A stretch of 64,000 bases of DNA from NCBI RefSeq assembly GCF_008298035.1, contig NZ_CP042910.1:1074001-1138000 (forward strand). The letters run 5' to 3'. Below are positions 1 through 64,000 of the stretch, one piece after another. Both the position numbers and the translations under genes were made by a program. The DNA is from Gimesia maris. Lineage in GTDB: Bacteria; Planctomycetota; Planctomycetia; Planctomycetales; Planctomycetaceae. Position 1 is the first letter of the stretch; each line of letters starts with the position of its first letter. Under the pieces are notes generated by a model. It saw only the letters and a program-made list of their open reading frames with translations, had not been told where the DNA came from and searched no databases.

Positions 1-1
1 T

Positions 2-820
2 TTCGTGATCATGCGGAACCTGGGTTTCTTTGCGACCGCAGAGAGCCTGGTGGCCAACAACATCGTATTGGCCATCTTCAAGCATGTGACCAATGCGGAA
101 TGCCGTCAGTACCTGTTGCGTCAGGCCTTTGAAGAAGCCGTGCATTCGCACACTTTCCTGTACATCGTCGAAAGCCTCGGGCTCAATGAGTCGGAAGTCT
201 TCAACATGTATCACGAAGTTCCCGCGATTGCGAAAAAAGATCAGCTGGAAATGGAGCTGACCTCGGAAATTCTGGATCACGATTTCACCACCGATACCTT
301 CGAAGGGGCCCAGGCCTTCCTGAAAAACCTGATCGGTTACTACCTGATCATGGAAGGACTCTTCTTCTACACCGGTTTCGTGATGGTGCTTTCTTTCCAT
401 CGTCGTAACATGATGACCGGGATCGGCGAACAGTTTCAGTACATCCTGCGGGACGAAACGATTCACCTGAACTTCGGCATCGACCTGATCAATGGCATCA
501 AGCAGGAAAACCCCGATCTCTGGACTCCCGAATTCCAGCAGCTCATTATCGACCGCATGAAGTATGCCGCCGAGCTGGAAATCGAGTACGCCAAAGACTG
601 CCTGCCGACCGGTATCCTTGGTCTGAACGGCGAACTGTTCCGCGAATATGTGCAGCACATCGCTGACCGTCGCCTGGAACGCATTGGTCTGCCCGCCCAG
701 TACGGTTCTGCGAATCCGTTCCCCTGGATGAGCGAAACCATGGACCTCTCGAAGGAAAAGAACTTCTTCGAAACCCGCGTGACTGAATACCAGAGCTCCG
801 GTTCATTAAACTGGGACTGA
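2..820 (+). CDS. nrdB: Ribonucleoside-diphosphate reductase small subunit (5' end outside window), class Ic-like
   Basis: Small (R2) subunit of class I ribonucleotide reductase, which generates the oxidant that the large subunit uses to make deoxyribonucleotides. The reading frame is open to the window edge, so the start is missing; about 272 residues remain. Counting from the GTG at base 5, the metal-ligand motif E44-x-x-H47 is visible, and a second one lies in the stretch [10 protein letters not shown]. The residue at the radical-tyrosine position (E. coli Tyr122, four after the His) is Phe51. The surrounding stretch closely resembles Chlamydia R2, where Phe goes with a Mn/Fe cofactor (class Ic). 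The protein ends SGSLNWD, followed by a strong terminator. The family call is firm; the class Ic assignment is inferred from this substitution. Confidence 0.93.
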
Positions 821-897
821 TTCGTCCGCGACTAAAAAACAAGGCACCCTCTAAAGGGACCACCAGCCGGTGGTCCCTTTTTTTACGCGCGGGGAGG
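797..897 (+). repeat. nrdB 3'-end/terminator repeat, copy 1
   Basis: About 101 bp covering the last eight nrdB codons (including stop), the spacer, the terminator hairpin and a short GC-rich tail. It matches 3130-3229 at an estimated 85% or better by eye, with one single-base length difference. This copy is attached to the real nrdB gene. Confidence 0.85.
853..884 (+). terminator. Intrinsic terminator after nrdB
   Basis: A perfect 12-bp stem (853-864 with 869-880), a 4-base loop and a T run through 884, starting 33 bases after the nrdB stop. A near-identical hairpin recurs at 3187-3216. Confidence 0.9.
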
Positions 898-1424
898 TCG
901 GAGTAAAATAACAGGCAGCGACTCTCAAAAAACAGACGTGGAATCAAAATCTTCAATCTGCCTGACAAACTTCAAGACAGTCGCTGATCGCTTTAATGCT
1001 TTCCGTACAGTTCCCACTCAGACAGTTGTATCGATTCTGTCACAGGTTCTCTGCTGAAATGCTGGATTGAAGAGTTCACCGTCTGGTGATCTCTGGTGCG
1101 AAATTAATTGGCAATCTTCAAAGATTTAGGGCACTCACGAAGTGATCGTCCGACGTCTCAATGTCCGAACATTCTGAGACGACGAAATAGTAGTTCCCAT
1201 AAGTGAAGCGTGTTAAACAGGTTGTGTCTCGATGTCCGGTGTGCGGTGAGTTGGAGGTTTTTAACGACCCATTTGATACTCCCTGCGGCACGTTCTTTGC
1301 GTAACTGTGTGCTGGAACACGGTGCTCTGTCCCTCTCCTGTTGAAGACCTCTAGACGAGCCTCACGTTGAAAGTCCTCTTGCATCATATCATTCACTACT
1401 ACACCAGTACATCAGGACAAGAAC
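898..1424. other. Intergenic region / long 5' leader of the DUF1559 gene
   Basis: About 525 bp with no convincing gene. A small hairpin lies at 1154-1181 (an 11-base arm pairing with a 13-base arm that bulges two bases). No promoter was firmly assigned. Long untranslated leaders before DUF1559 genes would fit separate regulation of each such gene, but this is inference. Confidence 0.4.
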
Positions 1425-2456
1425 ATGAGTTACTTGTTGGAAAATAATTCCGTTTGCCATTCCAAAAGGCCCAAAACAACTTTGAGACGCTCCCGAGGCT
1501 TCACACTGATAGAACTGCTGGTAGTCATCGCAATTATTGCCATTTTAATCGCATTGCTGCTCCCGGCCGTACAACAGGCGCGCGAAGCAGCGCGCCGTTC
1601 CTCCTGCAAGAATAATATGAAGCAGCTTGGTCTGGCTCTGCACAATTATCACGATGCTCACACCAAGTTCCCCTACTCGAGTGCCAACAATGCCATGGTC
1701 TGGACGCAGGCCGGAGATCCGATTCTGAATACATCCGGTTGGACACTGCTGCTGCCTTATCTGGAACAGTCTGCTCTTTATAATCAGTTCAACTTCACCG
1801 CAGCCCAACGCAACAGCACGTTTAGTGGGTGGTCTTCGACGAGTGCGGGAACAGTGATGGGGGCGTCTGCGGACATTACCGCTAATATGGAACTGACAAA
1901 AAAGATCATCGCCGTTTTCAATTGTCCGAGTGATGACAATAACCAGACCTACAATGCAGTGTCTCCCAACTACGGCTGTGGTGTCTCAGGAAGTGCCATG
2001 ACCAACTACGGATTCAGTGTCACCTCCGGCACAGGGCCCTGGGCGTTGTGGCGAGATGAAGGAAGTACCACGAGAGCGCTCTTCGGGGAGAATTCCAATT
2101 CCGATATTGCGAAGATCAAGGATGGCACCAGTAATACCGTCATGGTCTGTGAAACGACTCGACAGGTGCGGGATGGAACCGGTAACTACTGGGGATGTAG
2201 CGTCTACGCGGGAAATGGCGTCAACCTTGGCCACAGCCGCGGAATCAACTACTGGCTCTGTTGTTCCTGGACTCCTCCAATGACGGAACAGCCCGGCGTA
2301 CTGGGATCTTACAGTATGCCCGGAAGTGCCCATGTCGGAGGTTGTATGATCCTGCTCGCGGATGGTGCAGTGCGTTTTCTCAACGAGAACATCGATGCTT
2401 CGATCCGCACCAATCTCTCCCGAATCAAAGATGGCCAGGTGATCGGTGAGTTCTGA
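1425..2456 (+). CDS. DUF1559 domain protein with type II prepilin-like N-terminus
   Basis: A 343-residue member of the large DUF1559 (SBP_bac_10) family that is multiplied many-fold in planctomycetes. Residues 25-48 form a classic prepilin cleavage/methylation signal ([18 protein letters not shown]), so the protein should be processed by a prepilin peptidase and displayed as a pseudopilin. The downstream family motif [25 protein letters not shown] is split over about residues 53-78, and the family's C-terminal His...LADG segment ([18 protein letters not shown]) is present near the end. Function in the family is unknown; a cell-surface or secretion pseudopilin role is inferred. The start has an AGGACA ribosome site just upstream. 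The gene pairs with the lipoprotein gene that follows it. Confidence 0.93.
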
Positions 2457-2568
2457 TTAGGGTATTTGTTTTCCGGGATGTTCCCACGCTCACGGAGGTG
2501 GAAACCCGTGAGCGGCGGATTCTGCTCCTTTTAATCAATCCTGCTTCTTTTATCTCTGGTGGAACAAC

Positions 2569-3081
2569 ATGAGTGCTTGCTTAGATACGACGCGTCAATT
2601 GACTCGAGGAACTGCGATACTTTTCACAGTCATGCTTACTTCGCTTTCCGGTTGTGGGGGTTCGGATTCCGGTCCCGACATTGATATGATTCCTGTTTCG
2701 GGAATCGTGGCGATGGATGGTCAACCGCTTGCCGGTGCGATGGTGGAATTTCATCCCACTGGCGGAACAAAAGGGAATGGAGGATTTGGCCTGACCGATG
2801 AGGCAGGCAAGTTTACTTTGACTGACTATCATTCAAACCCGGGTTGCCCTCCGGGAGAATACGGCGTGACCTTCTCGAAGCTCACACTACCGGACGGGTC
2901 TCCGATCCCTCCCGATTCTCAACAAGGTGGGGTCGGGATGAAAGAACAGATTCCCCCAGCCTATAACCTGTTCAAGCCGCATGCGATCGTCCAGGCAGCC
3001 AAAGTCAATGCGCCGGAATCGGAATTCGAGTTTAAGATCGACTCAAAATTCAAGCCCCCGCGTTCGTTTTACCGGGAGTAA
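2569..3081 (+). CDS. Small lipoprotein with carboxypeptidase-regulatory/transthyretin-like domain
   Basis: A 170-residue secreted lipoprotein. The N-terminus carries a signal peptide ending in the lipobox LSGC, so the mature protein should be lipid-anchored. The body (IPVSGIVAMDGQPLAGAMVEF, then a GGFGLTDEAGKFTLTDY segment) is the beta-sandwich signature of carboxypeptidase-regulatory-like domains that planctomycetes typically encode directly after DUF1559 genes. The gap to the DUF1559 stop is 112 bp with no obvious terminator, so co-transcription is likely. A role as a partner of the DUF1559 pseudopilin is inferred from this recurring pairing only. The start ATG is preceded by a GGTGGA site. 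Confidence 0.85.
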   Translation: MSACLDTTRQLTRGTAILFTVMLTSLSGCGGSDSGPDIDMIPVSGIVAMDGQPLAGAMVEFHPTGGTKGNGGFGLTDEAGKFTLTDYHSNPGCPPGEYGVTFSKLTLPDGSPIPPDSQQGGVGMKEQIPPAYNLFKPHAIVQAAKVNAPESEFEFKIDSKFKPPRSFYRE

Positions 3082-3129
3082 TGATCGAGTCTTAAGGTGT
3101 GTTTGAAGACAGTAAAGGGGCAGGACTAA

Positions 3130-3229
3130 TCCGGTTCACTGACCTGGGACTGATTCGTCCGCGATAAGAAAACAAGGCACCCTCGCAGGGACCACCAACC
3201 GGTGGTCCCTTTTTTTATGCACGGTGAGG
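3130..3229 (+). repeat. nrdB 3'-end/terminator repeat, copy 2 (orphan)
   Basis: Second copy of the 797-897 segment. Bases 3130-3153 still read S-G-S-L-T-W-D-stop, matching the S-G-S-L-N-W-D-stop end of nrdB, but no nrdB coding sequence precedes it. The hairpin at 3187-3216 (10-bp stem, T run) would end transcription of the DUF1559/lipoprotein pair. The two copies bracket the cassette as direct repeats. Confidence 0.85.
3187..3216 (+). terminator. Intrinsic terminator after the DUF1559/lipoprotein pair
   Basis: Perfect 10-bp stem (3187-3196 with 3201-3210), 4-base loop and six or more T residues. Part of the duplicated nrdB tail. Confidence 0.88.
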
Positions 3230-3434
3230 GGCTGAGAGAAATTGGCCGACTTGGATTAATTATTGCTGCTGTCGGTAAGGAGAAGTGGTATACTGATGGA
3301 TGTTGAGTTTTGCAGACCGATTTTGAGGGAATAAAAATACAAACAGCAGATGGGCCTGGAATATTCTGTCCTGTAGATGATGAATTCAAAATGTGATCTT
3401 CGTTTCGCATGTTTTGGGAAGGCGAGAGACAGAT

Positions 3435-4925
3435 ATGAATGACGAGCCATCACTCCCGGAAGAGGCCAGTCAGATGCTGGCCCGGTTGGGGAGTCAAATC
3501 GAATACACGGCAAACGAACCCAATGGTCTGGTCAACCTCATGAATTCGGAAGTTGCGAATGAAGACCTGCGTCATTTAATCTTCTATCCTGGCTTCGAAG
3601 CGTTGATTCTGGACAATACCAGCATCTCTGATGCGGGTCTGAACTTCATTGGTGAAATGAGAAATCTCGAACGCTTGGGGCTGTACGACACACTCGTATC
3701 TGATGACGGACTGAAGCCGTTGCTGAAGCTCTCCAAGCTCGAAAAACTCAATATTGCCTGTGCGCCTGGTTGCCTCTCCCCCGGACTGCGGCCGGTACCG
3801 GCTGCTAATGTGAGGCGAAACCAGATCACAGACCGGGGGCTGGGTTATCTGACGGAGCTGTCTTCGCTGCGCAGCTTGAACCTGCAGGCAACGCGCGTTA
3901 CCGACGCGGGGTTGTTGCAATATCTTCCGGAATTGCCGCGTTTGCAGCGATTGTCGCTCGCCTGTCTCGACATCACAGACGCAGCGCTATTGGCACTCGA
4001 AAGTCTAGCCTGGCTCGAAAGCATCAACCTGGGGCACACGGCGGTCTCCAACGAAGCGATTCTGAATCTTGTGGGAGCGAAGGCGTTTTCGCTGCGCCGA
4101 TTGAATCTATCCAATACGGCGGTCAACGATCAGGCGCTGGCAGAGTGTCTGCCAGATTCCCAACTCAATAAACTAGAGTTGAGCGACACCGGCATCACGG
4201 ATGCTGCCTGTCAGTCCTGCGTCGAATGTGAATGGCTTACCGATCTCTGCCTGAATTTCACAGACATTACGGATGACGGGGTTCGCCACCTGGCAAATTG
4301 CGGGCACTTGCGAAAACTGGAGCTGTTTAAAACGAAGATCACCGATACCAGCCTGGTGTGGCTCGCGGACTCCGGTATCGAGGATCTGGGGCTCGGCTTT
4401 ACAGCGATTACCGACGCCGGCATTCCCGCCCTGACTGACTTCCCCGCTCTGGAAAGCCTGGATCTGCAAAAGACATCGCTCACAGACAAAGGGCTGCGAT
4501 TTTTGAGTGAGGCGACCAACCTGAAACAACTGCAACTGGACAATACCGAAATCTCTCACGCGGGGATTGAATTCTTACTGTCGCTTCCCCTGGAATCGCT
4601 GTCGCTGAATCCCGGAATTGACAATGCCGGCTTGAACACACTGGTGCGTCACAACTCTTTGCGAAATCTGGCAATCTGGAATTGCAATGTGACAAACTGG
4701 CAGCCGCTGATGAAGCTGGAGCTTCTCGAGGTGTTACTGATTGACGATTCCGTCACCGACCTGTCACCATTGAGGGAACTGGACCAGCTTAAGTATTTGC
4801 TGCTTTGGGGAGACCGTTTTTCTCCGACCGAGCTTGCCAGGTTGCGTCTCTCACTTCCCCAATGTCAGATCAGGACGTTTCCATTATGTTCCTGCGTATT
4901 AAGCGAGTTCTGGTGTTTATGCTGA
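3435..4925 (+). CDS. Leucine-rich repeat protein
   Basis: A 496-residue protein made almost wholly of about 24-residue leucine-rich repeats of the type L-x-x-L-x-L-x-x-T-x-I-T-D-x-G-L, from about residue 40 to 480 (for example ITDRGLGYLTELSSLRSLNL). This is the cysteine-containing/ribonuclease-inhibitor-like class common in planctomycetes and usually treated as a protein-protein interaction scaffold. No signal peptide or membrane segment is seen, so it is probably cytoplasmic. The start was set at the ATG 42 bases inside an open frame that begins with GTG, because a purine-rich stretch (GGGAAGGCGAG) precedes the ATG. After the last repeat the C-terminus is an odd Cys-rich tail (CSCVLSEFWCLC). 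Partners are unknown. Confidence 0.85.
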   Translation: MNDEPSLPEEASQMLARLGSQIEYTANEPNGLVNLMNSEVANEDLRHLIFYPGFEALILDNTSISDAGLNFIGEMRNLERLGLYDTLVSDDGLKPLLKLSKLEKLNIACAPGCLSPGLRPVPAANVRRNQITDRGLGYLTELSSLRSLNLQATRVTDAGLLQYLPELPRLQRLSLACLDITDAALLALESLAWLESINLGHTAVSNEAILNLVGAKAFSLRRLNLSNTAVNDQALAECLPDSQLNKLELSDTGITDAACQSCVECEWLTDLCLNFTDITDDGVRHLANCGHLRKLELFKTKITDTSLVWLADSGIEDLGLGFTAITDAGIPALTDFPALESLDLQKTSLTDKGLRFLSEATNLKQLQLDNTEISHAGIEFLLSLPLESLSLNPGIDNAGLNTLVRHNSLRNLAIWNCNVTNWQPLMKLELLEVLLIDDSVTDLSPLRELDQLKYLLLWGDRFSPTELARLRLSLPQCQIRTFPLCSCVLSEFWCLC

Positions 4926-5357
4926 GGAGAGGATGAGGTCTTGATTTCCGTGTGTTTCGTTCCGTTCGTTATTTATAAAAAATTGTCAATCATGCTGCAG
5001 AAAAGCGCATTGGCTTGCCACGAGTACAGAGGGCTCTATTAAATGGTCGGGAACCGGTTTCTGCGATTTGTGTCATGAAGTCAGGATTCGTCGATTGACC
5101 CAATGACTGTTTTGACTGATTTTCAAGTTGACGAAATAGCCGGCGGCTGTTACTCTCTGGCCTTGGAATTGCGAACGCGCTGTGATTGCGGGTTTTCTTC
5201 CAGCGTCCTTTTCGTTTTCACAGGAAAACAGGTATGACCCTTTATATGCAGCGTGTGCACTGGTGTGACCGGCTGTATGTCTCGCCCGAATACAGACGGG
5301 TTGGAGACGCCGACGAATCTGACATGCCCCGGGTCTGAAACGGACACTGCCGTTGCG

Positions 5358-5377
5358 CGCCTGCTGTGATGCAGGCG
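5358..5377 (+). promoter_or_regulatory. Hairpin in metE leader
   Basis: Perfect 7-bp stem (5358-5364 with 5371-5377) and a 6-base loop. No T run follows, so it is not a simple terminator. Role unknown. Confidence 0.35.
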
Positions 5378-5624
5378 TCTTTCACTACGCGAGTACTATC
5401 AGAGTTACTCTGCGCAGATGCCTGGCCTGCTGCGTTCTTTGATTGGAAGAACGTCTCTGCCTGCGCGCTGCCAGCTGGCTCTGTCTCAACGCCGTGTCCT
5501 GTTTTGGACCATTAAACTCATCGACCCCCTGGTTGTTTTTATCACGGTTTGTGAACACGCTCCCGGTCTGCGCACCACTTGCGCCTGAGTTGCGGAACAC
5601 TTCACAAACACGTTTACGCTACCG

Positions 5625-5656
5625 GTGCGCACACCCTCTGGAGACGGTATGCGCAC
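5625..5656 (+). promoter_or_regulatory. Inverted repeat immediately upstream of metE
   Basis: GTGCGCA at 5625-5631 pairs with TGCGCAC at 5650-5656; after one mismatch, three more pairs extend the stem. It sits about 50 bases before the metE start and could be an operator or an RNA structure. Which one cannot be decided from sequence. Confidence 0.4.
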
Positions 5657-5706
5657 CAAAGTCTATTTAACAAACCTGTTCATTTAAAAATAAAAGGAGC
5701 CTCTGA

Positions 5707-8025
5707 ATGGCTATTGCTACGAATCTTGGATTTCCCCGTATTGGCGCACACCGTGAACTGAAAAGAGCCGTCGAAAAATTCTGGTCAGAAAAAATCAGCG
5801 AAGCAGAACTGCAGCAGATCGGTCGCGGCCTGCGTGAAACAAACTGGAAACTGCAACAGGCAGCAGGGATCGAACAGATCCCTTCGAATGATTTTTCTTT
5901 CTATGATCAGGTGCTGGATACGACGGCGCTAGTCGGTGCGATCCCGGCCCGATTTCAATGGACGAGCGACGCCGTTGATCTGACTACTTATTTCGCAATG
6001 GCGCGAGGCGGAAAGGGGGGCAAATCGGTCAACGCGACTACTGCCGGTGTCGCCGCCCTGGAGATGACCAAATGGTTTGATACCAACTACCATTACCTCG
6101 TCCCCGAGTTCAAACCCGATCAGCAGTTCCAGCTGGCGTCGACCAAAGTCATCGACGAATTCCTGGAAGCGAAAGCGCTGGGCATCGAAACCCGTCCTGT
6201 CCTGCTGGGCCCGGTCTCATTCCTGCTGCTGGGGAAGTCGGGGACGGCTGACTTCGACTGCTTAAGTCTGCTGGAGCGCCTGCTGCCCGTGTATGCGGAA
6301 GTGCTGACCCGCCTGTCTGCCTCCGGGGCAACGTGGATTCAGATCGACGAACCCTGTCTGGTTCTCGATTTGACGGCGGAACAGCGAGTTGCCTTTCAGC
6401 GGGCCTACGATCAGCTTTCGATCATCCCCGGTGGAATCAAGATCGCGTTGACGACTTACTTTGGTCCCCTTGCGGAGAACCTCCCGACCGCCGTTTCACT
6501 GCCGATTGCTGCATTACACGTTGATCTGGTCCGCGCTCCCGAGCAACTGGACGACGTGCTGGAACAACTGCCGGCGGAAGTGGCGCTGTCATTGGGCGTC
6601 ATCGACGGTCGTAATATCTGGAAGAACGATTTCGAACAGTCGCTGGCGTTGATTGAAAAGGCCGTGAACCGGATTGGCGCGGATCGAATTCTGATTGGCC
6701 CTTCCTGCTCGCTGTTACATTCACCCGTCGATCTGGAAAACGAAACCGATCTGGATTCCGAAATCCGGCAGTGGCTGGCTTATGCCCGGCAGAAGCTGGC
6801 AGAAATCTCTATTCTGACTCAATGCGTGAATGCAGGGAGAGAGAGTGTCGCAGACGCACTGAGCGCAAATCGGGCTGCGATGAATGCCCGCCGTAATTCG
6901 CCGCGCGTGCATCGTCCGGAGGTGAAAGAACGCAGTGCCGCCGTGACCGAACCGATGTTAACCCGCAAAAGTCCCTATGCAGAGCGTCGCGTTTGGCAGC
7001 AGAAGACGTTGCAACTGCCGCTGTTTCCCACAACGACCATTGGTTCGTTTCCGCAGACGGAGGAAATTCGCAAGGCGCGAGCCGCGTTCAAGAAAGGGGA
7101 ATTGACAGAGTCGGCTTACGAACAGTTTCTGCAGGCATGTATCGCCAGTGATATTGAGTACCAGGAATCGGTCGACCTGGATGTGCTCGTGCACGGCGAA
7201 GCCGAACGGAATGACATGGTGGAATATTTCGGCGAACAGCTGGAAGGCTTCATTGCCACGAAAAACGGCTGGGTGCAGAGTTACGGTTCCCGTTGTGTGA
7301 AACCGCCGATCATTTTCGGTGATATTTTGCGCAAGGGACCGATGACGGTGAAATGGACGAAGTACGCGCAGTCCTGTACCGGGAAACTGATGAAAGGCAT
7401 GCTGACCGGGCCGGTGACGATTCTGCAATGGTCGTTCGTCCGCGATGACCAGCCTCGCAGTGAGACCTGCCAGCAGATTGGTCTGGCGATTCGTGATGAA
7501 GTGCTGGACCTGGAAGCTGGCGGCATTCGGATCATTCAGATTGACGAGCCGGCGGTCCGGGAAGGCTTGCCTCTGCGTCGTTCCGACTGGCACGCGTATC
7601 TCAAGTGGGCGGTCGACTGTTTTCGCCTGTCCGCAGCAGGTGTGGAAGATGAGACCCAGATTCACACGCATATGTGTTACTCGGAATTCAATGATATCAT
7701 TGAGGCAATTGCTGCCTTGGACGCCGATGTGATTTCGATTGAAACGTCGCGGAGTAATATGGAACTGCTGGATGCATTCGTTCAATTTCACTATCCCAAT
7801 GAAATTGGACCGGGCGTATACGACATTCATTCGCCGCAGGTGCCGACGGTGGAATGGATGGTTGATCTGCTCGAAAAAGCATTGAAGGTGCTGGAGCCGC
7901 GACAGTTATGGGTGAACCCGGACTGTGGACTGAAGACCCGCAAATGGGACGAAGTCAGGCCCGCCTTACAGAACATGGTTACCGCAGCCAAGACGCTGCG
8001 TGCCAAACTGAATCTGAAGGAATGA
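5707..8025 (+). CDS. metE: 5-methyltetrahydropteroyltriglutamate-homocysteine methyltransferase (B12-independent methionine synthase)
   Basis: Transfers a methyl group from methyltetrahydrofolate-triglutamate to homocysteine, the last step of methionine synthesis, without cobalamin. At 772 residues it has the full family length, with both (beta-alpha)8 barrels. The N-terminal barrel starts with NLGFPRIGAHRELKRAVE; the C-terminal catalytic barrel starts near residue 440 with TTTIGSFPQTEEIRKARAAF. The zinc ligands are visible as H655-x-C657, E679 and C740 (E. coli H641, C643, E665, C726). The start has a strong AAAGGAG site. A terminator at 8060 separates it from the vitamin B12-type transporter genes that follow, so it is probably its own unit, controlled through the long leader. 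Confidence 0.97.
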   Translation: MAIATNLGFPRIGAHRELKRAVEKFWSEKISEAELQQIGRGLRETNWKLQQAAGIEQIPSNDFSFYDQVLDTTALVGAIPARFQWTSDAVDLTTYFAMARGGKGGKSVNATTAGVAALEMTKWFDTNYHYLVPEFKPDQQFQLASTKVIDEFLEAKALGIETRPVLLGPVSFLLLGKSGTADFDCLSLLERLLPVYAEVLTRLSASGATWIQIDEPCLVLDLTAEQRVAFQRAYDQLSIIPGGIKIALTTYFGPLAENLPTAVSLPIAALHVDLVRAPEQLDDVLEQLPAEVALSLGVIDGRNIWKNDFEQSLALIEKAVNRIGADRILIGPSCSLLHSPVDLENETDLDSEIRQWLAYARQKLAEISILTQCVNAGRESVADALSANRAAMNARRNSPRVHRPEVKERSAAVTEPMLTRKSPYAERRVWQQKTLQLPLFPTTTIGSFPQTEEIRKARAAFKKGELTESAYEQFLQACIASDIEYQESVDLDVLVHGEAERNDMVEYFGEQLEGFIATKNGWVQSYGSRCVKPPIIFGDILRKGPMTVKWTKYAQSCTGKLMKGMLTGPVTILQWSFVRDDQPRSETCQQIGLAIRDEVLDLEAGGIRIIQIDEPAVREGLPLRRSDWHAYLKWAVDCFRLSAAGVEDETQIHTHMCYSEFNDIIEAIAALDADVISIETSRSNMELLDAFVQFHYPNEIGPGVYDIHSPQVPTVEWMVDLLEKALKVLEPRQLWVNPDCGLKTRKWDEVRPALQNMVTAAKTLRAKLNLKE

Positions 8026-8059
8026 TCCTGCCGACAAGGACAGACGCCTGTTTGTGTTT

Positions 8060-8101
8060 AGCCCTGGAATGACTGAAAACGGTCATTCCGGGCTGATTTT
8101 T
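8060..8101 (+). terminator. Intrinsic terminator after metE
   Basis: A stem of 5 + 8 bp with one bulged T (8060-8073 with 8082-8094), followed by a short T run. It lies 34 bases after the metE stop. Confidence 0.75.
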
Positions 8102-8157
8102 ACTGAATCAGCGTCTGCCACTTCCAATTTGAGAAAAGATTCGATACCAACGAAGTT

Positions 8158-9162
8158 ATGAATACCTGTTTAAACAGACTGTTCCTGTTGTTACTCTTAT
8201 CGGGAGTGACCGCAGGCTGCCAACCCGAGGCGACCAGCCCGAGTTCCGCGCAGGCGGTGCAGTCTGAAGTGAAAGAGACGCGAGAGCCCCTGATCTCCGT
8301 GGCGTACCCTGTCACGGTGACTGATTATCGCGGGCAGGATGTCACGATCCAGTCACAGCCTCAGCGGATCATTTCACTGATGCCGGCTCACACGGAAATT
8401 CTGTTTGCGATCGGTGCGGGTGAGCAGTTGGTGGGGTGTACGTCTCTGTGTAATTATCCTCCGGAAACCAAATCGTTGAAAAAGATCGCGTTTGCCAATC
8501 CGGGCAGTATCAGCCTTGAAGCACTCGTGGAACTGCAGCCGGATCTGATTATTCTCGGCGGCGATTATCATCGACTGCTGGCAGAGCAGCTGGAGAAAAT
8601 CAAGGTGCCTGTACTCTCGTTTGAGTCACAGTCGCTGGCGGATATCGAGAAATCGATTCTGGGAATTGCGAAAGCCACCGGGCACACGGATCGCGGAAAA
8701 CAGATCATCCATCAAATCAAGGAGGACATCCAGGCGATTCAGGAACGGGTCAAACCGTTTCAGGAACAGGGTCGCCCGCGCGTGTTTTATCAGGTCTGGG
8801 ATCAACCTTTGATGACGGCGGGGCCCGAGTCATTCATTGGTGAGCTGATCACCCTGGTGGGCGGGGATAATATTTTCGGTGACTTGAAGATTGCTTATCC
8901 CCAGGTCAGTGAGGAGACATTGGTTGTGCGCAATCCCGATGTGATTCTGCTGCCGGGACTCAAAAATAATCCGCAGGCAGATGCACGGCAGGCAATTGCT
9001 ACTCTGAAACAGCGTCCGGGCTGGGACAAAATGAACGCCGTGAAGAATCAGCGGATCTATATTATTGAGGATGACCTGATTTCGCGTCCCGGGCCGCGGG
9101 TGGTGCAGGGGCTTCAAAATGTGGCTCAGGCATTGTACCCTGAAGCATTCCCGAAACCCTGA
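8158..9162 (+). CDS. btuF: Cobalamin-type ABC transporter substrate-binding lipoprotein
   Basis: A 334-residue periplasmic binding protein of the BtuF/FecB/TroA-like class. The signal peptide ends in the lipobox TAGC (Cys21), so it is membrane-anchored. The mature part begins with the family's VTDYRGQDVTIQSQPQRIIS segment. The phrase LVGCTSLCNYPPE and the following KKIAFANPGSISLEALVELQPDLI resemble BtuF rather than siderophore-binding proteins, so corrinoid is the favoured substrate; iron or heme complexes cannot be excluded. It is the first gene of a three-gene uptake operon (binding protein, permease, ATPase; gaps 24 and 14 bp). Confidence 0.82.
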   Translation: MNTCLNRLFLLLLLSGVTAGCQPEATSPSSAQAVQSEVKETREPLISVAYPVTVTDYRGQDVTIQSQPQRIISLMPAHTEILFAIGAGEQLVGCTSLCNYPPETKSLKKIAFANPGSISLEALVELQPDLIILGGDYHRLLAEQLEKIKVPVLSFESQSLADIEKSILGIAKATGHTDRGKQIIHQIKEDIQAIQERVKPFQEQGRPRVFYQVWDQPLMTAGPESFIGELITLVGGDNIFGDLKIAYPQVSEETLVVRNPDVILLPGLKNNPQADARQAIATLKQRPGWDKMNAVKNQRIYIIEDDLISRPGPRVVQGLQNVAQALYPEAFPKP

Positions 9163-9186
9163 CCTTCTGAGTGGGCGCTGCCGTTC

Positions 9187-10224
9187 ATGCAACCTCGCAT
9201 TCCATTTCTGACCTGGCGTTTCCTGCCTTTACTGGCGGGCTTGTTGATTGCGCTGCTGGTGGGAATCCATTTCGGAGCGGTCTCCCTTTCTTTTGAACAG
9301 ATCTGGCAGGGGCTCTGGCATCCGGCAGAGGAATCGTACATCAATACGATACTCTGGCAGATCCGTCTGCCTCGCGTGATACTGGCGGCTTGTGTGGGAG
9401 GGGGACTGGCGGTCGCCGGTGCTGCTTTTCAGGGAGTGTTTCGCAATCCCCTGGCGGATCCGTTTGTAATTGGTGCCTCCAGTGGTGCGGCCCTGGGAGC
9501 CACGCTCGCGCTGCTCTGGATCGCGGGGAGTATTACTGTCATTACCGCGACCTGGCAGATCCCGTGGCTGATTCTGGCGGCGTTCGCCGGGGCGCTGCTC
9601 GTCGTCTGTGGTGTGTTTCTGATCGCTTCATTAAGCAGCATTGGTCGAAGTGCACCGCTGCTGACATTGATTCTGGCGGGAATGGCGCTCAGCAGTTTTA
9701 CCGGCGCGCTCGTCTCGCTGATCATGTTTCTGAACCATGAAATGCTGACCACCATCTTCAGCTGGCTGCTGGGCAGTTTCTCTGGCAGACATTGGAATGA
9801 AATCGTGATGGCGGGACCTGTGATTCTCTGTAGCGGAGCATTGCTGTGGTTACTGTCGCGTCCGCTGGATCTACTGTCGTTTGGTGATGAGACTGCCCAG
9901 ACGCTGGGTTTATCAATTGCAAAATATCGGATGCTGATTCTGGTCGCCGCGACATTCTGTACTGCGGCCTGTGTCGCTGTTTCAGGGGTGATCGGGTTTT
10001 TAGGATTGATGGCGCCGCATATGACACGCATTCTGTCAGGCCCTCGCCATGGACTGCTGATTCCCGGCAGCTGTCTGTTGGGAGCGACACTGATGGTCAT
10101 CGCTGACACGCTGGCGCGGACGGTGATTGCACCGGCGGAAATTCCCGTGGGGGTTGTGACGGCGCTGATGGGCTGTCCGTTTTTTCTGTTCCTGCTGCTC
10201 AGTCGCGGTCAGCAGTCCGGTTAA
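9187..10224 (+). CDS. btuC: Cobalamin/iron-type ABC transporter permease
   Basis: A 345-residue, very hydrophobic protein of the FecCD/BtuC permease family, with about ten predicted membrane segments spread over the whole length. Family hallmarks are visible: RLPRVILAACVGGGLAVAGA near residue 60, the FRNPLADPFVIGASSGAALG stretch near residue 90, and VSGVIGFLGLMAPHMTRIL near residue 265, which contacts the ATPase. Two copies would form the inner-membrane channel. It starts 24 bp after the binding-protein gene and is followed 14 bp later by the ATPase gene, so the three are one operon. Confidence 0.93.
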   Translation: MQPRIPFLTWRFLPLLAGLLIALLVGIHFGAVSLSFEQIWQGLWHPAEESYINTILWQIRLPRVILAACVGGGLAVAGAAFQGVFRNPLADPFVIGASSGAALGATLALLWIAGSITVITATWQIPWLILAAFAGALLVVCGVFLIASLSSIGRSAPLLTLILAGMALSSFTGALVSLIMFLNHEMLTTIFSWLLGSFSGRHWNEIVMAGPVILCSGALLWLLSRPLDLLSFGDETAQTLGLSIAKYRMLILVAATFCTAACVAVSGVIGFLGLMAPHMTRILSGPRHGLLIPGSCLLGATLMVIADTLARTVIAPAEIPVGVVTALMGCPFFLFLLLSRGQQSG

Positions 10225-10238
10225 GAAGGGGAACGAGC

Positions 10239-11015
10239 ATGAATCCAATCGAACTGGAAAACGTCTCCTGCGGATATAACCGGCAGGATGTCTTAAAGCA
10301 GGTCTCGCTGGGGATTTCACCGGGAACCGTACTGGTACTACTGGGCCCGAATGGTTCCGGCAAGACCACGTTACTGCGCGCCCTGTTTCACCTGGTGGAA
10401 ATCCGCGAAGGCAGCGTGCTGATTGAAGGGGAGTCGCTGGTTCAGATGACGCGCAAACAGGTGGCGCAGAAACTGGCGCTGGCACCACAGCTGGAATCTC
10501 CACAGTGGCCGATGACGGTCGAAGAAACCATACAACTGGGCCGCAGTGCCCATCGAGGTTGGGTTCAGCCGTTTCAGTCAGAGGATACGAGCCAGGTGGA
10601 AGCTGCATTGCAGCAGACCGGACTGACGGAATTACGTCAGCGAAAGATCACGGAAATATCTGGCGGGGAATGGCGACGGACTTTGATCGCGCGCGCCCTG
10701 GTACAACAGACAAGCGTGTTGTGTCTGGATGAGCCGACGACGGGACTCGATCTGAAATACCAGGTCGAGATTTTAACACTCATTCGCAATCTGGCACACG
10801 AGCGGAATCTGACCGTCATCCTGACCATTCATGATCTGAATCTGGCCAGCAGCTTTGCTGACCAGATCGTGTTACTGGACAAAGGGGAGATCGCAGCGAT
10901 CGGCACGGGGGCCGAAGTCCTGACGGAAGCCCGCCTGACGGAAGTCTATCAGACACCGGTCAAAGTGCTGCCGCATCCCGAGTATCAGACGCCTCTGATT
11001 GTCCCGGTGTTCTGA
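10239..11015 (+). CDS. btuD: Cobalamin/iron-type ABC transporter ATPase
   Basis: A 258-residue ATP-binding subunit that powers the permease encoded just upstream. Walker A is GPNGSGKTT near residue 34, the ABC signature is ISGGEWRR near residue 137, Walker B is VLCLDEPTTGLD near residue 157, and the switch histidine sits in LTIHDLNLA. The length and the FecE/BtuD-type C-terminal end are normal. A GAAGGGGAAC ribosome site precedes the start. It is the last gene of the operon and ends 19 bp before the convergent Dabb gene. Confidence 0.94.
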   Translation: MNPIELENVSCGYNRQDVLKQVSLGISPGTVLVLLGPNGSGKTTLLRALFHLVEIREGSVLIEGESLVQMTRKQVAQKLALAPQLESPQWPMTVEETIQLGRSAHRGWVQPFQSEDTSQVEAALQQTGLTELRQRKITEISGGEWRRTLIARALVQQTSVLCLDEPTTGLDLKYQVEILTLIRNLAHERNLTVILTIHDLNLASSFADQIVLLDKGEIAAIGTGAEVLTEARLTEVYQTPVKVLPHPEYQTPLIVPVF

Positions 11016-11034
11016 ATTGGATCGCGCTGTTTGA

Positions 11035-11355
11035 TCAGCTGGTGACATAACTGTCAAAGACCTGGACGTTGGCCCATTTGTCTTTGTTTTCAGAGATAAA
11101 GGTCAGGTGGTCGGCGGCTTCCTGATATTTGTCGTGTGAGTCTTTGTTGTCGAAGACCACGTTCAGAGCCACGTGATATTCCTGATTATTCACCGGCCGT
11201 TGAAACTCGGTACCACGGACCCCGGCGGAAAAGTAGAGTACGCCCGGATGGTCCTTGAGATACAGGTGACAGGCTTTCACCATGGCCTCACTGGCTTCAG
11301 GGGAACCGTCTTTGAGGGTGAAATAGACCATGTGTGCCAGTGATGCTTCTGCCAT
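11035..11355 (-). CDS. Dabb (stress-responsive alpha/beta-barrel) family protein
   Basis: A 106-residue ferredoxin-fold protein of the Dabb family, small dimeric proteins whose members include plant stress proteins and some cyclases or monooxygenase-like enzymes; the bacterial members are mostly of unknown role. The family start (LAHMVYFTLKDGSPEASEAM) and the conserved end (VQVFDSYVTS) are present. Two ATGs lie two codons apart. The second (11355) was chosen because the AAAGGA site then has normal spacing, whereas the first ATG (11361) lies almost on top of it. No signal peptide, so cytoplasmic. It is convergent with the transporter operon. Confidence 0.82.
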   Translation of the reverse strand: MAEASLAHMVYFTLKDGSPEASEAMVKACHLYLKDHPGVLYFSAGVRGTEFQRPVNNQEYHVALNVVFDNKDSHDKYQEAADHLTFISENKDKWANVQVFDSYVTS

Positions 11356-11361
11356 GTTCAT

Positions 11362-11675
11362 GTCCTTTAGTCTCGTTGAAATGAGTTAAGTGCTTGTTAT
11401 TATATGGTTTATCGGCTCTGTCTTTGTCTGGGAGCCAGATTCCTGCTTTCCTATCTTCTCAAAATGTGCTCTGAATGTCACGACATCCGGGGGGCAATGA
11501 ATTTCGTAAATTATGAAATATAAAATAAAGCGACTTTAACGATTATGCCGATAAATGAGAAAGGTGGGTTATTCGTTCCGGCTGATCCTGTAGAGCCAGT
11601 GTCTCAGTTTGACTGAAACGGGAACGAAATCAAAGGAGTGCCATCCAGCACACTTAGTAAAAAAGGAGTTTTTCG
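11362..11675. other. Intergenic region between divergent genes
   Basis: About 310 AT-rich bases between the start of the Dabb gene and the start of the secreted-protein gene, so promoters for both should lie here. A small palindrome (TCAGT-TTG-ACTGA) is at 11604-11616. No gene is seen. Confidence 0.4.
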
Positions 11676-12599
11676 ATGTCCCCCTGGATTCGAAATAGTA
11701 TTGTAGTTGCTTCGCTGTTCCTGATTATGACCAATGATAATTCCGCGGATGCTCATATCTTCCAGCGGTTATTTAACCGTGGAGGCTCGGCTTGCAGTTA
11801 TCCACAACATGGCCGCTGCGGTCACCGTTGTAAAAAACTGGCCCGCCGTTACTTTCGGCGTTGTGCTCCCGTGACTTCATGCTGTCCGGGCGTGTGTACT
11901 CCTCCTCCGCCACAGATCTGTTACCAGGATGTCATTTGTACCGAGTATCGAATGATACCACGAACGACTACAGTTCCCGTGACCACTTATAAGCAGGTGA
12001 CCGTGGATGAAGGCTGCTGGCAGCGCGTCTGGGTTCCCAAGATGGTGACCAAACAGATTCAATGCACCCAGTACCAGAAACAGACCAGCTATGTCAAAAC
12101 TCCAATTCAGGTCAGAAAACGGGTCCAGGTGACAGTGCCACAGTCCACATGCACTGACTGCATGAACGGGCAGCCTTCGATGATGAGTCCATCACCATCC
12201 ATGCAGCCTTACGTTGTGCCTTCCACACCGGCACCATCCAGTGCTCCTGTTCCCACGCCGATGTCTAATACATCGCTGGACATGGGAGCCTACCCGACTC
12301 TGGCTCCGACAATCAGTGCACAACCGGCGACAGGCTGGGGCGGAAACGGAAGCAGCGGACCTGCCTTCTCAAGCATGGCTGCGACGTTGCCACCCAGTCC
12401 GGCTGTTTTACAGGTTCCCAATCTGCAGACCAACTCAGAATGGCAGACAATTCCTTCCCAGAACTCGTATGCCAGAACACAGACTGCCGTTTCCAGTCAA
12501 TCGACTTATGATGATTCTCTGTCACGCACTGCATCAGCCAAAGGCGCTTTTGTGCCCGCTCCCTCGGCAGCGACCGTCTGGAATACCGTTCGTCGCTAA
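11676..12599 (+). CDS. Secreted Cys-rich, Pro/Ser-rich hypothetical protein
   Basis: A 307-residue protein I cannot assign to a named family. An N-terminal signal peptide of about 26 residues is visible. A Cys/His-rich block follows (residues about 45-80). Residues about 85-160 contain alternating basic/hydrophobic strands with recurrent V-x-x-Y/W-x-x-V spacing (TTTVPVTTYKQVTVDEG, then QRVWVPKMVTKQI), a pattern I have seen in planctomycete secreted proteins and which suggests beta-strands. The C-terminal half is low-complexity Pro/Ser/Thr. A surface or cell-envelope role is a guess. The ribosome site AAAAAGGAG is strong. It stands alone between the Dabb gene and the convergent respiratory operon. 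Confidence 0.6.
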   Translation: MSPWIRNSIVVASLFLIMTNDNSADAHIFQRLFNRGGSACSYPQHGRCGHRCKKLARRYFRRCAPVTSCCPGVCTPPPPQICYQDVICTEYRMIPRTTTVPVTTYKQVTVDEGCWQRVWVPKMVTKQIQCTQYQKQTSYVKTPIQVRKRVQVTVPQSTCTDCMNGQPSMMSPSPSMQPYVVPSTPAPSSAPVPTPMSNTSLDMGAYPTLAPTISAQPATGWGGNGSSGPAFSSMAATLPPSPAVLQVPNLQTNSEWQTIPSQNSYARTQTAVSSQSTYDDSLSRTASAKGAFVPAPSAATVWNTVRR

Positions 12600-12627
12600 C
12601 GCTTGAAAGAAGCGACAACGCGTTCAA

Positions 12628-12945
12628 TCATTTCGAATCAGACATACCGGAATCGGCATCACTTTGATGCGGGTTCCGGTTGTTTTCGTATTGCTGGACC
12701 GTTTCCTGTTCGCGTTTCATCATCTTGAAAAAAGCAACACCGAAGCCGGAAAGCAGCATCGCCGGCATTGCCAGCATGAATGCAATGCTGTACATGTAAG
12801 CGCGGGGCTTGGAATTATCCGTTTCGTTCAACTGTTTACACATCGGACAGGCCGCAGCCTGACTGATCACAGCAGGCGTGGAGAAGACCCCCAGCAATGC
12901 GGCTGTCAGAACACAGGAACGAAGGAATGAAAATCGCTTTAACAT
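12628..12945 (-). CDS. Small membrane protein with CPMC motif, end of cytochrome oxidase operon
   Basis: About 105 residues: a cleavable signal peptide, then the motif A-C-P-M-C-K right after the predicted cleavage site, one further membrane helix (MYSIAFMLAMPAMLLSGFGV) and a polar tail. No named family was recognised. The C-x-x-C pair in an exported position, in an operon for cytochrome oxidase assembly, suggests metal or thiol chemistry (for example copper handling), but that is inference. ATG at 12945 was chosen; a GTG at 12957 would add four residues. It is the last gene of the minus-strand respiratory cluster, 84 bp after the SCO gene. Confidence 0.6.
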   Translation of the reverse strand: MLKRFSFLRSCVLTAALLGVFSTPAVISQAAACPMCKQLNETDNSKPRAYMYSIAFMLAMPAMLLSGFGVAFFKMMKREQETVQQYENNRNPHQSDADSGMSDSK

Positions 12946-13029
12946 GTTACGAACCACTTTAAAAAAAACATGAGATGCTTCTATTGTAACAGATCAAGGG
13001 GCCGGTTCCAGCCGGTTTTAACCTGATTT

Positions 13030-14403
13030 TCAGGCGGCTCCCGGCAAATGATAGAGCATAAAATAGATCACAACTCCGGTGATGGAGACATACAGCCAGA
13101 TCGGAAAGGTGATTTTGGCGATTTTTCGGTGGGCTTCCCACTGCTGTTTCAGACCACGTCGGATCGTTACCCAGGCCAGCACAGGGACAGCCGCCGCAAG
13201 CACTACATGTGTGATCAGAATGAAGTAGTAAATAGGGCGGATCGCACCTTCTCCACCAAATTTCCGGGATGCGGTTCCCGTATAGCTTTGTAATGCGAAG
13301 TGATACAGCAGGTAAAAAACCAGGAACAGAACGGACGTCGCGAATGCGGACAGCATCGTTTTTTTGTGCTTCTGCTGTTCTCCATGTCGAATAAACCAGT
13401 AACCTACCATGAGTAGAATGGTGGCCAGGCCGTTTAATGTGGCGTTGACTGCCGGCAGCTGGTAGACCCAGTCCGGCGCTGTTTTAACTGTTTCCCCGGT
13501 ATCCGCTTCTGCTGCAGGTGAACCGTCTTCCGTTTGCGCCAGCAGATTGGTCACGATCGGAAGCAGGGGCGTGCTCAGGGAAATCATGCCCGCTTTGGCG
13601 GGTGTTTTCGGTTTGGCTGCTTCGTCTTGCTTCGTGTTCTCGGGGGAATCCGGTTGCTGTTCCTCCGGTTTTTCTGTGTCTGGTTTCGGCTTTTCTTCTT
13701 TGACGAGCTTACGAACTTCCCGTCTGAGTTCTGCCATCTCGACATCGTCAACCGCATTGTATTTTCCCAGCACGCGTCCGTTTTTATCAACCAGCATAAC
13801 GTTGGTGGTGTGGATGACTTCAAAGCCTGGCTTGCGGGCGGGACCCTTATTTTCCTCAACCGGCATCAGAAAACTTTTTTCAATCAGGTGAAAGATCTCA
13901 TTTTGATCGCCGGTGAGAAACAACCACTTTTCCGGATCCGCACCGACCGATTCTGCATAACGGGATAAGACTTCGGGAGTGTCATTTTTGGGGTCGACGG
14001 TAAAGGTTACCAGGCGGAAGTCCAGGTCTTTCAGATCTTTCTGCAACTGATAAAACTGGCCGGAGACGCGCGGGCAGGGGCCTGCGCAACGCGTGAACAC
14101 AAAGCAGGCGACCCAGGGTTTGCCCAGCAGGTCTTCTTTGGTCACGGTTTTCCCACTGCGCTCGGTAAGGGAAAAATCGTCGATGCCTGCTTCTGGCCAG
14201 ATGGGCGTTTCGATTTTGAGTGCTTCGGTCTCAATCTCTTCCGCCGCTTTTTTCTGAGCGGCTTCACTGGCTTTCATCTGTTCCAATGCGAGGTCACGTT
14301 GTGTTTTCAGCTTCCAGGTGGCGAACGCGCTCACAGCGACGAGTACCCAGAGCAGGATGATCAGAATCAGCGGGATGCGACGGTTTCGTTTTGTCTCGGT
14401 CAT
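13030..14403 (-). CDS. SCO1/SenC-DUF420 fusion protein (cytochrome oxidase copper assembly)
   Basis: 457 residues with two modules. Residues 11-30 are a membrane anchor. Residues about 70-230 are a SCO1/SenC thioredoxin-like domain with the copper site C106-x3-C110-P and H197, which in this family delivers copper to the CuA site of oxidase subunit II. A Pro/Glu/Lys linker of about 50 residues follows. Residues about 310-457 are a DUF420 membrane domain with four or more helices (for example NGLATILLMVGYWFIRHGEQ). DUF420 proteins are usually separate and encoded beside oxidase genes. The fusion suggests the two act together in oxidase assembly. It lies downstream of the ABC pair in the oxidase operon. 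Confidence 0.9.
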   Translation of the reverse strand: MTETKRNRRIPLILIILLWVLVAVSAFATWKLKTQRDLALEQMKASEAAQKKAAEEIETEALKIETPIWPEAGIDDFSLTERSGKTVTKEDLLGKPWVACFVFTRCAGPCPRVSGQFYQLQKDLKDLDFRLVTFTVDPKNDTPEVLSRYAESVGADPEKWLFLTGDQNEIFHLIEKSFLMPVEENKGPARKPGFEVIHTTNVMLVDKNGRVLGKYNAVDDVEMAELRREVRKLVKEEKPKPDTEKPEEQQPDSPENTKQDEAAKPKTPAKAGMISLSTPLLPIVTNLLAQTEDGSPAAEADTGETVKTAPDWVYQLPAVNATLNGLATILLMVGYWFIRHGEQQKHKKTMLSAFATSVLFLVFYLLYHFALQSYTGTASRKFGGEGAIRPIYYFILITHVVLAAAVPVLAWVTIRRGLKQQWEAHRKIAKITFPIWLYVSITGVVIYFMLYHLPGAA

Positions 14404-14438
14404 TTTAATTCTTCAGAGTTCGTTAAATAGAATTATAT

Positions 14439-15284
14439 TTATCGGGCATTTCGGGAGGCCCGCTGTCGGGTCATCCAGATGGCAATCGTTACATAAATTA
14501 TACAGACCACAGCGGTGACGGTCAGGCAGACAATCATCGAGGGGTTGCCCGGCGCACTGGGGAGAGCAGTTCCCGCAGAGAGCAGACGCCGTAAACCGGT
14601 CACCCCATACGTCAGGGGATTGGCGCGGATGATCCAGGAAAGCCAGCCGGAATCTCCCGCCGGAAAAAACGAACCGGAAAGCAGCCACATCGGCATCAGA
14701 AAGACTGACATGATGGCGTGAAACCCTTGTGTGGATTCCATCGGCCAGGCAATCAGGTAGCCGAGCGCCGTCAGGCTGAATCCCAGCAGGAACAGAAACA
14801 GCAGCAGGGGAATGAAACCTGCCAGTGTGATTCCGGTATCGAAGTCCGGCGCCAATCCGACAATTTTTAATAGGGGCCCCAGCAGAATAAACAGGACAGC
14901 TTGTAAAACGGCCAGGATCGTTCCCCCCAGCAGTTTTCCCAATACAATCGAAGAACGGGGAACCGGGGAGACCAGCACTCCCTGCAGGAAGCCTTCCTTA
15001 CGGTCTTCGATGATCGAGATCGTAGAGAAGATCGCGGTAAACATCAGGATCATGACGGCGACACCCGGGAAAAAATATTCCTGGTAGGTCATGCCTGCCG
15101 TCGCCCATTCGGGGGCTTTGAAAGAACCACGCAGTCCTGCTCCGAACAGAATCCAGAACAGGATCGGCTGAATCAGGGCACCGATCACGCGGGTACGCTG
15201 TCTGGCAAAGCGGACCACTTCACGCTGCGCAAGTGTCAGGATCGGCAGAACAAAGGAGGGGGTGACTGTGGCAGGCTGATTCAT
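14439..15284 (-). CDS. ABC-2 type transporter permease
   Basis: 281 residues with about six membrane helices and the ABC-2 family pattern (RVIGALIQPILFWILFGAGL near the N-terminus, then a central region with FTAIFSTISIIEDRKEGFLQ typical of DrrB/NodJ-type permeases). It pairs with the ATPase gene whose end overlaps its start by four bases (15281-15284), so translation is coupled. The substrate is unknown. Because the pair is embedded among oxidase genes, a role in supplying or exporting something for oxidase assembly (copper, heme or a lipid) is possible but only inferred. Confidence 0.88.
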   Translation of the reverse strand: MNQPATVTPSFVLPILTLAQREVVRFARQRTRVIGALIQPILFWILFGAGLRGSFKAPEWATAGMTYQEYFFPGVAVMILMFTAIFSTISIIEDRKEGFLQGVLVSPVPRSSIVLGKLLGGTILAVLQAVLFILLGPLLKIVGLAPDFDTGITLAGFIPLLLFLFLLGFSLTALGYLIAWPMESTQGFHAIMSVFLMPMWLLSGSFFPAGDSGWLSWIIRANPLTYGVTGLRRLLSAGTALPSAPGNPSMIVCLTVTAVVCIIYVTIAIWMTRQRASRNAR

Positions 15285-16249
15285 TCAACTTCCTCCGCCT
15301 GCCAGAACTGATGTCCGGTCTTATGAATGAAGACATCTTCCAGGGTCGGTTTCCCGAGTGAAACTGACGTGACCTGTTCCGGAAAGGCGTCGATCAGATC
15401 TTTCAGAAATTCGTGCCCCCGCGGATGTTCCAGACGCAGACTGTGATTGACCTGCTGAGGCGTGACGCCGAATCGCTCTGTAATCTGGTTCTGTAGGGTT
15501 TCTGGATGTTCCGCGTGGATAGTCAGGCAGTCTCCCCCCACCGAAGCCCGTAATTCGTCCGGCGTTCCCAGCGAGATCAGTTCTCCCTGGTGCAGAATTC
15601 CCAACCGGTCACAGTGTTCCGCTTCCTCCATTAAGTGTGTGGTGATCAGGATAGTCACGCCCTGTTCGCGCTGAAGTTGTTTGAGGTATTTCCAGAGATC
15701 GTGTCGCGCACCCGGGTCGAGTCCGGTGCTCGGTTCATCCAGCAGCAGGACCTGGGGAGCATGCAGCAGGCCTTTGGCAATTTCGACGCGGCGTTTTAAC
15801 CCGCCCGACAAAGATTCGGCCAGGTCCGCTTTACGATCTGTGAGTCCCAGGTGCTGCAGCACGGACGTGATCCGTTCCCGCAGCAGTTCGCCTGCAATGC
15901 CATACAGGTGTGCCTGATGTTTCAGGTTTTCCCATACCGTCAGTTTGCCATCCAGGCTGGGTGACTGGAAAGTGACGCCAATGACGGAGCGGATTTCCCG
16001 AGCCTGTGTGGAAAGGTCTCGATCAGCAATTGTCGCGTTACCGGACTGCAGTGGGAGCAGTGTTGAGAGCAGGCGAAAGAGAGTCGTTTTGCCGCCTCCG
16101 TTTGGTCCCAGCAAGCCAAAGATCTCTGCGGGGCGGACATCAAAGCTCAGCTGATTCAAAGCCAGCCGATCGCCGTATCGGTGAGAAATATCGGTGACAC
16201 GGATGCGGGCTGCAGTCGTTGCTTCCTGAGTGAGGGGGTTACTCAACAT
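15281..16249 (-). CDS. ABC transporter ATP-binding protein (ABC-2 partner)
   Basis: 322 residues. Walker A is GPNGGGKTT, signature LSGGLKRRVEIAKGLL, Walker B VLLLDEPSTGLDPGARHD, followed by a C-terminal extension of about 100 residues of the DrrA/CcmA type that contacts the permease. The start overlaps the end of the oxidase subunit IV gene by 11 bases and the stop overlaps the permease start, so the pair is tightly integrated in the oxidase operon rather than an independent insertion. Compared with NosF of nitrous oxide reductase clusters the arrangement is similar, but no Nos genes are present here. Confidence 0.92.
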   Translation of the reverse strand: MLSNPLTQEATTAARIRVTDISHRYGDRLALNQLSFDVRPAEIFGLLGPNGGGKTTLFRLLSTLLPLQSGNATIADRDLSTQAREIRSVIGVTFQSPSLDGKLTVWENLKHQAHLYGIAGELLRERITSVLQHLGLTDRKADLAESLSGGLKRRVEIAKGLLHAPQVLLLDEPSTGLDPGARHDLWKYLKQLQREQGVTILITTHLMEEAEHCDRLGILHQGELISLGTPDELRASVGGDCLTIHAEHPETLQNQITERFGVTPQQVNHSLRLEHPRGHEFLKDLIDAFPEQVTSVSLGKPTLEDVFIHKTGHQFWQAEEVE

Positions 16250-16646
16250 GACTTTTTTCGGGGTTCAAGGCATCAGTCGTGGCTGCGGTCTGCCGGGCCT
16301 GTTCCAGGTAGTCGATTTGTGGTGCTTCATTGGTGTAATAATGAATGCCGATATCGGGAGTCATGGCGATCGTCAGTCCCATCGCGAGAATGATAGTGGG
16401 ACTGAGCAGCACGTACTTCCATTTTCCTTCGAATTTCAGATGCATAAAATAAATCAGAACAAACAGTGCTTTGGCGCAGGCGACGGCCAGAACCAGCAGT
16501 GCCAGCAGCACGACGCCGTTCATGCCGATGATGTTCTTTCCTTTTAAATCGATGACGTCAAAGAGGATCGACAGCACCGTGCAGATACACAAAGCGAAGA
16601 AGATGGAGGAATATTTGACGTAAGCGTGATCGTGTTGATCTGACAT
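16239..16646 (-). CDS. coxD: Cytochrome c oxidase subunit IV-like protein
   Basis: A 135-residue small membrane protein of the bacterial cytochrome oxidase subunit IV family, with three hydrophobic segments: residues about 13-30, 40-68 (containing ALFVLIYFMHLKFEGKWKYV) and 75-95. The FMHLKFE-type loop is the family mark. It has a His-rich N-terminus (MSDQHDHAYVKY) and lies 18 bp after the subunit III gene. It is thought to stabilise the oxidase complex. Its 3' end overlaps the ABC ATPase start. Confidence 0.88.
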   Translation of the reverse strand: MSDQHDHAYVKYSSIFFALCICTVLSILFDVIDLKGKNIIGMNGVVLLALLVLAVACAKALFVLIYFMHLKFEGKWKYVLLSPTIILAMGLTIAMTPDIGIHYYTNEAPQIDYLEQARQTAATTDALNPEKSHVE

Positions 16647-16664
16647 CTGATTAGTGGCTCTCAG

Positions 16665-17678
16665 TTAAATGATGTAAATCAGCGGGAACAGGAAGATCCA
16701 GACCAGGTCGACGAAGTGCCAGTACAGGCCGATATTTTCGACGTAATCGTTCCATTTTTTACTCAGGCGTCGGCCCTGCATCAGCACAATGATAAACAGC
16801 AGCATGCCGATCACGACGTGCAGGGCATGAAAACCGGTCAGCAGAAAGTACACCGAGGCAAACAGGTTTCCGTAAATAATGGGTTGCAGAAAATGGACTG
16901 GTGCAAGGAACGAACCATACTCGGGGTTCTCCTTCAGGGTTTTCAGCTCTTGATTCATCTCCTGCATGCTGATGGATTCGTCCAGCGCCCGTTCATTTAA
17001 TTCCCGGTATTTATCTCCGAGATCAAAATAGGCCTGCAGTTCTTTTTTGCGTGCTGCAGGGGTGTCTTCGGCCGCCAGTTCTGTCTGCAACTGCTGGCGG
17101 AGTTCTTCGACGGGCGTTTCGACTTCCTCTGTTTTTTCATCGGCGACGCCGGCGATTTCCACTGATTCTTCAGGATCCGTGGGTTCTGTTTTGTCAGGCA
17201 GCTTTGCAGCAGATAACGCAATGGCCCGTTGATCTACGACGTGTTTCATTTCCCGCATGGATTTATCGATGGCCATGCGCGGGGTTTCCGGAATGTGTCC
17301 GGGGAGAATGTCGTATTTGAACTTGCCCGAATATTCATAGGCTTTGATGCCCAGGAACAGACAGGCCAGCAGCAGCGTCAGGCAGAGATAACGTCTTGCT
17401 TTGGCAAAGTTTTCGACTTTCATGCCTTCCAGCGCCAGTACGACGAAGTAGCTGGAGAGAATCAGCACAAATGTATTCAAGCCGCCGGCCCAGATTCGCA
17501 GGTGGGTGATTTCCGGATCGTCAGGCCAGCCGGGCGAACCGGCGCGGAGCACGATGTAGGCTCCGATGAAGGCCGAAAAAAACATGATTTCTGTCGCCAG
17601 GAAAAGCCACATCCCCAGTTTGGAGTGTGGTATGGGAAGCCCCATTCGATATTGTGGCGAATTACTTTCGTGACTCAT
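16665..17678 (-). CDS. coxC: Cytochrome c oxidase subunit III with a large central insertion
   Basis: 337 residues, whereas bacterial small-type subunit III is commonly about 200. Residues 18-115 carry the first helices, starting with the family motif [20 protein letters not shown]. Residues about 266-337 carry the last helices with [13 protein letters not shown] and [17 protein letters not shown]. In between, residues about 125-260 are hydrophilic and rich in Glu, Lys and Gln with likely coiled-coil character ([16 protein letters not shown]). This insertion would form an extramembrane domain of unknown role. It starts 71 bp after heme O synthase. The family call is secure; the insertion is the odd part. 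Confidence 0.93.
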
Positions 17679-17749
17679 TATAATCTTTCACTTTACATCG
17701 CAGACAATCAAACAGTCGTTGAATCCTGAAACGCGTGTTCGTGGATTGA

Positions 17750-18682
17750 TCAGTTAAACAGTTGCAGTCGATCCCAGGTCAAGGTGAGTAACAGCAGCGG
17801 GAGATAAATCAGAGAGAACCAGATTAACTGGCGGGCGGTCTGGCGTGTTTCGTTTCGCAGGAAACGAATCGAGAAGGCAAGGTAGCCAATTCCCAGGACC
17901 AGCGCGACCACAGAGTAAAACGTCCCTGTCAGGGAAACATATTGAGGCAGCAGACTGACGGGGATCAGAGCGACCGCATAAATCACACACATCCAGCCGA
18001 TTATGCGTGGTGCCGGATCTGCGGCGGGCAGCATTTTCAAACCTGCCTGGTGGTATTGATGACGGTACAGCCAGGCAATCGCCAGAAAGTGCGGGAACTG
18101 CCAGAAGAACATGATGGCAAAAATCGCGAAGGAAGAGGTATTCAGATTGCCTCCCGCAGCCGTCCAGCCCAGGATGGGAGGCATGGCGCCGGGGATGGCA
18201 CCGATGGTGGTGCAAAGTGAGGTCACCCGTTTAAGGGGTGTGTAAACCAGCACGTAGAGCACCAGGGTCATCATCGCTAAAAAGGCAGTCAGCAGGTTGA
18301 CCATGGTTGCCAGGTAAAAAATACCGGTCAGCGCGGCACCAATACCGAATACCAGAACCTCGGGCAATGAGATTTTCCCGGCAGGCAGCGGGCGATTGGC
18401 CGTGCGGGGCATCAAGGCATCACTTTTCATTTCCAGCATCTGATTCAGCGAGTTGCAGCCGACGGCAACCAGACCGATTCCCAGCAGGGCATGGATTAAA
18501 GGCAGCAGGGACCAGGAATGGGCGGAGGCCAGTGTATAACCTAATGCCACCGAGATCAGAGCCATCGTCGAAATTCTCGGTTTGATGAGTTCGAGGTAAT
18601 CGCCTAACCGGGCCAGGCTGACAGGTTTGGCGGCGGTTTTCGATTCTTCGACAGCGATGTAAGATTGTTGAGTTGTAGACAT
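17750..18682 (-). CDS. ctaB: Protoheme IX farnesyltransferase (heme O synthase)
   Basis: 310-residue UbiA-family membrane prenyltransferase that adds a farnesyl tail to heme B to make heme O, the precursor of heme A. About nine membrane helices. The first prenyl-diphosphate-binding motif reads N80-x3-E84-x3-D88 instead of the usual N-x3-D-x3-D, followed by the expected RTANRPLP. The second motif region lies near RIIGWMCVIYAVAL. The start was placed at the ATG 18682, which directly follows the ctaA stop (TGA-A-ATG) with a GAAGG site upstream; an upstream ATG at 18703 would overlap ctaA. It is co-operonic with ctaA and the oxidase subunits. Confidence 0.93.
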   Translation of the reverse strand: MSTTQQSYIAVEESKTAAKPVSLARLGDYLELIKPRISTMALISVALGYTLASAHSWSLLPLIHALLGIGLVAVGCNSLNQMLEMKSDALMPRTANRPLPAGKISLPEVLVFGIGAALTGIFYLATMVNLLTAFLAMMTLVLYVLVYTPLKRVTSLCTTIGAIPGAMPPILGWTAAGGNLNTSSFAIFAIMFFWQFPHFLAIAWLYRHQYHQAGLKMLPAADPAPRIIGWMCVIYAVALIPVSLLPQYVSLTGTFYSVVALVLGIGYLAFSIRFLRNETRQTARQLIWFSLIYLPLLLLTLTWDRLQLFN

Positions 18683-18683
18683 T

Positions 18684-19643
18684 TCAAACGTTACCTTCGG
18701 CATTCGGTAAGGAATCAGTAGCAGAGAGAGATTGCTCTGACGATCTGTTTTTATTTAATTGATGGAGTCGAAAGACACGGACCGAATACAGGGCCGTGGT
18801 CATAAGTAACAGGATACCCGCAATCAGGTGTGTGGTGCGAAACAACGACTGTTGCAGGGAACCGGGTTCTCCAACGATCCCGGCAGCAGGAAGCCCAAAT
18901 CGTGTCAGCCAGGCACCAATGCCGAGCATGATCTGGAAAATACCGAGATGCAGCATGCCCATCGCCGGTCGTTTCAACCATTTGATACCTGTTTTGCGAG
19001 CACTGCGAAATTCAATGATCACAAAGATCAAAACCACAATCGCAAAGCTCATGTGAGGATGCAGTCCCATTTTGAAGTGGCTGAGGAATCCTCCCAGGAA
19101 ATACTGAAAGAGGACGAGCAGCGGCACTGTGATTGCCAGGCGGCGACCATATCCAGCAGCAAGTTCAGGGGGATTATTGCTGTTTTCGATCCAGCGTTTG
19201 CCTGTGGCCATGGTCAGGAATGACATCAGGGTAAACACGCAGGCGGCAAACAAGCCGTGTGCCATTGCCAGAGCTTTGCTGTTTTCAGTAACTCGGGTAC
19301 CCCCCAGAATTCCCTGGATAATCACACAGACCAGCACGGCGATTGCGACATTGCGAATCCATTTTTGTGATTCGACTTTAAAGGCCACTATGACCAGTAT
19401 GATGGATAAGAAGCCGACCAGCGTTCCCAGGAGTCGATGCACATGCTCGAAAAATTTATCCGTAGGGAGACCGAACACAGGATACGTAAACATATTTTGT
19501 CCGTCGGAACTCGGCCAGCCATCTACTGCCATGCCATAGTCCTTGGTGGTCACATGCCCGCCCATAATCATCAGAGGCAGCGTGGCGATTGCAGTCGCCA
19601 GGGCCAGTCTGAAAAGCCAGGGATGATACTGTTGCTGGTTCAT
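18684..19643 (-). CDS. ctaA: Heme A synthase (COX15/CtaA family)
   Basis: 319-residue membrane protein that oxidises the C8 methyl group of heme O to make heme A for the terminal oxidase. About eight helices. Family features: the MIMGGHVTTKDYGMAVDGWP segment after helix 1, EHVHRLLGTLVGF with the conserved heme-ligand His, AMAHGLFA and later FRTTHLIAGILL. It ends one base before the ctaB start chosen here and begins 28 bp after the end of the subunit I gene. Confidence 0.94.
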   Translation of the reverse strand: MNQQQYHPWLFRLALATAIATLPLMIMGGHVTTKDYGMAVDGWPSSDGQNMFTYPVFGLPTDKFFEHVHRLLGTLVGFLSIILVIVAFKVESQKWIRNVAIAVLVCVIIQGILGGTRVTENSKALAMAHGLFAACVFTLMSFLTMATGKRWIENSNNPPELAAGYGRRLAITVPLLVLFQYFLGGFLSHFKMGLHPHMSFAIVVLIFVIIEFRSARKTGIKWLKRPAMGMLHLGIFQIMLGIGAWLTRFGLPAAGIVGEPGSLQQSLFRTTHLIAGILLLMTTALYSVRVFRLHQLNKNRSSEQSLSATDSLPNAEGNV

Positions 19644-19671
19644 TGGGATAACTTTTGGTTAACGTTTCAAT

Positions 19672-21492
19672 TTACACTGAGGTTTCGGTATCGGTAGACG
19701 TGTGATTTGCCGGCGGCTCACATTTCTGTTCTGTCTGCATCAGAAAATCTTTATCGCCATTCACGACGGCATATTCATTGGGTCCGTGATAGACCATCGG
19801 TACAAAATCGAAGTTTCCATGTCCTGGAGGGGACGGAGCCGCCCATTCCAGCGTCGTCGCATTCCAGGGATTTCGACCTGCTTTGGGGCCAAAGAACATG
19901 CTGTAGAAGATGTTGATGAACAGCAGGATCTGGGCAGCACCCATGATGATGGCAGAAATGGTCATGAACTGATTCATCGGCAGCAGGTGCTCGAGGTAAC
20001 CGTGCAGGTAAGGGTCGGCATAGCGGCGGGGCATGCCCTGCATTCCCAGGAAGTGCATCGGGAAAAATGTGCCGTTGGCACCGATGAAAGTCAGCACGAA
20101 GTGCGTTTTACCCAGTTTTTCATTCATCATCCGGCCGAACATTTTCGGGAACCAGAACTGGATTCCGGCGAAGACACCAAACAGGGTGGCACCGAACAGA
20201 ATGTAATGGAAGTGGGCGACAATGAAGTAGGTGTCATGGAAATAGACGTCCACGGGGACAGCCGCCATGAAGATACCGCTGAGCCCGCCGACGATAAACA
20301 TTGAAAGGAAGGCAATGCAGTTCAGCGTGACCGTATTGAATTCCAGCTTCCCACCCCAGATCGTTGCGGTCCAGTTGAAGGTTTTGATTGCGGAGGGGAG
20401 CGCGATCATCATGGTGGAGACCATGAACGCCATCCCGACGGCAGGGTTCATGCCGCTGGTAAACATGTGGTGCCCCCAGACGATGAATCCGAGGCTGGCG
20501 ATGGCAGACATGGAGAAGACCATCGGCTTATAACCGAACAGCGGTTTCCGACACATGCAGCTCAGCATGTCGGACACCATACCCATAATCGGGAGCAGCA
20601 TAATATAAACCGCGGGATGAGAGTAAAACCAGAACAGGTGCTGCCAGAGTAAAGGCTGTCCGCCTCCCACCGTAGGCGCGGCGTTATTGATGACCAGTCC
20701 GGAAGGATAGAAGAAACAGGTTCCGAATAATCGGTCGGCAACCTGCATGAATCCGCCGGCGGTCAGAACGGGAAGTGCAAACGCCTGCAGAATGGCCGTG
20801 ATAAACAGTCCCCAGATGGTCATGGGCAACCGAAAGAAGGTCATGCCGGGAGCACGCATATTGATGATGGTCGTCATGTAGTTGATTGAGCCCATCATTG
20901 AAGAGAACCCGACAAAGGTCACTCCCAGCAGCCAGTATGTCTGCGCGGTTCCCGAGCCCGGGGCCGCTTGCGCCAGATCAGCGAGTACCGGGTACGAGGT
21001 CCAGCCTGCTGCCGGACCGCCTGCGTACTTGAAACTCATGCCGAAGCAGGCGATTGCCGGCCACATGAACCAGTAACTCAACATGTTCAGTTTGGGAAAT
21101 GCCATATCATCCGCGCCAATCATCAGCGGGATCAGAAAGTTTCCGAACATCCCTGCGAGGATGGGGATGATCACCAGGAAGATCATCACGGTGGCATGCA
21201 TGGTAAACAGCATCGTGTAAAATTCCGGTGAGATCTGTCCGCCTTCCGCGGCAAACAGCCATGGCCCGACAATCGGCATCGATTCCCAGGGGAACGCCAG
21301 CTGCCAGCGGACTGCCAGGGCAAGTGCACCGCCGACAATCATCATCAGCAATGTGGTAAACAGGAACTGGATCGCGATGATTTTATGGTCAGTTGAAAAA
21401 ATGTACTTCGTGATGAAGTTTCCCGGCCCGTGATGCTCCTGGGGAGTCAGAATCGGTTGCAGTCCGGTGGGGGAGGGATTCAAAACACTCAT
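19672..21492 (-). CDS. ctaD: Cytochrome c oxidase subunit I (A2-type heme-copper oxidase)
   Basis: 606-residue catalytic subunit of the terminal oxidase, reducing O2 to water and pumping protons. Twelve helices expected. Ligands are visible: H99 (heme a), H292 and the H341-H342 pair (CuB), H427 (heme a3) and H429 (heme a), with the cross-linked tyrosine at Y296. The helix VI motif is Y-S-H-P-A-V-Y: Ala replaces the Glu of the HPEVY motif, and the Tyr-Ser pair before the His identifies the A2 subclass, in which YS takes over the D-channel role. Its start overlaps the stop of ctaC by one base (TAATG), indicating coupled translation. The C-terminus is a polar tail. Confidence 0.96.
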   Translation of the reverse strand: MSVLNPSPTGLQPILTPQEHHGPGNFITKYIFSTDHKIIAIQFLFTTLLMMIVGGALALAVRWQLAFPWESMPIVGPWLFAAEGGQISPEFYTMLFTMHATVMIFLVIIPILAGMFGNFLIPLMIGADDMAFPKLNMLSYWFMWPAIACFGMSFKYAGGPAAGWTSYPVLADLAQAAPGSGTAQTYWLLGVTFVGFSSMMGSINYMTTIINMRAPGMTFFRLPMTIWGLFITAILQAFALPVLTAGGFMQVADRLFGTCFFYPSGLVINNAAPTVGGGQPLLWQHLFWFYSHPAVYIMLLPIMGMVSDMLSCMCRKPLFGYKPMVFSMSAIASLGFIVWGHHMFTSGMNPAVGMAFMVSTMMIALPSAIKTFNWTATIWGGKLEFNTVTLNCIAFLSMFIVGGLSGIFMAAVPVDVYFHDTYFIVAHFHYILFGATLFGVFAGIQFWFPKMFGRMMNEKLGKTHFVLTFIGANGTFFPMHFLGMQGMPRRYADPYLHGYLEHLLPMNQFMTISAIIMGAAQILLFINIFYSMFFGPKAGRNPWNATTLEWAAPSPPGHGNFDFVPMVYHGPNEYAVVNGDKDFLMQTEQKCEPPANHTSTDTETSV

Positions 21493-22325
21493 TACTCGGC
21501 GGCCTCACTCTCTGAGCCGTTTTCGTTGGCGGCAATTTTTCCCAGTCCATCATAGGATTGCTGCTGGGTCAGGTTTTTCAGATAAGCCTGGTATTCTGCT
21601 TCGGGTTGCACGATCACGTGGGCTTTCATTTTGTAATGGCCCCAGCCACACAGTTCCGCACAGACCAGATCGTAAACGCCGGGCTTGTTGGCTTCGAACC
21701 AGACGGGAATCTGCAGGCCGGGCAGGGCATCCTGTTTGATCCGCAAAGCGGGCAGGAAGAACGAGTGCTGCACATCGTCGCTGCGCAGCTGGATCAGTAC
21801 CGGTTTGCCGAAGGGGACGTGCAGTTCATTGACGGTATAAAGGTCATCGGGCTGTGGTTTGGGCTGAAGTTGTTTCCCGATGGCAGGATAACGGAAACGC
21901 CATTCAAACTGGCGCGCGGTGACTTCTGCCAGGGGATCTTTGACAGCGGCTTCCGGGTAGTGATTTTTAAAGCGAAAGTCCGCCCAGAGGTTCATCTGGT
22001 AGAGGGCCAGAAATAACAGGATGGCACCGGGGATGATACTCCAGATGAGTTCCAGTTTATGGTTACCGTGTATGTACTGGGCTCGCTCATCACGATTATT
22101 GGCACTACGCCAGAGAGCATAGACAAGGACTGCCTGCGTACCGACGAACACAAGTGCCGTGATGGCCAGAATTAAATAAAACAGGCTATCGATACGGATT
22201 CCCAGGTTACTGGCGGCTTGCGCATTGTCGTAGGGAAAAGACCAGCCAATCAATGGAGCTGCCGCGCAGGACACGACTGCGGCAACAGGCCAGAACAGAA
22301 AAAATAAACACCATCCTTTACCCAC
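21492..22325 (-). CDS. ctaC: Cytochrome c oxidase subunit II
   Basis: 277 residues. The CuA site is complete: H187, C221-x-E223-x-C225, H229 and M232 in CAELCGWGHYKM. Two membrane helices (residues about 47-72 and 92-112) precede the periplasmic cupredoxin domain. The N-terminus ends in V-V-S-C20, a possible lipobox, so the protein may be lipid-anchored after cleavage. No C-x-x-C-H is present, so unlike caa3 oxidases no cytochrome c domain is fused; the separate diheme cytochrome c encoded just upstream probably supplies electrons. The next gene, ctaD, overlaps its stop codon. Confidence 0.95.
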   Translation of the reverse strand: MGKGWCLFFLFWPVAAVVSCAAAPLIGWSFPYDNAQAASNLGIRIDSLFYLILAITALVFVGTQAVLVYALWRSANNRDERAQYIHGNHKLELIWSIIPGAILLFLALYQMNLWADFRFKNHYPEAAVKDPLAEVTARQFEWRFRYPAIGKQLQPKPQPDDLYTVNELHVPFGKPVLIQLRSDDVQHSFFLPALRIKQDALPGLQIPVWFEANKPGVYDLVCAELCGWGHYKMKAHVIVQPEAEYQAYLKNLTQQQSYDGLGKIAANENGSESEAAE

Positions 22326-22418
22326 GAAAGGTCTCCCGTTTGGTCTTTGATTGAGAATTCAATTGGTTGTCTTAAATGAGTTCAGATACAAAATAGTCAG
22401 CAACACGGATCGAAGTGA

Positions 22419-23771
22419 TTACTTGCTGTAAGGCAGGCTCATCACATAGTTGACCAGATCCCAGCGTTCTTCATCTGTCAACGCAGAGGGGCCAAAGGCT
22501 GGCATCGGCGTACCCTTGATGCCGGCAAAGATCCGCCGATAAATGTCGATCGGTCGGCGTCCACCACGATAAATACCACGGTGCAGATCCCGGGGGGGCA
22601 GCTGATTTCCCCAGATATCATGCAGTCCGCGATTGGGATATTTTTCATTGGTAACCGGGTTGGTCCAGAAGTCCTGTGTGGCAGACCCGTTGCCGCGTCC
22701 CTGGGGACCATGGCAGGTAGCGCACTTGGTTTTATCGCTGAGGTACAGTTTACGTCCCCGTTCGCGGGATTCCGGTGAGTCTGGCACACGGGGAGACTCA
22801 GGGATCACCAGCGCCTCTTCCAGGTTTGCTTCTTCCCAGGCTTCCGCAACACTGGATGTGGCGAAATCAAGTGTGTCCGGGAAGTCCAGTTCCATGTACT
22901 CTTTGAGTTCTTCATTGACCTCTTCCGGCGTTTCCCCTCCCGCTTCACTGGTTCGTTCGGCAAAGGTCTCCTGGGAATAATCAAGGAACAGTTCGTCGAC
23001 CAGTTTCTTTTCCGTTTCACCGCGAATGGAAAGCCAGATGACATAGTTGACAATCGCAGAGACTTCATCGTTGGTCAGCAGTTTAAAGGAAGGCATGTAC
23101 GTCCCGGCGATTCCTTCTTTGACGGTTCGCTCCAGATCGTGTACCTGTGCTTTATCGGTCGATTTGGTGGACGTGTATTTGTAAATGCCCAAACGAAAAT
23201 CACGAGGGGGAGGATTCAGATAGCGGGACGTCGGACCAGTGCCTTCTCCCGACATACCGTGACAGTGCATGCAATGTCGATTGTAAAGATCGCGGCCAAA
23301 CTGCAGTCGCGTGCATTCGACCAGAAAAGTGTCGCCGGGCTGAGGATCGATTTCCGCAGATTTCTCAACGGCGATGATACCCGTTTCAAAATTGTATTCC
23401 TTGATGCGTGAAATCTGTCCCTGGGCTTTTCCGGAGGTCCACTCCAGGGGCAGTCCCTGAAGTTTGTCATACGCGTTTTCCAGGCCTGTGGTTTGAAAGC
23501 GGATCAGGGGGGCGTCGGCTCCCGTAGATTCGACTGATTTGACCTTGCCTTCCACATCGCCGAATTTCGTGGGCAGGCCTTCAAACTGAGTGAGGGCCAG
23601 TGGATTGCCGAACTCTCTGACCAGCGCCTCTTTGACGGGTTTGGCGGCGGCAGGCATGAGTTCATTGGTCTTCTCGGAGAAGATAAACTCAACCTTGGGC
23701 TGTTCGCACCCCGCGATGGTTATCACCGGGAATAACAGCAACAAAATGAAATCACGATACCCAAATCTCAC
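22419..23771 (-). CDS. Diheme cytochrome c lipoprotein (likely electron donor to the oxidase)
   Basis: 450 residues. Signal peptide with lipobox (IAGC22), so it is anchored in the membrane facing the periplasm. Two class I cytochrome c domains: C167-x2-C170-H171 with likely axial Met226 (YMPSF), and C350-x2-C353-H354 with an axial Met in GTPMPAF near residue 420. An N-terminal region of about 140 residues matches nothing I recognise, and an acidic linker separates the two heme domains. As first gene of the oxidase operon, 93 bp before ctaC, it most likely shuttles electrons to CuA. Confidence 0.9.
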   Translation of the reverse strand: MRFGYRDFILLLLFPVITIAGCEQPKVEFIFSEKTNELMPAAAKPVKEALVREFGNPLALTQFEGLPTKFGDVEGKVKSVESTGADAPLIRFQTTGLENAYDKLQGLPLEWTSGKAQGQISRIKEYNFETGIIAVEKSAEIDPQPGDTFLVECTRLQFGRDLYNRHCMHCHGMSGEGTGPTSRYLNPPPRDFRLGIYKYTSTKSTDKAQVHDLERTVKEGIAGTYMPSFKLLTNDEVSAIVNYVIWLSIRGETEKKLVDELFLDYSQETFAERTSEAGGETPEEVNEELKEYMELDFPDTLDFATSSVAEAWEEANLEEALVIPESPRVPDSPESRERGRKLYLSDKTKCATCHGPQGRGNGSATQDFWTNPVTNEKYPNRGLHDIWGNQLPPRDLHRGIYRGGRRPIDIYRRIFAGIKGTPMPAFGPSALTDEERWDLVNYVMSLPYSK

Positions 23772-24256
23772 GGAAGTGAATCCTCACTCTTTACTTATTC
23801 TGACAGTTGATTGATCGCAGTCTGTCGAGTCCGTTCACCCCCGGAAATTCGAACTGACCCGGGGATTTCTATTTTCCTTATGCCTCAAGCGATGCAGGGA
23901 CGCGGATCAGTCAATTCACTGGAAAAATACGGAGATCAATCTGTTCATGTCTGCAATCGTTTTCTGACAGGTTTGCTTGCGCGGGGTGGGAGGCTTAACA
24001 GCCTGAATACTTAAGTAATTCTGGCAATGCTCAGGCGTTCTGACAACCAGCGTTTCCCTTTAGAAAGCCTTTTCTCACAAGCAGGAAGGCCCCCATCGGT
24101 AAGGTCCCAATCGCGGGAATCACACTTATAATATCGTATTTTCTTTGACTCTCTTTTTCAATCAGCACAGGCTGTCGTTTCACTACAATCCTGAGTAAAC
24201 TGTTTTCACAGAGGCGAACTCTCTGTTTTTTACAGCTACAGTGCGAACAGGATTGA
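23772..24256. other. Intergenic region between divergent oxidase operon and DUF4392 gene
   Basis: About 485 bp; promoters for both directions should lie here but none was assigned with confidence. A 50-codon minus-strand frame at 24031-24183 (GTG start with an AGGA site, one hydrophobic segment with sequence IISVIPAIGTLPMGAFLLV) could be a tiny membrane protein, but without homology I do not call it. Confidence 0.35.
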
Positions 24257-25264
24257 ATGGGCACCTCACAAACAGACATGATCCGGGAATTCGACCGCCT
24301 GATTCGCAGGGATCCGGGAAAACGGGGCCTGATTGATTCCGAAAGCCGGTTTGGACCCCTCTGTCAGGACCATCTGCTGCAGGCCGCCCAGGCCATTGGG
24401 GCCAGTGCATCGCAAGTTGTGATTATCACAGGCTTTTATGTCCCCCGAGCACCGGTTCCTGCTGCCGAAACAGATGGGCCCCCCGGTGCTGTTTTGCTGG
24501 CGTTGATTCTGGAAGCATGTGGCATTGATACATTGGTGGTCACTGATGCGTTGTGTGCCCCTGTGCTGACGGCGACCGTCGATGCCTTCGGTTACGCCCG
24601 CTCCCGGCTTGTGGTTCTGGATCCGGATCAGCCGGGCTGGATTGAATCATTTTTCAGTCGACAGAAAATCAGTCATCTGATTTCCGTGGAGCGAGTAGGC
24701 CCGAGCCACACGATGGATTCCTGGTCGTCTCAGTTTTCTGATCGCAGTATGGATAGGAGCATATTTCAGCAGTGCGTCCCGCAGGCACATTTTGACCGCT
24801 GTCACAATATGCGCGGAGAAATCATCGATTCTTTTACGGCCCCTTTACATCAGCTGTTTGAGCGACTGTCTGAGTTTTTCCCAGCCGCGATTACAATCGG
24901 TATTGGCGACGGGGGAAACGAGATTGGAATGGGCAGCATTGCTTGGGAAGAACTGGATCGCCGCATTGCTTCGGAATTTTCCAGCCTGATTCCCTGTCGC
25001 ATTGCGACCGACTGGAACATCGTTGCCGGAACCAGTAACTGGGGGGCTTCGGCACTAGCGGCAGCGGTCGCGTTATTACATGATCAGACGCGCATTCTGT
25101 TTGACTGGCAGCGGGATGAGCAGTTGAAAGTCCTCGAATTCATGGTTCAGGAAGCCCACGCCGTCGATGGGATTACAAAACAGCGGGAACCGACCGTAGA
25201 TGGACTGCCGTTCCTTACGTATATGCAGCCCTGGGAAGGAATCCTGTCAATTCTGACTCGCTGA
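24257..25264 (+). CDS. DUF4392 / D-glutamate cyclase-like protein
   Basis: 335 residues matching the DUF4392 domain, whose vertebrate relative (DGLUCY C-terminal part) converts D-glutamate to 5-oxo-D-proline. Visible family marks are the N-terminal IRRDPGKRGL, the ITGFYVPRA segment near residue 60, and the glycine-rich GIGDGGNEIGMG near residue 217. No signal peptide or membrane segment, so cytoplasmic. A role in D-glutamate turnover (for example from peptidoglycan) is inferred from the family. AGGATTG precedes the start. It is divergent from the oxidase operon. Confidence 0.8.
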   Translation: MGTSQTDMIREFDRLIRRDPGKRGLIDSESRFGPLCQDHLLQAAQAIGASASQVVIITGFYVPRAPVPAAETDGPPGAVLLALILEACGIDTLVVTDALCAPVLTATVDAFGYARSRLVVLDPDQPGWIESFFSRQKISHLISVERVGPSHTMDSWSSQFSDRSMDRSIFQQCVPQAHFDRCHNMRGEIIDSFTAPLHQLFERLSEFFPAAITIGIGDGGNEIGMGSIAWEELDRRIASEFSSLIPCRIATDWNIVAGTSNWGASALAAAVALLHDQTRILFDWQRDEQLKVLEFMVQEAHAVDGITKQREPTVDGLPFLTYMQPWEGILSILTR

Positions 25265-25420
25265 TTTCCCGTTTTTTGCGTAAGACATCCGGGGAAACTC
25301 CTTCCCGCAGGCTCGAAATGACTTGCAATCTGACTTGTTTTACCGGTTAAAATGGGTTTCTGAACCTGTTTTAAAAACTGCTCGCCTCTCTTCTCGTGTC
25401 CTCAACAGAAACGAACTTGG

Positions 25421-27826
25421 ATGAACCTCATGAAAATCAGCGTGCTCCGTTCTCACGAAAAGGCCCTCCTGAGACTGATGTGTCTGGCTCTGTTTTTGTG
25501 TTCAACCTCCCTGCTGCAGGCCCAGATCGTCAGTAATGACAAGTTCAAACAGGAAGATAAATTTCGGCAACTGGAAGAAACGTTACCTACCCCGAATGAG
25601 TTTCGCACGGCTTCCGGCGCACCGGGAGAAAAATATTGGCAGCAGGAAGTCGATTATGAAATTGATGTGGAGCTGGATGACAAGCTGCAGAAGATTATCG
25701 GGACGGAAAAAGTCACTTACACCAATAAGTCACCCGACAAGCTGAATTATCTCTGGATGCAGCTGGATACCAATATTCTGTCGTTCGATTCTGATGCACA
25801 TCTGACTGATACCAGCTCTCATCTGGGAAAAGTCGGTTATAAAACGATGCAGCAACTGATGGCGAAAGAAACCTTTGATGGCAGAATGAAGATTTCGGCG
25901 GTCCGGGATGAGCAGGGCGATCCTCTCCCTTTTCAGATCATCAAAACCATGATGCGGATTGATTTGAACGGGTCGTTGAGCAGTGGTCAGAGTATGACGT
26001 TTTCGGTGGACTGGAGTTATCTGATCAATGATTCCCAAAGTCGCCCCGCGCGAACCGGCTATGAGTATTTCGAGGAAGATAAGAATTTTCTGTATGAGAT
26101 AGCCCACTGGTACCCGCGCATGGCGGCCTACACGGATAACACCGGCTGGCAGCACAAGCAGTTCCTGGGGCGTGGCGAGTTCACTCTGGAATTCGGGTCT
26201 TTTCTGGTGAAGATTACGGCGCCGGCAGATCACGTTGTGGCAGCGACGGGGGAACTGCAGAACCCGGAAAAAGTCCTGACTGAAACACAGCAGAAACGAT
26301 TGGAACAGGCTAAGACGGCGGAGAAACCGATGTTTATCATCACGCCGGAAGAAGCAAAGAAAAATGAAGCGTCCCGTTCGAAAGAAAAAAAGACCTGGAT
26401 CTTCATGGCGCCGTTCGTCCGTGATTTTGCTTTCGCCAGTTCTCGAAAATTCATCTGGGATGCCCAGGGACATCAGTTGCAAGGGAAAGACAAACCGGTG
26501 ATGGCGATGTCGTATTACCCGAATGAAGGGGAGCCTCTCTGGAGCAGGTATTCGACGCATGCCATCATTCATACCCTGGATGTCTTCTCGAAGTACACCT
26601 TTCCGTATCCCTACCCGGTGGCGATTTCAGTCAATGGACCGGTGGGTGGCATGGAATACCCGATGATCTGCTTTAACGGCCCTCGGCCCGAAAAAGATGG
26701 AACCTATTCCAAGCGGACCAAGTATGGTTTGATTTCTGTGATCATTCACGAAGTGGGCCATAATTACTTTCCGATGATTGTTAACAGTGACGAACGCCAG
26801 TGGACCTGGATGGATGAAGGGATTACCACGTTTCTGCAGTTTTTAACGGAACAGGAATGGGAGCCCGATTATCCTTCGCGGCGGGGAGAGCCCCGGGACA
26901 TCGTCGGTTATATGAAGGGGGACTATCAGGTTCCCATCATGACCAACTCGGAATCGATTCTACAGTTCGGCAATAATGCCTACGGTAAGCCGGCAACCGC
27001 TCTGAATGTATTGCGGGAAACGGTACTTGGACGGGAACTGTTCGATTACGCGTTCAAGGAATATTCCCGACGCTGGATGTTCAAACGCCCGACACCTGCT
27101 GATTTTTTCCGCACGATGGAAGACGCCTCAGGCGTCGATCTGGACTGGTTCTGGCGCGGCTGGTTCTACACCACCGATCACACCGATCTGGCGGTAGAGA
27201 ATGTCAGGCAGTTTCTGCTGGAGACCGGTGATCCCTATGTCGACAAAGTCCGTCGCAAGAAAGAACGGGATGAAGAACCGGAGTCTCTGTCTGATATCCG
27301 TAATAAGAGTCTGCCGAAACGGACAGAAAAATTTCCCGAGCTCAAAGACTTCTACAACGAATACGACGACCTGGACGTGACCGACGCGGATCGAAAGAAA
27401 TTCGAGGATCAACTGAAAGAACTGAAGGCGGATGAGAAAAAACTCCTGGAAACACAGAAGTACTTTTATCTTATCGATCTCAAAAACCAGGGAGGGCTGG
27501 TGATGCCGGTGATCCTGAAACTGACTTTTGATGATGACAGCTCTGAGATGCTGCGGATACCTGCGGAAATCTGGAGGCTGAATAACAAAAGCGTTTCCAA
27601 ACTGATCTTAACGGAGAAGCCTCTGAAAAACCTTATACTGGACCCTCATCGGGAGACTGCGGATACTCAGCTGTCCAACAATGAATTTCCCCGGACAATC
27701 AGCAAATCCTATTTCCAGCTGGAAAAATCGAAAAAGTCGAAGAACGAGATGCAGAAGCGCGAGGAGGAACAGAAAAAGGCAACCGAGAAGGACAAACCTA
27801 AAAAGGAATCTGAAAAGAAGGAGTGA
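25421..27826 (+). CDS. Secreted M1-family (gluzincin) metallopeptidase
   Basis: 801 residues. A signal peptide (about residues 1-35, cleaving near LLQAQ) suggests export. The zinc site is H443-E444-x2-H447 with E466 nineteen residues later, the HExxH-x18-E pattern of M1 peptidases. The exopeptidase-type Gly-rich motif is present as GPVGGMEYP near residue 408. The catalytic domain ends near residue 590. A charged region follows, and the C-terminus is a Lys/Glu-rich tail (from about residue 770) with coiled-coil character. Likely a periplasmic or surface aminopeptidase. A second in-frame ATG three codons in is an alternative start. Confidence 0.9.
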   Translation: MNLMKISVLRSHEKALLRLMCLALFLCSTSLLQAQIVSNDKFKQEDKFRQLEETLPTPNEFRTASGAPGEKYWQQEVDYEIDVELDDKLQKIIGTEKVTYTNKSPDKLNYLWMQLDTNILSFDSDAHLTDTSSHLGKVGYKTMQQLMAKETFDGRMKISAVRDEQGDPLPFQIIKTMMRIDLNGSLSSGQSMTFSVDWSYLINDSQSRPARTGYEYFEEDKNFLYEIAHWYPRMAAYTDNTGWQHKQFLGRGEFTLEFGSFLVKITAPADHVVAATGELQNPEKVLTETQQKRLEQAKTAEKPMFIITPEEAKKNEASRSKEKKTWIFMAPFVRDFAFASSRKFIWDAQGHQLQGKDKPVMAMSYYPNEGEPLWSRYSTHAIIHTLDVFSKYTFPYPYPVAISVNGPVGGMEYPMICFNGPRPEKDGTYSKRTKYGLISVIIHEVGHNYFPMIVNSDERQWTWMDEGITTFLQFLTEQEWEPDYPSRRGEPRDIVGYMKGDYQVPIMTNSESILQFGNNAYGKPATALNVLRETVLGRELFDYAFKEYSRRWMFKRPTPADFFRTMEDASGVDLDWFWRGWFYTTDHTDLAVENVRQFLLETGDPYVDKVRRKKERDEEPESLSDIRNKSLPKRTEKFPELKDFYNEYDDLDVTDADRKKFEDQLKELKADEKKLLETQKYFYLIDLKNQGGLVMPVILKLTFDDDSSEMLRIPAEIWRLNNKSVSKLILTEKPLKNLILDPHRETADTQLSNNEFPRTISKSYFQLEKSKKSKNEMQKREEEQKKATEKDKPKKESEKKE

Positions 27827-27836
27827 TGGTGACACA

Positions 27837-28160
27837 TCACGGCCTGTCAAAAGAGTAACCTGACTCGATCCGGGCGATTTCAATAGAGTAGTTCTGGTAC
27901 CATTGGATTTTTCCAAGTTCTTGTGCTGACTGATGTTCCGGGTTTTGTTTCCAGGCAGTGATGGCATTCAGATCCTCCCAATAGGAAATAGTCACCCCCT
28001 TCCCGTCCGGTGAACGAAAAGACTCTATTCCCAAATAGCCGGGCTGTTGCGCTGCCAGTTCCAGCATGCGGTCTGACATGGCGTCGTACCCCTCTTGAGA
28101 GTCGGAGAGAGTCGAAGTAAAAATGACTGCATAACAGGGCGTTTTTCGAGGCAAATTCAT
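27837..28160 (-). CDS. Antibiotic biosynthesis monooxygenase (ABM) domain protein
   Basis: A 107-residue ferredoxin-like fold protein of the ABM family, small heme- or cofactor-free oxygenases and heme-degradation relatives. The central motif QPGYLGIESFRSPDGKGVTI followed by SYWEDLNAITAWKQNPEHQ is characteristic. No signal peptide. Convergent with the M1 peptidase gene, 10 bp from its stop. The actual substrate cannot be predicted. Confidence 0.85.
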   Translation of the reverse strand: MNLPRKTPCYAVIFTSTLSDSQEGYDAMSDRMLELAAQQPGYLGIESFRSPDGKGVTISYWEDLNAITAWKQNPEHQSAQELGKIQWYQNYSIEIARIESGYSFDRP

Positions 28161-28330
28161 AACAGGTTCGTGCTATCCAGTACCCGGCGACAGGGGAGTT
28201 ATTTCGTCCGAAAACAGGGATTTAGAGGGCGGGCAGGCAATTTCAGCCTTGCTACATAATCTGCTTTCATAAATAATTTATCCTGTGATCAATTCAGTTT
28301 CGATGTTTTTTTAAAGAGGAGGCAGTGCAA

Positions 28331-28486
28331 GTGACGGGTTATACGGTCCACACAGGTTCAACCGAAGATTTCTCTAACGGCTGGGACCGCATTTTTGGTG
28401 AGAAAACCGTCAAAAAAGAGAAGAAACAAAAGAAAGCCAAAAAGAAAACCGCCGCTAAGAAAGAATCGAAAAAGAAGAAAAAATAG
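28331..28486 (+). CDS. Small Lys-rich protein (51 aa)
   Basis: 51 residues: a short N-terminal part (MTGYTVHTGSTEDFSNGWDR) with aromatic residues, then IFGEK and a tail in which about half the residues are lysine. The GTG start at 28331 lies 8 bases after a very strong GAGGAGG site (28316-28322); another GTG at 28325 is too close to it. Small proteins with a W-D-x-I-F-G-type head and a Lys/Ala tail occur in planctomycetes, to my recollection, but I cannot name a family. The basic tail suggests nucleic acid binding. Standing alone between the ABM gene and the acidic small-protein gene. Confidence 0.65.
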   Translation: MTGYTVHTGSTEDFSNGWDRIFGEKTVKKEKKQKKAKKKTAAKKESKKKKK

Positions 28487-28673
28487 TCGTTCTTTTTCCG
28501 ACAGAGTCAGTTGAAAATGGATCCGGAAGGCGAAATTCAGAAATGGATGTTCTGCAGTCTCGCCTGGTAATTTTTTGCACAGGGCCGTGCTAATGCTTTA
28601 AGCCCGGAAGGCCGATAAATAAATTCGTGCTTTTCCTGCTTATTGTAGTCAAACACAGGACATGGAGGTAACG

Positions 28674-28904
28674 ATGTCAGAAGAAAACAACCAGGAAGAA
28701 TATGAGGAGATCACCAGCGAAGAAGTCGACCGTGTCGTCGCCAGGCTGGAAGCACTGATCGAATCAACCGATAGCGAAAACATTCGCTCTTATCTGGAAG
28801 AAGCGATGAACGAGATTTACTATCTCGTATATGAGGAAGGCGAAGAAGAGTTGGATTCCGAAGTGGAAGCCTGTGGCGAAGACGATCTGTCTGAAGCTGC
28901 CTGA
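28674..28904 (+). CDS. Small acidic protein (76 aa)
   Basis: 76 residues, very rich in Glu/Asp, predicted largely helical (EEVDRVVARLEALIESTDSE, then YLEEAMNEIYYLVYEEGEEE). No named family recognised. The start at 28674 was chosen because the preceding GGAGGT is then a well-spaced ribosome site; an ATG at 28662 would lie upstream of that site. It ends in a strong terminator and is probably monocistronic. A protein-binding or regulatory role is plausible but unproven. Confidence 0.7.
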   Translation: MSEENNQEEYEEITSEEVDRVVARLEALIESTDSENIRSYLEEAMNEIYYLVYEEGEEELDSEVEACGEDDLSEAA

Positions 28905-28950
28905 TCCTTCCCTGAAAGACAATTGATTGCTGCGCAAACCAGCAAAACTT

Positions 28951-28987
28951 AAGGCCACTTCCCCGTTCACGAGAAGTGGCCTTTTTC
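28951..28987 (+). terminator. Intrinsic terminator after the small acidic protein gene
   Basis: Perfect 11-bp stem (28951-28961 with 28973-28983) followed by T residues. It lies between convergent genes and may act weakly for the minus-strand lipoprotein gene as well. Confidence 0.88.
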
Positions 28988-29011
28988 GTTTTTCCAGCAG
29001 GGGCTCAATCT

Positions 29012-30232
29012 TTATTTATCAAGCTCTACTGTAATAGATCGCTTTTTAGCGTCGACCTTGGCAGGTTTACCAAACTTGATTTTTTTGGCGAACGCCTCGA
29101 CATCAGCCACGGGGGAAATCTTGAAGATGGTCGTTTCCCCTTCTGCCATGGGGACGATGTTGACCTGATCGGAATCGTCAACGGACAACAGGATCTGTTC
29201 AATAATCGGATCCTGTTCTGTGCTGGTCAGCTTCTGTTCAATCACAATGGTGACGATCTCATTCGGGTCAGCAGGCTTGTTTTCCCCCAGCGTAGGACTG
29301 GCAGGACCACCCATCATCGGCTGTCCCAACTGCATCATCAGCATTGGCGCAAACATCGCTACCGGTGCAATAATTGGTGACAGGGTGTTATTGAATTCTT
29401 CTTCCGATTTGGCGCTTTCCAGTTTGGCCAGGGTTTCATTCACCTGTTTGAGGCCGGCCAGGGTCTGTTCTTTCTGGGCCGTCACTTTTTCCGGTGTCAG
29501 CTCTGCCAGTTGCTTGCGGACATCGTCCATTTTGGTTTGCCAGTTGTCTGCCAGGTTTTTGGGAATCCATTTTCCCTCTACTTTAACCATCTGTTCTTCT
29601 TTAGGCTCTTCACCCGGTGCTTCAATTTTGATGGTCGCAGTATCACCTTCAGAAGTGACAACGGTAACTTTCGTCTGTTTCAGTTTCTCTGAAAAACTGG
29701 CTTCCTCGTCTTTTTGTGGTATCAGATCGGATATCGCGACGAGGTTCTTTGCCAGCTGATTCCCGGTTGTTGACAGGAATTTGCCGCCATCAAAACTTTT
29801 CAGTTTATCGAGGCTGGAGAGGTCACTGTTGACCAGGGCGGAAATGATATTCGTGGTCGGATCCCAGAACTCACTTACTTTTTCCGGGGGCACAGGCAAG
29901 TTCTGAAGCATCTGGTTTTTGAGGATGTATTCTTTTTTCTCTTTCAGGATTTTCGCCAGTCGCTGTCCAGTTTCGAACGTACCGTTGTACATTTCCGGAT
30001 CCATTTTTGATGCGAAGTCGTGGGCAATGCTGTTCACATCCTGCTGATAGCTGGCGGGCAGGAAATTCCAGACGGCTTCCATTTCCTGATTGTTCACACC
30101 ATTCAGCATGGCCAGAATGGACTCATCCGGTCCTAAGTTCTGCGCCGTTTCAGCGGGTTTTCCACATCCGGAGAGCAGGGGAAGCGTGCCGACTATAAAG
30201 AGAAGGGCAAAAAGCGGGATCAGTTTCTTCAT
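29012..30232 (-). CDS. Lipoprotein of unknown function
   Basis: 406 residues. The N-terminus (MKKLIPLFALLFIVGTLPLL followed by SGCGK) is a lipoprotein signal with lipobox LSGC at Cys24. An AAAGGAAA site precedes this ATG, so upstream in-frame starts were rejected. The mature part is mostly helical (for example ESILAMLNGVNNQEMEAVW near the N-terminus) and ends in a beta-rich region with VDDSDQVNIVPMAEGETTIF. A repeated Asp/Glu/Lys-rich pattern but no catalytic motif is seen. I do not recognise a family; similar lipoproteins are common in planctomycetes. A 600-bp gap to the LysR gene lies upstream. Confidence 0.7.
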   Translation of the reverse strand: MKKLIPLFALLFIVGTLPLLSGCGKPAETAQNLGPDESILAMLNGVNNQEMEAVWNFLPASYQQDVNSIAHDFASKMDPEMYNGTFETGQRLAKILKEKKEYILKNQMLQNLPVPPEKVSEFWDPTTNIISALVNSDLSSLDKLKSFDGGKFLSTTGNQLAKNLVAISDLIPQKDEEASFSEKLKQTKVTVVTSEGDTATIKIEAPGEEPKEEQMVKVEGKWIPKNLADNWQTKMDDVRKQLAELTPEKVTAQKEQTLAGLKQVNETLAKLESAKSEEEFNNTLSPIIAPVAMFAPMLMMQLGQPMMGGPASPTLGENKPADPNEIVTIVIEQKLTSTEQDPIIEQILLSVDDSDQVNIVPMAEGETTIFKISPVADVEAFAKKIKFGKPAKVDAKKRSITVELDK

Positions 30233-30830
30233 GAGGTTTCCTTTAAGTGAGAGAAAATAGGGATGTGAAAGCATGTGCCGCTGCAATTCATTACAAATGA
30301 TCATATCTCTGCACGACGGAGATGAGTAGGTTTGCAGGTCGCTTTGTCGTTTCAGATTCATAAATTCGCTGACGAGATGAGCGTCGATTGCGGCTCGGGG
30401 TTGATTTCAGCAGGCGCAGTGTTTTCAACAGACGTCTACTATAGAACATAGATCAAAATAAGCGGTGAGTCTGTATTTCTTGCTACTATAAGCAAATTGA
30501 ATAGAACCAACGCGAGATATAAGTGTCAGGATGAAACTATTTCGAATTTCGCGTGTTAAATTCAAAGTGACGGGAGCTGTTGGCCAGACTGCTGCTCTTG
30601 GCCTGAGTGAATCCGTTTTCGAGGTCCGTTCAGAGGTCGGTTCGTAAGTGTAAATATGGAAATGCCTTGTGAATAACGCAATAATCCTAAGTTAAAGGGC
30701 TGTCTTTTTTGAAAAGTCGTGCGCTTGACTTCATGACTCTTTGAACCCTACACTGTGCCGTATTCGAAAATTAAATACTGCAGACCGGCTATTATTAGTA
30801 TTCCTTATAAATAGGACAGGTTTCACTTCC
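30233..30830. other. Intergenic region between lipoprotein and LysR genes
   Basis: About 600 bp with no convincing gene. The divergent promoters of the lipoprotein and LysR genes should lie here; a candidate for LysR is listed at 30725-30754. AT-rich in its middle part. Confidence 0.4.
30725..30754 (+). promoter_or_regulatory. Candidate sigma-70 type promoter for the LysR gene
   Basis: TTGACT (30725-30730), an 18-base spacer, then TACACT (30749-30754). It lies about 75 bases before the LysR start. Based on match to the general bacterial consensus only. Confidence 0.4.
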
Positions 30831-31820
30831 ATGCATCTGCGTAATGCTGAACTTTTCTGTGATGTCGTCGTGCAAGGCAGCTTCTCCAAAGCTGCTGAGG
30901 TTCGTCGTGTATCCCAGTCGGCAGCCAGCCAGGCGGTGCATGCCTTAGAAAAGCGTCTGGGGGCCCAGTTAATCGATCGTTCCAAGCGACCTTTTGAACT
31001 GACTCCCGCCGGTGCTATTTATTTTGATGGATGTCAGCAGTTGCTGAAGTCATTCGAACAGGTCGAAGAGCAGGTCCGCCGGGCCGTCGGTCAGACTCGC
31101 AGTCGCGTGCGGATCGCGGCCATCTATTCGGTCGGACTGGCTCAGATGCATGATTATGTCGAGCATTTTCAGCAATTGTACCCGGATGTGATGGTGACCC
31201 TTGATTATCTGCACCCGGATGAAGTCTATCAGCGAATCTGCGAGAATCAGGCGGATCTGGGGCTGGTTTCCTTCCCCAAGGAAGAAAAAGATCTGACGAG
31301 GATCCTCTGGCAGGAACAGCCGATGGTACTGGTCGTTCATCCCGGTCATCCGTTAGCGGAACGCGAGAGCTGTCCGGTTGATGCCCTCGAAGATGAACCT
31401 TTTGTGGCGTTCACATCAGAATTAGTCGTTCGACAAAAGATCGATCGCTGGCTGAGAAAAGCCGGCGTCCACGTACAGTTGATCCATGAATTTGATAATA
31501 TTGAGAATATGAAACGGGCCGTCGAAGCCGGGGCTGGTATTTCTGTCCTGCCTTTACCGACCGTCGCAAAAGAAGTTCATAATCAGTCGCTGAAAGTGGT
31601 ACGTCTGGAAGAAGTCGAATGGTTCCGCCCGATCGGGATCATTCAGAGAAAACAGAAAACGACGCCTGATGTGGTGTCGAAATTCATAGAAGTCTTGCAT
31701 GAAGACCCCGCGAATTTCTCCAGCGCTCGCAGAGAATCGACCGAGGTATCAGCATCCGGGAGTGAAAAACCTCCCAGCATGGATGCATTTTCGTTCGGTC
31801 CTTTGATAGCGCGTGAATAA
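30831..31820 (+). CDS. LysR-family transcriptional regulator
   Basis: 329 residues. The N-terminal winged helix-turn-helix (residues about 4-62: NAELFCDVVVQGSFSKAAEV, then SQSAASQAVHALEKRLGAQL) is typical of LysR. A LysR substrate-binding domain follows (from about residue 90). The start was set at the ATG 30831, where LysR homology begins; an upstream ATG at 30741 gives a non-homologous extension. The gene lies directly upstream of gltBD in the same direction (262-bp gap), so it could regulate glutamate synthase as GltC does in Bacillus, but GltC is divergently placed and the link here is only positional. The C-terminus is a Ser/Glu-rich tail. Confidence 0.92.
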   Translation: MHLRNAELFCDVVVQGSFSKAAEVRRVSQSAASQAVHALEKRLGAQLIDRSKRPFELTPAGAIYFDGCQQLLKSFEQVEEQVRRAVGQTRSRVRIAAIYSVGLAQMHDYVEHFQQLYPDVMVTLDYLHPDEVYQRICENQADLGLVSFPKEEKDLTRILWQEQPMVLVVHPGHPLAERESCPVDALEDEPFVAFTSELVVRQKIDRWLRKAGVHVQLIHEFDNIENMKRAVEAGAGISVLPLPTVAKEVHNQSLKVVRLEEVEWFRPIGIIQRKQKTTPDVVSKFIEVLHEDPANFSSARRESTEVSASGSEKPPSMDAFSFGPLIARE

Positions 31821-32081
31821 GCAGGTTGATGATCTGCGTTTTTCCTGTTGGGATGGATCCACCCGGTTCGAGTCAGGAGAGGACTCTCCCTGAAGATGAC
31901 TCAAACAGATTGATGGTTGATCTTTGACAGAAAACTTTCCGGTCTCATACCGGTAACAAACGGGTATCCGTCTCTCCAGGGCGCGGTGCCATGAAAAAAA
32001 AGAGTGCGACGTCTGTTCGCAATAACAGGATGCCTGGTAGGCATTGATTTTGTTAAACATTAGTTTGAATGGTGAAGTAAG

Positions 32082-35000
32082 ATGACAAGTCGAACCGTTC
32101 GGCGTGGAACTGATTCCGAGAACAAAGCACGAAGCTCCATTTTTCAGGTGGGGCAACTTCCGGAAGCGCACGGGCTCTACGATCCGGAATTCGAGCATGA
32201 CAGTTGTGGTGTCGGGTTTGTCGCCCACATTAAAGGCGAACGTTCGCACCAGATCGTGCTGGACGCCGATGAAATGCTGCGTCATATGACTCACCGTGGC
32301 GCCTGTGGTTGCGAAGAAAATACCGGCGATGGTGCCGGGATTCTGATTTCCATGCCGCACGACTTCCTGTCGCGCGTCGTCAAAGAAGACCTGAACCTGA
32401 CGCTGCCTGCTCAAGGAAACTATGGTCTGGGGAATGTCTTCCTGCCTACCGATGTTGCCCAGCGGGAGCATTGCAAAAAGGCGGTTGAGGAAATTGCTCA
32501 CCAGCAGGGCCTGGTCGTGCAAGGCTGGCGACTGCTGCCGGTCAGTCCCGATGTCGCCGACATCGGTCCTTCCGCACTGCGGGCTCTGCCGCACATGGAG
32601 CAGGTCATTATTTCGACCTCCAACGGAAAAGTCGCTGACCAGGATCACCTGGAACGCCAGCTTTACATCATTCTGAAAGCCTCCAGTCGACTGCTGCGGG
32701 AAGGCAGCAATCTTCCTCAGGGGCTGATGTTCTACTTCTGCTCACTCTCAAGTAAGGTGCTCGTCTATAAAGGGATGTTGACCCCCGATCAGGTCATGCC
32801 CTTCTATCCCGACCTGCAGGCTGATGATTTTACAAGTCACCTGGCCATGGTTCACTCCCGCTTCTCCACGAACACGTTCCCCAGTTGGGATCGCGCCCAG
32901 CCCTGTCGTTTCATGGCTCATAACGGCGAGATTAACACACTGCGGGGAAATGCGAACTGGATGTATGCCCGGCAGGGAATGATGTCCAGTGACCTGTTCG
33001 GGGATGACTTGAAAAAGCTGTTCCCGATCATCGAGCCTCACTGTTCCGATTCCGGGAACTTTGATAATGCACTCGAACTGTTGCTGATGTCCGGCCGTCC
33101 GCTGCCGGAAGTCATGATGATGATGATTCCCGAAGCCTGGCAGAATCACCATTCCATCTCCGTTGCCAAACGGGCCTTCTACGAATATCACTCTGCTCTG
33201 CAGGAACCATGGGACGGACCCGCCTCCGTTTCCTTTACCGATGGGCAATGCATCGGCGCGGTTCTGGACCGGAATGGTCTGCGACCCAGCCGTTATTACG
33301 TGACCCACGATGACCGTGTGATCATGGCCAGTGAAGTAGGCGTCCTGGAAGTCGATCCGAAAATCGTCAAGGAAAAAGGCCGTCTGCAGCCCGGGAAAAT
33401 GTTCCTGGTTGACTTCGAAGAAGGCCGCCTGATCCCCGATGAAGAGATCAAGGAAAAATACGCCACCAAACGACCTTACCAGGAATGGCTGCAGGATCAG
33501 CGGATTCTCCTGAGCGACCTTCCCCTGGAAGGCCAGGTGGAAGAAATTCCCAAAAAGGAACTGCTCTCGCGCATGCAGTCCTTCGGTTTCACCTTTGAAA
33601 CGCTGAAGTTTATGCTGATCCCGTTGATCAAAGCGAAAAAAGATCCGATCGGTTCGATGGGTAACGACGCCGCGCTGGCCTGCCTGAGCGATCAGTCACG
33701 ACTGCTCTACGATTACTTCCACCAGCTGTTTGCGCAGGTGACGAACCCCGCGATCGATTCAATCCGCGAAGAAGTCATCATGTCCCTCGAGTGCTATATC
33801 GGCCCGGAAGGGAACCTGCTGGATTCGACTGAAGAGCAGTGTCATCGCCTGCTGATTCCGGAGCCGATCATCAGCAACGAAGAGATGGCAGCCATCAAAG
33901 CCATGGACTATCGTGGCTGGAAGAATAAAACCATCGACGTAACCTATCCCAAGGCAGAAGGGGAAGCCGGATTCCGCGCTGCCCTGGATCGCATCCGGGA
34001 AGAAGCCTCACAGGCGATTGCCGATGGTTTCAGCCTGATTACGCTTTCGGACCGCGCCGCGGGACGCGATCGAATCGGTCTGCCGACCATGGTGTCCTGT
34101 GGTGCCATTCACCATCACCTGGTGCGCAACGAACAGCGTACACAGATCGGAATCGTTCTGGAAACCGGCGAAGCCCGCGAAGTCCATCATCACTGTCTGC
34201 TGTTTGGTTACGGTGCTGACGCGATCAATCCTTACATGGCGTTCGAAGCACTCTGGCATTCCCTGGAAGCCGGCGAACTGGATGCGGCCAAGTGGACCCG
34301 CGAATCCATTGTCGCTGCCTACCGTAAAGGTGTCAGTAAAGGCATGCTGAAAGTCATGGCCAAGATGGGGATCTCAACTCTGCAGAGTTATAAAGGAGCC
34401 CAGATCTTTGAAGCCGTTGGTCTGAATAATGAGATTATTGACGCCTGCTTTGCTGGAACTGCCAGCCGCATCAAAGGGATCGGGTTCGACGTGGTTGCGA
34501 AAGAATGCGAAATGCGTCATAACATCGGTTATCCGCAGCGCGAACAGCATCGCCTGCCCGTACTGCCTAATCCCGGTGTGTACCACTGGCGTGCCAATGG
34601 AGAAAAGCATTCCTGGTCGCCTGAGAATATCGCCAATATCCAGGCTGCTGCTACAACCGGCGACAAAGAAGCCTACAAGCGATTTGCGAAAGCCGTCAAC
34701 GAGCAGACGACCCGCGAGTGTCATCTGCGTGGTCTGTTGAAATTCAAAAAACGGGATTCGATTCCGCTGGAAGAGGTTGAGCCGGTCACGGAAATCGTGA
34801 AGCGGTTCTGCACGGGAGCGATGAGCTACGGCTCGATCTCTGCGGAATCACACGAAGCACTGGCGATTGCCATGAACCGCCTGGGTGGTAAGAGTAATAC
34901 CGGCGAAGGGGGTGAAGATTCCGCCCGCTTCAAACCCATGGAGAATGGCGATTCCAAACGTTCTGCAATCAAGCAGATTGCTTCCGGCCGCTTTGGTGTG

Positions 35001-36695
35001 ACCAGCTGGTATCTGACGAATGCCGACGAACTTCAGATCAAGATTTCTCAAGGTGCAAAGCCGGGAGAAGGGGGCGAACTGCCCGGGCATAAGGTCAATA
35101 AGATCATTGCCTCGGTACGTCACTCGACGCCTGGTGTGGGGCTCATCAGTCCTCCGCCGCACCATGATATTTATTCGATCGAAGACCTGTCGCAGTTGAT
35201 CTACGACCTGAAGAATACCAACCCGAAAGCCCGCATCAGCGTGAAGCTGGTTTCGGAAGTCGGCGTCGGTACGATCGCTTCCGGCGTGGCCAAAGGTCAC
35301 GCGGACAATATTCTGATCTCCGGTGCTTCCGGCGGAACGGGGGCTTCCCCGCTGACCAGTGTCAAGCACGCCGGTCTTCCCTGGGAACTCGGGATTTCTG
35401 AAACCCACCAGACCCTGGTGCTCAACGACCTCCGCAGCCGCGTGCGTCTGCAGACGGACGGTCAGTTGAAAACCGGTCGCGATATTGTGATCGCCAGCCT
35501 GCTGGGAGCCGAAGAATTCGGTTTCTCCACCGGCCCGCTGATCACCATGGGCTGTATCATGATGCGAAAGTGTCACCTCAATACCTGCCCGGTCGGTATT
35601 GCGACACAGAATCCGGAGCTCCGCAAGAAGTTCGCCGGTCAGCCGGAACACGTGGTGAATTACTTCTTCCTGCTCGCAGAAGAAGCCCGTGAACTGATGG
35701 CCGAACTCGGTTTCCGCACCATGGATGAAATGGTCGGCCGCAGCGATGTGCTGCAGCTGGACGAAAGTGTCGCGCACTGGAAAGCGAAGCACCTGGACCT
35801 GACTCCGATCCTGCGGCTGGCTGAAAAACCACATCCGAATGTGGGCACCTATTGTACGATGGATCAACAGCATGGTCTGGAAATCGTGCTGGACAATCTG
35901 CTCATCAGTGAAGCCCAACCTGCGATTCAAAAAGGGGAACCGGTGACGATTGACGTCAAACTCAAAAACACCGACCGAACCTTTGGCACCATGCTGAGCC
36001 ACGAAGTTTCCAAAGCGCATGGTGCAGACGGCCTGCCCGATGAAACGATTCACATCAACAGTAAAGGTTCCGCCGGACAGAGTCTGGGGGCCTGGCTGGC
36101 ACACGGGATTACCATCGAGCATGAAGGCGATGCCAACGACTATGTGGGCAAAGGTTTGAGCGGCGGTCGCATCATTATCTATCCGCCGGAAGATTCCACA
36201 TTCGCTCCCGAGGACAACATCATCGTCGGAAACGTGAACCTCTACGGTGCCACCCAGGGTGAAGTCTATATCCGCGGCCAGGCAGCCGAACGTTTCTGTG
36301 TACGCAACTCAGGGGCTTCTGCCGTCGTCGAAGGGATTGGCGATCATGGTTGTGAATACATGACCGGTGGTCGGGCCGTCATTCTGGGAGAGACCGGCAG
36401 AAACTTTGCCGCCGGGATGTCCGGTGGAGTGGCCTATGTCTACGATCCCGAAGGACTGTTGCTGCAGAACAGTAACCTGGAAACCATAGAACTGGAGCCG
36501 GTGGAAGAAGCCGATGATATCGCAGAGCTGAAAGCGCTGATCGATAACCATCGCAAATTTACCGGTTCGACGATTGCCAAAAAGATCCTGGATCACTGGG
36601 AATCGGAGCTGGAATCATTCAAGAAAGTGATGCCCATCGATTACAAACGGGCTTTAGAGGAAATGGCGGCTGAAGAAGCCGAGGTCGTCGTTTAA
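32082..36695 (+). CDS. gltB: Glutamate synthase (NADPH) large subunit
   Basis: 1537 residues, normal for the family. Takes the amide nitrogen of glutamine and transfers it to 2-oxoglutarate. The N-terminal glutamine amidotransferase domain begins at the catalytic Cys42 (DSC-GVGF) after a 41-residue propeptide that is removed. The FMN-binding barrel is in the second half, with the 3Fe-4S ligands C1158-x5-C1164-x4-C1169. The C-terminal beta-helix (GXGXG) carries repeated Gly motifs such as GLSGGRIIIYPPED. Followed after 115 bp by gltD, so an operon is expected. Ammonia is channelled between the active sites in this enzyme class. Confidence 0.97.
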   Translation: MTSRTVRRGTDSENKARSSIFQVGQLPEAHGLYDPEFEHDSCGVGFVAHIKGERSHQIVLDADEMLRHMTHRGACGCEENTGDGAGILISMPHDFLSRVVKEDLNLTLPAQGNYGLGNVFLPTDVAQREHCKKAVEEIAHQQGLVVQGWRLLPVSPDVADIGPSALRALPHMEQVIISTSNGKVADQDHLERQLYIILKASSRLLREGSNLPQGLMFYFCSLSSKVLVYKGMLTPDQVMPFYPDLQADDFTSHLAMVHSRFSTNTFPSWDRAQPCRFMAHNGEINTLRGNANWMYARQGMMSSDLFGDDLKKLFPIIEPHCSDSGNFDNALELLLMSGRPLPEVMMMMIPEAWQNHHSISVAKRAFYEYHSALQEPWDGPASVSFTDGQCIGAVLDRNGLRPSRYYVTHDDRVIMASEVGVLEVDPKIVKEKGRLQPGKMFLVDFEEGRLIPDEEIKEKYATKRPYQEWLQDQRILLSDLPLEGQVEEIPKKELLSRMQSFGFTFETLKFMLIPLIKAKKDPIGSMGNDAALACLSDQSRLLYDYFHQLFAQVTNPAIDSIREEVIMSLECYIGPEGNLLDSTEEQCHRLLIPEPIISNEEMAAIKAMDYRGWKNKTIDVTYPKAEGEAGFRAALDRIREEASQAIADGFSLITLSDRAAGRDRIGLPTMVSCGAIHHHLVRNEQRTQIGIVLETGEAREVHHHCLLFGYGADAINPYMAFEALWHSLEAGELDAAKWTRESIVAAYRKGVSKGMLKVMAKMGISTLQSYKGAQIFEAVGLNNEIIDACFAGTASRIKGIGFDVVAKECEMRHNIGYPQREQHRLPVLPNPGVYHWRANGEKHSWSPENIANIQAAATTGDKEAYKRFAKAVNEQTTRECHLRGLLKFKKRDSIPLEEVEPVTEIVKRFCTGAMSYGSISAESHEALAIAMNRLGGKSNTGEGGEDSARFKPMENGDSKRSAIKQIASGRFGVTSWYLTNADELQIKISQGAKPGEGGELPGHKVNKIIASVRHSTPGVGLISPPPHHDIYSIEDLSQLIYDLKNTNPKARISVKLVSEVGVGTIASGVAKGHADNILISGASGGTGASPLTSVKHAGLPWELGISETHQTLVLNDLRSRVRLQTDGQLKTGRDIVIASLLGAEEFGFSTGPLITMGCIMMRKCHLNTCPVGIATQNPELRKKFAGQPEHVVNYFFLLAEEARELMAELGFRTMDEMVGRSDVLQLDESVAHWKAKHLDLTPILRLAEKPHPNVGTYCTMDQQHGLEIVLDNLLISEAQPAIQKGEPVTIDVKLKNTDRTFGTMLSHEVSKAHGADGLPDETIHINSKGSAGQSLGAWLAHGITIEHEGDANDYVGKGLSGGRIIIYPPEDSTFAPEDNIIVGNVNLYGATQGEVYIRGQAAERFCVRNSGASAVVEGIGDHGCEYMTGGRAVILGETGRNFAAGMSGGVAYVYDPEGLLLQNSNLETIELEPVEEADDIAELKALIDNHRKFTGSTIAKKILDHWESELESFKKVMPIDYKRALEEMAAEEAEVVV

Positions 36696-36809
36696 ACAGG
36701 CTTCGTCAGGCGTTCCTTGAACTTTCCAATCAGGTGAGAGGAATGTCTTTCCGAGTGCATTTCATCAGCGAATCACAGAGCTAACATTTATTTAGAGTGA
36801 GATAGAATT

Positions 36810-38318
36810 ATGGGCAAGCCAACCGGCTTCATGGAATTTCCCCGAGAACTGGGTGCAGACCGTAAACCCGAATTGCGCATTCTGGACTGGAACGAATTTC
36901 ACGATCATCTGACAGACGAAGAACTGGGGAACCAGGGTGCCCGCTGTATGGATTGTGGAATTCCTTTCTGCCACACCGGCAAAACGCTGGCTGGCATGGC
37001 TTCCGGCTGTCCGATCAATAATCTGATCCCGGAATGGAACGACCACATCTACCACGGTCGCTGGCAGGATGCGCTGGACAGTCTGCATAAGACCAACAAC
37101 TTCCCGGAGTTCACCGGTCGCGTCTGCCCGGCTCCCTGTGAGGGTGCCTGCGTGCTGGGGATTCACGAACCGCCGGTCACGATCAAAAACATCGAGAATT
37201 CCATCATCGACCACGCCTTCGATAAAGGCTGGGTCGTTGCCAATCCACCAGAAGTTCGCACGGGTAAGAAAGTCGCTGTAGTCGGTTCCGGTCCTGCCGG
37301 CCTGGCTGCCGCCGCTCAGTTGAATACTGCAGGTCACAGTGTGACTGTCTTTGAACGCGATGACCGCATTGGTGGCCTGCTGATGTATGGCATTCCCAAC
37401 ATGAAGCTGGAAAAATGGATCGTGCAGCGTCGCGTCGATTTGCTGGCTGATGAAGGGGTCGAATTCATCACGAACACCTCTATCGGCGTAGACATCACAG
37501 CCGACCAGCTGATGAAAGATTTTGACGCAGTGGTACTCTGCACGGGTGCGACCAAACCCCGCGATCTGCCGATTCCCGGCCGTGAACTGAATGGTGTGCA
37601 TTTCGCGATGGAGTACCTGTCGAAGAATACGAAGAGCCTGCTGGAGTCCGGTCTGGAAAGCACGCACTACCAGAATTCTCCCGTCGAAAACTTCATCAAT
37701 GCTGAAGGCAAAAAAGTGGTTGTGATCGGCGGTGGTGATACCGGGAACGACTGCCTGGGCACGGCCATGCGACAGAAGTGTGCAAGCCTGATCAACCTGG
37801 AAATCGTGCCTCAACCACCGAACGAACGTGCCGCCAATAACCCCTGGCCTCAATGGCCAAAAATCTTCCGCGTCGATTACGGCCACGAAGAAGCGGCTGC
37901 CGCCTTTGGTAAAGATCCCCGTCTGTTCCAGATGTCGACCGTCGAGTTTGTCGGCGATGATGATGGTAATCTGAAAGGGATCAAGATCTGCGAAGTCGAC
38001 TGGTCCAAACCAGCCGCTAACGGCGCGCCATTTTCGATCGTTGACGGTTCCGAACAGGAACTGGAATGCGACCTGGTCTTCCTGGCTCTCGGATTCTTGG
38101 GTCCCGAGCATATCATCAGCGAACAGCTGGACCTGGAACTGGATGGCCGCTCAAACTTCAAAGCCGAGCACGAGCAGTACACGACCAGCCTGGAAGGTGT
38201 CTTCGCTGCCGGCGACTGCCGACGCGGACAGAGCCTGATCGTCTGGGCGATCAACGAAGGCCGCGGCGCCGCCCGCGAATGCGACCGCTACCTGATGGGA
38301 GCAACTGAACTGCCATAA
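36810..38318 (+). CDS. gltD: Glutamate synthase (NADPH) small subunit
   Basis: 502 residues. Supplies electrons from NADPH to the large subunit. Two 4Fe-4S clusters near the N-terminus are indicated by the Cys-rich segments [12 protein letters not shown] and [12 protein letters not shown]-binding Rossmann motif [13 protein letters not shown] near residue 155 and NADPH-binding [13 protein letters not shown] near residue 310. The final [18 protein letters not shown] is the FAD contact near the C-terminus. Length is normal. It lies downstream of gltB and probably shares its promoter. Confidence 0.96.
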
Positions 38319-38389
38319 GCGGGCGGTTCAGTCGGCGTGCTTGTGAAGCTTGAGAGAACTGTCTGGTGAGACGATAAGGTGATTCCGGG

Positions 38390-38779
38390 ATGGTGCAAGA
38401 TAATATTCAACCCGACCCAGAACAGCCGGGTCGCCTTCAGCAGACAGGCATGTGGACGGAAACGAACTGTCAGGTCATCGATCTGCCGCTGACAAAAGAA
38501 TCTCTGGTGCTGGTATTGCGCAGCGCCCTGGATGCAGAGCAGTCACCATATACCCATCAGGAAATCGCCTGGTGGGCCGACAATTTCCATCAGGCGCAGT
38601 TCGACTATGAGAACCCGGTTGACGAAACCGTTGCCGACGTCGCCCTCGATCTCCACCTGCAGTGGCAGATGTATCTGGATAACACCTATACCCGGGAAGA
38701 GCTGCAGAACCTGGATTTTTCAAAGGTCCGGTTACCCGCTGAGTACTTCTCTAACTGGCTGGAACAGCTTGAAGCATAA
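38390..38779 (+). CDS. Hypothetical protein downstream of gltD
   Basis: 129 residues, no family recognised. Predicted mixed alpha/beta; the central part (EIAWWADNFHQAQFDYENPV then DVALDLHLQWQMYLDNTYTR) is rich in Trp, Tyr and acidic residues. No signal peptide. An AAGGTG site precedes the start. It lies 71 bp after gltD without a visible terminator, so it may be transcribed with the glutamate synthase genes. Function unknown. Confidence 0.6.
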   Translation: MVQDNIQPDPEQPGRLQQTGMWTETNCQVIDLPLTKESLVLVLRSALDAEQSPYTHQEIAWWADNFHQAQFDYENPVDETVADVALDLHLQWQMYLDNTYTREELQNLDFSKVRLPAEYFSNWLEQLEA

Positions 38780-38839
38780 CGGGGCTTGAGAATATGTAGT
38801 TAGATTGGTGATGGTCTTTAAGGCAGACGGTGAAATAAA

Positions 38840-39871
38840 TTACTCTTTTGAGAGCGCACGTGAAATCATTTGCTGGACTTGCTTTTGTGTATTAATGGCA
38901 ACTAATTCCATCTCTTTGTGTTGTAACTGAAAGACACGAAAGATTTCATCAGCGAAGGCTTGTCCAATCGTTTCGACTTCATCAAAATCAAAGATGACTT
39001 TTTTAAATTTCTCGATTCTGACTAATAGTCTTTTCGCTTGTGATCTGGAAATGAGTTGATCGTCTCCATACTGCGCCAAGTGGACTGGAACAATTGTTTT
39101 AGTGAATCCATAATCATCATTTAAAGTGAAGTTATCAAAGACACCTTTTGAAGTTCTTGATGAGTTATTTGATAAATACATAAAAACTGCGGTACCAGAC
39201 TTATTTTCTTTGTGCTCGATTATCCAATCCTCCGTTTTGTCAAATTCATGTGAAAAATATGTTGAACCAGATGAAATTGCAAACCGATCGAACATTCGGG
39301 AACTAAAAAAAATGCCCTCCCCGCTATGATGATTGGGATCTGTTGTTAATTTCCCTTTAGCAAGTTCCAGAACAGAATGTCGTTCATCACTTAATCCAAG
39401 TTCGCGCTGGATTTTTTTGAAGATACCTTCACCGTCGTCAATGATCATGATATTTGTAGTTGAGGCCGTTTTTTCAATGTGAATGATTACTCTTGACCCG
39501 GAAGAATGGTCAATGGCATTATTTAACATTTCAGTGAAACCGTAGTGCCATATATCTCTGACATTGTCAGGCAATTCTTTTAAGAATTTTGAAATATCTT
39601 GTTGCCAGACCACATCTTCTTCCAGTTTATTTTCGAGGTCGTAGGAGTTGCTCCATTCAATGAGTGGATGCAAACTATATCGCCTGCTTCTCGTAGCCCC
39701 TTTTACAAGAATCGCTTTTTGTTCAACGAGTAATTTAATGTGTTTGTTGACAGCTTGTCTGGAAATTTGAAACTGACTCGCAGTAATTGCTACGATATCA
39801 GAAGAATGTTTTTCGACATTTTTTAATATAAACTGGCGAATTTCTTCACCTCTTTTACGTACTCCAACCAT
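38840..39871 (-). CDS. HTH / GHKL-ATPase / STAS-like (DUF4325) three-domain protein
   Basis: 343 residues. Residues about 5-65: a winged-helix DNA-binding domain of MarR/ArsR-like type (ITASQFQISRQAVNKHIKLL). Residues about 105-240: a GHKL-type ATPase with N box E114-x2-N117-N118, G1 box D145-D146-G147-E-G-I and a glycine-rich lid (HHSGEGIFFSSRMF). Residues about 285-340: a STAS-like DUF4325 segment (VIFDFDEVETIGQAFADEIF) with T301 near the position phosphorylated in anti-sigma antagonists. Kinase, its usual target and a DNA reader thus sit in one chain. The gene is visibly more AT-rich than its neighbours, suggesting transfer. Its upstream region carries a repeated 8-bp motif. The pathway is unknown; partner-switching-like autoregulation is inferred. 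Confidence 0.8.
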   Translation of the reverse strand: MVGVRKRGEEIRQFILKNVEKHSSDIVAITASQFQISRQAVNKHIKLLVEQKAILVKGATRSRRYSLHPLIEWSNSYDLENKLEEDVVWQQDISKFLKELPDNVRDIWHYGFTEMLNNAIDHSSGSRVIIHIEKTASTTNIMIIDDGEGIFKKIQRELGLSDERHSVLELAKGKLTTDPNHHSGEGIFFSSRMFDRFAISSGSTYFSHEFDKTEDWIIEHKENKSGTAVFMYLSNNSSRTSKGVFDNFTLNDDYGFTKTIVPVHLAQYGDDQLISRSQAKRLLVRIEKFKKVIFDFDEVETIGQAFADEIFRVFQLQHKEMELVAINTQKQVQQMISRALSKE

Positions 39872-40228
39872 ACTTTAATTACCTATTTGCAACCTTATTA
39901 GCATTGAATTGTGTATACAAGTGCATTTTATGCAACCTTATGTCGCAATTATGAGTATTATCGTCCTTTATTGTCAACCTTATGAAGTGGATTGTCAATA
40001 GTAAGGTTGTGTGTTTCATTGTGATGTGTACAGGTATGTGTTTTTGTGGTTCCGATATATATAAATAGCAATGTATTTGCCCAAATAGGATGATGTCAGG
40101 TCAATTATGGACTACAAAAAACTTTCATTGTAGGTTGATTGAACCTGAAACGTCCTGCTGGTGTCAGCTCTGAATTGTCACAAACGGTTTTTCAGATCAG
40201 AGCTGACCCATTGAAACGGACCGTCGCC
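39872..40228. other. AT-rich intergenic region
   Basis: About 360 bp between the divergent HTH-GHKL and macro-domain genes. It holds the CAACCTTA array (39890-40009) and then AT-rich sequence with a TATATATAAATA run near 40057. A TTG-started in-frame extension of the macro gene from 40139 is possible. Confidence 0.45.
39890..40009. promoter_or_regulatory. Operator-like array upstream of the HTH-GHKL gene
   Basis: The 8-mer CAACCTTA occurs at 39890-39897, 39933-39940 and 39975-39982, and its exact inverse TAAGGTTG at 40002-40009. The first three are 43 and 42 bp apart, about four helical turns, so they face the same side of DNA. The last pair forms an inverted repeat with a 19-bp spacer. The array covers the presumed promoter of the minus-strand gene (start at 39871), consistent with autoregulation by its winged helix. 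Confidence 0.65.
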
Positions 40229-40876
40229 ATGTCCCCCGTTCCTTTACAGAAAAAACTTCGGCTGCAAATCCAACTAACTGCCATCGATGAGCGGCTCTAC
40301 CAGGCCTGGCAGCGGTGGTGTGGCGATCTGTCATTTGTGAAAGTGCACCATGGTTCGATCTTTGATGCGCCTGCGGATGCAATTGTGAGTCCAGCGAACA
40401 GTTTTGGATTCATGGATGGCGGCATTGATCGGCTCTACCTGGAACGCTTCGGGTTATCAATACAGGATCGGGTTCAAAACCAGATCAGAGAAAATCATGG
40501 AGGCGAACTCCTGGTCGGCGCAGCGACGATGGTTGAGATCGAAGATTCGGAATTCCCGTTTCTGATCGCAGCGCCCACGATGCGGGTACCCATGCCGGTA
40601 GAGTCGTCGATCAATGCCTTCCTCGCGGCCCGTGCAATTTTCCTGTTGATTCGCGATGGTGTCATTCCCTGCTGACAGTATGCGGGTCAGCCGGTGCGCG
40701 AGTATGTGAACAGCATCACGGTCCCCGGCCTGGCAACCGGCGTGGGGCGTATGTCCTCCGTGCAATGCGCAAAGCAGGTACGGGCTGCAATTGAGGATGT
40801 GGTGTTGGATCGATTTCAGTTTCCTGCAAGTACTTCACAAATCCGAAAACGGCACGATCGGTTACTGGGGAAGTGA
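40229..40876 (+). pseudogene. Macro-domain (ADP-ribose binding) protein gene interrupted by an in-frame TGA
   Basis: The first part encodes a macro domain (ADAIVSPANSFGFMDGGIDR is the ADP-ribose loop; LLVGAATMVEIED follows). At codon 149 (40673-40675) a TGA stops the frame after ...GVIPC. The same frame then continues without further stops to 40876 with AGQPVREYVNSITVPGLATG and VGRMSSVQCAKQVRAAIEDV, the conserved second half of the fold. One base change (GGA to TGA) would explain it. The frame is otherwise intact, so the mutation is recent, or the stop is read through. ATG 40229 was chosen; a TTG at 40139 would extend it. A complete enzyme would remove or bind ADP-ribose. Confidence 0.8.
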
Positions 40877-40956
40877 GGAAAATATTTTTCTGGTGAATCT
40901 GAATGCCTGCTTGTGTCGTCTTCTGTTAATTTACTCCGTGAATTCTATTCTCAGTT

Positions 40957-41000
40957 TCCTGATCGCTGCGCTCGGCCCGAATTGCATTCGGGTCCACCCA
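40957..41000 (-). repeat. 44-bp dispersed repeat, copy 1
   Basis: Read on the minus strand this matches 52810-52853 over 44 bases with roughly eight mismatches. It contains the small palindrome CCCGAAT...ATTCGGG and the tail CCGAGCG(C/G)AGCG. It resembles REP-like elements: short, palindromic, intergenic. The two copies are in opposite orientation and lie close to the two ends of the accessory region. Confidence 0.6.
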
Positions 41001-41099
41001 TTTTTTACCTCTTCGTGTATGCTGGATGTGAGTCAGCCAGTATTATTGTAGTCGAACGAGAACAGAATCAAATAATACTGACAGAGTGAGGTAAGCACA

Positions 41100-41627
41100 T
41101 TGCAGGAACCAACGCCGGAAATGATAGCGTTTTATGAACGCCGCACGCAGGCTCATATTGAGCGTGTTCGCAGCTGTCTGAATTTGCTGGCCGCTGAGTC
41201 CGAGTGTGGGGCGGAACTCCTGGAACGGGCGGAGGTGCATGATGCGTCCAAGTATGGTCCTGAAGAACGGGTGCCTTATATCTGGTTGACGGAATTTCAT
41301 CGCTGTCGCTGGCGGAAAATTTCCTTTCAATATCCGCCGGGCATGGAAGAACGGGTACAGTCTGCGATCAGGCATCATGTTACCAGCAATCGCCATCATC
41401 CTGAGTTTCATAACGATCCCAATGAGATGACCGACATCGATCTGATCGAGATGGTCTGTGACTGGACGGCAATGTCACTGGAATTCAACCAGGATGAAGG
41501 CAGCTCTCGGGGCTGGGCCGAGAGAACCATCGGACATCGCCTTCCGCTTAATGACGAGAAGGCGCGGTTTGTGTTTGCAGTGATCGAGCAGTTGGACCGG
41601 TTGCGGTCAGGGGAGGAAGCAAATTGA
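41100..41627 (+). CDS. DUF5662-like protein (HD-like His/Asp pattern)
   Basis: 175 residues. The pattern H-D-A-S-K-Y (residue about 47), then H-H-x-x-S-N-R-H-H-P-E (about 91-101), is typical of DUF5662-type proteins, which resemble metal-dependent HD hydrolases and are found in phages and mobile regions. A hydrolase activity is inferred only. TTG start with a GAGG site 8 bases upstream; an ATG at 41124 is an alternative. Its stop overlaps the start of the next gene (TTGA), so the two are translationally coupled. Confidence 0.65.
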   Translation: MQEPTPEMIAFYERRTQAHIERVRSCLNLLAAESECGAELLERAEVHDASKYGPEERVPYIWLTEFHRCRWRKISFQYPPGMEERVQSAIRHHVTSNRHHPEFHNDPNEMTDIDLIEMVCDWTAMSLEFNQDEGSSRGWAERTIGHRLPLNDEKARFVFAVIEQLDRLRSGEEAN

Positions 41628-42058
41628 GCGAGAAACCGGATTTTTGTATCAAAGAATTTCGACCTGGTGTCTGGCAACATGATGTTGTCATCCAGTGGTT
41701 AGAAGGGATCGAAGCCGGGTTAGCTTTCAATCTGGCAAAGGTAGCAACGTTCACCGCAGAGACGCGCAGGTCCATTGTGGCAGAGTCCATTGAATTGGCA
41801 TGTCTTTGCCAGAATATTGAAAATATCCTGATAGGCCGATACCTGTTGCTTTCACTGCCGACTGAAGTCATTGATGAATTATTGAAGAAGACCGCCAGTG
41901 AACTGATCGACTGGACCGACGATTATGAATATCATCGGATTCTGGAAGTCGCGGACGCATTGGGAACGCCTTATTTTGAATGGGCTATTGAGCGCGGGCG
42001 GGAGAGTGCTGACATTGATGTGCGCGAGACGGCACAGGAATGGGGCAAGGATATCTGA
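41624..42058 (+). CDS. Hypothetical helical protein
   Basis: 144 residues, no family recognised. Mostly helical with a conserved-looking centre (SIELACLCQNIENILIGRY). TTG start at 41624 overlaps the preceding stop; a strong GGGGAGGA site lies just upstream. Coupled to the DUF5662-like gene, so probably functionally linked to it. No signal peptide or membrane segment. Confidence 0.6.
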   Translation: MSEKPDFCIKEFRPGVWQHDVVIQWLEGIEAGLAFNLAKVATFTAETRRSIVAESIELACLCQNIENILIGRYLLLSLPTEVIDELLKKTASELIDWTDDYEYHRILEVADALGTPYFEWAIERGRESADIDVRETAQEWGKDI

Positions 42059-42087
42059 TTCCATATATGAGAAAAGATTGAGGTTCA

Positions 42088-42708
42088 ATGGCAAAGAATT
42101 TATTGTATGCAGCCGGTCATGGAAGTCTGAAGGAAGTTAAACGATTTCTGGAGAAGGGGATTGCCGTCGATACCCTGTTTGACTCTGGGATGACTGCATT
42201 GTCAAACGCGGCGTTCGCAGGGCATCTGGAAGTCGTCGAGTATCTGTTGTCTGTGGGCGCTGATCCGAATTGTGCCAGCGAAATGGGCGTGACTCCTTTG
42301 ACAGCTGCGACCCGGAACTGGCGTGTGAATGTGATTCCCTGTCTGATCAAGGCGGGGGCGAACCTTCATCACCGCACAGAACAGGGGCATACCAGTGTGA
42401 TGATCGCTGCGAACTGGGCGACACTGGAGACGCTGCAGCTTCTGGTTGAGGCCGGCGCTGATGTCTTGGATCAAAGTCCAGAGGGATACACGACGTTGAT
42501 GCTGGCTGCGCTCCATAATGATCGCAGCCAGGAACGGCTGGAATATCTGCTGGAGCGGGGCGTTGACATGAACGCCGTCACAAAAGAGGGCGCAAGTGCC
42601 TACAGCTACGCGAATGAAAAAGGACATCACGAATTGCGGGATTTTCTGGTCAGCCGGGGAGCGTTAGAAAATGACTACATCTCCCCCTGGCGCCGCAAAA
42701 AGACTTGA
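42088..42708 (+). CDS. Ankyrin-repeat protein
   Basis: 206 residues with about six 33-residue ankyrin repeats filling nearly the whole protein, for example GMTALSNAAFAGHLEVVEYL near residue 32 and GYTTLMLAALHNDRSQERLE near residue 133. No signal peptide, so cytoplasmic binding protein. Ankyrin proteins in such accessory regions are sometimes immunity proteins, but no toxin gene lies nearby. It lies 29 bp after the preceding gene. Confidence 0.88.
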   Translation: MAKNLLYAAGHGSLKEVKRFLEKGIAVDTLFDSGMTALSNAAFAGHLEVVEYLLSVGADPNCASEMGVTPLTAATRNWRVNVIPCLIKAGANLHHRTEQGHTSVMIAANWATLETLQLLVEAGADVLDQSPEGYTTLMLAALHNDRSQERLEYLLERGVDMNAVTKEGASAYSYANEKGHHELRDFLVSRGALENDYISPWRRKKT

Positions 42709-42714
42709 AAGCCC

Positions 42715-42777
42715 CGGAGCGTACCTGACGAATTTCAGAAACAGGGAAACAAGATACTGGTAGTTTCGGTATCCTGA
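42715..42777 (+). pseudogene. Relic of a methyltransferase 3' end
   Basis: Bases 42724-42777 read P-D-E-F-Q-K-Q-G-N-K-I-L-V-V-S-V-S-stop, matching P-Y-E-F-Q-K-Q-G-N-E-M-L-V-V-S-V-S-stop at the end of the intact gene (44041-44094). The match extends a few codons upstream to about 42715 and then ends. No start or other part of the gene is left. It is a fossil of an earlier copy. Confidence 0.85.
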
Positions 42778-42781
42778 CTTC

Positions 42782-42848
42782 GGTTGCAAAATCGGGGTGC
42801 ATGCTGCATGATGAGTAAACCGCCAGCGGATCAAGAGCCTATGACGAG
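42782..42848 (+). repeat. CYTH-gene 5' segment, copy 1
   Basis: 67 bp including the start region of the CYTH gene. It matches 44823-44889 with about five mismatches, all in one 6-base block; the last 45 or more bases are identical. Directly follows the methyltransferase relic. Confidence 0.85.
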
Positions 42849-43323
42849 CCAGCCTAAATACAGTCTACTGGAGATTGAACGTCGCTGGCTGGCAGAGGAG
42901 CGGCTGCTGCCGGATCTGGCATCGTTACCCGTGCGGATAATCACTGACAAGTATCTGGATTCGGGGCGTTTGCGGCTGAGAAAGATCGAAGGGGCAGATG
43001 CAGTTCAATTCAAACTGTGTAAGAAGTACGGAAAGTGCAGCGAGTTCTCTGAGCCGATTACGAACCTGTATCTCACGCCAGAAGAGTATGAGCTGCTGTC
43101 GGTACTGCCGGGCAGGATGCTGGTACGCCAGCGGTTTACATATCTCTTTCAAAACGTTCCCTTCAGTATCAATGTCATCGTCGGAAATGCGGCTCCTGTG
43201 ATTGTGGAGCGGGAGTTTGCCAGTGAGGCAGAAGCGGGTATGTGTGACCCGCCCCCGTTTTGTACTGAGGAAGTCAGTGGTCGAGCGGAATATGAGGCCA
43301 TTATGTTGGCTGAAAACGTGTGA
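42808..43323 (+). CDS. CYTH-domain-like protein
   Basis: About 171 residues. The CYTH (triphosphate tunnel) family marks are the E-I-E-R-R-W-L strand near residue 23, the basic RLRLRK and FKLCKK strands, the VIVEREFASEAEA strand and the terminal EEVSGRAEYEAI. Members bind triphosphates or polyphosphate with metal; the substrate here is unknown. ATG 42808 was chosen; 42811 and 42841 are alternatives, and all lie within the duplicated 67-bp segment. The gene is followed after 87 bp by the methyltransferase. Confidence 0.78.
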   Translation: MMSKPPADQEPMTSQPKYSLLEIERRWLAEERLLPDLASLPVRIITDKYLDSGRLRLRKIEGADAVQFKLCKKYGKCSEFSEPITNLYLTPEEYELLSVLPGRMLVRQRFTYLFQNVPFSINVIVGNAAPVIVEREFASEAEAGMCDPPPFCTEEVSGRAEYEAIMLAENV

Positions 43324-43410
43324 GTTTGAGAACGAACAAATGGTGGGTGTTTGTGTCTCAAGTTCAGATGGAACGAGCTCTGAATAATTAGGTAAACCGG
43401 CGAACCAACA

Positions 43411-44094
43411 ATGGCATTTACTCTGGATAACGTTGTCCCCTGGGGGCGGTCGTTCGAAGAATATCAGGCGATGTTTGACCTCACGAATGCCGATCTGGAT
43501 TTGCGGATTCTGGGCTGCGGGGATGGGCCGGCCTGCTTCAATGCGGAGTTGACTAGGCGGGGCGGACGCGTGGTGTCCGTTGATCCTCTGTATTACTTTT
43601 CCGCCGCAGAGATCAGTCAGCGGATTGACACGACCTTCGAAACCGTCATGGAGCAGACGCGGCGGAATCAGAGTGAATTCGTCTGGGAACAGATTCGCTC
43701 GCCGGACGAACTGGCAGAGATCCGCAGCGCGGCGATGCAGGAGTTTCTGACCGACTATGCTGCAGGAAAACGGAAAGGCCGCTATCGGACCGCCAGCCTG
43801 CCGACGCTGCCGTTCGACGACGGTGCATTCGACATTGCGGTCTGTTCGCATTTTCTGTTTCTCTACAGTGCGCACTTTTCGGCGGAATTTCATGTTGCGT
43901 CGATCAGGGAACTGTGTCGTGTGGCGCGGGAAGTCCGTATTTTCCCCCTGCTCGAACTGGGGACAATCAGATCACGGCATCGGGAACCGGTGATGGCAGA
44001 ACTTTCTGCAGCGGGGTATGATGTGCAGATCAGACGTGTGCCTTACGAATTTCAGAAACAGGGAAACGAGATGCTGGTGGTTTCGGTTTCCTGA
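43411..44094 (+). CDS. SAM-dependent methyltransferase-like protein
   Basis: 227 residues, class I Rossmann fold. Motif I reads ILGCGDGPACFNAEL near residue 33, the acidic residue after strand 2 is in VVSVDPLYYFSA, and motif IV-V is FDDGAFDIAVCSHFLFLYS. The substrate is unknown. The 3' end is duplicated as a relic at 42715-42777, showing that this gene was once present in more than one copy. Follows the CYTH-like gene. Confidence 0.82.
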   Translation: MAFTLDNVVPWGRSFEEYQAMFDLTNADLDLRILGCGDGPACFNAELTRRGGRVVSVDPLYYFSAAEISQRIDTTFETVMEQTRRNQSEFVWEQIRSPDELAEIRSAAMQEFLTDYAAGKRKGRYRTASLPTLPFDDGAFDIAVCSHFLFLYSAHFSAEFHVASIRELCRVAREVRIFPLLELGTIRSRHREPVMAELSAAGYDVQIRRVPYEFQKQGNEMLVVSVS

Positions 44095-44140
44095 TATCGG
44101 AAATCCCAGCCGAACGTTTTTCTGTTTTAAGTTGCTGTTT

Positions 44141-44806
44141 ATGAAAATGGGCTTCCTGTTACTGTTGATAGCGTTTCTACTGGTGCTGACTGCCTGGTTG
44201 CACCAGGACTGGTGGTGGCTGCTGCTCTGGCCCGCCTTCAGCTTCGTGCTGGTTTCGGCGGGATATTTTGGTCTGGGGCCGCGTATCTTCAATAAGTCGG
44301 AAGAGGGACTGGTTCCGTTTTTCAATCAGTGTCTGCTGTTGCCTTACCTGCTGTATCTGAATGGGATCTGGCACTTGTCGCGGCTGTTGCGAATAGAACC
44401 TCCGCTCCACCAGTTGACCGAGAATCTCTATATCAGTCGGCGTTTGTTGTCCCGCGAGCTGCCGGCGGAGATCGTACATGTCATTGATCTGACGTGCGAG
44501 ATGAGTGAACCACTTGAACTGCGTTCACGCGGTTATCACTGTTTTCCGGTACTGGATCGGGCGGCTCCTTCGGTCGATACATTGTGTGGCTGGATCGAAC
44601 AGACTGCGGTACTGGAGGGGCCACTGTTGATTCACTGCGCGGAAGGACATGGGCGGACTGGCTTGTTTACGGCAGCGCTGCTTCTGTATACCGGACAGGC
44701 AGCGAGCAGGGAAGAAGCACTGCGCTTTATTCAGAGTCAACGACCACTGGTGCGATTGAGTCGAGAGCAAAAACAAATCTTAGAAGATTTTTCGAATGGG
44801 CATTGA
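44141..44806 (+). CDS. Membrane-anchored dual-specificity phosphatase
   Basis: 221 residues. Two N-terminal hydrophobic stretches (residues about 3-20 and 24-46) suggest membrane anchoring. The C-terminal half is a dual-specificity/tyrosine phosphatase domain with the P-loop H165-C166-x5-R172-T-G (HCAEGHGRTG); C166 is the nucleophile and D139 a possible general acid. ATG 44141 was chosen as it begins the hydrophobic helix; the frame upstream overlaps the methyltransferase gene. This gene sits between the methyltransferase and the second CYTH-segment copy, as if inserted there. Confidence 0.85.
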   Translation: MKMGFLLLLIAFLLVLTAWLHQDWWWLLLWPAFSFVLVSAGYFGLGPRIFNKSEEGLVPFFNQCLLLPYLLYLNGIWHLSRLLRIEPPLHQLTENLYISRRLLSRELPAEIVHVIDLTCEMSEPLELRSRGYHCFPVLDRAAPSVDTLCGWIEQTAVLEGPLLIHCAEGHGRTGLFTAALLLYTGQAASREEALRFIQSQRPLVRLSREQKQILEDFSNGH

Positions 44807-44822
44807 GTGGTAACCTGTTACT

Positions 44823-44889
44823 GGTTGCAAAATGAAATGGCATGCTGCATGATGAGTAAACCGCCAGCGGATCAAGAGCCTATGACGAG
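44823..44889 (+). repeat. CYTH-gene 5' segment, copy 2 (headless relic)
   Basis: Second copy of 42782-42848. It still carries the ATG-ATG-AGT-AAA start codons but then runs straight into the DUF4261-like gene in a different frame, so no CYTH protein is made. Confidence 0.85.
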
Positions 44890-45650
44890 TGTCGGCTCGA
44901 TGCATTTCAGTTGCTCTATCAGAAAGTCGCACCGTGGAAGTAGTTGTCGGTATCCCTCTTGTTCTGGACAGTTATGAGGCGTTTCGCGATCAGGTGCTGT
45001 CGGTCGCGCGCGACCGGTTTCTGTTCGCCGGGCAGATTCTCATGTCGACGGAAAACAGTGCCGCGGTGAAGTGTGAGCTGTATGAAGCAGATCCCAACAT
45101 GACGCTGGCGTTTGAGCTGGGCGGGCAGGGGACGATTTCTGAGAATGATCTCGCTGCGATTGCCGGTCATCGCTCGGTGATGTATCTGATCACGGATCGC
45201 ACCGGTTTGACCGAACTACATCAGTTACACACCTTCATTGATGTGACACTGGAGTGTGGCGGACTGGGTGTGAAGTTTGAAAATTCGGGCGTCGCACACA
45301 GCCTTGGTTCCTGGCAGCAGAAGAGATTCTGTGAAAACAACCTGGACCTGTTGCAGTCGCATGTGATGCTGGCCGGCGATGAACACTGTTTCTACAGCAC
45401 GGGTATGCATATCTTTGGTCTGCCTGACGCGACGGTGCCTGCGACAATCGAAAATCAGGCCGCGGCGCGACTGTTGACTGAGTTCAATCATTACCGCATT
45501 TTTGAAGCGGCGCAGATCAAAGATGGTCAGACCTTCTCGCTTGCAGCAGATGAACCTCACTTCCGCCTGCATCTGAAAGAGGACGAAATCAATGCGGGGC
45601 AGGAATGTTTCGTCAACCCGTATGGACGATTCCTGCTCGAACCGCTGTAG
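44889..45650 (+). CDS. DUF4261-like protein with a replaced 5' end
   Basis: Up to 253 residues. The middle and end resemble DUF4261-type proteins (HRSVMYLITDRTGL, then FYSTGMHIFGLPDATV), of unknown function; this assignment is tentative. The GTG at 44889 lies at the exact end of the duplicated CYTH leader, and the first 15 or so residues are encoded by junction sequence. Homology-like sequence begins near VEVVVGIPLVLDSYEAF, so GTG 44934 could be the true start. The original 5' end was probably lost at the recombination junction. Confidence 0.6.
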   Translation: MSARCISVALSESRTVEVVVGIPLVLDSYEAFRDQVLSVARDRFLFAGQILMSTENSAAVKCELYEADPNMTLAFELGGQGTISENDLAAIAGHRSVMYLITDRTGLTELHQLHTFIDVTLECGGLGVKFENSGVAHSLGSWQQKRFCENNLDLLQSHVMLAGDEHCFYSTGMHIFGLPDATVPATIENQAAARLLTEFNHYRIFEAAQIKDGQTFSLAADEPHFRLHLKEDEINAGQECFVNPYGRFLLEPL

Positions 45651-45685
45651 ATTGAAAACATATTTGATACCTGCTGACTGAACTC

Positions 45686-47062
45686 ATGACTGAAATGGAA
45701 CTGAAGCCACCCCCGATACCAGCCCACACCTGGAAAATTGCTGCGGTGACAGGGGCGGGCGCTTTTATGGCGATGCTGGATTCGACCGTGGCGAATCTGG
45801 CGATCGAGTCGATACGCTCTGATCTGGAATCCACGCTGACACTCGTGCAATGGGTGGCCACCGGCTATCTGTGTGCCCTGGCTGTCTCACTACCGACGGT
45901 GGGCTGGCTGGGGAAACGGTTTGGCTATGGACGAACATGGGCCGGCAGTCTGTTCGCTTTCGTCATTACTTCCGCGCTTTGCGCCCTGGCGCCGGGACCG
46001 TTGTCACTAATCGTTGCCCGGGTGTTACAGGGGCTGGCAGGAGGCATTATGGTTCCCACCGGTCAGGCGATTATCGGTGCGACAGCAGGAAAAAAGGAAC
46101 TGGGACGCATCATGGGGCTGCTGGGTCTGGTGGTTGCATTGGGGCCTGCGATTGGTCCTGCTGTGGGCGGCGTATTACTGGAAGCGGCTTCCTGGCGCTG
46201 GCTGTTCTGGATTAATGTGCCATTGGGAATCATCACATTACTGGCGGCGCGGGGACTGGTTCCCGCAGGCGAGATCGATCGTAATCAGTTTCTGGATCGC
46301 CGGGGCTTTCTGCTGTTGAGCCTGGGACTGCCTTTGCTGCTGTATGGTACGACTGAGACCGGAGCCTCGGGAGTGACCGTTTATACGCTGGGTGCAATGC
46401 TGCTGGGTGTGATTCTGGCGATCGCATTTACGCTGCATGCGCTCCGGAGAAAGAATCCCTTAATCGATCTGCGACTGCTGCGTAACAGAACGTTTTCACT
46501 GGCAACATTGACGACGGGATTAACGGGGGCCAATATGTACGGAGCGCTGTTGCTGCTGCCGCTCTATTTTCAAGTGGCTCTGGAGCAGAGTATTTCACAG
46601 ACCGGATTCTGGCTGTTAATTATGGGGCTGGCCAGTGCCTTGGCACTCCCGTTTGGAGGAACGCTGACAGACCGGTACGGGGCAGGCCGGATTTCTTTAG
46701 CGGGTGCATTATTGCTGTTGCTCTCCAGTCTGCCGTTTCTGTATTCTGAAATCCTGTCGACTTCGGTTCTGTTTCTGGCGCTGGCCATGCGGGGTGCGGG
46801 AATTGCGTTAGCGCAGATGCCCGCGATGACGGCTGCGTACACGGCAGTGACAGCAGAACAGATGGGAGACGCGGCGACACTGGTGAATATTACACAACGG
46901 ATTGGCGGTGCCGTGGGGGCGATCTGTATTGTCATTTTGCTGCAACAGATGGTGGACTGGACCGATCTGAGCCCGCATGTCTGGGCCAGTGGCGTGTTGA
47001 CACTTGTTTCTGTGCTTGTGGTGATCACAGCTTCACAATTGAAATCTCAATCTGGTGGGTAA
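45686..47062 (+). CDS. MFS multidrug efflux transporter (DHA2/EmrB-QacA family)
   Basis: 458 residues, about 14 membrane helices, matching the DHA2 subclass. Motif C-type sequence GLVVALGPAIGPAVGGVL is visible near residue 152, the helix 1 motif is MAMLDSTVANLAIESI, and a motif A-like TDRYGAGRISLAGA lies near residue 330. Likely a proton-driven exporter of small hydrophobic compounds; the substrate is unknown. The stop is followed after three bases by the nitrilase-like gene, so the two are probably co-expressed. Confidence 0.9.
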   Translation: MTEMELKPPPIPAHTWKIAAVTGAGAFMAMLDSTVANLAIESIRSDLESTLTLVQWVATGYLCALAVSLPTVGWLGKRFGYGRTWAGSLFAFVITSALCALAPGPLSLIVARVLQGLAGGIMVPTGQAIIGATAGKKELGRIMGLLGLVVALGPAIGPAVGGVLLEAASWRWLFWINVPLGIITLLAARGLVPAGEIDRNQFLDRRGFLLLSLGLPLLLYGTTETGASGVTVYTLGAMLLGVILAIAFTLHALRRKNPLIDLRLLRNRTFSLATLTTGLTGANMYGALLLLPLYFQVALEQSISQTGFWLLIMGLASALALPFGGTLTDRYGAGRISLAGALLLLLSSLPFLYSEILSTSVLFLALAMRGAGIALAQMPAMTAAYTAVTAEQMGDAATLVNITQRIGGAVGAICIVILLQQMVDWTDLSPHVWASGVLTLVSVLVVITASQLKSQSGG

Positions 47063-47065
47063 ACT

Positions 47066-47803
47066 ATGAAAAACAAAATCACAGTCGCCGCCTGTCAGTT
47101 GTTTGATGTGCAGGATGATCTGGAGCAGTCGCTGGCAAAGATCAAAGAGTATGCAACACAGGCCAGTGAGCAGGGTGCGGCGCTGGTCTGCTTTCCCGAA
47201 TCGTATCTGCAGGGTTACACGACAAAGGAAATACTCGCGCGAGAGCGGGCGCTGGATATTTCTTCCGACAGGTTTACGGATATTTTGAAACGACTGGAGT
47301 CGCTGCAGCCGACGCTGGTGATTGGTTTTATTGAGAAAGCAGGCACGCAATTGTTTATTTCCGCGGCGGTTGTCAGGCAGGGAACGCTGCTGGGCTGTTA
47401 CCGCAAGACCAGGCTGGCGCCCGGGGAACGATTGTTCGATCCGGGGACCGAGACGCCGACGTTTGAAGTTGAGGGGCTGCGGTTTGGTGTGAATATCTGT
47501 TATGAGCTGAATCTTCCCGAGTGTGCAGCAACGATTGCCTCTCAGCAGGCACAGCTGATGGTCTGCCCCTGTTATAATATGCTGCACCCGGAGAATGCCG
47601 AATGGTGGAAGCATCGCCACAATACAATTCGCGCCGAACGAACGCGGGAAACCGGACTCTGGCTGCTCTCCGCGGATGTAACGGGGAGTCGCGACGGACA
47701 GATCGCTTATGGCCCGACCGCGCTGATTGACCCCGATGGAACCGTGGTGGCGCAAGTCCCCTTAATGGAAGAAGGGTTACTCCTGCAGGAAATTACGTTT
47801 TAG
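47066..47803 (+). CDS. Carbon-nitrogen hydrolase (nitrilase family)
   Basis: 245 residues with the complete Glu-Lys-Cys triad of the nitrilase superfamily: E45 (CFPESYLQGY), K114 (CYRKTRLAPG) and C145 (VNICYELNLPE). Acts on amide or nitrile C-N bonds; the exact substrate is unclear. It starts three bases after the MFS gene, suggesting that both handle the same or related compounds. No signal peptide. Confidence 0.9.
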   Translation: MKNKITVAACQLFDVQDDLEQSLAKIKEYATQASEQGAALVCFPESYLQGYTTKEILARERALDISSDRFTDILKRLESLQPTLVIGFIEKAGTQLFISAAVVRQGTLLGCYRKTRLAPGERLFDPGTETPTFEVEGLRFGVNICYELNLPECAATIASQQAQLMVCPCYNMLHPENAEWWKHRHNTIRAERTRETGLWLLSADVTGSRDGQIAYGPTALIDPDGTVVAQVPLMEEGLLLQEITF

Positions 47804-47984
47804 AGGAGACAACTCTCAGGAGCTTTCTGGCGCTTCACGGACTGCGGTCTTCAACGGAAATGGTTGAATAAGTCCAGATTCGAGTTGAACTTACGGCCCG
47901 CGTCCGGGTATTCTCATTAAAGAAGAACAACTCAAACCGACAGCGATAAACCATCGGGGATCGCAGAGCAGGGAGTCAGCAGGG

Positions 47985-48461
47985 ATGAAGTATGCAGGGT
48001 TCTGGGTCCGGACGATCGCGTATGTGATTGATATCGTCCCGATCAGTATTATCGTGGTGACAGTCTTTTATCTCTATGCAGATTTTGGAGAAACGTGGAC
48101 GACCTATCGCGCGGACCGTACGAACGTGGATGCGCGGGTGCAGTTCATGGCCGAACGAAACTGGATCCGGGAAATTTCGTTTGGCGTGTGGCTCGTGTAT
48201 TGTGCGTTGATGGAAGGTTCCTCTGTTCAGGGGACGCTGGGCAAACGGCTGATGGGGATTCGCGTAGTGGACCGGCTGGGAAACCGGATTTCGTTTGGTT
48301 GTTCGGTCATCCGAAACCTGTCGAAGATTACTTCCTATCTGCCATTTCTGATGGGCTTTTTCTGGATCGCCGGTTCACGGCAGAAGCACGGCTGGCATGA
48401 CATGCTGGCGAAGACAGATGTCGTTTACAGGGAATCCCGGCTGCATGAATATTTTAAATGA
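47985..48461 (+). CDS. RDD-family membrane protein
   Basis: 158 residues. The family-defining Arg and two Asp residues are recognisable in MKYAGFWVRTIAYVIDIVP and again GWHDMLAKTDVV. Three hydrophobic segments (residues about 12-35, 62-80, 115-135). RDD proteins are small membrane proteins of mostly unknown function, some implicated in ion exchange. A GGGAGTCAGCAGGG stretch precedes the start. Confidence 0.82.
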   Translation: MKYAGFWVRTIAYVIDIVPISIIVVTVFYLYADFGETWTTYRADRTNVDARVQFMAERNWIREISFGVWLVYCALMEGSSVQGTLGKRLMGIRVVDRLGNRISFGCSVIRNLSKITSYLPFLMGFFWIAGSRQKHGWHDMLAKTDVVYRESRLHEYFK

Positions 48462-48533
48462 TGTTGTGTTGAGCTGGTTTGTGGAAGTGTTGGTAGTTTG
48501 ACTTCAGTGAGCACTCACTTAACTGGAGGATTG

Positions 48534-48932
48534 ATGATGAGACACTATGAAACAGCAGACTCGATTCGCGAGATGATCGCTTATTTCCTGCCTTTCTGTG
48601 ATGACAAAATCACGCTGCAGATATTGCTCAGGATGAGTGAGTGCCTGGAGCCCTGGGATGAAGCAGATGCGCTGTATGAGCGGATCAGACAGAAAACGGT
48701 GATCGCCCGTAAACAGAATGCGAGCCGCGCGCTGGCACAATATGCGTTCGAAGAGAGCTGTGCGAAAACGCTTTATAACATGTCGAAACCAGCTTCGCCT
48801 TACTACAGTGATGCGCCGTTCTGGGTGATCCCGCTGGGCTTCCGCCTGGCTTGTGCACTGGAACTTCCGGATCCCTGTGCGTTCAGTTCGCTGCTGGATG
48901 ATGACTCGGATCAGCGCTTTCGCTTCATGTGA
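48534..48932 (+). CDS. Hypothetical protein
   Basis: 132 residues, no family recognised. Helical, with a Trp/Cys-rich stretch (CLEPWDEADALYERIRQ) and a C-terminal hydrophobic patch (FWVIPLGFRLACALELPD). A perfect GGAGG site four bases before the ATG at 48534 supports this start and shows the gene is real. No signal peptide. Confidence 0.6.
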   Translation: MMRHYETADSIREMIAYFLPFCDDKITLQILLRMSECLEPWDEADALYERIRQKTVIARKQNASRALAQYAFEESCAKTLYNMSKPASPYYSDAPFWVIPLGFRLACALELPDPCAFSSLLDDDSDQRFRFM

Positions 48933-49036
48933 ACGGTGATAGTTGTCTCTGCCAATTTACGTATCCCATGTGTGTTTTTTAAAAGGCATTTGTAGTAGTT
49001 CAGTCAATTGAGTTAGTTTGCGGGGAGAGTAAGGCG

Positions 49037-49855
49037 ATGAGTGAAGAGGAAAATATTGTTTTGTATCAAAGCGATGATCCTGACATGGTGAAAGCCAGCC
49101 AGCAGGCGCGGAAAACATTTAAGTATTTCTGGCGGGAGTTGTCCTGGGAATGTCGTCGGATCATCCCCGGTCTGGATTTTGCTGCTGTCAAAGTGGCCTT
49201 TCACGATCCGGACGTGGCCCCTGGCGACCCGGATACCGAGCATATGTGGGTGAACGGCATTGACTGTAATGGCAGAGAGATTATGGGAACGCTCAACAAT
49301 GACCCGGAGTGGCTGACCAATGTGAAAGACGGGGATCAGATCTGTGAGCCGATGTCTGCAATCTCGGACTGGATCTTTGCCGTTCGGGGGAGAGCGTATG
49401 GCGGATATACCGTAAACCTGATTCGTTCGCGGATGTCTTCCAGCCAGCAACGCGCGCACGATCAGGCCTGGGGCATGGACTTTGGCGATCCGGACGAGAT
49501 TGAAGTCGTCTATGTACCCACGGAACCGGTGGGATTTCTGGGACGACTGTTCGGGAAGAAACCCGTGATTGATCCGGAAGTGCGCAAGCAGAATATGCTG
49601 GAACATCCGATGTGTATTAACATGGGTGAGTCGCTGGAAGCAGCGTTGCAGGAATCTAGAGAAATGGTGACAGACACAGATGAAGAGGGCTGGACGATGC
49701 TGCACCGCGATGCACTGGCCGGCAATGCGACAGTCGTCAAAATCCTGTTGGAGCATGGAGCCGATCCGACCTTGAAAACACCGGAGGGCGACACGCCTTA
49801 TGATCTGGCCAGACGCTTTGGTTGGAAACATGTGATGAAACTACTGGCGAATTGA
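49037..49855 (+). CDS. DUF2314-ankyrin fusion protein
   Basis: 272 residues. Residues about 15-130 match DUF2314 (VKVAFHDPDVAPGDPDTEHM, then WVNGI and GTLNNDPEWL and the ISDW segment). The C-terminal residues about 219-272 contain one and a half ankyrin repeats (GWTMLHRDALAGNATVVKIL). DUF2314 is of unknown function. The two-domain combination is unusual. AGAGTAAGGCG precedes the start. Not operonic with neighbours. Confidence 0.75.
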   Translation: MSEEENIVLYQSDDPDMVKASQQARKTFKYFWRELSWECRRIIPGLDFAAVKVAFHDPDVAPGDPDTEHMWVNGIDCNGREIMGTLNNDPEWLTNVKDGDQICEPMSAISDWIFAVRGRAYGGYTVNLIRSRMSSSQQRAHDQAWGMDFGDPDEIEVVYVPTEPVGFLGRLFGKKPVIDPEVRKQNMLEHPMCINMGESLEAALQESREMVTDTDEEGWTMLHRDALAGNATVVKILLEHGADPTLKTPEGDTPYDLARRFGWKHVMKLLAN

Positions 49856-49969
49856 AAGTGACAGGGATGACTGCTGCAAGATTCCGCCAGGAGAAGGTGA
49901 TTCACTATCATAGCTGGGGGATTAAAAAAGAGACGGTTTGGATGAACGTACAGAGTCGGAGAAGTGGAA

Positions 49970-50398
49970 ATGATTGCAGAAGCAAAAATAAGATTTAAGG
50001 GAAGGGCATTTCACTCAAGTGAATGGCATGAGCTACTGAGAGTTACTGGTTTTCGAGTGGTATCTAGTGGTTTGGATAAAATTATTTATACATCTGGTGG
50101 AAGTTATTTAGTTGCCAAACAAATTGGGTTTGTCAGATATGAGGAGGAAGAGGCATTTGATTGTGTTGTCGAGTTGAGACAGTCAAAAGTCTGGGAAGGA
50201 TTTATCAAATTTTATGCAACATTATTAGCTGCGTTTGCCGTCCCTCAGGAAGTCGTTATTACGTTAGATGAAAATGATTTCACCGAACAAAGTTTGTTGA
50301 AACAGTATGCTGAAAAGAAAATACTGCAGTTATTTCCTGAAGAAGATTTAATTGACAATAGGGTTTACAGAGAAGGCGATGGAGTTCAATTTCTATAA
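49970..50398 (+). CDS. Hypothetical protein
   Basis: 142 residues, no family recognised. Visibly more AT-rich than neighbouring genes, suggesting a different origin. Predicted alternating beta-strands followed by helices (VWEGFIKFYATLLAAFAVPQ). ATG 49970 with a GGAG site eight bases upstream was chosen over a GTG two codons earlier. No signal peptide. Confidence 0.55.
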   Translation: MIAEAKIRFKGRAFHSSEWHELLRVTGFRVVSSGLDKIIYTSGGSYLVAKQIGFVRYEEEEAFDCVVELRQSKVWEGFIKFYATLLAAFAVPQEVVITLDENDFTEQSLLKQYAEKKILQLFPEEDLIDNRVYREGDGVQFL

Positions 50399-50440
50399 TG
50401 GAACTCAATAATCCTGATTCAACTGGGATATGATTATAAG

Positions 50441-50899
50441 ATGACAGACATCTGCATCGATTTGAATGAGTACCGTGTGAATCTGCGTGTGGCGGCGATT
50501 GTGCGGCGGGGGGATGATGTGCTGTTGTGCCGTCCGCCTGGGCATGACTGGTGGTTTCTGCCGGGCGGGCGGATTAAGGTCAACGAAGATTCGCTGACCG
50601 CGGTGCGGCGGGAACTGACCGAAGAGATCGGGCCGGGCTTTGAAGTGCGGAAACCGACGGCGATCGTAGAGAACTTCTTCAATCTGGACGACCGGCGGTT
50701 TCACGAGATCTGCACGGTTTACGAAGTCACCTGGCACGGGACTGCGATCGCGGCAACGGTCGAGGATGTGCAGGAAGTGTTCGGCTGGTTTTCACTGGCG
50801 GAATTGAGGGACGTGGTGCTCAAGCCGGATTTGATCAAACAGCGGATATTCAATCCTCGTGCGGATCTGGAGCTGATTGTGAATCGGGACAACGGATGA
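50441..50899 (+). CDS. Nudix hydrolase
   Basis: 152 residues with a full Nudix box G-x5-E-x7-R-E-x-x-E-E-x-G (GGRIKVNEDSLTAVRRELTE, then EIGPGF), which binds metal and hydrolyses nucleoside diphosphates linked to another moiety. The substrate is unknown. It lies 26 bp before another Nudix gene; the two are in the same direction and only moderately similar, so they are not a recent tandem duplication. Confidence 0.88.
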   Translation: MTDICIDLNEYRVNLRVAAIVRRGDDVLLCRPPGHDWWFLPGGRIKVNEDSLTAVRRELTEEIGPGFEVRKPTAIVENFFNLDDRRFHEICTVYEVTWHGTAIAATVEDVQEVFGWFSLAELRDVVLKPDLIKQRIFNPRADLELIVNRDNG

Positions 50900-50924
50900 G
50901 TTTTCTCTGGCAAAGCAGGTTCGC

Positions 50925-51368
50925 ATGACCTATCGCAATCGCGTGTTTCTCTACATTACGAACGAGGATCATCTGCTGGTGTTTGACCACGTTGATTTTC
51001 CGGAGGCAGGAACGCAGATCCCCGGCGGGACGATTGAGCCGGGAGAGATTCCGGAAGACGCGGCACTGCGGGAAGCACGCGAAGAAACGGGGCTGAATGG
51101 TTTTTCGAGTCCAGTCCTGATTGCCCGCCAGAAAATGGATCTGGAACCGTTCGGAAAACAGGAAATCATTGATGCCTGGTTTTACCATCTGCAATATGAG
51201 GGAGAACGGAAAGCACGCTGGCGACATGCAGAGCAGACGCCCGGTGATGGGAGTGCACAGCCGATTCTGTTTGAATTGTATTGGGTTCCACTTCACGGGG
51301 AGGTATCCTTAAATGGTGCCGACGGGATGTATCTGGAGCAGGTGTGTGAGCGGATGAAATGTGAGTGA
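50925..51368 (+). CDS. Nudix hydrolase
   Basis: 147 residues with Nudix box GGTIEPGEIPEDAALREARE followed by ETG. Metal-dependent pyrophosphohydrolase; substrate unknown. Second of two adjacent Nudix genes. The AAAGCAGG site precedes the ATG. Confidence 0.88.
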   Translation: MTYRNRVFLYITNEDHLLVFDHVDFPEAGTQIPGGTIEPGEIPEDAALREAREETGLNGFSSPVLIARQKMDLEPFGKQEIIDAWFYHLQYEGERKARWRHAEQTPGDGSAQPILFELYWVPLHGEVSLNGADGMYLEQVCERMKCE

Positions 51369-51400
51369 TCGTCATTCGATCCGTATTCAACGGAGGCGTT

Positions 51401-51799
51401 ATGCAACATTCGTACTTAAAACCGATTTCGTGGCGAACCGGGCTATTGCTACTGCTGTTGACCCTGGTGGTTCCGGTAATTCTCTGGCTGCTGTTCGAGG
51501 CAACTCTGCCGTTCCTGATTGCTTTTCTGACTGTTCCCGTGATTCTGATGGCGGTCTAGCGTGATCCCGGTTTTCTCATCGGGGGCATATTTTTCTGGGG
51601 CACGCAGATTCTGTGGGAGCAGCTGAGCATGCAGCCGGGGCAGGTCGATAATATGTTGTCGGGGCTGGTAATTACCCTGGGCTGGGTGCCTTATGTAATA
51701 TTTTACGGGCCGATTTTTCTGTTCATCAAATCGAATGATCGCTATCGCGAGAGGTGGGGCGGGACCAGCTCTGCCGTTATTTCTGATCGCTTGGATTGA
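51401..51799 (+). pseudogene. Small membrane protein gene interrupted by an in-frame TAG
   Basis: Starts at ATG 51401 behind a strong CGGAGG site and codes for two hydrophobic helices (WRTGLLLLLLTLVVPVILWL). Codon 53 (51557-51559) is TAG. The same frame continues without a stop for another 79 codons to TGA at 51797-51799, with further hydrophobic stretches (FLIGGIFFWGTQILWEQL, then MLSGLVITLGWVPYVIFYGP). One substitution would restore a 132-residue protein. No family recognised. Second nonsense-broken gene of the accessory region. Confidence 0.7.
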
Positions 51800-51984
51800 G
51801 TTTGTGTTTTCAGATCAGTGGCTTAGAGCCTGCAGACAGGAGACAGGAACAGATCAGGAAGATTACACAATTTCACTACTTTAATTTTCAGAAGCGGAAT
51901 TGTATGATATCGGAGTCTGCCGGAGCGAGGCCTGTTTTTGAGCTTCGTTGTCGGCGTGTGTCTTTATGATCAGAGTTGAGAACT

Positions 51985-52782
51985 ATGTCATCATCATCAG
52001 AGTCCCTGACCCGGGAGCGGCTGTCTGCGGAAGAAGTTGAGAAATTCGAGCAGGACGGCTACCTGATTTTACGTAATCTCTGTCCCGAATCCTTGCGGCA
52101 GGAAATGCTGGCAGCGACAAAGGATGGACTGTCACGGGTGGTGGAGCCGGTCGAGTATGAAGCCGACGTGGAATATCCCGGTTCTCCCAGTTCGCGGAAT
52201 GTGGCCGGCGGCGAAACCGTGCGGCGGCTGCTACAGTCGCACAGTCGCGGGATGAGCTTCACCCAACTGGTGAGTCATCCGGCGCTGGTGAATCGGCTGT
52301 CGCAGTTACTGGGGCCCGATTATGTAATGCCGCTGGCACATCATAACTGCATCATGACCAAGCAGCCGGAATTCAGCAGCGACACGATGTGGCATCAGGA
52401 TATCCGCTTCTGGTCGTTTGAGCGGAGAGAGCTGATCAGCGTCTGGGTGGCGCTGGGCGAAGAGAACACAGACAATGGCTGCCTGAAAGTCATTCCGGGC
52501 ACGCATCGCATGACTTTTGAACCGCATCGACTGGACGAACGGATCTTCCTGCGACCCGATCTGCCGGAAAACCAGGAGTTGATTGAAACCAGTGTGTCTG
52601 CAGAACTGCATCCGGGGGACATCCTGTTGTTCCACTGCCGCACGTTTCATGCGGCGACCCGCAATTTTACCGACCAGGCCAAGTTCTCTGTGGTCTTCAC
52701 GTTCCGACCTGCGGACAATCCCCCGATCAGTGGAACGCGTTCGGCCAGTCTGCCGGAACTGGTGATTCATTCGAATCCGTAG
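51985..52782 (+). CDS. Phytanoyl-CoA dioxygenase (PhyH) family protein
   Basis: 265 residues, Fe(II)/2-oxoglutarate-dependent oxygenase fold. Metal ligands H137-x-D139 (MWHQDIRFW) and H222 (TFHAATRN), with R226 likely binding 2-oxoglutarate. N-terminal FEQDGYLILRNL is the usual start of the family. The substrate is unknown; planctomycetes carry many of these. The ATG 51985 was preferred over a TTG three codons earlier. Confidence 0.9.
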   Translation: MSSSSESLTRERLSAEEVEKFEQDGYLILRNLCPESLRQEMLAATKDGLSRVVEPVEYEADVEYPGSPSSRNVAGGETVRRLLQSHSRGMSFTQLVSHPALVNRLSQLLGPDYVMPLAHHNCIMTKQPEFSSDTMWHQDIRFWSFERRELISVWVALGEENTDNGCLKVIPGTHRMTFEPHRLDERIFLRPDLPENQELIETSVSAELHPGDILLFHCRTFHAATRNFTDQAKFSVVFTFRPADNPPISGTRSASLPELVIHSNP

Positions 52783-52809
52783 TTCACGCCTTTGACTTTT
52801 CCTGTTACC

Positions 52810-52853
52810 TGGGTCGGCCCGAGTAGATTTCGGGCCGAGCGGAGCGAGCAGGA
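52810..52853 (+). repeat. 44-bp dispersed repeat, copy 2
   Basis: Matches the minus-strand reading of 40957-41000 over 44 bases with roughly eight mismatches. Located in the gap between the PhyH gene and the convergent MMPL gene. Confidence 0.6.
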
Positions 52854-52957
52854 GGTTGTGGTGTGATCGTGCGAGTTGAGGGTGCGTCTACCGTGGGATC
52901 AGGTTGATCGTATGAGGTGCGTTCCTGACGAGCCCACGCGTATCCTGCGACCTCCTG

Positions 52958-52989
52958 TTGTCTGCGACAACCTCGAATTGGATTCGAGG
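52958..52989. terminator. Two adjacent perfect hairpins between convergent genes
   Basis: TTGTC-TGC-GACAA at 52958-52970, immediately followed by CCTCGAAT-TGG-ATTCGAGG at 52971-52989. They lie between the convergent PhyH and MMPL genes. Neither has a T run, so a terminator role is only a guess; they may be a structured repeat instead. Confidence 0.35.
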
Positions 52990-53009
52990 CCACCCGCTGT
53001 GATCGCAAA

Positions 53010-55475
53010 TCATTTTGCGTGGCTTGAATCGAGTTCAGGTTGGGGTTTGGTGTCGAGGAACTGGGCGGCACCGAGATATTTTCCCCAGGAGCCGAAGTAG
53101 CCGCGATAGAGCATGATCAGGTAGGCGGGTACGATGATGGGGCGAATGATGAAGGTATCGAGCAGTACGCCGAACGCCAGGGCAAAGCCGAGTTGCTGCA
53201 TGCCGACCAGGGTCCCTGCCATCAGTGAGGAAAAGGTGCCCGCCATGATAATCCCGCAACTGGAGATGATGCCGCCCGTACTTTTGAGGGCTGAGATCAC
53301 GCCGTCGACGGGATCTTTGGTTTTCTGTTCTTCATCGATACGGGTAATCAGGTAGATGTTATAGTCTTCGCCGACGGCAATCAGAATGGTGAAGAGGAAC
53401 ATCGGCACTTTCCAGTCGAGGCCGGTAAAGTTGTGTGGATCCAGGGCCCAGAAGACGGTAAAGGTCACTCCGAGTGTCACGAGGTAGCTGAAGAAGACAC
53501 TCAGGATCAGGTAAGCTGAGATAGCCGGTCGGCGGAGCAGGATCACCAGAATGATAAATACGCTGCCGAGTACCAGGATATCGATGCGAGCCTGATCCTG
53601 ATCGGTTACGGATTTCAGGTCGCTGATGCTGGCGGTAGCGCCGATGTAATAAAGTTTCGTGTCGGTACGCAGATTTGCGGGCAGTGATTTACTGACTGCT
53701 TTTTTAACCCGCTCCAGTTGCATCATACTGTCATGTGAGAAGGGATCTTTTTCGAGGATCAGATCCATGCGGGTGACATGATTTTCCAGTTCGGGCTCGG
53801 AGCTGACGTAGTAGTTCTTAATGACTTTAATGCGGCTGATAGCGCGTAATTTTGCCAGGCCGCGCAGGTCTCTGGCTTTTTCCATTTCATCCGCGGCACC
53901 AATACCAAATGGTTTGGTCATATTGCGGATATCGGCGATGCCCAGTTCCTCTTTATTTTTTAAGAGGTCAGCGGTCAGTTTTTCGATGGCCTCGCGACCT
54001 TTGGAATCGGAAAAATTGACGTCGGGATTTTCAAACAGCAGCGTCAGCGGCCCTGTTGCGCCCGCCGGGTAATGGCCCTGGACGGCTTTGGTGCCAACCA
54101 CGCTGGGGTCTTCGCTGGGAAGTTCAGATAAGAGTCCATAACTTAAATTTCCATAACAGGCCAGGCTGATCAGGACGAATGGAAAAAGGACCAGGAAAGT
54201 AGAAAGCCAGATTTTTCCGGGTTTTTTGAGTAACGCCAGCGAGACCGATTCCCAGAGCGAACCGGCCCAGTTGCGTTGCATCAGGCGTGCCATGACACTG
54301 GACGGGGTGAGCCAGCCGGCGGAAATCGCGACGCGTTCATTGAATGACTGCGGCCAGTAGGCGAAGCGGCCCGCCAGGCAGAGCAGCGCGGGTGAAAGTG
54401 TGAGGGAAGCAATCAGAACGAAGAACAGGCTGAGTGCCATAGCGATGCCGGCCTGCTGGAACTTGCCGAATTCTGCGAAGACCATCATCCCGATACCACA
54501 CATTGTGGTCCCGGCACTGGCAGCCAGGGCAGCGCCGACGGTGGCAATGGAATTGGAAATGGCTTCTTTGAAGGTACATTCCTTATCCAGTTCCTCTCTG
54601 TGCCGGGCGATCAGGAACAGGCAGTAGTCGACTCCCGCACCATAAAGAATGACCGTTACGTAGATTTCTATGCCGGAGAACAGGCCTACCCAGCCCCAGG
54701 ATCCCAGAATTGCCAGGACGGAGAGTGCGATTTTGACCGAGACGAAGACCGTGAACAGCGGGATTAACGCGAGGATGGGAGCGCGGTAAATGATGATCAG
54801 CAGCAGGATCACCAGGAGTACCGTCCAGAGTTCGGTAGCTTCGGCGCTCTGGTTCGCAGCCCGAATCATATCGCGGCCGACAGTGGCGATGCCGCTGAGG
54901 GTGATATCGAGGCCGGGCTCAATCGATTTTTTGAATTCGTCTTTTTTAAGGAGATTCTCAATGCTCTCAACGGTTTTCGCATTACTCTGATCCAGAAATT
55001 CCGTGGAGAGTTCTACGATGACCAGTGAGGCTTTGTTGTCTTCACTCTGCAGCAGATCGCCGATGGATTTATCGGTATAGGTTCGAATGCGCGAAATGTT
55101 CGACTTATTTGATTCTATACCGTGCTCTTTACTCTCGGTGGCATAGCCTCCCTGTTCTTCCACAATGTCTTCAAGCTGTGGTTTGAGAGTGTCTTCGATA
55201 AATTTAAGGTCTTGCGGACGAAGTCCCTGGTCGCCGTGTTCACGCCGAACAACGATGACAATGCTGCTTGCCAGCAGATCATCGGGGAAGGCGCGTTTGA
55301 ACAGTTTCTCGCCTTGCAGACTGGGAGAGTCAGCGGGGAGAAATGCGAACTCGCCATTCATGACCACCGAAGACCATTCCGGCGCGACGTAAGAAATCCC
55401 TGCTACTGCTACAACCCAGCATACAAGAATGATTTGCCAGTAACGGACTACAGTGTTGCCTAAAACTCGAAACAT
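53010..55475 (-). CDS. MMPL/RND-family transporter
   Basis: 821 residues. Duplicated topology: a membrane helix, a large periplasmic loop, then a block of five or six helices, repeated twice (first loop about residues 35-215, second about 440-640). The glycine-rich helix segment GAGVDYCLFLIARHREELDK and the mirrored GEDYNIYLITRIDEEQKT are the MMPL/RND signatures. Likely exports lipids, hopanoids or drugs using the proton gradient. The start at 55475 (MFRVLGNTVVRYWQIIL) matches family starts; an upstream in-frame codon at 55544 adds residues without homology. Confidence 0.88.
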   Translation of the reverse strand: MFRVLGNTVVRYWQIILVCWVVAVAGISYVAPEWSSVVMNGEFAFLPADSPSLQGEKLFKRAFPDDLLASSIVIVVRREHGDQGLRPQDLKFIEDTLKPQLEDIVEEQGGYATESKEHGIESNKSNISRIRTYTDKSIGDLLQSEDNKASLVIVELSTEFLDQSNAKTVESIENLLKKDEFKKSIEPGLDITLSGIATVGRDMIRAANQSAEATELWTVLLVILLLIIIYRAPILALIPLFTVFVSVKIALSVLAILGSWGWVGLFSGIEIYVTVILYGAGVDYCLFLIARHREELDKECTFKEAISNSIATVGAALAASAGTTMCGIGMMVFAEFGKFQQAGIAMALSLFFVLIASLTLSPALLCLAGRFAYWPQSFNERVAISAGWLTPSSVMARLMQRNWAGSLWESVSLALLKKPGKIWLSTFLVLFPFVLISLACYGNLSYGLLSELPSEDPSVVGTKAVQGHYPAGATGPLTLLFENPDVNFSDSKGREAIEKLTADLLKNKEELGIADIRNMTKPFGIGAADEMEKARDLRGLAKLRAISRIKVIKNYYVSSEPELENHVTRMDLILEKDPFSHDSMMQLERVKKAVSKSLPANLRTDTKLYYIGATASISDLKSVTDQDQARIDILVLGSVFIILVILLRRPAISAYLILSVFFSYLVTLGVTFTVFWALDPHNFTGLDWKVPMFLFTILIAVGEDYNIYLITRIDEEQKTKDPVDGVISALKSTGGIISSCGIIMAGTFSSLMAGTLVGMQQLGFALAFGVLLDTFIIRPIIVPAYLIMLYRGYFGSWGKYLGAAQFLDTKPQPELDSSHAK

Positions 55476-55821
55476 AGAGATTGCTAACAAAGAGCGAATG
55501 GAGAGACGTAAAATACAATCTGGGAAGACACTAAACAGTTTCAAGAGCAGTTCTTTGAAACCGGATCCATCGGTGTGAGGTATCTACAGTAACTTCAGGT
55601 CTCCGCGCCGTCAATCTTCACACATTACAGTGACTGAATGCAAGTCTAAGGGGCTTGTAATTGCAAGGTGAGGCTGAAAAGTGTGTTTATGTTCATTTTT
55701 AATGAGCCTTGATCAAATTAATTTTGTATCTCACATGAGATTTGTCATAATGTGTCTCTGACTGGAAAACATTCCCTGTCTCCGGTTCCCAATCGTTCTG
55801 ATGATTGAAAAGGATCTTCGT
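55476..55821. other. Intergenic region between divergent MMPL and C45 genes
   Basis: About 345 bp, no gene seen. A candidate promoter and a small palindrome for the C45 gene lie at 55724-55753. Confidence 0.4.
55724..55753 (+). promoter_or_regulatory. Candidate promoter with palindrome for the C45 gene
   Basis: TTGTAT (55724-55729), 18-base spacer, TAATGT (55748-55753). The spacer overlaps the palindrome ATCTCA-CA-TGAGAT (55728-55741), which could be an operator. Weak consensus match. Confidence 0.3.
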
Positions 55822-57036
55822 ATGTTTCGTAGCCCTCGCCGTTTCTCTGTTTTGTGTTTTTTGCTTCTGCTGACGCTGGTCTGTCTAAGTCCGGTCGTTG
55901 CGTCGGCCCAGACGATCGCCCGTTGTGGCGAAGGCTGGCTGGAAAAGATCGACGGTTATTATGTGTTGCATTTGAAGGGAACTCATTACGAGATGGGTTA
56001 TCAGCAGGGAGTCTTACTGAAAGAAGACGTTCGCAAGAACATGTACAACCTGCTCAATGAAAAAGGGGAGACTACCCTGGTCGACCTGGGTCCGGTGAAA
56101 CTGAAACCCCGACAGGCGATTGAAACGGTAGTTCAAATTCAGAAACCTTACACACCTCAGAAATATGTAGACGAGATGCAGGGCCTGGCAGCCGGTGCCG
56201 GGATCGCTTATGAAGATGTGAGAGCGACGAACTTCATTCCGGAGATGTTTCACTGCAGCGGTTTTTCGATTGCCAATTCTGCGACGAAAGACGGAACCCT
56301 GTATCATGGTCGCGTGCTGGACTATGCCTGTGACTGGGGTCTGCAGGATCATGCGGTGCTGGTCGTTGCGGAACCGAAAGGGGGAATTCCGTTTGTCAAT
56401 GTCTCCTACGCCGGTTTCATTGGCTCTGTGACCGGTATGAATATGCAGTCTGTTTCGATAGGCGAAATGGGAGGCCGGGGGCTGGGACACTGGTCGGGAG
56501 TGCCGATGGCGTTTCTGGTCCGCGAAGTCCTGGAGACAGCGAAAGATCTGGATGAAGCGATCGCCGTGTTTCGCGATAACTATCGCACGTGCGAATATTA
56601 TTATGTGATTGCGGATGGCAAAACAAATCGTTCTGTAGGCATGGCGACCAGTTGGGAGAAGATGGAACTGATTCAACCAGGCGAATCGCATCCCCTGCTG
56701 CCGAACCCGGTGAAAGATGCCGCATTGCTGTCAGCCGGCGATCGTTACCAGGAACTGTCCAAACGGGTCAAGCAGGGCTATGGCGAATTCACGGCTGAGT
56801 CGGCGATCGAACTGATGAGCCGCCCGGTCGCGATGAAGTCCAATCTGCACAATGTGTTGTTCGAGCCTAAATCGACAAAGCTCTGGGTCGCGAATGCGAG
56901 TTCCGACGGGAAGCCGGCTGCGAATCAGAAGTATTACGGTTTTCAGTTATCAGAACTGTTAAAACGCAAACCCGATTTGAATGCCCCCGTTTATCCGATG
57001 CCAACTGGCCAGGCTGTTTCTCAGAAAACAGAATAG
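55822..57036 (+). CDS. Secreted C45 family Ntn-hydrolase (acyltransferase/peptidase-like)
   Basis: 404 residues. Signal peptide about residues 1-30 (ending VVASAQ). The family is the C45 group (acyl-CoA:6-aminopenicillanate acyltransferase and relatives), N-terminal-nucleophile hydrolases. C145 in EMFHCSGFSI is the expected nucleophile, preceded by the typical segment AGIAYEDVRATNFIPE and followed by DGTLYHGRVLDYACDW. In this subgroup the chain may be autoprocessed before the Cys. The start at 55822 has a properly spaced AAGGA site. Likely an extracellular or periplasmic amidohydrolase. Confidence 0.85.
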   Translation: MFRSPRRFSVLCFLLLLTLVCLSPVVASAQTIARCGEGWLEKIDGYYVLHLKGTHYEMGYQQGVLLKEDVRKNMYNLLNEKGETTLVDLGPVKLKPRQAIETVVQIQKPYTPQKYVDEMQGLAAGAGIAYEDVRATNFIPEMFHCSGFSIANSATKDGTLYHGRVLDYACDWGLQDHAVLVVAEPKGGIPFVNVSYAGFIGSVTGMNMQSVSIGEMGGRGLGHWSGVPMAFLVREVLETAKDLDEAIAVFRDNYRTCEYYYVIADGKTNRSVGMATSWEKMELIQPGESHPLLPNPVKDAALLSAGDRYQELSKRVKQGYGEFTAESAIELMSRPVAMKSNLHNVLFEPKSTKLWVANASSDGKPAANQKYYGFQLSELLKRKPDLNAPVYPMPTGQAVSQKTE

Positions 57037-57039
57037 ACA

Positions 57040-57918
57040 TCAGATATTCGTTTCATTTTGCCGTTGCAGCCAGGCATCAGGCAGGTAGTCGATCAGATCC
57101 GAGGCGATGAGCGCGGGTTGTGAGAGATCCTCTGCTGCCAGATCTCCGGCGAGCCCATGCAGGTGCGCTGCCAGTTGTGCGGCGGCAAAAGCAGGCATGC
57201 CCTGACCACACAATGCGGTCAACAGACCGGTGAGGACATCACCTGTGCCACCGGTTGACATGCCGCTGTTGCCCGTTGTGTTGACGGTGATGCGGGAGCC
57301 ATCCGTAATGACTGTGTCTGCTCCTTTCAGGAGTAATACGACCTGTTGCTGTTGTGCGTATTCGCACGCGTGTGTTTCTCGATCTTCACTGATTTCGGAG
57401 ATACTTTTTCCCGTGAGCCGTGCGAACTCACCGGGGTGGGGTGTAAACAGGCGGGGTCCCGCGGCAGCAGGCAGATGCTGGTTCGATGCTGCAATCACGT
57501 TTAAAGCATCCGCGTCGATGATTAAAGGCTGTTTGAGCTCTGCATAAAGTTTCCAGATCAGCATCTGCACCCAGGGAAGTTTCCCGAGTCCGGGACCAAT
57601 CGCGATGGCTGCGAAGTCGTCAATCTGACCCAGCAGAAACTTTGCTGACGGGCCCGTCAAGTGACCTGACGGTTCGACGTGCAGCGGCAGGGTAAGGTAA
57701 CAGGGATTCACGGCAGCGACGATGGATTGAATTTCATGGGGAACGGCTAGAAAAACGAGTCCGGCGCCACCCCTGAGGGCGCCCATTCCTGAGAGAGAGG
57801 CAGCGCCGCTCATCCCCGCACTGCCGGCAATCACCAGAACTTTTCCAAACGTTCCTTTATGTGAATCCACAGGTCGTTGAGGCAGTGGAGGCAGGTCTGA
57901 AATACGTTGAAGATTCAT
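57040..57918 (-). CDS. nnrD: ADP-dependent NAD(P)H-hydrate dehydratase (NnrD/YjeF C-terminal type)
   Basis: 292 residues, ribokinase-like fold. It dehydrates damaged NAD(P)HX back to NAD(P)H using a nucleotide. Family motifs are visible: GKVLVIAGSAGMSGAASL near residue 25, AIGPGLGKLPWV near residue 105, ADALNVIA and TPHPGEFARL, and the C-terminal GNSGMSTGGTGDVLTGL. This protein lacks the NAD(P)HX epimerase domain that is fused in many bacteria, so the epimerase must be elsewhere. ATG 57918 was preferred over an in-frame TTG six codons upstream. It is convergent with the C45 gene (3 bp apart). Confidence 0.92.
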   Translation of the reverse strand: MNLQRISDLPPLPQRPVDSHKGTFGKVLVIAGSAGMSGAASLSGMGALRGGAGLVFLAVPHEIQSIVAAVNPCYLTLPLHVEPSGHLTGPSAKFLLGQIDDFAAIAIGPGLGKLPWVQMLIWKLYAELKQPLIIDADALNVIAASNQHLPAAAGPRLFTPHPGEFARLTGKSISEISEDRETHACEYAQQQQVVLLLKGADTVITDGSRITVNTTGNSGMSTGGTGDVLTGLLTALCGQGMPAFAAAQLAAHLHGLAGDLAAEDLSQPALIASDLIDYLPDAWLQRQNETNI

Positions 57919-58332
57919 GATAAAAAATTCTTTCAAATTGCTTGGACTTCACTAAAATGTGAAACGATTCTACAGACATGAGATGGTGTGCAGAAATTCC
58001 CGTGTTTGTATTTCACCGGGATGGGGCTGTGAATCCAAACGAGTTCACGAAAGTTAGTCTGGGGCAAATAAGTTGACTGGTAAAATGCTTCTTGTCTGTA
58101 AGTTCAATTTATCCTGTTGAAAGTTTGACTGGGAAGACTCCCACTTATCTACGAGTTCATTATACTTTAAAAGCCTGAATTTGAATCGGTTCTTTCATTG
58201 GGGGGACTCATTTCTTCGCTGCTTCGCGATCAGTCAGGCAAAGCAATCAAGAGTGACATCAGTATCACCCTCAGTCAGGTGCTGAGGAATGACCGAACGA
58301 TAAACAACTGCAATGGATTGGATGGATCTTTA
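57919..58332. other. Intergenic region upstream of the phosphorylase gene
   Basis: About 410 bp between divergent genes, no gene seen. The open frame continues upstream of the chosen phosphorylase start to 58198 but lacks family similarity. Confidence 0.4.
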
Positions 58333-60486
58333 ATGGCTAAGAAAAAAACTGTTTATGAGAAACTTTGTGAACTGGCCAGTAACCTCTGGTGGAGCTGGCA
58401 GCCTGATGTCACACAAATATTTCATCTGATTGATCCTGATAAATGGTCTGAACTGAATCATAACCCGGTTCTGCTGCTGAAAGAATACTCGCCGGAACAA
58501 CTGGATGATAAATTAAGCAGCCTGAGCCTGCACTCCCGTGTGAACGTGGCTTATCGTCGCTGGCTGGAATACATGGATCGCTCTGATACCTGGGGGTCGA
58601 CTAACGCGACCATTCTGGGGCATCGCTGTGCCGCCTATTTCTCGGCGGAATTCGGGATTCACGAATCGTTGCATATTTATTCCGGCGGCCTGGGTGTTCT
58701 GGCGGGTGACCATCTGAAAAGTTCTTCGGACCTGGGATTACCTCTGGTTGCCATCGGTCTATTTTACGGGGAAGGTTATTTCTCACAGCACATCGATAAA
58801 GCCGGCTGGCAGCAGGAATCGTATACGGAAGCCAAGACCGAGAATCTGCCGATCATTCCCGCTTACACACCCGAGGGCAAGCCGGTGATGATTTCGGTTA
58901 CGACCCGCTCAGGTGAAATTTTTGCCAAGGTCTGGCGGATCAACGTGGGACGCGTGCCTTTGTATCTGCTGGACACGGATGTACCGGAAAACAGCCAGGA
59001 AGACCGGAATCTGACCGCACGTCTGTATGGTGGCGATCAGCGAACCCGCATCCGCCAGGAAATCATGCTGGGGATCGGTGGTGTCAAGGCGCTGGAAGCG
59101 ATTGGCATTGAACCGAGCGTGATTCACATGAATGAAGGTCACTCGGCATTCGCGCCCCTGGAACGCGTGCGGAACCGGATGCACGAAGACGGCTTCTCGT
59201 TCGATGACGCATTGCGTGAAGTGGCAGCATCCTGTGTGTTTACGACCCACACTCCCGTGCCTGCCGGCCACGACCGTTTTGACGCGGGTCTCTTGGAAGA
59301 ACACGTGGGGCCACTGGGCGACCAGTTGGGTCTGGATCATCATGCTTTAATGGGACTGGGCCGGGTTGACCCCCAGAATGAAGGGGAAACCTTCTGCATG
59401 ACCGTGCTGGCGTTCAAGCTGAGCCGACTGGCCAATGCGGTCTCCAGCCTGCATGGTGTGGTGAGTCGCCGGATGTGGGCCTCGCTCTGGCCGTGGCGGA
59501 GTGAGGAAGAAATTCCCATCGGTCACATCACTAACGGCGTGCATATGCCAACCTGGCTGGCGGCACCGATGCGTGTGATTTATGACCGCGTGCTGCCGAC
59601 CAAATGGTACTATAAAACCGGCCAGGCCGATGTCTGGGCGGGCATTGAAGAGATCACGCCCGGTGATTTGTGGGAAACGCATCAGGCACTCAAAAATCGC
59701 CTGATTCATTTCTCACGGGATCTGCTGGTAAAACAGGCCCAGCGTCGTGGCAATTCGGATGCTGAAATCGGCCATTTGAAAACGGCATTGAATCCGGATG
59801 CGCTGCTGATTGGTTTTGCTCGTCGGTTTGCACCCTACAAACGGGCGGATCTGGTCATGAAGGATATGGAAACGTTCCTGAAGATCATTGAAGACTCGGA
59901 TCGACCGGTGCAGTTCATTTTTGCCGGGAAAGCACATCCCGCGGATGAACGGGGTAAGCAGATCATCCAGCGGATTTTCAAATTGACCCAGGAACCACCG
60001 TTCCGAGGCAAGATTGTGCTTCTGGAAGATTACGACATCAACCTTGGTCGGCATCTGGTACAGGGTGTCGATGTCTGGTTGAATAATCCCCGCCGTCCCC
60101 TGGAAGCCTCCGGGACCAGTGGTCAGAAGGTGGTATTGAATGGTGGCTTGAATTGTTCCATTCTGGATGGCTGGTGGGCGGAAGCCTTCGATGGCAGCAA
60201 CGGGTTTGCCATTGGCGAAGGACGGACCCATGTCAACCAGGAAATTCAGGATGACCGTGACGGTCTGAACCTGATGAAGGTCCTGAAAGAAGAAGTGATT
60301 CCCCTGTATTACGACCGGAACTACGACGATCTGCCTCTGGAGTGGATTGCCCGCATGAAAAACGGAATTCGCACATTGGGCTGGCGGTTTAACGCGGACC
60401 GGATGGTCATGGATTATGCCGAAAAGATGTATCTGCCCGCCGCTGGTGGATTGTCCAGCCAGATCAAAGGGGACTCTTCCCTGTAG
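58333..60486 (+). CDS. glgP: Alpha-glucan (glycogen/maltodextrin-type) phosphorylase
   Basis: 717 residues. Releases glucose 1-phosphate from alpha-1,4-glucans by phosphorolysis. It belongs to the shorter bacterial type with an N-terminal DUF3417 segment ([17 protein letters not shown]). The catalytic centre [20 protein letters not shown] and the PLP-binding site with K599 in [15 protein letters not shown] are clear. ATG 58333 was chosen because the DUF3417 homology begins right after it. Followed by a strong terminator, so monocistronic. Confidence 0.93.
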
Positions 60487-60525
60487 ACTCTGATCACTGC
60501 TGGATCAATACTGACAATCGATACG

Positions 60526-60573
60526 ACGGTTACAGGAAACAGATTCGTTCTGATTCCTGTAACCGTTTTTGTT
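60526..60573 (+). terminator. Intrinsic terminator after the phosphorylase gene
   Basis: Perfect 13-bp stem (60526-60538 with 60554-60566), 15-base loop and a T-rich end. Confidence 0.9.
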
Positions 60574-60765
60574 TGTACAGCCTGTATCGGAGTGACAGTG
60601 ACTCGGCTGACTTGTAACGATCTGACTGACTTATCAAAACATGGGCGTCAATTTCAAGCTAGCTTTGCAGTGTAAGTACTTATAAAAGCAGCCCCTGTAT
60701 CGCCGACGCTTCAGACTCTGCCTCTCGTCTGACGATCCGGGGCAATTCTGATTACACAAAAATGG

Positions 60766-61653
60766 ATGAAAGCGTTTGTCATGAGTTCAGTGATCGCAGG
60801 TAAAACCAGTCAGACAGGTAAAGCCCTGATACCACCCGGAGAGTTGTCCGACCTGGTGAAAGGATACATGGATGTCGAGCTGTGGCGTTCGACTGGCTGG
60901 CTGACGCGACTGCATCTGGACGAACCACGGGTGGATGTTCGCAATCTGACCGAACGCACGCGGCTGCTGAAACGGCTGATGGATATCGCCGTTTCTTTTA
61001 CGATGCTGGTACTGCTCGCGCCGTTACTGCTGTTCCTGGTTGTGCTGGTAAAACTTACCTCGCCCGGCCCGGCAATTTTCAAACAGACGCGCGTGGGCTT
61101 GAACCTGAGAAATCAGTCGAAGAATGACCGTCGTCAGGCGCAGGTGGATTTAGCCGAACTGGAATTACAGGCCGATCGTCGTCAACCTGGTTCTGACCGT
61201 CGTGATGAATCGGGTTATGGAATGCCGTTCACTCTGTATAAATTCCGGACGATGACTGTGGACGCAGAAAAAAATGGTGCGCAATTCGCCGTCCAGGGAG
61301 ACCCCCGGGTGACGAAGCTGGGACGCTTCATGCGGAAAACACGGCTGGACGAACTACCTCAGCTCTGGAATGTTCTCAAAGGTGAAATGACATTAGTTGG
61401 CCCGCGTCCTGAACGACCGGAGTTCATCGAAGGCTTGAGCAAAGAGATTCCCAATTATATCAACCGCCTGGGATTGAAGCCCGGGTTGACAGGTGTCGCA
61501 CAGATTGTGAACGGTTACGACAACAATGTCGAAAGCTTCCGCCGCAAAGTTTCGCTGGACCTGATGTACCTGCAGAACTGCTGTATCTGGAACGACATTA
61601 AAATTCTGTTCAGAACCATTCGCGTGATACTGACTGGCAGTGGTGCGTTATAA
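60766..61653 (+). CDS. Undecaprenyl-phosphate sugar phosphotransferase (bacterial sugar transferase family)
   Basis: 295 residues. Initiates exopolysaccharide or lipopolysaccharide unit synthesis by moving a sugar-1-phosphate onto the lipid carrier. A hydrophobic hairpin helix (ISVSF-type segment, residues about 70-95) leads into the catalytic part: SPGPAIFKQTRVGLN, then LYKFRTM, TRLDELPQLWNVLKGEM and LVGPRPERPEF. Between the second and third motif lies an extra hydrophilic stretch of about 30 residues rich in Asp-Arg-Arg (NDRRQAQVDLAELELQADRR). An ATG five codons later (60781) is an alternative start. Confidence 0.9.
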   Translation: MKAFVMSSVIAGKTSQTGKALIPPGELSDLVKGYMDVELWRSTGWLTRLHLDEPRVDVRNLTERTRLLKRLMDIAVSFTMLVLLAPLLLFLVVLVKLTSPGPAIFKQTRVGLNLRNQSKNDRRQAQVDLAELELQADRRQPGSDRRDESGYGMPFTLYKFRTMTVDAEKNGAQFAVQGDPRVTKLGRFMRKTRLDELPQLWNVLKGEMTLVGPRPERPEFIEGLSKEIPNYINRLGLKPGLTGVAQIVNGYDNNVESFRRKVSLDLMYLQNCCIWNDIKILFRTIRVILTGSGAL

Positions 61654-61690
61654 GTTCTGCTGCAGGATTGATGCGATCTTCACCTCATAA

Positions 61691-61718
61691 GAAAAAACGC
61701 CCTGCTTCCAGGGCGTTT
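61691..61718 (-). terminator. Intrinsic terminator for the Gfo/Idh/MocA gene
   Basis: AAACGCCCTG pairs with CAGGGCGTTT (61695-61704 with 61709-61718). Read on the minus strand, six T residues follow, so it ends the oxidoreductase gene; on the plus strand the T run is short but it may also act for the sugar transferase. Confidence 0.8.
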
Positions 61719-61757
61719 GTGTTCTCGTTCCTCAGTTCCGGGCCACAAAGTTGTGAC

Positions 61758-63047
61758 TCAGGAACTGCTTTCAGGAAAGTGGCTTAATTCCAGAGTATTC
61801 GCGGGAGCCATCTTTTCGTTTTCGGTATCCCAGCCCATCATCTGTCCGCTGCGCCAGGACTCGTTTGCCATGTTGACTGCGACAACACCTGCCAGTCCCA
61901 GTTCCGTCGGACAGTTCAACGCTTCACCGTTTCGAAGATGGTTATGCAGGTTTGTGTGGTGCAGTTTGGTATCTTCTGCGCCCGACTTCTTATGCTCGGC
62001 CAGTACTTTGCCGTCTTTGTCTTTGGCGACCCAGCCTTCGCGGGTGAAGTAGAGTGTGCCTCGATAACCGCGAATCAGATGATCGATGCCGACGCGGTTG
62101 CTCATGGTTCCCAGAACATAAACCGTCATGCCGCGGGGATACTCGCAGATCATTTCGAAGTTGTCAGGCAGATTCCGTCCGTCATTCCACTGCCAGATCC
62201 CACCCATGCCGACAACGCGTCGGGGATAAAGCAGGTTGCAGGCTTTCATGATGCGGGTAATACGATGGATGAAGAGGTCGGTGCAGATGCCTCCCGAGTA
62301 TTGTGAATAGTTTCGCCATTCAAAATAGTGATGCGGGTTCCAGTCGACTTTCGGAGCATGACCGAGCCAGGCATTCCAGTCGAGGTCAGCTGGTTTCGCT
62401 TCATCATCTTTCAGGCCGGGACGACGCCAGGGCCCCTGTTCTCCGTAGCGACGGACGTATTCGATCTGGGCCTGTACGACCTGGCCGAGTACGCCTTCTT
62501 CAATGGCTTTGGCGGCGGAGGAATACGAATCATCGGACATGCCCTGCACACCTACCTGGATCGGGAGCTTTGTCTCTTTCTGCTTTTTGATGACGGCCTG
62601 TGCTTCCGGGATGCTGTGCGTCATCGGTTTTTCACAGTAGACAGCTTTGCCGGCGTCGAGGGCATCGATCGTCATTTGCGCGTGCCAGTGTTCCGGCGTT
62701 GCAATGGTCACATAGTCGATGTCCTTGATATCCAGAACCTTCTGGTAATCAGAAAAGGCGTGCTTCGCGCCGGTCTTTGCTTTGCCTTCTTCTGCGCGTG
62801 TGGTCCAGCAGTCAGCGACCGCAATTGCTTCGACATTATTCTGTTCACGAATAGCGTTATATGTATTCATGTGGGCGTTGGCCATACCGCCCGCGCCGAT
62901 AAAGCCGACACGAATCCGGTCGTTGGCGCCAAGAATACTCCCATAACTTTGGGCAGTCCATGCGAGACCGGCGGCAACGGCACTACCGGTCTGCAGGAAA
63001 CTTCTACGTGTCACTTTTGAAGAAGCCGGTTTCTGATCTGAACTCAT
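61758..63047 (-). CDS. TAT-exported Gfo/Idh/MocA family oxidoreductase
   Basis: 429 residues. Twin-arginine signal T-R-R-S-F-L-Q at residues about 13-19, so it is exported folded. The Rossmann fold motif VGFIGAGGMANAHMNTY near residue 50 binds NAD(P), and the catalytic EKP motif is in KAVYCEKPMTHS near residue 140. Typical of the many planctomycete secreted oxidoreductases thought to act on sugars. ATG 63047 was chosen so that the TAT signal is N-terminal; an upstream frame extends to 63149 but overlaps the DUF1080 gene. It follows that gene by 44 bp, suggesting an operon. Confidence 0.9.
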   Translation of the reverse strand: MSSDQKPASSKVTRRSFLQTGSAVAAGLAWTAQSYGSILGANDRIRVGFIGAGGMANAHMNTYNAIREQNNVEAIAVADCWTTRAEEGKAKTGAKHAFSDYQKVLDIKDIDYVTIATPEHWHAQMTIDALDAGKAVYCEKPMTHSIPEAQAVIKKQKETKLPIQVGVQGMSDDSYSSAAKAIEEGVLGQVVQAQIEYVRRYGEQGPWRRPGLKDDEAKPADLDWNAWLGHAPKVDWNPHHYFEWRNYSQYSGGICTDLFIHRITRIMKACNLLYPRRVVGMGGIWQWNDGRNLPDNFEMICEYPRGMTVYVLGTMSNRVGIDHLIRGYRGTLYFTREGWVAKDKDGKVLAEHKKSGAEDTKLHHTNLHNHLRNGEALNCPTELGLAGVVAVNMANESWRSGQMMGWDTENEKMAPANTLELSHFPESSS

Positions 63048-63091
63048 CGGTCTTATCCTGTTTCTATCAGGTCGAAAATAGGGGGAGGGGC

Positions 63092-63763
63092 TTACTCGAG
63101 TTCTTTGATTCGCAGATTTTTGAACTCGATTTTGGCGCCATGACCACACAGGCAGAGATGACCGGATTCCCGTTTCAGGCCGGGATGATCTTTGCCGTCG
63201 ATGGTGCCGTTTTTCTTGGCGTCGGTCATATCGAAGTCGACGATGGTTGTGCCATTCAGTGTGACTTTGACTTTATTGCCATCCACCAGCAGTTCCTGGG
63301 TGTTCCACTCGCCGACGGGCTTCAGGTGACCGCGTTTGGCAGGGGCCGTTCCATACAGTGAACCGTGATACTGGTATTTCTGCAATTTGGCGTACTTGTC
63401 TGCGGTGTCATCCAGAATCTGAATTTCTTTGCCGGCATAAGCTGGACTGGTTTTGGGGTTGAGCGGAACGTGGAATCCGATTCCGTTGTTGGCACCTGGT
63501 TCCAGTTTGAAATCGAACCGCAGGACGAAGTTCTTGTACTCCTTGTCGGTGAAAAGGTTTCCACCACTGTCTTTTTTGCTGACCAGCATGCCGTCCTCTG
63601 CATAATAACCGTCTGTGGCACCTTGCCAGCCATCCAGGTTTTTACCGTTGAAGATGCTTTTAAAGTCGCTGTCACAGTGTTCTTCAGCGGACAGGGGGGC
63701 CGCCAGGCCGAGTACAGCGATCAGGCCAAGTGAGAATAATTTCCGGGCAGTTGTTGGGAGCAT
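63092..63763 (-). CDS. DUF1080 (3-keto-disaccharide hydrolase) family protein
   Basis: 223 residues with a signal peptide (about residues 1-26). The DUF1080 marks are SIFNGKNLDGWQG near residue 36, NNGIGFHVPLNP near residue 92 and the GHLCLCGHGAKIEFKNLRIKEL terminus split at residue 215. Family members act as 3-ketoglycoside hydrolases. Together with the following Gfo/Idh/MocA oxidoreductase, which could make 3-keto sugars, it forms a plausible glycan-processing operon. Confidence 0.9.
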   Translation of the reverse strand: MLPTTARKLFSLGLIAVLGLAAPLSAEEHCDSDFKSIFNGKNLDGWQGATDGYYAEDGMLVSKKDSGGNLFTDKEYKNFVLRFDFKLEPGANNGIGFHVPLNPKTSPAYAGKEIQILDDTADKYAKLQKYQYHGSLYGTAPAKRGHLKPVGEWNTQELLVDGNKVKVTLNGTTIVDFDMTDAKKNGTIDGKDHPGLKRESGHLCLCGHGAKIEFKNLRIKELE

Positions 63764-64000
63764 AATATTGTTTCCTTGATATTCAGCAGTTGACGGTTAA
63801 TCAGGAAGGAAAATCCTGTGATATTTAAGGATCTTTAATAAGGCGTGCAGATTTGAGCATACCAAAGTGCAATTACCAGAATCAATGGAAAACCCCGTCA
63901 AACCGTTGGGTTTTTTGTTTGAGGTGATTTTGACTAGAATGTGAGTTCGCTTGCAAAACGAATTTCCCATTCCTCTCAGATGGAAGAAACCTGGAATATG
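63764..64000. other. Window-edge intergenic region
   Basis: About 237 bp with no complete gene. A short stem (AAAACCC near 63889 with GGGTTTTTT near 63907) may be a terminator of low strength. Confidence 0.3.

Follow-up and report, generated by a model that had tools for sequence, protein, structure and literature searches.

Couples of a GHKL-type kinase and a STAS-domain protein act as modular DNA-damage sensors in bacterial immunity (PMC13373217). In one such system, a pair of genes that precedes immune operons encodes CapK (HTH-STAS-GHKL) and CapS (STAS-wHTH) (Chambers et al., EMBO J 2026, PMC13373217). CapK, in which the STAS domain lies between the HTH and GHKL domains and which has an ssDNA groove, is activated by ssDNA or DNA damage, while CapS has a conserved phospho-Ser54, recognizes TTAA palindromic operators, and represses its own promoter (PMC13373217). 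In a second system, VapKSC, three genes include one for a PIN nuclease toxin, and the conserved STAS Ser/Thr is found in a STAS protein without a DNA-binding domain (PMC13373217). Such split kinase-STAS couples are already known, and what is new here is a one-chain variant, found in a window (the whole 64,000-nucleotide stretch of Gimesia maris DNA that was analysed). It belongs to a common family in which a kinase-type domain, a STAS domain, and a DNA-binding head are joined in one protein, the phospho-acceptor is gone, and the gene moves across phyla together with a putative operator array.

Domain architecture and the place of the acceptor

The gene and the parts of its product are as follows.

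38840..39871, minus strand: gene for a 343-aa wHTH-GHKL-STAS(DUF4325) protein, an open reading frame confirmed exactly as first annotated
39671..39868, minus strand: winged helix-turn-helix, residues ~2-67 (predicted structure, fold matches)
39161..39661, minus strand: SpoIIAB/RsbW-type GHKL (Bergerat) ATPase domain, residues ~71-237 (Pfam, motifs, fold matches)
Within the ATPase domain: N-box E114/N118; G1 box D145-x-G147-x-G149; G2 box G184/G186; GT226-227
38849..39106, minus strand: STAS-like DUF4325 domain, residues ~256-341, with a IGQAFADEIFRVF core (Pfam, predicted fold)

The first-pass annotation had read an HTH, a GHKL ATPase, and a STAS-like domain in a single polypeptide, a reading on which the Pfam matches and the predicted folds agree. 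Two of the domains score above their curated cut-offs, namely DUF4325 (PF14213; residues 278-332, E 1.9e-14, 53.5 bits against a cut-off of 23) and HATPase_c_2 (residues 98-201, E 1.4e-6, 28.7 bits against 27.4), and the HTH gives a weak, sub-threshold Pfam match (E 0.04-0.08). Structure prediction, one of the checks then proposed, recovered all three domains. In the full-length AlphaFold2 model, a monomer built from an input of 80 family sequences (mean pLDDT 84.5, pTM 0.76), residues 2-67 form a winged HTH that matches MarR-type AdcR/ZitR and Z-alpha folds (VIA Z about 8.4-9). The winged HTH, which extends to residue 67, leads directly into the GHKL domain from residue ~71, with no STAS domain between them, and the ATP lid is disordered in this monomer (pLDDT below 50 at 173-181); residues 256-341 form a STAS-like domain of beta-alpha build.

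As modelled, the ATPase belongs with the anti-sigma kinases in particular. SpoIIAB structures top its VIA-align ranking (Z 14.6, 14.4, and 14.3), followed by RsbW (12.4), UsfX (12.2), and LvrC (11.8), against a Z of at most 9.7 for topoisomerases, MutL, and sensor kinases, in a ranking limited to folds shortlisted by Foldseek, so that closer folds that Foldseek ranks low are possible. The DUF4325 domain, modelled alone (pLDDT 87.6), finds STAS domains in nearly all of its 50 best structural matches, led by RsbS (Z 7.8) and SpoIIAA (Z 7.4); with best Z values below 8, a STAS fold is supported rather than proven. Domains of the partner-switching type, with a GHKL part nearest to SpoIIAB/RsbW and a STAS-like DUF4325 part, are hence united in one chain, as had been proposed. 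A sequence search of solved structures gave at most a weak match to VraS, and none of the best matches of a viral fold search had all three domains.

A survey of the architecture across genomes, also proposed in the first-pass annotation, uncovered, in a scan of one genome per species, at least 474 loci from many phyla that form a coherent family. The sequences compared in detail comprise the best 80 of these, four relatives from the window's own genus, family, and class, and the window protein, 85 in all; each locus outside the window is taken from a single genome or bin, with its start codon assigned by rule, and the family counts are non-independent. The same single architecture runs throughout, with a length of 334-359 aa in 79 of the 85 extracted sequences. 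It is fixed and no chance fusion. The Bergerat residues N118, H122, D145, G147, and G149 are present in all 85 sequences, G184 and G186 in 84, and E114 in 83, and the winged-HTH residues R38, Q39, and H44 are near-invariant. The lid motif KGKLTT (172-177) is likewise near-invariant, and, in a profile comparison of the fused family with split kinases (E 7e-8), it stands in register with the lid motif of the VapK-like proteins.

The phosphorylated residue is where the earlier reading finds no support. T301 had been put forward for this role, yet the position varies among relatives (Ser in 23, Thr in 19, and I, A, E, M, L, Q, F, or others in the remaining 42 of 84), it lies in the model in a loop ahead of a helix that begins at 304, and the serine of the antagonists aligns at Q304 instead. 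Specifically, profile-profile alignment sets IGQAFADE of the fused family against LTSAFLNA (probability 94%, E 1.4e-7), with the antagonist Ser at the Q304 position. Gln occupies 304 in 79 of 84 family members, Ala is usual at 305, the pair occurs together in 74 of 84, and a Ser or Thr at either position is found in 3 of 84. In 15 stand-alone DUF4325 proteins, aligned from two phylum-wide samples, 12 have Ser/Thr at the Q304 position and the other three have Ser at the A305 position; their genes mostly lie directly behind a GHKL gene. The fused family thus lacks the conserved Ser/Thr that SpoIIAA/RsbV-like antagonists have at the start of the second helix. Read from these alignments, the acceptor is lost in the fused family and kept in its split cousins; the mechanistic meaning of this loss is a matter of interpretation. 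S275, S277, and T259 are invariant in the family, and one of them could be phosphorylated.

The split couples to which these stand-alone DUF4325 loci belong are a large set in their own right. One of them, in a genome of the window's phylum (L122:344-2411), has the VapKSC layout of a GHKL kinase, a stand-alone DUF4325 protein with an ASPF serine, and a PIN protein. Further stand-alone DUF4325 genes, most of them behind a GHKL gene, occur at L119, L123, L124, L129, L135, L138, L143, and L145.

A direct-repeat array at the gene's own promoter

Upstream of the gene lies an array of direct repeats, not remarked in the first-pass annotation, with the consensus AAGGTTGACAATA on the gene strand and a period of 21-22 bp in the family. 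The window's own copy is stretched, with its repeats at 0, 21, 63, and 106 on a 21-bp grid.

39990..40005, minus strand: putative operator repeat 1, CTTACTATTGACAATC (weight-matrix score 7.8), 21 bp from repeat 2
39969..39984, minus strand: putative operator repeat 2, CATAAGGTTGACAATA, the best match to the family consensus (score 23.8)
39927..39942, minus strand: putative operator repeat, ACATAAGGTTGCATAA, on the 21-bp grid, 42 bp (2 x 21) from repeat 2, right half degenerate
39884..39899, minus strand: putative operator repeat, AATAAGGTTGCAAATA, on the grid, adjoining the start codon, 43 bp from the previous repeat
40002..40009, plus strand: fourth half-motif copy, inverted, TAAGGTTG (motif search of the window)
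39948..39998, minus strand: putative overlapping sigma-70-like promoters, TTGACA-N17-GACAAT (39998-39970) and TTGACA-N18-CATAAT (39977-39948)

The copy at the place of AATAAGGTTGCAAATA is retained in G010. On the plus strand, copies of CAACCTTAT begin at 39890, 39933, and 39975, with the inverted copy at 40002, and all four CAACCTTA/TAAGGTTG copies in the 64-kb window fall in this gene's promoter. Further, the 12-mer AAGGTTGACAAT of repeat 2 occurs once in the 7.8-Mb genome, in the same promoter.

Scored with a weight matrix of 137 sites, the upstream regions of relatives hold one or more sites in 79 of 83 cases and three or more in 54, against 3 of 83 in a shuffled-sequence control, and 115 of 129 spacings equal 21 or 22 bp; as the matrix was drawn from the same promoters that it scores, independent controls carry more weight. 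One such control is given by the upstream regions of neighbouring genes, in which a pair spaced 21-23 bp was found in 0 of 396 cases, versus 63 of 83 promoters of relatives, and any site at all in 15 of 396. The commonest layout is 21 and then 22 bp, with the final core usually 10-50 bp ahead of the start codon. Even the outliers keep the spacing, with CGCTTTACATT repeated at 21 bp in L084, which has a diverged recognition helix, and AAGTTTCCAAA repeated at 22 bp in L072. Within the HTH (residues 2-67), residue 42 is the most strongly associated with operator base 4 (z 5.4, 0 of 300 shuffles), an association that shared ancestry inflates. Sharing of the array by mere descent is unlikely, because the neighbours are unrelated and the proteins are down to about 50% identical. 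Given these patterns, the array is very probably the protein's own operator. The inherited unit is the array together with the gene.

The array overlaps the region's two best promoter-like matches, and an attractive reading of the 21-bp period is that one repeat would offer the -35 element and the next the -10 element. The array probably acts in repression, although a role in activation would fit it too. Bar a few isolated matches, the tandem pattern lies at the gene's own promoter in 22 carrier genomes and in that of the window. Likewise, a search for a regulon, with the tandem-repeat pattern in 24 genomes and the 12-mer in 20, returned sites at the gene itself with few isolated exceptions; these scans were strict pattern searches, which weak single sites elsewhere would escape. 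Separately, an identical array was seen on two contigs of one genome (G079:C201 and G079:C297), which may represent a second copy or a duplicate contig.

Distribution, acquisition, and genomic surroundings

Hosts of the family include Pseudomonadota, Cyanobacteriota, Acidobacteriota, Planctomycetota, Myxococcota, Chloroflexota, and others. The tree places the window protein, together with its 88% orthologue, among gammaproteobacterial and cyanobacterial copies, which are also its nearest relatives outside the genus among the matches listed, and apart from the 43-48% copies of the window's own taxonomic family and class. Phylum labels require 24 changes on this tree, where the minimum would be 10, and Planctomycetota appear in five places; some contigs in the bins may be foreign, and support for several inner branches is weak. 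The family has spread horizontally between phyla.

This history is mirrored locally. Among 17 genomes from the genus, just 2 have the gene, and its GC content is 37.0% against 52.1% for the window; of the sister genomes, G011 and G002 have an empty site between gltD and a macro-domain-like gene, and G014 and G013 have a different gene there. Low GC, empty or otherwise filled sister sites, and nearest relatives outside the genus bear out the suggestion that this AT-rich gene was acquired. Once acquired, it has been under purifying selection, as dN is 0.066 and dS 0.686 against the G010 orthologue (dN/dS about 0.1).

The surroundings hold some observations of their own. The slot that follows gltD (36810-38318) and ends at the macro-domain-like gene, as compared across loci L157-L165, contains, by species, the present gene, an unrelated gene (G013/G014), or nothing. 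A conserved 129-aa open reading frame (38390-38779, plus strand) lies between gltD and the present gene and is found in some sister species but is absent in G010. The macro-domain-like gene (named by eye; 40139-40876, plus strand) has 178 aa, against frames of about 215-263 aa in sister genomes, and its missing C-terminal part (MREYVNSITVPGLATGVGR...) resumes in another frame at 40694, so that it looks frameshifted.

Beyond the window, the gene appears to travel without company. Any one neighbour is found at 4 of 80 loci at most, and adjacent genes may be on either strand; among these 80 loci there is no recurrent linked sigma factor and no recurrent downstream gene or immune operon, and no neighbour family recurs that would supply an operon with a PIN-domain toxin. 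The nearest neighbours show no dominant Pfam, defence, or mobile-gene family, PADLOC gave no convincing match, and defence matches among 128 adjacent neighbour proteins were scattered only. Homologues were absent from plasmid, phage, and IMG/VR collections at the thresholds used, and a relaxed phage search gave weak, partial matches.

Two copies, in L030 and L017, lie between attC-like sites of integron arrays. These loci (L030:6468-9133 and L017:2466-3780) come from different phyla, have nearly identical attC sites, and encode sister proteins in the tree, a pattern that suggests cassette transfer or mis-binning. An integron cassette as the general vehicle of the family was considered and set aside, with only L017 and L030 so placed, by a strict finder that possibly overlooked others.

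Candidate mechanisms and comparison with known systems

On balance, we favour a reading of the protein as an ATP-gated DNA-binding switch that is self-contained, is encoded monocistronically, and regulates its own gene. We infer that it binds the array, that the direction is repression, that ATP gates it, and how its domains dock. Specifically, the winged HTH would recognize AAGGTTGACAATA-type direct repeats, 21-22 bp or two helical turns apart, over its own promoter, and the bound protein would sit over the -35 and -10 elements and the beginning of the transcript, so that its own synthesis would be repressed or tuned. The SpoIIAB/RsbW-type ATPase would dimerize and change shape with ATP/ADP, and the STAS-like domain, its canonical acceptor position without Ser/Thr, would dock on the ATPase face as an antagonist does on its kinase. 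Switching would then follow the state of the nucleotide and the docking of domains, perhaps head to tail from one repeat-bound molecule to the next. With no Ser/Thr at the canonical acceptor, a drive by nucleotide and docking is more likely than self-phosphorylation of the STAS domain. A symmetric dimer, as expected on a palindrome, fits direct repeats two turns apart less well than a head-to-tail arrangement does, and docking of ATPase and STAS domains of successive chains might supply the contact; with a monomer model whose ATP lid is disordered, this geometry is speculative. Our best guess for the input signal, by relationship, is DNA damage, as for CapK, or phage infection. The broadest version of the account is put forward only tentatively. 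In it, the widespread one-chain switch would do without phosphorylation of its STAS domain, form a polar, head-to-tail, ATP-gated assembly on the two-turn direct repeats, control its own gene alone, and be the sensing core of a stand-alone stress or anti-phage module that passes from phylum to phylum, in some cases as an integron cassette.

A gene that regulates only itself has no obvious benefit, and part of the function is therefore missing from the switch account. A rival reading is that the protein, once derepressed, itself halts growth or blocks phage as a single-gene anti-phage or stress effector. Strong horizontal transfer, the integron-cassette position in L030 and L017, the variable-gene site in the window's genus, and kinship with the immune modules CapK/CapS and VapKSC (PMC13373217) all fit such a role. 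However, the chain has no nuclease, membrane, or other effector domain, the family was undetected in phage and plasmid collections, and neither PADLOC nor the scattered matches among the 128 adjacent proteins point convincingly to defence, so we regard this possibility as doubtful.

A phospho-switch with another acceptor, be it some other conserved Ser/Thr in the same chain or a partner protein encoded elsewhere, is a little less probable again. The strong constraint on the Bergerat and lid motifs, the profile relationship of the GHKL domain to VapK-like kinases (E 7e-8), and the invariance of S275, S277, and T259 all speak for it. Nevertheless, GHKL domains such as those of gyrase and MutL work without phosphotransfer, no conserved neighbour presents itself as a substrate, and S275 and S277 lie where a helix (276-284) begins and are just as likely to have a structural role.

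That the protein is an ordinary transcription factor with host targets is improbable, since its MarR-type winged HTH and clear operator motif are set against a tandem array and best 12-mer that are essentially unique to the gene's own promoter and against hosts of many phyla without a common gene context. Very improbable is control of DNA binding by phosphorylation of the protein's own T301, in spite of a kinase-substrate couple whose domains share one chain and of the CapK/CapS precedent in which STAS-serine phosphorylation frees the repressor (PMC13373217), with Ser/Thr at 301 in just half of the relatives (42 of 84), the antagonist serine positions lost at Q304/A305, and 301 in a loop. We give equally little credence to the repeats as iterons (replication or excision sites of a small mobile element, with the protein as initiator or recombination factor), which iteron-like spacing, mobility, and a distant PHROG match to the HTH of a replication initiation protein (E 0.03) recall, but which fits poorly with repeats that overlap the promoter right before the start codon in nearly all relatives, the lack of conserved partner genes, and two copies that travel as integron cassettes instead.

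The ATP-gated, autoregulated switch that we favour offers a simple single-gene system for asking whether GHKL-STAS docking switches DNA binding without phosphotransfer, and it raises the question of why a gene that seemingly regulates only itself stays under strong selection. A well-characterised family with another function, which the first-pass annotation had allowed for, did not surface in the open-access literature searched, which names DUF4325 in two papers, once each, and PF14213 in none; the nearest characterised systems, CapK/CapS and VapKSC (PMC13373217), are spread over two or three genes. The family, though widespread, is apparently unstudied.

Among known systems, SpoIIAB/RsbW and SpoIIAA/RsbV/RsbS give the best structural matches to the ATPase and STAS domains, respectively. 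Those systems are made of separate proteins with sigma-factor targets and a conserved acceptor Ser, whereas the present family is fused to a winged HTH and has neither a conserved sigma-factor neighbour nor an acceptor. LvrC, a Leptospira response regulator (9qih), likewise holds an anti-sigma-type GHKL domain inside a larger signalling protein (Z 11.8), but with a response regulator in place of the winged HTH and STAS domains. The VapKSC-like loci have GHKL and DUF4325-type STAS domains that are profile-related to those of the present protein, from which they differ in that the present family is single-gene, without a PIN toxin, has lost the acceptor, and has a DNA-binding head. CapK/CapS share with it the HTH, STAS, and SpoIIAB-like GHKL domains. 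Autoregulation by a DNA-binding STAS protein, demonstrated for its functional analogue CapS, is proposed here from a conserved operator-like array over the gene's own promoter, the sequence of which changes with the HTH. Two differences stand out. First, the present family is one wHTH-GHKL-STAS chain rather than two adjacent genes, without an acceptor serine, a second STAS domain, or a downstream immune operon. Second, its conserved sites repeat directly every 21-22 bp and are not TTAA palindromes. Since the defining features of those systems (separate genes, an acceptor serine, palindromes or a toxin, an operon) are absent, the protein is not CapK, CapS, or VapK; rather, the family is related to the CapK/CapS and VapK/VapS couples as a one-chain form and may work partly alike.
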